Part shown: piece after piece, positions 1-23,382 of the stretch
How positions within the stretch are numbered: position 1 is the stretch's first letter
Layout of the letters: each line of letters begins with the position of its first letter
Virus record (IMG/VR): IMGVR_UViG_3300035698_005031
Span: 1 to 23,382 of that record
Length of the DNA stretch: 23,382 nt
From: a virus
Direction: 5' to 3' (one strand)
Notes under the pieces: model-generated
The model's input: the letters and a program-made list of their open reading frames with translations, nothing else
Told to the model about the DNA's origin: nothing
The model's database searches: none
Position numbers and translations under genes: made by a program

Positions 1-2
1 GA

Positions 3-761
3 GCCTATAAGAGCAAAGACACGAGCGGCACTGTCGCCGTCGTGGGCGGCGGCGGATCCTCCACCGAGCCGGTGGAGCCAGACAGCACGACCCCGCGCAC
101 GCTCGACGCCGACGACCTGAACAAGATCCACGTTTACACCGCTGCGGCCACCGCGAGCTGGACGCTGACGCCATCCGCTGACTGCGAGAATGGCGACCGC
201 GTCACGATTCGCAACTCCAGCACGAACTACATGCTGACGCTCACGCCCGATAGCAGCGACTCGATCAACGGCTCTGCGGCGGCAATCACCATCGGGCCCG
301 GCGGTTGTGCCACGGTCGTCTACGACACCACTGGCGCGTTCTACACCCTCGACGATTCATACAGGACGAAGCGCATCACGATCGCAGTAGCGCTGGGAGA
401 CGTCACCGCGCTCAGCGGCAGCAGCAACTACCTCACCACGTCTCTGGTTCTGCCAGCAGGCGGTCAACTATTGCATGCCGAGATGGAGCTGCCGAACAGC
501 GGCAGCGCGCCCGCGCCGAACAGCGGGAACCTCTCCGCTTTCCTCACGTGGGGCAGCAGCATCAGCGGCTTCTCCCAGTGGGTCAACATCGATGGCTGGT
601 CTAACGGCGAGCGAGTCGAGGGCAGCGCGAGCAACCCCTCTGACAACCCTGCTGTCGGCGCGCGCACGCTGCAAATTTACTTCAACGGCTCTTCGGCGCT
701 CTCACAGATGGGCGGCATGAGTGAGGGCATCAATTTCAATATCATCTACCGCGAAGCGTAA
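3..761 (+). CDS. Tail-fibre/decoration-like structural protein, C-terminal part
   Basis: The reading frame is open from the window edge, so the 5' end is missing; a GTG at 42 is internal to a longer frame rather than a convincing start. The first half has a beta-rich domain typical of phage fibre and decoration proteins: a LDADDLNKIHVYTAAA segment, then GDRVTIRNSS, then IGPGGCATVVYD ending in an aromatic/Leu pair. The second half (from about residue 105) is Ser/Gly/Asn-rich with alternating hydrophobics and ends in NFNIIYREA, as expected of a trimeric surface protein. Lying last before lysis-like genes fits a distal tail gene. Fibre versus capsid decoration cannot be decided here. No enzymatic motif is seen. 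Confidence 0.6.
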   Translation, partial: AYKSKDTSGTVAVVGGGGSSTEPVEPDSTTPRTLDADDLNKIHVYTAAATASWTLTPSADCENGDRVTIRNSSTNYMLTLTPDSSDSINGSAAAITIGPGGCATVVYDTTGAFYTLDDSYRTKRITIAVALGDVTALSGSSNYLTTSLVLPAGGQLLHAEMELPNSGSAPAPNSGNLSAFLTWGSSISGFSQWVNIDGWSNGERVEGSASNPSDNPAVGARTLQIYFNGSSALSQMGGMSEGINFNIIYREA

Positions 762-780
762 GAACCGCAGGAACCGCAGC

Positions 781-1095
781 ATGGGCACAGACACCGAAAC
801 GCGCAAATCTCTCGATGTGGACAAACTGCCGACCACGGTGAAGCTGCTCGTGCTTGGGCTGCTCACAGGCGGCGCTTCATTCGGTGGCTCACGCTATCTC
901 GGGCCCGATGTCGAATCCTCGATGTTCCGCATCGAGCAGCAGAACGAACGCCTCATCAATTCAGTCGACGACCTGCGCGAGGATCTGAGAGAGCTGAGCG
1001 CGGACTTCGGATCGCTCAACAACCGCGTGACGCGGCTTGAGACCTACAACGAAATTCAGGGCGGCTACGGCCCGACAGAACGAAAGGATGAATAA
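781..1095 (+). CDS. Small membrane-anchored coiled-coil protein, candidate i-spanin
   Basis: The product is 104 residues. A short polar N-terminus is followed by one hydrophobic segment (about residues 19-36, TVKLLVLGLLTGGASFGG), then a heptad-rich stretch (about 48-92, FRIEQQNERL through NNRVTRLE) predicted as coiled coil, and a charged tail. The ATG at 781 is chosen because an AGGAA lies 8 bases upstream; the frame extends further upstream but that part is the antisense-like end of the previous gene. An N-terminal membrane anchor with a coiled coil, directly overlapping a lipoprotein gene, is the arrangement of inner-membrane spanins. The spanin role is inference; a holin-accessory or other membrane protein is possible. 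Confidence 0.6.
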   Translation: MGTDTETRKSLDVDKLPTTVKLLVLGLLTGGASFGGSRYLGPDVESSMFRIEQQNERLINSVDDLREDLRELSADFGSLNNRVTRLETYNEIQGGYGPTERKDE

Positions 1096-1409
1096 TGCGA
1101 ATACTCGCAATGCTTGCGCTGATCGCCTTCGCGATCGTGCCGCTGGCTGGCTGCCAATCTCTCTGCGCCACAGGCGATGCAGCGGTGGACCCGCCGCCCA
1201 AGCAGTACGTCGATGCCGACGCCAGCACCTTCAATGTCGTAGCTCCCGCGTATGTTCGAGACCTCGACGAGCGGCTCGCAGCGGGCGAGCTCTCTCAGAT
1301 GGACTACGACGTGCTCCGCTCGACGGCGACAACGTGGGCGCTGCGCGTCGAAAGCGAGGGCGGCACGCTTGACGCGGCAGCCCGAAACGAGGTGCTCAAT
1401 GAACCTTAA
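1095..1409 (+). CDS. Lipoprotein, candidate o-spanin
   Basis: The product is 104 residues. A signal peptide MRILAMLALIAFAIVPLAGC ends in a lipobox LAGC with the lipidated Cys at residue 20, so the mature part is about 85 residues. It includes a short PPPK stretch and a helical, charged C-terminus. The ATG overlaps the TAA of the preceding gene (TAATG), indicating translational coupling. Small lipoproteins coupled to an anchored coiled-coil gene are typical outer-membrane spanins, which span the periplasm with their partner and fuse the membranes at lysis. The mature part is longer and less Pro-rich than lambda Rz1, so the role remains inference. Its presence argues for a Gram-negative host. 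Confidence 0.6.
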   Translation: MRILAMLALIAFAIVPLAGCQSLCATGDAAVDPPPKQYVDADASTFNVVAPAYVRDLDERLAAGELSQMDYDVLRSTATTWALRVESEGGTLDAAARNEVLNEP

Positions 1410-1710
1410 CCTGACGTCGATCATCTCAGGCATCGCTACGGCGATTATCGAAAACCTGAGCTCAGCGATCGGCAACGACTTCAAAGCCGAAGCCGAAGCT
1501 TGGAGCGACAATGACCAGAAGGCTCTGACAAGCGCTGCGAATGCGGTAGCCCAATTGCGCATCCTGATTCTGGCTGGCGAGCCTGTCAGCAACGAAACGC
1601 GCTTGGCTTACCACGCGACGCTCGACAACCTCGAATCAATCGGCGGGGCGACGCTCCGCCACCAGTTTCTCTCGGCAGCCAGCGCCCATTTCTCCAGCGC
1701 TGCTGAATAG
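1399..1710 (+). CDS. Small helical protein of unknown function
   Basis: The product is 103 residues starting MNLNLTSIISGIATAI. The ATG at 1399 overlaps the end of the lipoprotein gene by 11 bases, which suggests coupling; the same frame is open further upstream but that part reads as an Arg-rich shadow of the lipoprotein gene. The N-terminus is a moderately hydrophobic amphipathic helix (residues 1-25), followed by an acidic/Ala-rich helical region (FKAEAEAWSDNDQKAL) and more helices to the end. No family is recognised. Position between spanin-like genes and a holin-like gene suggests a lysis-accessory or late protein. Confidence 0.55.
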   Translation: MNLNLTSIISGIATAIIENLSSAIGNDFKAEAEAWSDNDQKALTSAANAVAQLRILILAGEPVSNETRLAYHATLDNLESIGGATLRHQFLSAASAHFSSAAE

Positions 1711-1736
1711 CGTGTCCTGCATCTCTCCCATCATCT

Positions 1737-1757
1737 GGGCTGTCGCGAAGATAGCCC
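1737..1757 (+). other. Hairpin in the leader of the holin-like gene
   Basis: GGGCTGTC pairs with GATAGCCC (one G-U pair) across a GCGAA loop, an 8-bp stem just before the start of the following small gene. No T-run follows, so it is not a standard terminator. It could tune translation of the downstream gene; this is inference. Confidence 0.4.
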
Positions 1758-1773
1758 GTTGATGGAGAGTCAA

Positions 1774-1932
1774 ATGGAAGATCAACTGATGCTGCTGGCC
1801 GAGGGCGGCGCGCCATTCGCAATCGTCTGCGCCACGCTGCTGCTGCTGGCGCGAATGTTCAAAGACGACATCGGCGCGTGGATTCGCGGAGATCGCAGCA
1901 ACCCGAAAGATTCAGGCGACCAGAGCGCCTAA
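1774..1932 (+). CDS. Small single-TM protein, candidate holin or antiholin
   Basis: The product is only 52 residues, starting MEDQLMLLAEGG. One hydrophobic segment (about 13-29, FAIVCATLLLLARMF) is followed by a charged tail with several Asp, Lys and Arg residues. ATG 1774 is preferred because GGAGAG lies 4 bases upstream; the in-frame ATG at 1762 has no such site. One membrane helix with a charged C-terminus, at the end of a lysis-like run, is compatible with a class III-type holin or an antiholin, but short one-TM phage proteins have many roles. Function is inferred only from topology and position. Confidence 0.5.
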   Translation: MEDQLMLLAEGGAPFAIVCATLLLLARMFKDDIGAWIRGDRSNPKDSGDQSA

Positions 1933-1939
1933 ACGACTT

Positions 1940-2024
1940 GCACGCGGGTGTGGTTCAACGGGCGAAGTCAGACTTCGGTCTGCCCCTGCGAGCCGCGCTC
2001 ATCTGGGGGCGGAGGCCCGCGTGC
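1940..2024 (+). ncRNA. Candidate structured RNA element
   Basis: A perfect 9-bp closing stem joins GCACGCGGG (1940-1948) to CCCGCGTGC (2016-2024). Inside it are CAGAC-TTCG-GTCTG (1969-1982), a stable UUCG hairpin, and CCCC...GGGG enclosing GAGC-CGC-GCTC (about 1983-2009). The 5' part (GTGGTTCAACGG) resembles a tRNA D-arm, so this may be a decayed tRNA gene rather than a new RNA. No CCA end or T-arm is present. It directly precedes the tRNA-like units. Confidence 0.35.
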
Positions 2025-2041
2025 AGGGTTCTTTGCAGTGA

Positions 2042-2117
2042 CGTGGGGAGAGTGTTGGTCCTCGCTGCGGTCTCATAATCCGCGAGTACGTGGGTTCGAT
2101 TCCCACCCCCGCCACCA
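2042..2117 (+). tRNA. tRNA-Met (CAT), weak 5' half
   Basis: The 3' half is canonical. The anticodon loop CTCATAA (2072-2078) has T33 and anticodon CAT at 2074-2076; the stem is GCGG/CCGC with one T-T mismatch. The T-arm is GTGGG-TTCGATT-CCCAC (2090-2106), followed by CCCCGCC, discriminator A and encoded CCA (2115-2117). Total length is 76. The 5' half is irregular: the acceptor CGTGGGG pairs at 6 of 7 positions with a C-C mismatch at the end, the D-stem is only GAG/CTC and T8 is missing. CAT could be elongator Met or tRNA-Ile decoded after lysidine modification. It may be functional, but aminoacylation cannot be judged. Confidence 0.55.
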
Positions 2118-2134
2118 ATTCAGGACGGGTGGAT

Positions 2135-2199
2135 CAGGTGGTGGAGAGAGGTCTGATCAGGACTTATGTGTCGCTGGTTCGACTCCCTCCCCCTGCAAA
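2135..2199 (+). pseudogene. Degenerate tRNA-like unit
   Basis: A possible acceptor CAGGTGG (2135-2141) matches CCCCCTG (2189-2195) at 6 of 7 positions. A hairpin AGGTC/GACTT with a 7-base loop (2149-2165) sits where an anticodon arm would be, but position 33 is G rather than T. The T-loop TTCGACT (2178-2184) has a broken stem and there is no proper D-arm or CCA. It looks like a shortened or recombined tRNA gene. An overlapping alternative fold, GTCG-CTGGTT-CGAC (2170-2183), resembles a D-arm. Confidence 0.25.
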
Positions 2200-2209
2200 A
2201 TCTCCGCAT

Positions 2210-2259
2210 ACCCCTTTACACGGAGGATGTCGGGGGTTCGAGTCCCTCTTCGCCCACCA
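2210..2259 (+). pseudogene. 3' half of tRNA-Val (TAC)
   Basis: From the anticodon loop onward every element is in its expected place: loop TTTACAC (2215-2221) with anticodon TAC, variable loop ATGTC, T-arm GGGGG-TTCGAGT-CCCTC (2232-2248), acceptor strand TTCGCCC (2249-2255), A, and CCA (2257-2259). No matching 5' half (GGGCGAA acceptor plus D-arm) lies directly upstream. A GGGCGAA occurs at 1960-1966, too far for a normal gene. A 3' half of this kind is what a phage attachment site in a tRNA gene looks like, but no integrase is visible here. Confidence 0.4.
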
Positions 2260-2261
2260 CA

Positions 2262-2299
2262 CGCAAAGCCGCGAGCTATCAACGCTCGCGGCTTTTGCG
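2262..2299 (+). terminator. Rho-independent terminator after the tRNA-like cluster
   Basis: AAAGCCGCGAGC (2265-2276) pairs perfectly with GCTCGCGGCTTT (2284-2295) across TATCAAC, with a TTTT at the 3' side and flanking bases extending the stem. The A-run at the 5' side would also permit termination from the other strand. It closes the late/tRNA transcription unit. Confidence 0.75.
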
Positions 2300-2325
2300 A
2301 TGGGGGCGTGGTTTTGGGGACGTGC

Positions 2326-2355
2326 AAAAACCCCGGCGGGGACGCCGGGGTTTTG
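2326..2355 (+). terminator. Second, bidirectional terminator
   Basis: A perfect 12-bp stem AAAACCCCGGCG / CGCCGGGGTTTT encloses a GGGA loop (2327-2354). With A4 before and T4 after, it can act in both directions. It lies about 30 bases after the previous terminator, giving strong insulation between the late and early regions. From here to 2671 no gene is seen; the stretch holds a hairpin with an A-run after it (2520-2543) and the leader of the next gene. Confidence 0.75.
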
Positions 2356-2556
2356 TGCGTTGTGTGCGGGGGCATCACTCCCCGCGCAGCTACGCCATGC
2401 TGGAGACTTTGGGATATCCAGCGCGGCGATGGTGTGAGTATGCAGGGTGGCAGGACAGCCTATTGGCCGGGACGGCGGCGAGTGGGAGTCTCTCTTGTTT
2501 CAAATACAAGGATCAGCCCTTGGGCATTTTTGCCCAAAAAAACTTGCTGAAAGCTC

Positions 2557-2585
2557 TTGATTCCAATTACACAAGGGGTTAGCTT
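2557..2585 (+). promoter_or_regulatory. Possible sigma70-type promoter
   Basis: TTGATT (2557-2562) and TAGCTT (2580-2585) are separated by 17 bases, in an unusually AT-rich stretch downstream of two terminators and upstream of the first early gene. The -10 match is weak (3 of 6). A GCAC-GCAAT-GTGC inverted repeat lies just downstream (about 2595-2607) and could be an operator. Confidence 0.3.
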
Positions 2586-2621
2586 AATTGTATCGCACGC
2601 AATGTGCATTAGAAAAGCGCT

Positions 2622-2647
2622 GAACGGGCCAAACCTTAGCCCGGTTC
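2622..2647 (+). other. Leader hairpin before the HTH gene
   Basis: GAACGGGC pairs with GCCCGGTTC with one bulged base across CAAACCTTA, ending 24 bases before the next ATG. There is no T-run. It could be a regulatory leader structure or a protein-binding inverted repeat. Confidence 0.35.
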
Positions 2648-2671
2648 ATCGTCATAGACTTTGGAGACGAA

Positions 2672-2989
2672 ATGTCAAAAACGCCTTTCAAGCAGGCCGT
2701 GCAGGATCGTATTTGCATCCTGCGTGCCCAGCGGAATCACCTGAACAGACTTCCAGTTGAAGAGCGCGGTTTTACCAAGCCGATGCCACCAGACAACTTG
2801 AGCTGCGTGCAGGCGGGTTTTCTGGTTGGCCGTAGCAGCCAGCACCTTTGCGACATGATTCATCAGGGCCACCTGAAGGCCTTCACATGCGCCGCCCCCG
2901 GCGCGATCAAGCCAAAATATCAAGTGACGCTGCACGACCTCGCGACTTTCGTCGAGAGCAGTTCTACGTCGCACATCACACCGGTCTAG
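2672..2989 (+). CDS. Excisionase-like HTH DNA-binding protein
   Basis: The product is 105 residues. The ATG at 2672 has a GGAG 5 bases upstream. The N-terminal third is basic (MSKTPFKQAVQDRICILRAQ). The C-terminal part, LSCVQAGFLVGRSSQHLCDM followed by IHQGHLKAF, and then YQVTLHDLATFVES, reads as a winged helix-turn-helix of the MerR/excisionase type: a helix-turn-helix, a basic wing, then a helix carrying the 'DL..F' pattern. Such proteins act as recombination directionality factors or small regulators. Here it is the first gene after the terminators and the control region, so a regulatory role for the early module is likely. A true Xis role would need an integrase, which is not seen in the window. 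Confidence 0.6.
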   Translation: MSKTPFKQAVQDRICILRAQRNHLNRLPVEERGFTKPMPPDNLSCVQAGFLVGRSSQHLCDMIHQGHLKAFTCAAPGAIKPKYQVTLHDLATFVESSSTSHITPV

Positions 2990-3061
2990 TTTCGACCGAG
3001 CATTCTTTCATGCTTACGCGCTTTCGGCGCCGCATGGACGTGCATACATTATTCTATGCAA

Positions 3062-3092
3062 AGAAAAAGCCCCAGGCGTGTGCCCGGGGCCT
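3062..3092 (-). terminator. Rho-independent terminator facing the minus strand
   Basis: GCCCC-A-GGC-GTGT-GCC-C-GGGGC (3069-3090) forms an 8-bp stem with one mismatch. It is preceded on the + strand by AAAAA (3064-3068), which is a T-run at the 3' end when read on the minus strand. It begins directly after the TGA of the minus-strand mini-ORF at 3092. A TGCATA...TATGCA inverted repeat (3041-3060) sits next to it. Confidence 0.5.
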
Positions 3093-3295
3093 CAAATCAG
3101 ACGGGTGTGCCACGCCAAGCCTTGCACGGTTACGCGGAACACCCTACCAGATGACTGACCCGACTTTGGGACGGAGACAGCCACGGCTACGGCCATGCTG
3201 CTCGCGAGAGCAAATAGGGCTTTCTTCCCATCCCAGCCGGGTCGGCAGGGAGCATCAACGTGAATGAGCCTACAGATGAGCAGGACGGCAATCAT
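3092..3295 (-). CDS. Possible minus-strand small protein with hydrophobic segment
   Basis: A 67-residue frame starting MIAVLLICRLIH reads on the minus strand. It contains a Lys-Lys pair followed by a hydrophobic run (KKALFALASSMAVAVAVSV, about residues 25-43), which resembles a signal peptide or a membrane helix, and a basic tail. AGGAGG lies 3 bases before the ATG, and a terminator with a T-run starts at the stop codon. Its 5' end overlaps the start of the next + strand gene by 36 bases. It would be the only minus-strand gene in the window. No family is recognised, and the frame may be chance; the site and the terminator are what make it worth listing. Confidence 0.3.
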   Translation of the reverse strand: MIAVLLICRLIHVDAPCRPGWDGKKALFALASSMAVAVAVSVPKSGQSSGRVFRVTVQGLAWHTRLI

Positions 3296-4276
3296 AGCCC
3301 TCCTGAGCGCAAGGATCTGCACGACATCCTTGTCATCCCGCCGGAGCACGAAGCGCGGCTGGATGAAATCACCGATGGCCTGAAGCACCGGCACAGCCAC
3401 GTGCTTTGCGCGATGGAGCGCACGATCGTGCTGGCGCTCGAAATCGGCGAGTTCCTAAATGAAGTGATGGCACTGGTTCCGCGCGGCAACTTTGAGGCGT
3501 GGGTGGAAATCCACGCGCCCTTCGGGCTGCGGCAGGCCCAGCGCTACATGCAGGCACTGGACCAAGCGAAAGAGATGGGGATCGACCCAAAGAAGCCGCG
3601 TCAAGACGGGCGCATGCCCAACACTATCGCCGAGTTGCTGGGCGATAGCGAAAAGTCACAAACACGACATCCATGTCGTGAACGTGACGAAGTGCAAAAG
3701 GCGACATCCGCGACTCCTTTAGGTGATTCTCACGCCGACGAAGTCTCCGATCCTCGGCTCGCTGACGCTGCGCTGAGCAATCCGCGCAAGCCCTCCGCCA
3801 ATCCCCGCAAGACGGCGGACACGACGGAAGACGAGAATCCGCACAGCCGCGACACCGACCCCGGCGACCACGACCAATATGTTGACAGCGATTACTCGCC
3901 ACCGCCCAGTGCTCGCACTCCTGAGAGCGCCACGGTGAGCGATGCGGCACGCAAGACCGTTCGCAGCAATGCTGGGCGCGTGGTCGTGGAGAAGTGGCTG
4001 ATCGAGAGCCTTGGCGTGCTGGAGGATGATTTCCCAACGCTGTGGGAGCACGCGCAGAACGCCAACGACTTCCTTGAAGCGGCTGCATCGCTCACGAACG
4101 ATTCCACGCTCAACTATCGACTGGGGCGCGAGATGGCATCGGTGTGTGCTAGCAGTGCTGGGCTTACGCCGGAAGACTTTGACGATCAGTTGGTCGGTGT
4201 GATTGAGATTGCGGGCAAGTTGCGCAAGACGATCAAGCCATTCGTTGCCTTCGATTCCGAAAAAGGGGGCGAGTAA
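3260..4276 (+). CDS. DUF3102-like (ParB/KfrA-type) DNA-binding protein
   Basis: The product is 338 residues. The GTG at 3260 is chosen because AGGGAG lies 7 bases upstream. Residues about 58-100 contain ALEIGEFLNEVMALVPRGNF, then a FEAWVE stretch and GLRQAQRYMQA, the pattern of DUF3102-type proteins found in phages and plasmids, where a host-like HTH recognises DNA. The middle (about 130-240) is low-complexity, rich in Asp, Pro, Ser and Arg and probably disordered; the C-terminus (about 245-338) is a compact helical domain. It is followed with a TAATG overlap by the SNF2 helicase, so the two are co-translated. A nested palindrome lies inside the gene. Role as regulator or partition-type protein is inference. 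Confidence 0.55.
   Translation: MNEPTDEQDGNHSPPERKDLHDILVIPPEHEARLDEITDGLKHRHSHVLCAMERTIVLALEIGEFLNEVMALVPRGNFEAWVEIHAPFGLRQAQRYMQALDQAKEMGIDPKKPRQDGRMPNTIAELLGDSEKSQTRHPCRERDEVQKATSATPLGDSHADEVSDPRLADAALSNPRKPSANPRKTADTTEDENPHSRDTDPGDHDQYVDSDYSPPPSARTPESATVSDAARKTVRSNAGRVVVEKWLIESLGVLEDDFPTLWEHAQNANDFLEAAASLTNDSTLNYRLGREMASVCASSAGLTPEDFDDQLVGVIEIAGKLRKTIKPFVAFDSEKGGE
3655..3688. promoter_or_regulatory. 34-bp nested palindrome inside the DUF3102-like gene
   Basis: CACGACAT (3663-3670) and ATGTCGTG (3673-3680) form an 8-bp inverted repeat with a CC spacer. GTCAC (3655-3659) and GTGAC (3684-3688) are a second inverted repeat with the same centre. In all 26 of 34 positions are symmetric. This is typical of a dimer-binding operator or a parS-like site, possibly bound by the product of the gene that contains it. 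Confidence 0.4.
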
Positions 4277-6459
4277 TGGCTTCCGCAGAATCATACGCAT
4301 TGATGAATGATGGCGTGAAGTTCCGGCCTGACAAAGAGCGCGGCGTCTTCTACGCCGAGGATTGGCTGCCGCACCACGCAGCCCTGCTGTCCTACTTGGG
4401 CTTCACGCAGAACCACAGCGGGACGTGGCAGCGCTCTGCTGCTGCGGAGTCGCACGATCACTACGACCCCGAAGAGCCGGGCTTCAGTCCCGATTTGTGG
4501 GAGCACCAGCTCGCGGGCTGCCGCTTGGCGATGGAACACATCGGATCGGGGCTCTGGCTCGACATGGGCACGGGCAAAACGCGCTGCGCGATTGAAGTGA
4601 TGGCACGCGGCAAGCACCAGCGGATCCTCGTGGTCTGCCCCAAATCGGTGATCCCTGTTTGGTACGAGCAGATTGAGCGCTGGTGGAAATTCGAGAGCGC
4701 CGCCAAGCCTGCGTTTATCAAGTTGAAGGGCAAGAATTCGCAGGCCAAGGCCGACGTGCTGATGAGCCTGATCGATGAGTGCACGAAGAAGATTCAGCGC
4801 ATCAACGGCGGTCGGCGCGAGCCGACAGTGGCCGACGGTGTGGTGGTCATCAACTACGACATCGTGCATATCCCCGCGATCAAGCAGGCTCTGGGCGACT
4901 GGGGGCCTGACCTGATCGTGTGCGACGAGGTCCACCGCATCAAGGGCCACGAGAGCAAAGCCAGCAAAGCGCTGGCGAAGCTGGCGCCGATGGCTCGCCG
5001 CCGGATGGCGCTCTCTGGCACGCCGCTCGCCAACGCTCTGGAAGACGCCTACGGGATTTACCGCTTCGTCAACCCCGCGATTTTCAGCTCGACGTGGACA
5101 GCCTTCAAAGCCCGCTACCTGAAGATGGGCGGCCCGAATGAGAAGTGGATCGTCGGGTATCGCAATGAAGAAGAGCTGAAGGCCCGCATGGCGACGTGCG
5201 CGATTCACGTCAAGAGCGAGGACGTGCAGGATTTGCCTGAGCAGCAGGATATCAGCCTACCCTTCGAGCTCTCGCCGAAGGCCCGCAAGGTGTACGACGA
5301 AATGGAGCAGGACATGATCACGCTCGTCGGCGACTCGACGGTCGAAGCCAGCAACGTGCTGGTGCGGATGCTGAGGCTCCAGCAAATCACCAGCGGCTAT
5401 GCGAAGGATGACGACGGCAAACTGGTCGGGCCCTTCTGCACGCAGCGGCAGGAGTTGCTGGGCGAGTTGCTGCGCGAGATCCCGAATCACGAGCCGGTCG
5501 TCGTCTTCTACAAGTACACGCCCGAAATCGCGCAGATTGAGTTGGCGACCGATCGCCAAGTTTTCCGCATGAACGGAGAGCAGAAGCAGCTCGACGATTG
5601 GAAGGCCAACTGCGCTCTGGACAAGGCCGACGGCGCGGCCCCTGTGCTGGCCGTGCAGATTGACGCGGGCGGCGAGGGCGTTGACATGACGCTCGCTCGC
5701 TACGCCGTTTACTACTCGACGGGATTCTCGCTCAGCGCCTACGAGCAGAGCCGCAAGCGGATTCACCGCCCGGGCCAGACCAAGCGCTGCCTTTACTACC
5801 ACCTGAGTGCGATGGGCACGATCGACGAAGCGATCCGGAATGCGCTGGCCGCCAAGAAGGACACGGTCGACGACGTGATGGAGGCGATGCGGCATGGGGA
5901 AGCAAGGGCAGGACCCCTCTTCAAAGCCGCCGAGAGATCCGAGCGTGATTCGGGTGGGATCGATCGTGGTGACGAGGATGGCGATGATGCTGCGCGAAGT
6001 GAGACTCGGGGGCTGCCTGCTGGGGAATCACCCGGAGGATCAGGGGACGCTAAGAGCCTGGCTCTTCTCTCTCCGGAATACGCAGCGCTAAGGGTCGAGA
6101 AGGATCGCCTCTCCGACGAAGTCAAATCGAACAACGAAGCGATTCGGCGCTGCGAAGCGCAGATGCGTGATGCCAAGGAACGCGAAGGCGTCGGCAAAAG
6201 CATCGACTTCGAGGGCATCGGGCGCATCACCTTCGCCGACAAGAGGAACTTCAAAGTGAATGACGACGACGCGCTGATCGCGTGGCTGGACGCGAACGGC
6301 TTGGGCGACATCGCCAAGCGTTCCGCGCACGCGGCGACCGTCGGCAAAACCTTCCGTGATCTGATGGAGGCAGACGATGAATTCGCGCTGCCGCGCTTCA
6401 TGGACTGCACTGAGTTCGTTCAAGTGAGTCTCACGAAGGTCACGAAATCAAAGAAGTAG
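4276..6459 (+). CDS. SNF2/superfamily 2 helicase with extra C-terminal domain
   Basis: The product is 727 residues; the ATG overlaps the preceding stop. Helicase motifs appear in order: I DMGTGKT (96-102), II DEVH (217-220), III SGTP (247-250), and VI SRKRIHRPGQT (about 491-501), whose QxxxRxHRxGQ form is typical of SNF2 proteins. This is an ATP-driven DNA translocase, probably for replication fork or recombination remodelling. A low-complexity acidic linker (about 540-595) joins a C-terminal domain (about 598-727) with a coiled-coil start (EYAALRVEKDRLSDEV) and the pattern KVNDDDALIAWLDANG and FVQVSLTKV, a segment that is often a separate small phage gene. So this looks like a natural gene fusion. 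Confidence 0.85.
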   Translation: MASAESYALMNDGVKFRPDKERGVFYAEDWLPHHAALLSYLGFTQNHSGTWQRSAAAESHDHYDPEEPGFSPDLWEHQLAGCRLAMEHIGSGLWLDMGTGKTRCAIEVMARGKHQRILVVCPKSVIPVWYEQIERWWKFESAAKPAFIKLKGKNSQAKADVLMSLIDECTKKIQRINGGRREPTVADGVVVINYDIVHIPAIKQALGDWGPDLIVCDEVHRIKGHESKASKALAKLAPMARRRMALSGTPLANALEDAYGIYRFVNPAIFSSTWTAFKARYLKMGGPNEKWIVGYRNEEELKARMATCAIHVKSEDVQDLPEQQDISLPFELSPKARKVYDEMEQDMITLVGDSTVEASNVLVRMLRLQQITSGYAKDDDGKLVGPFCTQRQELLGELLREIPNHEPVVVFYKYTPEIAQIELATDRQVFRMNGEQKQLDDWKANCALDKADGAAPVLAVQIDAGGEGVDMTLARYAVYYSTGFSLSAYEQSRKRIHRPGQTKRCLYYHLSAMGTIDEAIRNALAAKKDTVDDVMEAMRHGEARAGPLFKAAERSERDSGGIDRGDEDGDDAARSETRGLPAGESPGGSGDAKSLALLSPEYAALRVEKDRLSDEVKSNNEAIRRCEAQMRDAKEREGVGKSIDFEGIGRITFADKRNFKVNDDDALIAWLDANGLGDIAKRSAHAATVGKTFRDLMEADDEFALPRFMDCTEFVQVSLTKVTKSKK

Positions 6460-6467
6460 GGGGCCTC

Positions 6468-6875
6468 GTGGATCTCGAACGCCTTGCAAACGCGGCTGGC
6501 CAGCATGAATCCATTGAGGATCTGGCCCACGCCGTGGGCAGCACGCCCCCCAAGCTCTCGCGCTACCTGCGCGAGCGCTACGGCGATTTGGCACTGGTCA
6601 ACCGCGAACGCAAGGCCGCCGGATTCACGAAGCTTGTACTGACCGAACAGAGCGCCACCACGCTGAGCATTCACGACGAAGTGCTGGTGGACCGGGTGAT
6701 CGAGGCCGTCGCACGCGGCCCGACAATCGCACAGGCAGCCGAGAACGTCGGCTGCACCGTCGCAGCGCTGACAAAGTGGTTGCAGCGCAATCCAGAAATC
6801 AAGCGGGCTACCGAGCGTGAGCGGGATGCCCTAGACGGCCAGAACGGCCACAACTTTCGAGGGAATGATGAATAA
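6468..6875 (+). CDS. Small HTH regulator-like protein
   Basis: The product is 135 residues. The GTG at 6468 follows an AGGGGG. Two helix-turn-helix-like segments can be seen: about residues 16-38 (SIEDLAHAVGSTPPKLSRYL) and about 84-106 (PTIAQAAENVGCTVAALTKWL). The spacing of two tandem HTH units in a small protein is compatible with a phage regulator or a terminase-small-subunit-like DNA binder. It lies 8 bases after the helicase gene and its 3' end overlaps the next gene by 8-11 bases, so the three are probably one transcription unit. The function is unknown. Confidence 0.5.
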   Translation: MDLERLANAAGQHESIEDLAHAVGSTPPKLSRYLRERYGDLALVNRERKAAGFTKLVLTEQSATTLSIHDEVLVDRVIEAVARGPTIAQAAENVGCTVAALTKWLQRNPEIKRATERERDALDGQNGHNFRGNDE

Positions 6876-7782
6876 CGAAATTCAAAACGTGTCAAGGGGG
6901 AGCACCGCGCTTCCCGCGCACTTGGCTGTCTTCGCCGAAGCAGACGTGGGCGAAGTGATCGACGTCGAGGTGAGCACGCCACGGATCTATATGATGCAGG
7001 GCCAGTCGCCAGAAGTCGCTGACGGCACCGCGCGTGTGGGTGACATCGTGCTGCGTTCTGGCGGAACGAGCAGCGTGATGGGCGAGTGGATGCACATTGT
7101 TGTTGTGGGCGTGATCCACGAGTTTATTTGGTGGGACGAAGAGTCCGACCGCCCTCTGGCCCGCTGCCGCTACGACCAGCGCGGCCAGCTCACGCCGGAG
7201 CGTCGCGCCGAGACCGAGTGGGACGGTGACAACAAGCCCGTCGCGTCCGAGACGATCACCTTCATCGCCATGCAGTACAGCCCCGCTGGAGACGCCCTTG
7301 ATCCCAACGGCTACGGACCCTTCGCGGTCGGGTTCTCGAGCACGAGCCTGAAGTCTGGCAAGAAGCTGGCGCAATCGCTGAAGGCCGAGCAAGCCGCCCG
7401 ACGCCCCTACTACCTGCGCGCAATCGGGCTCAAGACAGTGAGCGAGACCAATGATAAGGGCACCTTCCGCGTATGGGCCGCGGCGATCACCGACCAGTGG
7501 CTGGGCGGTGCTACCGGATCCACTGCGAGCGCAGAGCAGGCCAAGGGCGTCTTTGAAGAGTGGCAGGCGTACTACAAGGCATACCCGCAGCCAAGTTTCA
7601 GCACGGGCGCTGGCTCCGCCCCAACGCAGCAAACCTCGCGGCCCAGCGCTGCCGAGGTGAAGGCTGAGATTTTGCAGCAGGAGCAACGCAAGCAGCAGGC
7701 GGCGGCCCCAGCAGTTGCGGGATCCCCCGAGCAGGCAGCCACGCCTGCGGCGGTTTACTACAGCGAAGAGCCGCCATTCTAA
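6868..7782 (+). CDS. SSB-like ssDNA-binding protein
   Basis: The product is 304 residues when started at ATG 6868; ATG 6865 lies directly before and is less well spaced from the AGGGA ribosome-binding site. The N-terminal half has PRIYMMQGQSPEVADGTA and GDIVLRSGG, a pattern common in a conserved phage family that I associate with ssDNA-handling proteins. The C-terminal ~65 residues are Gln/Ala/Pro-rich and disordered, ending SEEPPF. An acidic tip with final P-F is the hallmark of bacterial and phage ssDNA-binding proteins, where it recruits partners. Position between helicase and primase supports this. OB-fold residues are not obvious by eye, so the family call is inference. Confidence 0.6.
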   Translation: MNNEIQNVSRGSTALPAHLAVFAEADVGEVIDVEVSTPRIYMMQGQSPEVADGTARVGDIVLRSGGTSSVMGEWMHIVVVGVIHEFIWWDEESDRPLARCRYDQRGQLTPERRAETEWDGDNKPVASETITFIAMQYSPAGDALDPNGYGPFAVGFSSTSLKSGKKLAQSLKAEQAARRPYYLRAIGLKTVSETNDKGTFRVWAAAITDQWLGGATGSTASAEQAKGVFEEWQAYYKAYPQPSFSTGAGSAPTQQTSRPSAAEVKAEILQQEQRKQQAAAPAVAGSPEQAATPAAVYYSEEPPF

Positions 7783-7795
7783 CGCTGGCTGCTGC

Positions 7796-7958
7796 GCCCG
7801 GCGCGGGCATCGAAAGACGAAGCGCCGCTGGGTCGCTCACACCAGAGCAGCCGGGGTCTGCGCGGCCTCCCCGTAGAGCGAGTGCCTCGCTCAAAGTCGC
7901 GAAATGCTGGTGGTCCAACATTTCTACCACCAGCTCGGCAGCGGGGGCTTCGGCCCCC
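7796..7958 (+). other. Intergenic region with a series of hairpins
   Basis: The 219-base gap before the next gene (7783-8001) holds four hairpins: GCCCG-GCG-CGGGC (from about 7796); GAGCGAG-TGC-CTCGCTC (7876-7892); GCTGGTGGT with ACCACCAGC (7906-7914 and 7926-7934); and GGGGGC-TTCG-GCCCCC (7943-7958), whose stem is extended by CGGCA/TGCCG. The third can form an alternative pairing AAATG/CATTT. No T-run follows, so simple termination is unlikely. A leader RNA, RNase processing site or operator array is possible. Confidence 0.45.
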
Positions 7959-8001
7959 ATGCCGTTACCTCAACCAACACCGATTTTCACAGGAGGCAGC
8001 A

Positions 8002-8505
8002 ATGCCAGACGAAAGCTATTTGGAGAGCCGCGCTGCACGCGATGCACGCCGCGAAGATGAGGCGGTCGAACGCAGCGACGTCGAGCGCAAACGCGACAAA
8101 GAGGATCGCGTCGTCGATCACGACGACATCGACGAGAGCACGATCACCGGCGGTGATGGGTATGACGCTCTCACACCAGAAAGCGTAGCGATGCCCACGC
8201 TGAGCGGGTTCTCCGAACGGATCGGCGCTCTGGAAAGAGAGAACGCAGCGCTGAATGCCACGCAGCAGCGCTGGCTGGAGGGGCACGAGCTGAAGCCCGG
8301 CGAAATCTACGTCTGCGCAGACACAAAGCGGAGGTTCATCCCTTCCGGGAGCCTCGATTTGGTGAAGCTTGACAAGCGCTCTGCGGATCGCCGCGTCGTC
8401 AGACTCGCGTCGTCCAGCTGGTCGTGGCGCATCGAGGATGAACCGTACATCCGCTACCTGCGCGTCGAGGTCCCCCGCGCAGCGAGCGATGGAGGGCACG
8501 AGTAA
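8002..8505 (+). CDS. Acidic N-terminal, hypothetical phage protein
   Basis: The product is 167 residues. The ATG at 8002 follows an AGGAGG at 7991-7996; the frame is open further upstream, but that stretch runs through the hairpin region and is not used. The first 50 residues are strongly charged (RREDEAVERSDVERK, DHDDIDES) and probably disordered. A coiled-coil-like segment (about 66-90, SERIGALERENAALN) follows, then a beta-like C-terminus with CADTKRRF and SWSWRIEDEPYIRYLRV. No family recognised. Its stop overlaps the next ATG (TAATG). Confidence 0.55.
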   Translation: MPDESYLESRAARDARREDEAVERSDVERKRDKEDRVVDHDDIDESTITGGDGYDALTPESVAMPTLSGFSERIGALERENAALNATQQRWLEGHELKPGEIYVCADTKRRFIPSGSLDLVKLDKRSADRRVVRLASSSWSWRIEDEPYIRYLRVEVPRAASDGGHE

Positions 8506-8786
8506 TGGACAGAAGCGAAGAGGATCGAAGCACCCATCAGAGGGCTAGAGAGGCGCTGCTCGAATACCTGCGATCAGCGAGCGAGCGGCTAGAGCACGAC
8601 TGCGACGGCTGGTTCTGTGTCAGCATGCACGCAGTATGCCAGGGAGCTCGGCTCGGCATCCGCGCCGCCTACGAGGCCACCGGATGGTCCGTCGAGCAGG
8701 GGCTACTCGGCTTCGTCAGCGGCGGCCATTTCCGCAAGACATCGTACTGGCTACTGAAAGAGGGCAAGACTGATGAACCCGAATAG
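8505..8786 (+). CDS. Hypothetical phage protein
   Basis: The product is 93 residues, with the ATG overlapping the preceding stop. It is helical, with three Cys/aromatic-rich features (DCDGWFCVSMHAVCQGARLG, then YEATGWSV). The C-terminus (FRKTSYWLLKEGK) is basic and aromatic. The gene overlaps the next one by 14 bases. No family recognised and no catalytic motif seen; it is probably part of the same operon as the SSB-like protein and the DUF5131 protein. Confidence 0.5.
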   Translation: MDRSEEDRSTHQRAREALLEYLRSASERLEHDCDGWFCVSMHAVCQGARLGIRAAYEATGWSVEQGLLGFVSGGHFRKTSYWLLKEGKTDEPE

Positions 8787-10020
8787 CGAAATATCGTGGA
8801 CGACCCACACCTTCAATCCGTGGATCGGCTGCGCCAAGGTCACGAGCGAATCGGACTGGAAGCTCCCGCTGCGCTGGAACCGTGCGGCTGAGAAGGCTGG
8901 CGTGCGTAACCGCGTGTTCTGCTCCTCTCTTGCCGACGTGTTTGAAGCAGACGACACGATTCCGGAAGCGGCGCGCCTCGATGTGTGGGATGCTCGTGAG
9001 CGCCTGATGTGCTTGATCGCGCAGACGCTGCACCTCGACTGGCTGCTGCTGACCAAGCGGCCCGAGAACATCCGGCCAACTCTAGAGCGTCTGGCGTCAG
9101 GGCTGGCAGAGCAAGACGGGCGCGAGGAAGGCCGCGCGATGGCGATGGCGGCAGCGTGGCTCGACGGCGACTACCCGCACCACGTCTGGCTCGGCACGTC
9201 GGTCGAGAATCAAGAAGAGGCAGACAAGCGCATCCCAGAGTTGCTGATCGTGCCAGCCTGCCTGCACTTCCTGAGCATGGAGCCGCTGATCGGCGACGTG
9301 AGCCTGCGCCCGTGGTTGAGCGACCGCCCGAAGGTGGCCAAGACGTTCACGAGGATGAACACCGTCGGATGTGTGATCGTCGGTGGCGAATCAGGCGCGA
9401 ATGCCCGCCCGATGCACCCCGATTGGGCGCGCTCGCTCCGCGATCAATGCGCCGCCGCTGGCGTCCCCTTCCACATGAAACAGAACGGCGAGTACGGAAC
9501 GCCCTTCGTGGACATGCGCGATGGCAGCCAATCCTACCGCTTCTTCGAGAGTCACCAGCAATGGGTCAACAAGGCGCGCAGTTGGCTACGCGAAGACAGC
9601 GTGTGCGTGGACATGATGGGCAAGGTTCTGCGCAGCGGCGGCGACTTCGCAAGCGCCGCCTACCCCGTCGCGATTCTTGAGCGCCTCGGCGACGGGGCTG
9701 AAGTCAGCGGCGAGCGCGAGACGACGCACATGAGCGACAGCGATCGGCAGTTTGAGGATTCGGTGCAGCGGTGCCGCGACGTCGCATTCATGGTCGCCGA
9801 GATGCTGCCAGGGGCGACGGTCAGCCAAAGCCACTGCTCTGAATCGCACTACGTCAAGCTCAATGGCAAGCCGCAGGTGCGCGTGAGCGAGCACCACTCC
9901 GCGCACCTGCGCTTCAACGCCCCGACACTCGAAATCAACATTCAATCACCCCACCGTCCATCGGTGGAAGACGCCGCTGCGTGGCTCGTGCGCCGCACGT
10001 CAGAGGAGAGAGAACAATGA
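8773..10020 (+). CDS. Gp37/Gp68 family (DUF5131) protein with C-terminal extension
   Basis: The product is 415 residues. Family hallmarks are clear: ISWTTHTFNPWIGC (7-20), VFCSSLADVFEAD (48-60), LDWLLLTKRPENI, WLGTSVENQEEAD, LHFLSMEPLIGDV, VIVGGESGANARPMHPDW and VPFHMKQNG. In most members a Cys-rich segment (CxKxSxGCxxCYA type) follows the FNPW motif; here GCAKVTSES runs straight into DWKLPLRWNR, so the second and third Cys are absent. About 160 extra residues follow (from about 255), including SHCSESHYVKL and VRVSEHHSAH. The family's biochemical role is poorly known. It lies upstream of the HAD gene with an ATGA overlap. Confidence 0.8.
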   Translation: MNPNSEISWTTHTFNPWIGCAKVTSESDWKLPLRWNRAAEKAGVRNRVFCSSLADVFEADDTIPEAARLDVWDARERLMCLIAQTLHLDWLLLTKRPENIRPTLERLASGLAEQDGREEGRAMAMAAAWLDGDYPHHVWLGTSVENQEEADKRIPELLIVPACLHFLSMEPLIGDVSLRPWLSDRPKVAKTFTRMNTVGCVIVGGESGANARPMHPDWARSLRDQCAAAGVPFHMKQNGEYGTPFVDMRDGSQSYRFFESHQQWVNKARSWLREDSVCVDMMGKVLRSGGDFASAAYPVAILERLGDGAEVSGERETTHMSDSDRQFEDSVQRCRDVAFMVAEMLPGATVSQSHCSESHYVKLNGKPQVRVSEHHSAHLRFNAPTLEINIQSPHRPSVEDAAAWLVRRTSEEREQ

Positions 10021-10421
10021 CGGACAAATCAAGAATCATCGCAATCGACTTCGACGGCACGTGCGTCCACGACGAATACCCATCCATCGGGCCGCCACTG
10101 CCGGGCGCAATCGAAGCGCTCCGCGAATTGCATGAGCGCGGGTTCCTGCTCGTGCTCTGGACGTGCCGCTGCGCAGAGTACCTGGACTCCGCGATTGAGT
10201 GGTTCAGGGCCATTCAAGTGCCACTCGCGGCCGTCAACGACAATACGCCGGGCCTGATCGAGGCGTTCGGTGGAACCAACCCGCGCAAGATCTCCGCGAC
10301 GTGCTACGTCGATGACCGCGCGCTCGACAGCGTGTTCAAGCGCGACCCGCAGAACGCATGGGCTGCGGTTCTAAAGATCCTGCCAGCGGCGATCACCGAC
10401 GCCCCCACCGCGTCTGACTGA
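10017..10421 (+). CDS. HAD-superfamily hydrolase
   Basis: The product is 134 residues; ATG 10017 overlaps the previous stop (ATGA) and AGGAG lies 10 bases upstream. The HAD nucleophile motif DFDGT is at residues 11-15, with D11 as nucleophile and D13 as acid/base. A conserved Thr in LVLWTCR (about 47-50) is motif II, and YVDDRA (about 96-101) matches the metal-binding acidic motif. The short length without a large cap domain is typical of the small phage HAD phosphatases. The substrate is unknown; nucleotide metabolism or phosphate removal is plausible from the location next to the replication genes. Confidence 0.75.
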   Translation: MTDKSRIIAIDFDGTCVHDEYPSIGPPLPGAIEALRELHERGFLLVLWTCRCAEYLDSAIEWFRAIQVPLAAVNDNTPGLIEAFGGTNPRKISATCYVDDRALDSVFKRDPQNAWAAVLKILPAAITDAPTASD

Positions 10422-10456
10422 CACCTGACAATTGCCGATCCACCAGAAGGGTCTCC

Positions 10457-12952
10457 ATGTCTAATCCCAAACTCGATGCAGCGCTTGGAATCGCGGCACG
10501 TGGCTGGCGGGTGTTCCCCATCAGCGCCGGCACCAAGAAACCAGCGCCATTCTGGCCGGATGGCCGCTGGCAGGAGCCAGAAGACAAGGGCAAAGGCCTC
10601 GGCATCACCCGAGCCACAACCAACCCTGAGCAGCTCCGCGCATTCTGGGAGCGCTTTCCCAATGCCAACATCGCTATCGCGGGCGGCGACGGGATCGGAG
10701 TGCTCGACGTTGACGGACACAACGGTGAGTCAGTGCTCCGCCATTCGGGTCTCTCCGACGTCTGCCAGGACACGCTGCAGGCAGCCAGCGGCGGCAATGG
10801 CGGCAGACACTTGTACTTCAAGTGCTCGCCCACGCTGCGATCATTCAACCGCTTCCTGCCCGGCCTCGATTTCAAAGCGCGGGGCGGCTACTGGCTCGCC
10901 CCCGGCAGCGTCGGAAGCAGCGGCAAACGCTACGAATTCGCGAACGACGAACCCGTCGAAGAGATTCCCGCGCTCCTCATCGAGTACTTGGAAAGCGCCA
11001 GCAAGCACCGCGTGCTCGACCCCGTTCAGCGCCAGCGCGATCCGAACTTCCCGCAGGACCACCCGGCATCAGTGACGCTCGCTACCGAGTGGCTGGCGGC
11101 CCGCAAGGCCGCAGTCCAAGGCGATGGCGGCGACGAGTGGACCTTCAAAACCGCTGCCGCTCTGGTCAACGACTTCGCGCTCAGCGAGCCACTCGCGCTG
11201 CGCCTGCTCGATGAGTGGAACGACCGCTGCTCACCGCGCTGGGGCGAGCGCGAGCTGCAAGAAAAGCTGCGCAACGCCACCCACTACGCGAGCGGCGAAT
11301 ACGGCTGGCGCTGCGCCGGCGCAATCGACGAAACGCCCGAGCACCTGAATGCTTTCGAGGGAGACCAGAGCGCCTCATTTGAAGTCAAAAAAGCGGAAGT
11401 GCCACCCGTCAGCCCAGCAAGCACGGGGGCCGCGAGCAACACGCCCCCGCCGAGCGCAACTCCCGCAACTCCCGCAACTCCCGCAGCGCCCGCAGCGCCC
11501 GCCGTGATCGCCATCGGTGAAGTGCCACCCACGACGCAAGCGTCGGGCTTTGCCTACGCGAGCGAGATGTGGCTGGCCGAGCGCCTGCTCGACGTCCACG
11601 GCGATGACCTGCGCTACGTCCCTGAGTGGGCGCGCTGGTTCGCGTGGCAGGAGAACCTTGGCCGCTGGGCCCCCGTCCACGAGGGGCCAGTGCAGCAAAT
11701 CATGATGGTCGTCAAGCGCGAGATTCGCACGCTCAACCAAAGAGAGGCGCTCGTTCAGGACACCAGCGAGCGCGGCGCGTTCGCCAAGAAGCGCGCGCAA
11801 CTCGAGCGCTTCTACAACATCACGCCAGCCTGCAACGTCGTGCGCGCAGCCACCACGCTGCCCGCATTCCAGATCCACCACGAGCGCCTCGATGCGCAGC
11901 CCTGGATCCTGCCCGTCATCGGCGGCGTCGTAGACCTGCGCAAAGGTGCGCTACGCGAGCCACGGCGCGACGACCACACCACGCGGGCAGCCTGCGTGCG
12001 CTACGACGATGAAGCCGAGTGCCCCGAGTGGGAGCGCTTCTTGGAGCGCGTCCAGCCGTGCGAGGGCGTGCGGAGATTCCTGCAACGGCTCAGCGGCTAT
12101 TGGCTGACTGGCAGCGTCGCGGAGCAGTGCATGCCCGTCTTTTACGGCGCAGGAGCAAACGGCAAAACCACCATGCTCGAGACCCTGATCGCATTGCTCG
12201 GGCACAGCTTTGCAGGACCCGTCTACGAGGGGCTGCTCGTTCGCAAGCAGGGCGACCAGCACCCCACAGTCATCGCAGACCTCTACGGCAAACGCCTCGT
12301 CGTTTCGAGCGAACTGGGCGAAGGCTCGCGCCTCGACGAAGAGTCCGTCAAGAGGCTGACCGGCGGCGAGCGCCTCAAGGCCCGAAAAATGCGCGAAGAC
12401 TTCTGGGAGTTCGCGCCGACGCACAAGCTCGTGCTGGTGGGCAACCACCGGCCAATCGTGCGCGGCACCGACAACGGGATATGGCGGCGCCTCTATCTCG
12501 TGCGATGGAACGTGATCGTGCCCAAGGCCGAGCAGGACAAAGCGCTGCCTGAAAAGCTCCTGGCCGAACTGCCGGGGATCCTGAACTGGTGCATCGCGGG
12601 GCTGCAAGACTATTTCGAGCGCGGCATGGCGCCGCCTGAAGCCGTGACCGCATCGACCGAGGAGTTCCGCGATAGCGAGGATCTGCTCAAGCTCTTCATC
12701 GATGAAGCGCTGGAGCGGGCCGAAGGCGCGCGGATCACCAGCGCGAGGATGCACATCGCATTTGAGAACTGGGTGCGCGTAACCGGGAACCTGCGCAAAG
12801 CGTGGGGTCAGCGGACGCTCAGCACGAAACTAAAAGAACGCGAAGAGGACTTGGGCATCGCCAGCGTGAAGAGCGGAGCATTCCGAGGCTTCACCGGAGT
12901 GCGCGAGCCGATCGTCACCAGCGCTGACTGGAATGAAAGGGGGGAGTTGTGA
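10457..12952 (+). CDS. Bifunctional Prim-Pol / D5-like primase-helicase
   Basis: The product is 831 residues. The N-terminal Prim-Pol domain has GWRVFPISAGTKKP (16-29), the metal-binding VLDVDG (82-87), SGGNGGRHLYF (111-121) and ARGGYWLAPGS (141-151). A Pro/Ala-rich linker (about 313-350) contains short repeats. The C-terminal SF3 helicase of the D5 type has a Walker A with GAGANGKT (about 564-571), the LVVSSELGEG stretch, LTGGERLKARKM and KLVLVGNHRP, ending with a DNA-binding-like region. It primes and unwinds DNA during phage replication. The ATG at 10457 has an AAGGGT before it. This is the clearest replication gene in the window and sits upstream of the methylase stub. Confidence 0.9.
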   Translation: MSNPKLDAALGIAARGWRVFPISAGTKKPAPFWPDGRWQEPEDKGKGLGITRATTNPEQLRAFWERFPNANIAIAGGDGIGVLDVDGHNGESVLRHSGLSDVCQDTLQAASGGNGGRHLYFKCSPTLRSFNRFLPGLDFKARGGYWLAPGSVGSSGKRYEFANDEPVEEIPALLIEYLESASKHRVLDPVQRQRDPNFPQDHPASVTLATEWLAARKAAVQGDGGDEWTFKTAAALVNDFALSEPLALRLLDEWNDRCSPRWGERELQEKLRNATHYASGEYGWRCAGAIDETPEHLNAFEGDQSASFEVKKAEVPPVSPASTGAASNTPPPSATPATPATPAAPAAPAVIAIGEVPPTTQASGFAYASEMWLAERLLDVHGDDLRYVPEWARWFAWQENLGRWAPVHEGPVQQIMMVVKREIRTLNQREALVQDTSERGAFAKKRAQLERFYNITPACNVVRAATTLPAFQIHHERLDAQPWILPVIGGVVDLRKGALREPRRDDHTTRAACVRYDDEAECPEWERFLERVQPCEGVRRFLQRLSGYWLTGSVAEQCMPVFYGAGANGKTTMLETLIALLGHSFAGPVYEGLLVRKQGDQHPTVIADLYGKRLVVSSELGEGSRLDEESVKRLTGGERLKARKMREDFWEFAPTHKLVLVGNHRPIVRGTDNGIWRRLYLVRWNVIVPKAEQDKALPEKLLAELPGILNWCIAGLQDYFERGMAPPEAVTASTEEFRDSEDLLKLFIDEALERAEGARITSARMHIAFENWVRVTGNLRKAWGQRTLSTKLKEREEDLGIASVKSGAFRGFTGVREPIVTSADWNERGEL

Positions 12953-12993
12953 ACGAGTTACACCTATTTGCCGGATCGGGCGGTGAAACATGA
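12949..12993 (+). pseudogene. Stub of a C5-cytosine DNA methyltransferase
   Basis: A 14-codon frame starting at GTG 12949 reads MNELHLFAGSGGET then TGA. The LHLFAGSGG segment is motif I of cytosine C5-methyltransferases (LxLFxGxGG), and MNELHLFAG is the usual start of phage Dcm-like proteins. The stop overlaps the ATG of the next gene. GGGGAG lies just upstream, so the mini-ORF could be translated. It looks like what is left of a C5 methylase gene replaced by another methylase. Confidence 0.45.
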
Positions 12994-13988
12994 GTATGCG
13001 CTCCACCATTCGAGTAGGTGACTGCCTAAATGTTCTGCGCGAGCTGCCAGATCAGTCGATCTCGTGTTGCGTAACGTCGCCGCCCTATTTCAGGCTGCGT
13101 GACTATGGCGTGGATGGGCAGATCGGGCTGGAAGATTCACCGGCTGATTTCGTTGCGCGTCTCGTTGGAGTCTTCAACGAAGTGCATCGCGTGCTGCGCG
13201 ACGATGGCACGCTTTGGATGAATCTTGGCGATAGCTACAACGCAATGAGCGGCTCGCAGAATCTAGCGAAATCCGACATGTCGTATCGCGGTGGTGGACA
13301 CAAAGCAGGAAGTGTCGAATACAATCTGAAGCGTCCGGGAGTAGGCAAACCCAAGAATCTCCTCGGCGTCCCGTGGCGCGTCGCATTCGCACTCCAGGAC
13401 GCGGGCTGGAATCTCCGGCAAGACATCATCTGGCACAAGCCAAACCCAATGCCGGAGAGCTGCAAGGATCGTTGCACCAAAGCTCACGAGTACATCTTCC
13501 TGCTTACGAAACAAGCTCGCTACTACTGGAATCACGATGCGATTCAAGAGCCAAGCGTGAGTGGACCATCTGCTTATCACTTTGATACCGGCAAGACCGC
13601 GCAAAGCGCTGAGAACTGGCATGAAGCCAATGGTCAGCCAAGGACAAAGCAGCGGAATGCTGAGGATGGCCGCTCGCAAGATGTTGAGCATGACAAGAGC
13701 TCTTCCAACACCCGCAACCCGCGCTCTGTCTGGACGATTCCAACCGGTCACTACCAGGGAGCTCACTTCGCGACCTTTCCGCCGGCACTGGTGCAGCGTT
13801 GCTTGATCGCGGGAAATCGCCCCGGCGGCTTGGTGCTCGATCCATTCTCAGGCGCTGGCACTACCGGACTCGCTGCGCTTGAGCTCGGTGACCGCTACTT
13901 CGGCATCGAGCTCAATCCAGCGTACGCAGAGCTCTCGCGCAAGCGTCTCGCGTCGCTGGCTTGCCAGAGCGTGCTCGGTTTCGCCTAG
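12990..13988 (+). CDS. DNA methyltransferase (N4-cytosine/N6-adenine, TSPPY type)
   Basis: The product is 332 residues. Catalytic motif IV TSPPY lies at 29-33 and the SAM-binding motif I DPFSGAGTTG at about 284-293, so the order IV then I marks the beta class. Additional family features are GTLWMNLGDSY, QDIIWHKPNP and YFGIELNPAYAEL. The TSPPY form is typical of N4-cytosine methylases, though some N6-adenine enzymes share it, so the modified base is uncertain. It probably protects phage DNA from host restriction. The gene looks less GC-rich than its neighbours and starts inside the stop of a C5-methylase stub, suggesting acquisition by replacement. No restriction gene is adjacent. Confidence 0.85.
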   Translation: MSMRSTIRVGDCLNVLRELPDQSISCCVTSPPYFRLRDYGVDGQIGLEDSPADFVARLVGVFNEVHRVLRDDGTLWMNLGDSYNAMSGSQNLAKSDMSYRGGGHKAGSVEYNLKRPGVGKPKNLLGVPWRVAFALQDAGWNLRQDIIWHKPNPMPESCKDRCTKAHEYIFLLTKQARYYWNHDAIQEPSVSGPSAYHFDTGKTAQSAENWHEANGQPRTKQRNAEDGRSQDVEHDKSSSNTRNPRSVWTIPTGHYQGAHFATFPPALVQRCLIAGNRPGGLVLDPFSGAGTTGLAALELGDRYFGIELNPAYAELSRKRLASLACQSVLGFA

Positions 13989-14297
13989 AGGCCCGTAACC
14001 ACTTCGTCATAGACCCGGCTCCAAATGGATCAGCGCGTCTCCAAATGGAGTTACACCGTTACCAATCGGTGAAGTAGTTCACGGCTTTGTAACACTCTGT
14101 CTCCATATGGAATCTTGGCGATTTTCGGAACGCCCGCCGTGATTTTCAAAAAGCGTTGTAAACCCAGTGAGAGTAAGGGTTTGCCCTAAAGGGCGTTCGG
14201 AACGCCCTTTAGGGGTTTACTTTACCTCAGGAATCCCCACATGGGGGAACCCAGAAAAGGACGTTCCGAACGCCCTTAACAGAAAGCGATTTACATC
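13989..14297. promoter_or_regulatory. Repeat-rich intergenic region, candidate origin/control region
   Basis: This 309-base non-coding gap is more AT-rich than the surrounding genes. It holds three copies of CTCCAWATGGA (14019-14029, 14039-14049, 14101-14111), three copies of TTCSGAACGCCC (14124-14135, 14196-14207, 14264-14275) spaced 72 and 68 bases, a 31-bp perfect palindrome centred on the second, and a CCCC-ACAT-GGGG hairpin (about 14235-14247). GTTAC/GTAAC words recur around the first repeat family. Clustered iterons and palindromes beside the primase, methylase and nuclease genes suggest a replication origin or a multi-site operator. Function is inferred. Confidence 0.45.
14184..14214. 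repeat. 31-bp perfect inverted repeat
   Basis: CCCTAAAGGGCGTTC (14184-14198) and GAACGCCCTTTAGGG (14200-14214) are perfect complements around one central G. An outer AGTAA/TTACT pair (14173-14177 and 14217-14221) extends the symmetry. It may be a hairpin (cruciform or terminator-like) or an operator for a dimeric protein. No run of Ts follows directly. Confidence 0.8.
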
Positions 14298-14609
14298 ATG
14301 CCCAAAGAACAAGCTCTGGTTAATAGTGTACTGGCTGAGTTCCGGTCTCGCGGATGCGAGGCAGTCAAGATCCACGGTGGTGCATTCGGGATCGATGGCG
14401 AGCCCGACATCCACGCCTGCATCGCTGGCCGATTCGCAGCTGTGGAGCTGAAGCAAAGTGGGAAGAAGCCGACCAAGCGGCAGCACTACCGGCTCCGCAG
14501 GTGGCGGGAATCTGGCGCGCTGGCCGAGTGGTTTGACAATTTCGAGGCCTTCAGTCTCTGGCTGGACAGCGTGCTGGCAGCTGCGTCAGGCGGTTCGGAT
14601 AGGCTGTGA
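14298..14609 (+). CDS. VRR-NUC domain nuclease
   Basis: The product is 103 residues. The PD-(D/E)xK nuclease pattern is visible: KIHGGAFGIDGEPDIHA (about 24-40) gives the catalytic Asp, GRFAAVELKQSGKKPT (about 44-59) the E-x-K pair, followed by KRQHYRLRRWRESGA. Stand-alone VRR-NUC proteins of this size are common in phages, and probably act on Holliday junctions or other branched DNA in replication and recombination. The gene starts after the repeat region and is 18 bases before the small terminase. No strong ribosome-binding site is seen; the ATG at 14298 is the only good start. Confidence 0.8.
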   Translation: MPKEQALVNSVLAEFRSRGCEAVKIHGGAFGIDGEPDIHACIAGRFAAVELKQSGKKPTKRQHYRLRRWRESGALAEWFDNFEAFSLWLDSVLAAASGGSDRL

Positions 14610-14621
14610 CTAGGAAGGACG

Positions 14622-15200
14622 GTGACTATGGCTATCAAGACGCCAACCGCGCCGAGGAAGCTCAGGAAGGCCGAGCGGCAGCTGGAGGTGCTGGTGCTCC
14701 GTCGCCGTGGCATGAACTACCGCGCGATCGGCAGGCAGCTTGGCTGCTCTCGAACGACGGTGATGCGCGACCTGCGCGAGCAGTTGGAGATTCTCGCGAC
14801 CGAGACCGAGCAGTCTCGTGATTCGCTGCGCACGCTCGAGCTCGAACGCTTGGACGAGCTGATCCGCGTCCACTCACTGGCCGCCGAGGCTGGCGATGAA
14901 AAGGCTGCTGGCCTGATCCTGCGCTGCATCGCCGAGCGCTCGAAATTGCTGGGTCTCTACGCCTCGCAGCGCGTCGAGCTGTCCGGCGACGCGGATGCGC
15001 CGATCAAACACGAGCACGACCATGTCCACGCGATCGCGACACTGACTGACAAAGAGCTTCGCTCGCTGGTCGAGCGCGGCACGACTCCAAACCAGAATGA
15101 ATCGTCATGCCAACCACAGCCACCAGCGCAGACCCCGGCCCCGACGGCGAGCGCGCCCCCAGCAGCAAAACCAGCAAAACTACCCGCACTGCCGTTCTGA
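14622..15200 (+). CDS. Terminase small subunit-like protein
   Basis: The product is 192 residues starting at GTG 14622 (MTMAIKTP) or 190 from ATG 14628; an AGGAAGGA lies 5 to 11 bases upstream. The N-terminus has a helix-turn-helix: LRRRGMNYRAIGRQLGCSRTT (about 26-47) preceded by basic residues. Helical segments with coiled-coil character (about 50-120) follow, then a Pro/Ala-rich, disordered tail ending LPALPF. The HTH plus oligomerising helices and a position before the large terminase are the usual layout of small terminases, which recognise pac/cos DNA. The similarity to a terminase is by layout, since sequence motifs are weak. Confidence 0.65.
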   Translation: MTMAIKTPTAPRKLRKAERQLEVLVLRRRGMNYRAIGRQLGCSRTTVMRDLREQLEILATETEQSRDSLRTLELERLDELIRVHSLAAEAGDEKAAGLILRCIAERSKLLGLYASQRVELSGDADAPIKHEHDHVHAIATLTDKELRSLVERGTTPNQNESSCQPQPPAQTPAPTASAPPAAKPAKLPALPF

Positions 15201-15562
15201 GGCAGCCTCCGGCCAACGACTTCGACGACCCCACTGCGCAGGTTGCCAGCACCACGGCGGACATCCGCGCGGCGCTGGAATTCGAGATGCCTGAGCAGGC
15301 TGCGAGGGCGCTCGCCCACGCGAGCCACATCATCCACCGCCTCGGCAGCCTCGCCCGCACGCAGAAGATGGCTATTGCGCAGGAGAATGCGCGAGCTGAG
15401 AAGAACCGCTTGAAGCGCGATCACTTCGCGCTGCGTGTCGAGGAGGAGACATGGAACGTCGATCAGCTAGAGCGTGAGGTGCAGCGCCTCCAGCATGAGA
15501 ACCGGGCGCTGCTGCTGGATCGTAGAGCCGATGATCGCGATGCTGACCTCGCGGGCTCGTAG
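15107..15562 (+). CDS. Coiled-coil protein between terminase genes
   Basis: The product is 151 residues, starting within the last 94 bases of the preceding gene in another frame. The first 45 residues are Thr/Ser/Pro-rich and disordered; the rest is helical with long heptad-like stretches (EMPEQAARALAHASHI, then NRLKRDHFALRVEEETWN and VDQLEREVQRLQHENRALL). No family is recognised. Overlap of the two frames is large for this window, so the N-terminus may be shorter, but no better start is evident. A role as a terminase-associated or scaffold-like factor is only inferred from position. Confidence 0.5.
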   Translation: MPTTATSADPGPDGERAPSSKTSKTTRTAVLRQPPANDFDDPTAQVASTTADIRAALEFEMPEQAARALAHASHIIHRLGSLARTQKMAIAQENARAEKNRLKRDHFALRVEEETWNVDQLEREVQRLQHENRALLLDRRADDRDADLAGS

Positions 15563-15595
15563 GCCGCATCACCACTCACCGCGAGAGGCCTAGCC

Positions 15596-17089
15596 ATGCC
15601 CACCATCACCGACACAGCGAGCGGCGAGCTTGCCCGCCGTGAGTTGGCGCGGCGGCACTTGATGGACTTCGTGCATTTTGTATTCCCGACCAAGTACGAC
15701 GAGAACTGGTATCACCGCGAGTTCGCAGAAGCGCTCGAAGCTCTGGCACGCGGCGAGCGCAAGCGCCAGATGATTTTCACCCCTCCGCGCCACGGGAAGA
15801 GCGAGCTGCTCAAACACCTCGCAGCGTGGCAGCTTGGGCGCAATCCTGACTGCGAGATCATCCTGGGCACCTACGCGGCCAGCCTCGCTAAGAAGTTTGT
15901 CAAAGACGTCAAGAAGATCATGCGCTGCGAGGCGTACCAGCGCCTCTTCCCTGCGACGCGCATCTCGCGCAGGGGCGGCGACGGAGAGGACACATCGCTT
16001 GAGTTCACGATTGCTGGCCGCAAGGGCAGCCTCAAAGGTGCTGGTGTCGGCGGAGGCATCACCGGGCGCGGCTTCGATCTCGGCATTATCGACGATCCGT
16101 TTAGGGGTCGCGCTGAAGCAGAGTCTGAGACGATTCGCGAGAACGTGTGGGACTGGTATACCAGTGATTTTCTGACACGGCAGGAGGGCACAGCGCCCAT
16201 CGTTGTCGTTCACACGCGCTGGCATGAGGATGACCTCGCTGGCCGCCTGCTGAGCGGCGACTACGGCGACCCCACACGGTGGTCCGTGGTGAGCTACCCG
16301 GCGGTGAACGACGACGGCGAGGCACTGTGGCCTGCGAAATTTGATCTTGAGCATTTGGCACAAGTGAGGCTGACGGGCGGCGAGCGCGACTGGGAGTCGC
16401 TCTACCAGCAGAACCCCGTGCCTCCCGGCGGCGACATCTTTAAAGTGGAAGAGTGGCTGCGACCCTGCTTCCGCTGCGACACGGCGACCGGGCCGGGCGT
16501 GCTCTACACGGGCCGCGACGGCACAAAGAGGCAGCACCCATTCGACACGATGAACCGCTACGTCACGGCTGACCTCGCCTCGACCGAGAAGACACACGGA
16601 GACTACACCGTGTTCGCGGTGTGGGGCGGCGGCGCTGGCGGCGAGCTTTTTCTGCTCGACGTGTGGCGCAAGCAAGTCGAAGCGCCGCGCATCTTGCCCG
16701 CCCTCGCGGCGCTCGCAGAGCTGTGGGACGTGCCTGTTCTCTGGCTGGAGAAAAACGGCATCGGACTGCCGATCGTGCAATTCGGCCAGCAGGCAAGGCT
16801 GCCGATTCGCGAGCTCGAAGCCCACCGCGACAAGGTCGCGCGGGCGATGGCCGCAACGCCGATCATGGAGCGCGGCGGGCTTTACGTCATGCAGAACACG
16901 CAGTGGCTCGCGCATTTCAAGCGCGAGCTGGCATCATTCCCGAACGGCAGGAACGACGACCAAGTTGATGTGCTGAGTTACGGCGTTCAGGTGTGGGAGT
17001 CGATGCCGCGACGGAGCCTTCTGCTCGAAGCCGAGATCGATGAAGCGCGCTCGCCACTCGACGGTCTGAGAATGCCGCCGCCGTGGTGA
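15596..17089 (+). CDS. terL: Terminase large subunit
   Basis: The product is 497 residues. The ATPase domain has Walker A PPRHGKSE (63-70) and Walker B LGIIDDPF (about 161-168), with GGGITGRGFD just before it. The nuclease domain shows VTADLASTEKTHGDYT (about 324-339) with its catalytic Asp, YVMQNTQWLAHFKRELASFP and the C-terminal NDDQVDVLSYG (about 451-461) giving the last acidic residues. It is the packaging motor that cuts concatemers and drives DNA into the prohead. GAGAGG lies about 10 bases upstream of the ATG. It belongs with the preceding small terminase and the portal further on, from which it is separated by an accessory insert. Confidence 0.95.
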   Translation: MPTITDTASGELARRELARRHLMDFVHFVFPTKYDENWYHREFAEALEALARGERKRQMIFTPPRHGKSELLKHLAAWQLGRNPDCEIILGTYAASLAKKFVKDVKKIMRCEAYQRLFPATRISRRGGDGEDTSLEFTIAGRKGSLKGAGVGGGITGRGFDLGIIDDPFRGRAEAESETIRENVWDWYTSDFLTRQEGTAPIVVVHTRWHEDDLAGRLLSGDYGDPTRWSVVSYPAVNDDGEALWPAKFDLEHLAQVRLTGGERDWESLYQQNPVPPGGDIFKVEEWLRPCFRCDTATGPGVLYTGRDGTKRQHPFDTMNRYVTADLASTEKTHGDYTVFAVWGGGAGGELFLLDVWRKQVEAPRILPALAALAELWDVPVLWLEKNGIGLPIVQFGQQARLPIRELEAHRDKVARAMAATPIMERGGLYVMQNTQWLAHFKRELASFPNGRNDDQVDVLSYGVQVWESMPRRSLLLEAEIDEARSPLDGLRMPPPW

Positions 17090-17164
17090 CCCGCCATGCC
17101 GGACAAAATTTCTTGCTTTTATGCTTGCAGGCGTCTGTCAATGCGGATACTCTCTCCCTTGTGA

Positions 17165-17192
17165 GGCCGCAAATCGTGGCCGCTGAAATGAT
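17165..17192 (+). repeat. Leader hairpin of the first duplicated gene
   Basis: GGCCGC-AAATC-GTGGCC forms a 6-bp stem with one G-U pair (about 17165-17181), followed by GCTGAAA. The same leader, with one base changed in the loop, lies before the second paralog at about 17960-17976. Retention of the leader with the gene suggests a functional RNA element or operator that was copied together with the gene. Confidence 0.5.
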
Positions 17193-17208
17193 ACCGGGAG
17201 ACAGAACA

Positions 17209-17868
17209 ATGGCAATGGAACAAGCAGCAGCTCGCCGTCGCAACGGCACGACGCAAATCGAAATCGTAGAGACCATCGGCATTCTCACCATCCGGATGGA
17301 GGGCACCATCGATGACTCTTGGTACGAAGTCAGCAATGCTGACTTCGAGGCGCGTTGGTTCGGCAAGAAGCTCTTCAAGGAAGCGGATCGCATCGTAGAT
17401 CAAAGCATCGCCGATGGCGAGCAGATCGATTCCGACGTGGCGCAAGCGCGCGCATATGCTGAGTCACTGGCTGAAGCGCGGGCATTTTGCCGTGACCATC
17501 CCGGCACGATGACTGTTGTGCGCGTGCGCAATGACGATGACAAGCTGGTGCTGAACATCAGCGGCACGTTGAGCGCAGCCGAGCTGGAGTCTGCCAAGAC
17601 GAACGTCGCTGCGTATCACGCAGAGGCCCGCGATGACGGGCACGACGAGGACGAGCGCTATGTCTACGGTGAGGCTTCAGAGGACGGGGTGACACTGCGC
17701 GGGTACACACTCGATTGCGACGGGCGGGAGAACTGCGAACTTCATGAGATCCGCATGAAGACGGGCGAAGTGCGCCCGACCGACAGCCCGACCTACGGCT
17801 GGGAACCCGTGCTGCTCACGGTGCTCACGGTGCTGAAGTCAAGGACGCGCGCGAGACGACGTACATGA
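17209..17868 (+). CDS. Paralog A of duplicated unknown phage protein
   Basis: The product is 219 residues. The ATG at 17209 follows GGGAGA by 8 bases; the frame is open upstream but is not supported there. It shares IVETIGILTI (about 20-29), AESLAEARAFC, HPGTMTV, ISGTLSAAEL, VTLRGYTLD and LHEIRMKTGEVRPTDSP with the gene at 18003. The product is acidic, with a middle helical stretch, and is not recognised. Its C-terminus differs from paralog B: after PVLL it runs on through TVLTVLKSRTRARRRT instead of stopping at VSK, consistent with a local duplication of GGTGCTCAC that shifted the frame. Position between terminase and portal genes is an accessory slot in many phages. Confidence 0.6.
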   Translation: MAMEQAAARRRNGTTQIEIVETIGILTIRMEGTIDDSWYEVSNADFEARWFGKKLFKEADRIVDQSIADGEQIDSDVAQARAYAESLAEARAFCRDHPGTMTVVRVRNDDDKLVLNISGTLSAAELESAKTNVAAYHAEARDDGHDEDERYVYGEASEDGVTLRGYTLDCDGRENCELHEIRMKTGEVRPTDSPTYGWEPVLLTVLTVLKSRTRARRRT

Positions 17869-17954
17869 GCGACCCGGTTGGCGCAAGGCTGGTTCCAGAG
17901 CTTCAAAGAGAAGCTCGCCAGCCCCCAATCGTGCCGACCGAATGTGCCTACAAA

Positions 17955-17991
17955 TGTGAGGCCGCACATCGTGGCCGCTGAAACGCGACGG
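17955..17991 (+). repeat. Leader hairpin of the second duplicated gene
   Basis: The leader starting GTGAGGCCGCACATCGTGG repeats the one before paralog A almost base for base, including the GGCCGC/GTGGCC stem and GGGAGACAGAACA before the ATG. It is the second half of a duplicated gene-plus-leader unit. Confidence 0.5.
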
Positions 17992-18002
17992 GAGACAGAA
18001 CA

Positions 18003-18569
18003 ATGGCAATGGAACAAATCGGAATCGTGGAGACCATCGGCATTCTCACCATCGTGAAGGAGTCCAGCACGGATGACTACTGGTACGTCGTCACCAATGC
18101 TGACAACGAGTCGCTTTGGGTCGGCAAGAATCTCGACGAGGAAGCTCAAAACGTCTGGGAAGACGCGCACGTCGATTACGCCGCGGCGCTCAAGCGCGTA
18201 GAGGCTGAGTCACTGGCGGAAGCGCGGGCATTTTGCCTCGAGCATCCCGGCACGATGACTGTTGAGCGCGTGCTCAATGACAATGACAAGCCAGTGCTGC
18301 GCATCAGCGGCACGGTGAGCGCCGCTGAGTTGGCGTCTGCCAGGACCGTCGTCGCTGAGGCCCGCGACGTCGTGCACGACGAGGACGAGTGCTATCTCTA
18401 TGGTGATGCGTCAGAGTCCGTGACCCTGCGCGGCTTCACGATCGATCCCCACGAGCAGGAGTGGGAGAACTACGAACTTCATGAGATCCGCATGAAGACG
18501 GGCGAAGTGCGCCCGACAGACAGCCCGACCGACGGATGGGAACTCGTGCTGCTCGATGTGAGCAAGTAA
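18003..18569 (+). CDS. Paralog B of duplicated unknown phage protein
   Basis: The product is 188 residues starting MAMEQIGIVETIGILTI, with GGGAGA 8 bases before the ATG. It aligns throughout with the gene at 17209: IVETIGILTI, AESLAEARAFCLEHPGTMTV, ISGTVSAAELASAR, EDECYLYGDASE and LHEIRMKTGEVRPTDSPTDGW. It is shorter in the N-terminal third and ends cleanly in VSK. The duplicate has diverged by many substitutions, so the duplication is not recent. It is followed by twin terminators, suggesting a separately transcribed pair. No family recognised. Confidence 0.65.
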   Translation: MAMEQIGIVETIGILTIVKESSTDDYWYVVTNADNESLWVGKNLDEEAQNVWEDAHVDYAAALKRVEAESLAEARAFCLEHPGTMTVERVLNDNDKPVLRISGTVSAAELASARTVVAEARDVVHDEDECYLYGDASESVTLRGFTIDPHEQEWENYELHEIRMKTGEVRPTDSPTDGWELVLLDVSK

Positions 18570-18582
18570 CCCCAAACATCCA

Positions 18583-18637
18583 AAGCCCGCTGCAATGCAG
18601 CGGGCTTTGATCGTGATCCCGCTGCATTGCAGCGGGC
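18583..18637 (+). terminator. Twin palindromic terminator-like hairpins
   Basis: The first is a perfect palindrome: AAAGCCCGCTGCA (18583-18595), central A, TGCAGCGGGCTTT (18597-18609). The second is CCCGCTGCA (18619-18627), T, TGCAGCGGG (18629-18637) followed by CTTTG. Each is followed by the same GGGCTTTGATC, so the hairpin was duplicated. The 5' A-run and the T-run make the first hairpin bidirectional. They end the transcription unit of the duplicated genes. Confidence 0.7.
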
Positions 18638-18652
18638 TTTGATCAAACAAAC

Positions 18653-18708
18653 AGACAGACAGACAGGGCCTACTCGATTCACCAACACGAACACGAACAC
18701 GAACACGA
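18653..18708 (+). repeat. Two microsatellites before the Ala-rich gene
   Basis: A CAGA tetranucleotide run (about 18653-18666) is followed by four perfect ACACGA hexamers (18685-18708). They lie upstream of the ribosome-binding site AGGAG (18713-18717) and ATG 18724. Repeat number could alter distances in the leader without changing the SD spacing. Confidence 0.8.
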
Positions 18709-18723
18709 ACACAGGAGAGAAAC

Positions 18724-19482
18724 ATGAAACTTTGTAAAGGCACTGGCGATCGCGCAACCAGGGGCTGCTGGATGGCAGCGCTGAGCATCTACGCGGAATC
18801 GAAGTGGAGTGATCAGCCGCCATGTGTACCGCCAACACTGCTGGTGCTATGCGTTCTCTTAAATGACATGCTGAGCACTGACGAAGAGCGGGAAGAGATG
18901 ATCGGCCCGGTGCTCTTCATGCCAGTCGGGGCAGACCCATCGCCGGCAGCAGAGCAGCAGCGTGCTGATCTCTGTTCTCGGTACGCGGTGACGGTGTTCG
19001 CACCGCTGGTGCTGGACAATGCAGCACTCCACGATGAGGCGACCGCGCTACGAGAGCTTCCAGCCGACACGAGCAGGGAAGAGCTACAAGCCGCATCCAG
19101 AGCCGTCTCCGATGCAGCCTACGCCGCTGCCAGAGCCGCCAACTCAGCCGATGCAGCCGCCAGAGCATCCAGAGCCGCCAGAGCAGCCTACACAGCCGAT
19201 GCAGCAGCCGATGCAGCCGCCGATGCCGCCAAAACCGCCGACGCCGATGCAGCCGCCGATGCCGCCAAAACAGCCAGAGCCGCCTACGCCTCCAGAGCCG
19301 CCAGATCCGGCTACGCCGCAACCTACACCGGCTACACCGCAACCTACGCCGCCTACTCTGATGATGTCTGCGTAGCTGATGCGCTGCTCGGACTCATCGT
19401 GGAGTGCTGCCGCGTGGGCGATTGCGCTGAGAGTAACCCTGAGCGTGAAGCTGAAACGCTTGAGCTGATTGCACACTGGTAG
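18724..19482 (+). CDS. Ala-rich low-complexity protein with conserved N-terminal domain
   Basis: The product is 252 residues; ATG 18724 has AGGAG 6 bases upstream. Residues 1-100 form a real domain: GCWMAALSIYAESKWSDQPP (14-33) with CVPPTLLVLCVLLNDML, later CSRYAVTVFAPLVL, resembling a conserved domain in some phage and actinobacterial proteins with a GCxM...SDxPxCV pattern. Residues 125-212 are low-complexity, dominated by Ala with Asp, Arg, Tyr and Thr (AADAAADAAKTADADAAADA). The C-terminus (about 213-252) has VADALLGLIVECCRVGDC. The DNA of the Ala-rich part is itself a GCC/GAT/CAG-type repeat. Role unknown; it may be a fast-changing accessory protein. Confidence 0.55.
   Translation: MKLCKGTGDRATRGCWMAALSIYAESKWSDQPPCVPPTLLVLCVLLNDMLSTDEEREEMIGPVLFMPVGADPSPAAEQQRADLCSRYAVTVFAPLVLDNAALHDEATALRELPADTSREELQAASRAVSDAAYAAARAANSADAAARASRAARAAYTADAAADAAADAAKTADADAAADAAKTARAAYASRAARSGYAATYTGYTATYAAYSDDVCVADALLGLIVECCRVGDCAESNPEREAETLELIAHW
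19100..19370 (+). repeat. Low-complexity GCC-rich repeat inside the Ala-rich gene
   Basis: Short units such as GATGCAGCCGCC and GATGCCGCCAAAA recur within the coding sequence, giving the AADAA pattern in the protein. In another frame the same DNA encodes Pro/Gln-rich repeats. Such regions are prone to slippage and length change. Confidence 0.7.
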
Positions 19483-19492
19483 CAACCAACCA

Positions 19493-19597
19493 AACAAAGC
19501 CAGTGGCAATGCGTGTTAGCGATCAAGCAAACAAAGCCAGTAGCAATGCGGGTTAGCACCGACTCGCTGCGATCCAGCGTGTTAGCGATCAAGCAAA
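19493..19597 (+). repeat. Direct repeats upstream of the RHH gene
   Basis: AACAAAGCCAGTRGCAATGC followed by KGTTAGC occurs at 19493-19520 and 19530-19557, with two base differences. A 21-base GTTAGCGATCAAG-containing unit occurs without error at 19511-19531 and 19577-19597. GTTAGC appears three times. The set is a candidate array of regulatory sites or a product of local duplication. Confidence 0.75.
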
Positions 19598-19611
19598 ATG
19601 GAGAGATGATG

Positions 19612-19812
19612 ATGATACCAGAACCCCGGCAGTCATACGAACCGCTGGATGCGGGAGACGGCTACACGGGCGACCGCACCGTCCGCGTAGGACTGCGCCT
19701 GCGAGCGAGCGAGGCGGAGGCGATCGACAATGCCGCCGCCGCCGCAGAGGTGACGCGCTCGCGCTTCATCCGCGAGGCTGCGCTGCGTGAGGCGGAGAGG
19801 ACGGAGCCTTAG
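19612..19812 (+). CDS. Small ribbon-helix-helix (CopG/Arc-like) DNA-binding protein
   Basis: The product is 66 residues from the third of three consecutive ATGs (19606, 19609, 19612); GGAGAG at 19600-19605 is best spaced for 19612. The C-terminal half, RTVRVGLRLRASEAEAIDNA followed by AEVTRSRFIREAALREA, is the ribbon-helix-helix pattern: a beta strand with alternating Arg/Val, helix, turn and a second helix. Such proteins are dimeric repressors. Direct repeats just upstream could be its binding sites, which would make it self-regulated; that is inference. It lies between the accessory genes and the portal. Confidence 0.6.
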   Translation: MIPEPRQSYEPLDAGDGYTGDRTVRVGLRLRASEAEAIDNAAAAAEVTRSRFIREAALREAERTEP

Positions 19813-19930
19813 ATCTTCGGGCTTTTCCGCCAGTGACCGCGCACCCCCGTGCCGTCGCGGCGCTCGCGTGCGTCCATAGCACGAATGTACAGTGCGCGGG
19901 GCGTCCTAGCCACCGCGCAAACTGTGCGGC

Positions 19931-22285
19931 ATGGACAACGACGCACCACCAGGAATCAGCGGAGCCTTCAACTATCCGTACAACTCGGCGCAGTTGAATT
20001 ATCCGCAATGGCTCAGCTCTCTCTGGCAGGCGTCGTGGCAGGTCTACGATCCTTCATACGCCCTTGCGCAGGATCCCAACTGGTGGGCCAAGATTCAGCG
20101 CGACGCCAAGTTGCGCCAGCTCATCGAGCAGCGCCGCCGCAAGGTCGTGGGCACGGATTACAGCATCGAACCTGCGAGCGAGTTGAAGGCCGACCAGATC
20201 GCCGCTGGCGTGGTCGAGCAGATCGTCGACAAAATCCCGCACTTCGCGATGGGCCGCTACAACCTGACCGATGCCGTGTTTCGCGGCTCGGCCTTCGCCG
20301 TCATCACCGCGGCGATGGAGCGCTGGGGGCCAATCGTGGGATCCAGCCACGACAGCACATTGCGCAGGCTCGACAGCCGCGCATGGCGGATCCCAACGGG
20401 CATTGTGGACGTTGATCGCAACCGCCTGATCTTGCAGGAGCGCGCGGACGGCAAGGGCAAAGCGTGGCACATCGGCAACGTGAGCGAGGGCGGAGCATTC
20501 ACCGAGTTCACGCCGATTGACGAAGCGAAGCCATGGAACATCTGCCACGTTTACACCGACTCTGAAGACCGCCTCGGCTATGGCTTGGGCCTCGGCGAAG
20601 CTCTCTATTTTACGCACTACATCAAGGTTGAGTGCCAGCGCCTCGGACTGCAAGGATTCGAGCGTTGGGCTCTTGGCGTGGTGAAAGCGAAGATCGCTGC
20701 AGACCGCCACTCATCGAAGGGCAAGACAAACGCGCAGGTGGTCACGCAGATGATGGCGAATCTGCGCAAGCAGCTTTCGGGCGGCGTGGTGGTTTACGAG
20801 GAGGGAGACGAAGTGGATTTCGCCCCCGGCCCGACCGCGGGCATGGATCACGCGGTGAAGTTCATCGAGTACTGCGATCAAACGGCGGCGGGGCTTTGCC
20901 TCGGCTCCGTCCTGCCATCAGGCGGCGGCGCGAACGTCGGCAGCAGTGCGCGGGCTGAGACGGAGAGCGATGAAAGCGACGAGTATCTCCAGTTCGATAT
21001 CGACCACCTGAGCGAGACGTTGACAGCCACGCTCGTGCGCATGATCTGGCTGACCAACCGCCGTCAGTTTCGCGAAATCGGTTTGGGCGACGCTGAGATG
21101 CCAAGCATCCGAATCGGCCAGAAGAAGCGCGTGACGCCGCAGGAAGCCGCAGAGAAGCTGCGGGCGATGCGCGAGCTTGGGCTCGACATCGGAGAGGACA
21201 TGGGCTACGAGATCCTCGACGCCCCGCGTCCCGCGCCAGACGAGAAGATTCTCAAAGCGCCCGATCAGGGCATGGGCGGCTTCGGCGCGTTTGGCGGCGG
21301 CGGCGACGACGATCCAGCCGCCGACGAAGGCGACGATGCTGCCGAGTACCGCGCAGGCGCTCCCGAAGCGCTCTACTCGCAGACATACGAAGGCGGACTG
21401 ACCTTCGGCCAGCTCATGGAAGAGAAGCGCCACGCGCTGATGTCTTGGTGGCGGAAGGGCAAGCAGGGCGCATCGCCTGTGATCATCGACCAGCAGGCTC
21501 TCGACAACAAGCGCGCCCGCATCGCTGCGGTGCAAGATCAGAAGCGCAATGCGAATCGCGAGCAGGTGCGCAGCACCGTTCAGGGACTCCAAGATCGCGC
21601 ACTGCTGGCGAGCGTCAGCGCTGCGAATTATGCGAGCATGAAGGGCTTGCGCGGGATGGCCCGCGACGGATGGGACTCGCTCTCAACGAAGGCAAAGGCG
21701 CAAGTCGACAAGGTCAACGAAGCGATGGCGAACGGAGCTGCATCGCCCGACGCTCTCGCGCAGGTCGGCGTGGGCAGCGCGGTCAAGTCGACGTGGGTGA
21801 AGTTTCGCGAAGTCGAGCAGAAGCTCGCGGGCGGCCTGATCCAGAAAGGCTGGCCGAAGCCCGCAGCGCACGCCGTCTCCGTCGTCGCTGGCCTCGGCAT
21901 GGCGACGCCGCTGAGTGTCCACCTCTTCATCTGCCCGGCGCTGGCGGTCGCGGTGCCCGGCTCTGGCGCGCTCGAAGGCATGAGCATCATGGGCGTCGCG
22001 CATGGCGGCACGAACGCGGCAAAGGCGACAGCGCGCAAGATCAGCAACGCCGTGCGACATCGCAAGGCGGCCAAGGCTGGCGGCATCAAGGGTCGCTACG
22101 CAGCCGATGGCGACGGCGTGATGGAGGCAATCGAGACCTCCGCCGATGCCGTGCTGAACGCCGACCTCTCGCTCGCCCAACAAGCGTGGCTGCCATTCTA
22201 CGTCGCACTGCTGATGCGTGATGGCGCGAGCCACCGCGAAGCCGTCGACCACGCAACCGCCACGATCAGCGACTTGGTGGAGTAA
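19931..22285 (+). CDS. Portal protein, Mu gp29-like (DUF935), with long C-terminal extension
   Basis: The product is 784 residues; Mu gp29 is near 510. The N-terminal ~470 residues match the portal family: NWWAKIQRDAKLRQLIEQRRR, then a VVGTDYSIEPAS segment, DAVFRGSAFAVI, RYGLGLGEALYFTH-like positions (residues about 215-230) and the C-terminal DLSETLT/MIWLTNRRQF region. The final ~300 residues contain coiled-coil helices (KRARIAAVQDQKRN), a hydrophobic segment about 640-690 (AHAVSVVAGLGMATPLSVHL, then ICPALAVAVPGSG) and helices to the end. No strong ribosome-binding site precedes the ATG. The portal is the DNA gate of the capsid; the extension's role is unknown. Confidence 0.85.
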   Translation: MDNDAPPGISGAFNYPYNSAQLNYPQWLSSLWQASWQVYDPSYALAQDPNWWAKIQRDAKLRQLIEQRRRKVVGTDYSIEPASELKADQIAAGVVEQIVDKIPHFAMGRYNLTDAVFRGSAFAVITAAMERWGPIVGSSHDSTLRRLDSRAWRIPTGIVDVDRNRLILQERADGKGKAWHIGNVSEGGAFTEFTPIDEAKPWNICHVYTDSEDRLGYGLGLGEALYFTHYIKVECQRLGLQGFERWALGVVKAKIAADRHSSKGKTNAQVVTQMMANLRKQLSGGVVVYEEGDEVDFAPGPTAGMDHAVKFIEYCDQTAAGLCLGSVLPSGGGANVGSSARAETESDESDEYLQFDIDHLSETLTATLVRMIWLTNRRQFREIGLGDAEMPSIRIGQKKRVTPQEAAEKLRAMRELGLDIGEDMGYEILDAPRPAPDEKILKAPDQGMGGFGAFGGGGDDDPAADEGDDAAEYRAGAPEALYSQTYEGGLTFGQLMEEKRHALMSWWRKGKQGASPVIIDQQALDNKRARIAAVQDQKRNANREQVRSTVQGLQDRALLASVSAANYASMKGLRGMARDGWDSLSTKAKAQVDKVNEAMANGAASPDALAQVGVGSAVKSTWVKFREVEQKLAGGLIQKGWPKPAAHAVSVVAGLGMATPLSVHLFICPALAVAVPGSGALEGMSIMGVAHGGTNAAKATARKISNAVRHRKAAKAGGIKGRYAADGDGVMEAIETSADAVLNADLSLAQQAWLPFYVALLMRDGASHREAVDHATATISDLVE

Positions 22286-22287
22286 GC

Positions 22288-23283
22288 ATGGCAGGCCGCG
22301 ACGTCTATCAATCTTCGCTGGCCACCGTGCGGCGCGAGATGCTGCTCGCCACGCTTGCCGAAGTGCGCAAGCCGGGCAGCGGCTTTGCTCGCGTCAAGAG
22401 GGCGATTGAGAGTGTGGCTGCTGGCCAGCGCTATCTCGACCTTCAGGGCCGTGCTGCTCTGCTCTCGACGCTTGGCGTTCTCAAGCGCGGGCGCTCCTAC
22501 TCATCGCTCGACCACGTGCTGCCGATCGGAGTTTCGTGGGGGCAGGGAGCGCCCACGTTTCAGGAGGCGACCGATGATCTACTGAAGCGCATCCCGATGC
22601 TTCTGCCAGCGGGAGAGACCACGAGCGACGTCTACGGCAAGCACCACGCCTTCGCGCTGGCCCGGACGACACATCGCGAAATCACCGATCAGGTGCAGCG
22701 TGCGGTCGCCCGCGCTTCGACGGGCGGCCTGATGCAGACGGGCGTCGCGGACGTCACCGCTTCGGCGAAAGAGGCGATCATCAAGCTGCTGCTCTCCGGT
22801 CGGATCGGCGATGGCGATGCGGCATCCGGTCTGCGCGGCTGGACTGACAACTACGCTGAAACAGTGCTGCGAACGAATCTGGCGACCGGCTACGCGGCGG
22901 GGCAGTGGCGCGAGCTGGCCCAGCCACACATCAAGAAAATCATTCCAGCGCTTAAGTACGACGCCACGGGCGACGGCGACACGCGCCCCAACCACGCCGC
23001 GATGGATGGGCTGCTTTTGCCCGTCGATCACGATTGGTGGAACATCTACAGCACTCCCAATGGGTTCAACTGCCGCTGCACGATGATCTACATGGACGTG
23101 GCAAAGCTGCGGCGCATGGGTTTGATCGACGCGAGCGGTCGCGTGCGCGAGCAGATCCCGCCGGGCGTCACCGGGAATGAGAGTGGCGAGGGATATCCCG
23201 ACGTGACGCGCTCCAAGCGCAGCGGCAAAGTCTGGAGATTCGACCGTGGCCGCCCCGACCGCAAACTTTACGGAGCGTCCTAG
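22288..23283 (+). CDS. Mu gpF-like minor head protein
   Basis: The product is 331 residues, starting 2 bases after the portal stop. The gpF/SPP1 gp7-type domain is in the C-terminal half: YAETVLRTNLATGYAAGQW (about 190-208), then TRPNHAAMDGLLLP (with conserved His), DHDWWNIYSTPNGFNCRCTM (about 247-267), the usual W...P.GxNCRC signature. The N-terminal half is helical and less conserved. These proteins are injected or assembled with the portal during head morphogenesis. Adjacent portal and gpF genes are the standard order in Mu-like and many other phages. Confidence 0.9.
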   Translation: MAGRDVYQSSLATVRREMLLATLAEVRKPGSGFARVKRAIESVAAGQRYLDLQGRAALLSTLGVLKRGRSYSSLDHVLPIGVSWGQGAPTFQEATDDLLKRIPMLLPAGETTSDVYGKHHAFALARTTHREITDQVQRAVARASTGGLMQTGVADVTASAKEAIIKLLLSGRIGDGDAASGLRGWTDNYAETVLRTNLATGYAAGQWRELAQPHIKKIIPALKYDATGDGDTRPNHAAMDGLLLPVDHDWWNIYSTPNGFNCRCTMIYMDVAKLRRMGLIDASGRVREQIPPGVTGNESGEGYPDVTRSKRSGKVWRFDRGRPDRKLYGAS

Positions 23284-23314
23284 CTCACGCGCATCATCGT
23301 GGAAGGAGACTGCC

Positions 23315-23382
23315 ATGCAAAACTACCGTTTGCTCAACGCCCATTTTCTGCGCGCCTACGGCGTGCCCGTGATGCTTTACGC
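23315..23382 (+). CDS. Start of a further late gene (partial)
   Basis: An ATG at 23315 follows GGAAGGAG (23301-23308) by 6 bases. The visible 22 codons read MQNYRLLNAHFLRAYGVPVM and the gene runs off the window. Downstream of gpF a protease/scaffold or capsid gene is usual, but the sequence shown is too short to identify the product. Confidence 0.5.
   Translation, partial: MQNYRLLNAHFLRAYGVPVMLY

Follow-up and report, generated by a model that had tools for sequence, protein, structure and literature searches.

The tRNA-like region at positions 2042-2259 is probably a small phage tRNA array that is located at the end of a lysis region and has partly decayed. The window, by which we mean the whole 23.4-kb stretch of DNA analysed here, is an IMG/VR viral record that represents a fragment of a phage genome. 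It includes genes for a Mu-type portal, a Mu-F-like protein, a large terminase, a DNA methylase, a primase and an SNF2-type helicase. The tRNA region is placed between a group of small late genes (1095-1932) and the replication genes. By appearance only, these small genes look like a lysis cassette, and a family search returned no match for them. The array consists of three tRNA-derived units that are arranged in tandem on the plus strand and separated by 5-17 nucleotides. These units and their surroundings are as follows.

1774-1932, plus strand: small ORF preceding the array, encoding 52 amino acids with a hydrophobic stretch; holin-like by appearance only, with no match in Pfam or PHROG
1938-2030, plus strand: strongly folded intergenic element ahead of the array, closed by a 12-bp stem and containing two hairpins (z=-3.45)
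2042-2117, plus strand: tRNA-Met(CAT), full length with a non-standard D-arm (ARAGORN call, minimum free energy (MFE) cloverleaf, RF00005 22.6 bits, Smith-Waterman score 71)
2123-2200, plus strand: unit 2, a worn full-length tRNA (Smith-Waterman score 50, 5′-half p=0.006)
2215-2259, plus strand: 3′ half of tRNA-Val(TAC), 5′ half absent (Smith-Waterman score 83, 36-nucleotide exact 3′ match, 5′-half p=0.93)
2263-2299, plus strand: strong GC-rich hairpin forming a terminator-like end of the array (fold -28.0 kcal/mol, TTTT after)

The ancestry of the units was assessed by Smith-Waterman alignment to 80 real tRNAs, with a dinucleotide-shuffle null for each unit. Met scores 71 (null 28±3, maximum 35), unit 2 scores 50 (null 28±4, maximum 40) with an alignment spanning both halves, and Val scores 83 (null 28±3, maximum 37). 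The 3′ end of Val matches bacterial tRNA-Val exactly for up to 36 nucleotides (36 of 45 being the longest match among 26 contigs), and it is 93% identical over 44 nucleotides to a cyanophage tRNA-Val (E=3e-9). Its 3′ 30-mer is found exactly in these 26 bacterial contigs, which represent many phyla, and an exact search of viral contigs gave no hits. Since every unit scores above all of its shuffles and Val has these matches to bacterial and cyanophage tRNA-Val, the tRNA ancestry of each unit is well established. With the Rfam model RF00005, no unit attains the gathering score of 29 bits: Met scores 22.6 bits, and a 97-nucleotide match that ends in Val scores 16.9 bits.

The Met(CAT) unit has the paired acceptor (6 of 7), anticodon (4 of 5) and T (5 of 5) stems and the conserved T-loop (TTCGATT) expected of a tRNA, and CCA is encoded. 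Its MFE fold is a cloverleaf with a short D-like stem (GAG/CTC), and its best match in the 80-tRNA library is an ordinary tRNA-Met. There is a C.C mismatch at positions 1:72, which is reminiscent of initiator tRNAs. Initiator Met, elongator Met and lysidine-modified Ile are all candidates for the amino acid carried by this tRNA with a CAT anticodon. The unit is called by ARAGORN at default settings, which by itself is weak evidence, because constructs that join the Met 3′ half to shuffled upstream DNA are still called as tRNAs in 2-11% of trials. Although Met fails the RF00005 gathering threshold, units scoring 18-27 bits are also present in the arrays of two other phages that are described below. 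The gene probably retains the capacity to produce a tRNA, whose D-arm would be non-standard.

All three units had been described as combining canonical 3′ halves with 5′ halves in which the acceptor strand and D-arm are degenerate or missing. This description is accurate for Val, but Met is full length with most of its acceptor stem and a D-like stem, and unit 2 departs from the canonical form on its 3′ side as well. A simple cloverleaf score of our own was used to compare each 5′ half with shuffled upstream DNA. This gave p=0.003 for Met, p=0.006 for unit 2 and p=0.93 for Val. Because a number of small tests were run, with null models built by dinucleotide shuffling of local DNA, p values near 0.01 are unreliable. 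The 5′ halves of Met and unit 2 are nevertheless far from normal, as they score 11.7 and 12.8 compared with a median of 20.1 (5th percentile 14.1) for real tRNAs.

Unit 2 carries a canonical D-loop (AGGTGGTG) and 5 of 7 acceptor pairs (GGACGGG/CCCCTGC). The anticodon stem is AGGTC/GACTT and the loop, TGATCAG, lacks U33. Only 3 of 5 T-stem pairs are formed, AAA replaces CCA, and the MFE structure is not a cloverleaf. Unit 2 thus has no complete, well-paired cloverleaf; it is an eroded tRNA gene and most likely a pseudogene.

The Val(TAC) unit retains the anticodon loop TTTACAC, GGAGG, the variable loop, the T-arm, the acceptor 3′ strand and CCA. For its acceptor strand TTCGCCC, the best available 5′ partner forms 5 of 7 pairs and is located inside the T-loop of unit 2. 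The MFE structure is not a cloverleaf, and this unit too is most likely a pseudogene. An assembly error may be present at the junction of unit 2 and Val. A GGGCGAA at 1960-1966 had been proposed to complete the Val acceptor, but there are 7 copies of this sequence in the window where 5.0 are expected, and no D-arm follows the copy at 1960. This chance occurrence was therefore ruled out as the missing acceptor strand.

The same observations bear on the notion that these are split, permuted or intron-bearing tRNA genes, with the Val 5′ half supplied either by the GGGCGAA at 1960 or by the 5′ half of unit 2. When its threshold is loosened and introns are permitted, ARAGORN joins 2123 to 2259 across a 50-nucleotide ‘intron’ with 6 of 7 acceptor pairs. 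However, this union of two halves into a full cloverleaf is seen at the loosened threshold only. At 50 nucleotides, the insert falls short of the size of the group I introns known from bacterial tRNA genes. We regard a split or permuted arrangement as extremely improbable.

A second possibility is that the Val 3′ half at 2215-2259 is the core of an attP site, current or relic, wherein integration would restore a host tRNA-Val from the phage copy. A tyrosine-integrase attachment site is typically marked by a lone tRNA 3′ half that extends from the anticodon loop through CCA, and 3760 of 3919 tRNA-gene islands in the Islander collection have a 3′ fragment, with 2083 sites centred on the anticodon (PMC4383910). 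The Val fragment has this extent, because its identity to tRNA-Val starts in the anticodon loop, reaches the 3′ end of the gene and is then followed by the terminator-like hairpin. There are also four viral contigs with related terminases (L166, L167, L168 and L170) that hold att-type tRNA 3′ halves beginning at or near the anticodon loop. One of these, L170, shares with L161 a 49-bp att repeat, in which the fragment is matched by an intact tRNA-Ala at the opposite end of the prophage. Two bacterial contigs (L025 and L035) hold lone tRNA-Val 3′ halves as well, which are probably attachment sites of integrated elements.

However, an element that integrates in this manner usually carries its integrase adjacent to the site. 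In three of four control records an integrase is located some 100-300 bp from the tRNA or fragment, and the fourth, a short contig, has none. Neither a tyrosine integrase (PF00589) nor a resolvase (PF00239) is found across the 23.4-kb window, where phage genes extend for 2.2 kb on one side and 21 kb on the other, although the record is a fragment of the genome. An integrase could be encoded elsewhere in that genome, but this would be an unusual location. Moreover, the Val fragment is the third member of a row of tRNA units, and the sampled genomes match at most 36 nucleotides of its 3′ end, such that no host tRNA was found for the 45-nucleotide piece. Thus, the suggestion of attP-type fragments suits the Val breakpoint but not the gene content of the window, and we consider an attachment site unlikely. 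The breakpoint does count against decay, as an attP fragment would show precisely this boundary at the anticodon loop.

Three lines of evidence speak for a tRNA array and against an attachment site. First, all units are arranged in tandem on one strand with few bases between them, and a strong hairpin follows. Second, a search with the exact 3′ 28-mer of Met identified two other IMG/VR phage contigs (L171 and L172) with local arrays of 10-13 tRNAs, wherein a Trp-like unit and then Val(TAC) come after a Met unit. This is the same Met-X-Val order as in the window. The likeness is one of order, and homology may not extend throughout, since the similarity between unit 2 and the L171 Trp unit covers just 23 nucleotides at the 3′ end. 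The Met units of these arrays are likewise mismatched at 1:72 and have odd D-arm connectors. Their 5′ halves are identical between L171 and L172, while blocks of DNA from the same region differ at 8-17% of bases.

Third, the same two phages have second arrays (L193 and L194) that directly reveal a deletion sparing a tRNA 3′ half. A tRNA-Ser of 85 nucleotides in L193 (reverse complement of 346-430) is represented by only 47 nucleotides in L194 (minus strand, reverse complement of 363-409). The difference is one clean internal deletion of 38 nucleotides that leaves the T-arm, acceptor and CCA intact, and the flanking sequences are otherwise closely alike. This comparison of two related phages contradicts the argument that decay seldom leaves just the 3′ half untouched. 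The earlier suggestion of recombination between tRNA genes is compatible with Val in its deletion version, which has the same outcome as that seen between these phages.

If the region is a partly decayed array, the units would be co-transcribed. Met(CAT) would probably share a transcript with the late genes ahead of it and mature in the same way as other phage tRNAs, and unit 2 would be an eroded tRNA gene. The most likely event for Val is a deletion between it and unit 2, which would have removed the 5′ strands of the acceptor and anticodon stems together with the D-arm and left the 3′ half intact.

Perhaps, instead, all of the units are functional RNAs of odd shape, either tRNAs with reduced D-arms or decoys that act, for example, against tRNA-cutting defences. 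The 5′ half of Met is not random, and tRNAs with odd D-arms are kept in other arrays, including the Met units of L171 and L172, a Trp unit with a mini D-arm and a 59-nucleotide Cys unit without a D-arm in L171. However, no acceptor pairs are available to Val, unit 2 has 5 of 7, its T-stem is broken and it lacks CCA, and neither of these units folds as a cloverleaf. We find this explanation very unlikely. A related reading, in which this type of array selects for reduced or absent D-arms, Met works despite its non-standard D-arm, and unit 2 and Val are processed into stable tRNA-shaped pieces that play a part in infection (again possibly as decoys for tRNA-cutting defences), is also quite unlikely. 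The proposal of non-standard tRNAs with reduced D-arms does agree with Met, whose relatives with an exact 3′ match retain odd D-arms, but the window has no member of the D-armless class, since Met retains a D-like stem, a D-loop is present in unit 2, and Val has no acceptor.

The unexpected part of the analysis is located outside the window. At 5191-5249 on the minus strand of L171 is a tRNA-Cys(GCA) of 59 nucleotides that has CCA but no D-arm, and that is absent from the related L172. It has 7 of 7 acceptor pairs, a 6-bp anticodon arm with the 7-nucleotide loop CUGCAAA and 5 of 5 T-arm pairs, and its MFE structure is exactly this three-stem form. A limited literature search revealed no report of D-armless phage tRNAs, and nothing close was found on degenerate or truncated phage tRNAs. 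A Trp(CCA)-like tRNA of 71 nucleotides (minus strand, 5499-5569 in L171, and also in L172) is kept in both phages and has a possible mini D-arm (GCAC-AGG-GTGC), although its MFE structure is not a cloverleaf. Among metazoan mitochondria there are D-armless and reduced-arm tRNAs wherein the D-arm is lost or reduced and the T-arm and acceptor are kept. The Met unit and the L171 tRNA-Cys resemble these, but Met keeps a short D-like stem, and the mitochondrial tRNAs do not lose the whole 5′ half as Val does. These odd-D-arm and D-armless tRNAs of L171 and L172 are a more promising lead, because their charging and translational use can be tested directly. A further tRNA-like element (L005 3611-3744, with identical DNA in L019) is located upstream of a possible terS gene and has a perfect D-arm and T-arm but no anticodon arm. 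A 10-bp inverted repeat (TGATCATATC/GATATGATCA) surrounds the element, which scores 15 bits with RF00005 and has a fold z-score of -2.7.

Phage tRNA arrays in which some members are eroded are a known kind of system. Like the arrays of Xanthomonas phage XacN1, L171 and L172, the window has tandem genes on one strand with encoded CCA, Met and Val with one unit between, and both eroded and odd-D-arm members. It differs from them in having just three units, all below the Rfam gathering score and one of them reduced to a bare 3′ half; all listed units of L171 and L172 keep 6-7 acceptor pairs. The attP-type fragments catalogued by Islander (PMC4383910) share with Val the identity from anticodon loop to CCA and the hairpin that follows, but the window has no integrase and Val is embedded in a tRNA row. 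The tRNA-dependent lysogeny of actinobacteriophages (PMC10865867) has phage-borne tRNA genes in common with the window. However, in that system the phage tRNA is intact, its isotype is that of the disrupted gene and an integrase is present, whereas the window shows none of these. Shrinkage of phage tRNA arrays by clean deletions within or between units can generate perfect 3′ halves that mimic attachment sites or split genes. This is a caution for attempts to identify integration sites in viral contigs by means of tRNA fragments.

The hairpin at 2263-2299 starts 3 nucleotides past the Val CCA and is missing from a strict T-run terminator scan. A promoter scan for the array found none. A second strong, bidirectional hairpin (CAAAAACCCCGGCGGGGACGCCGGGGTTTTG) occurs directly past the array at 2323-2356. 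Ahead of the array, the start of the 1938-2030 element resembles tRNA-Gly (GCGGGTGTGGTTCAA), but the similarity is weak (p=0.003, with several tests made). This element was rejected as a fourth tRNA despite its strong fold, given a whole-unit similarity of 27 against a null of 30±3. Likewise rejected were tRNA-like stretches at 2440-2660, where whole units are at null level. Weak Rfam matches to tmRNA at 2008-2117 and 2090-2147 (21-25 bits, gathering scores 47-84) correspond to the tRNA T-arm and acceptor.

A search of IMG/VR by means of the primase, SNF2 helicase and portal gave no relatives, and among known phages the TerL and primase matches are below 40% and the portal has none. There are 95 loci with TerL relatives (28-39% identity), and terminase relatives overall are at most about 40% identical. 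These loci were rejected as a source of a homologous array, since gene order is not shared in any of them. No close relative was found that would show Val and unit 2 in an intact ancestral state, which counts against the decay reading.

Several other features of the window were observed. Between the terminase and portal genes is a tandem pair of paralogous genes (17083-17868 and 18003-18569, BLOSUM62 score 536) that have no Pfam or PHROG match. The ORF at 18724-19482 encodes a long, low-complexity repeat rich in Ala and Asp (TADAAADAA...), and it also has no family match. Finally, the intergenic region at 18568-18653 contains near-perfect tandem palindromes (CCCGCTGCAATGCAGCGGG...CCCGCTGCATTGCAGCGGG), which match several Rfam miRNA models merely through their hairpin shape.
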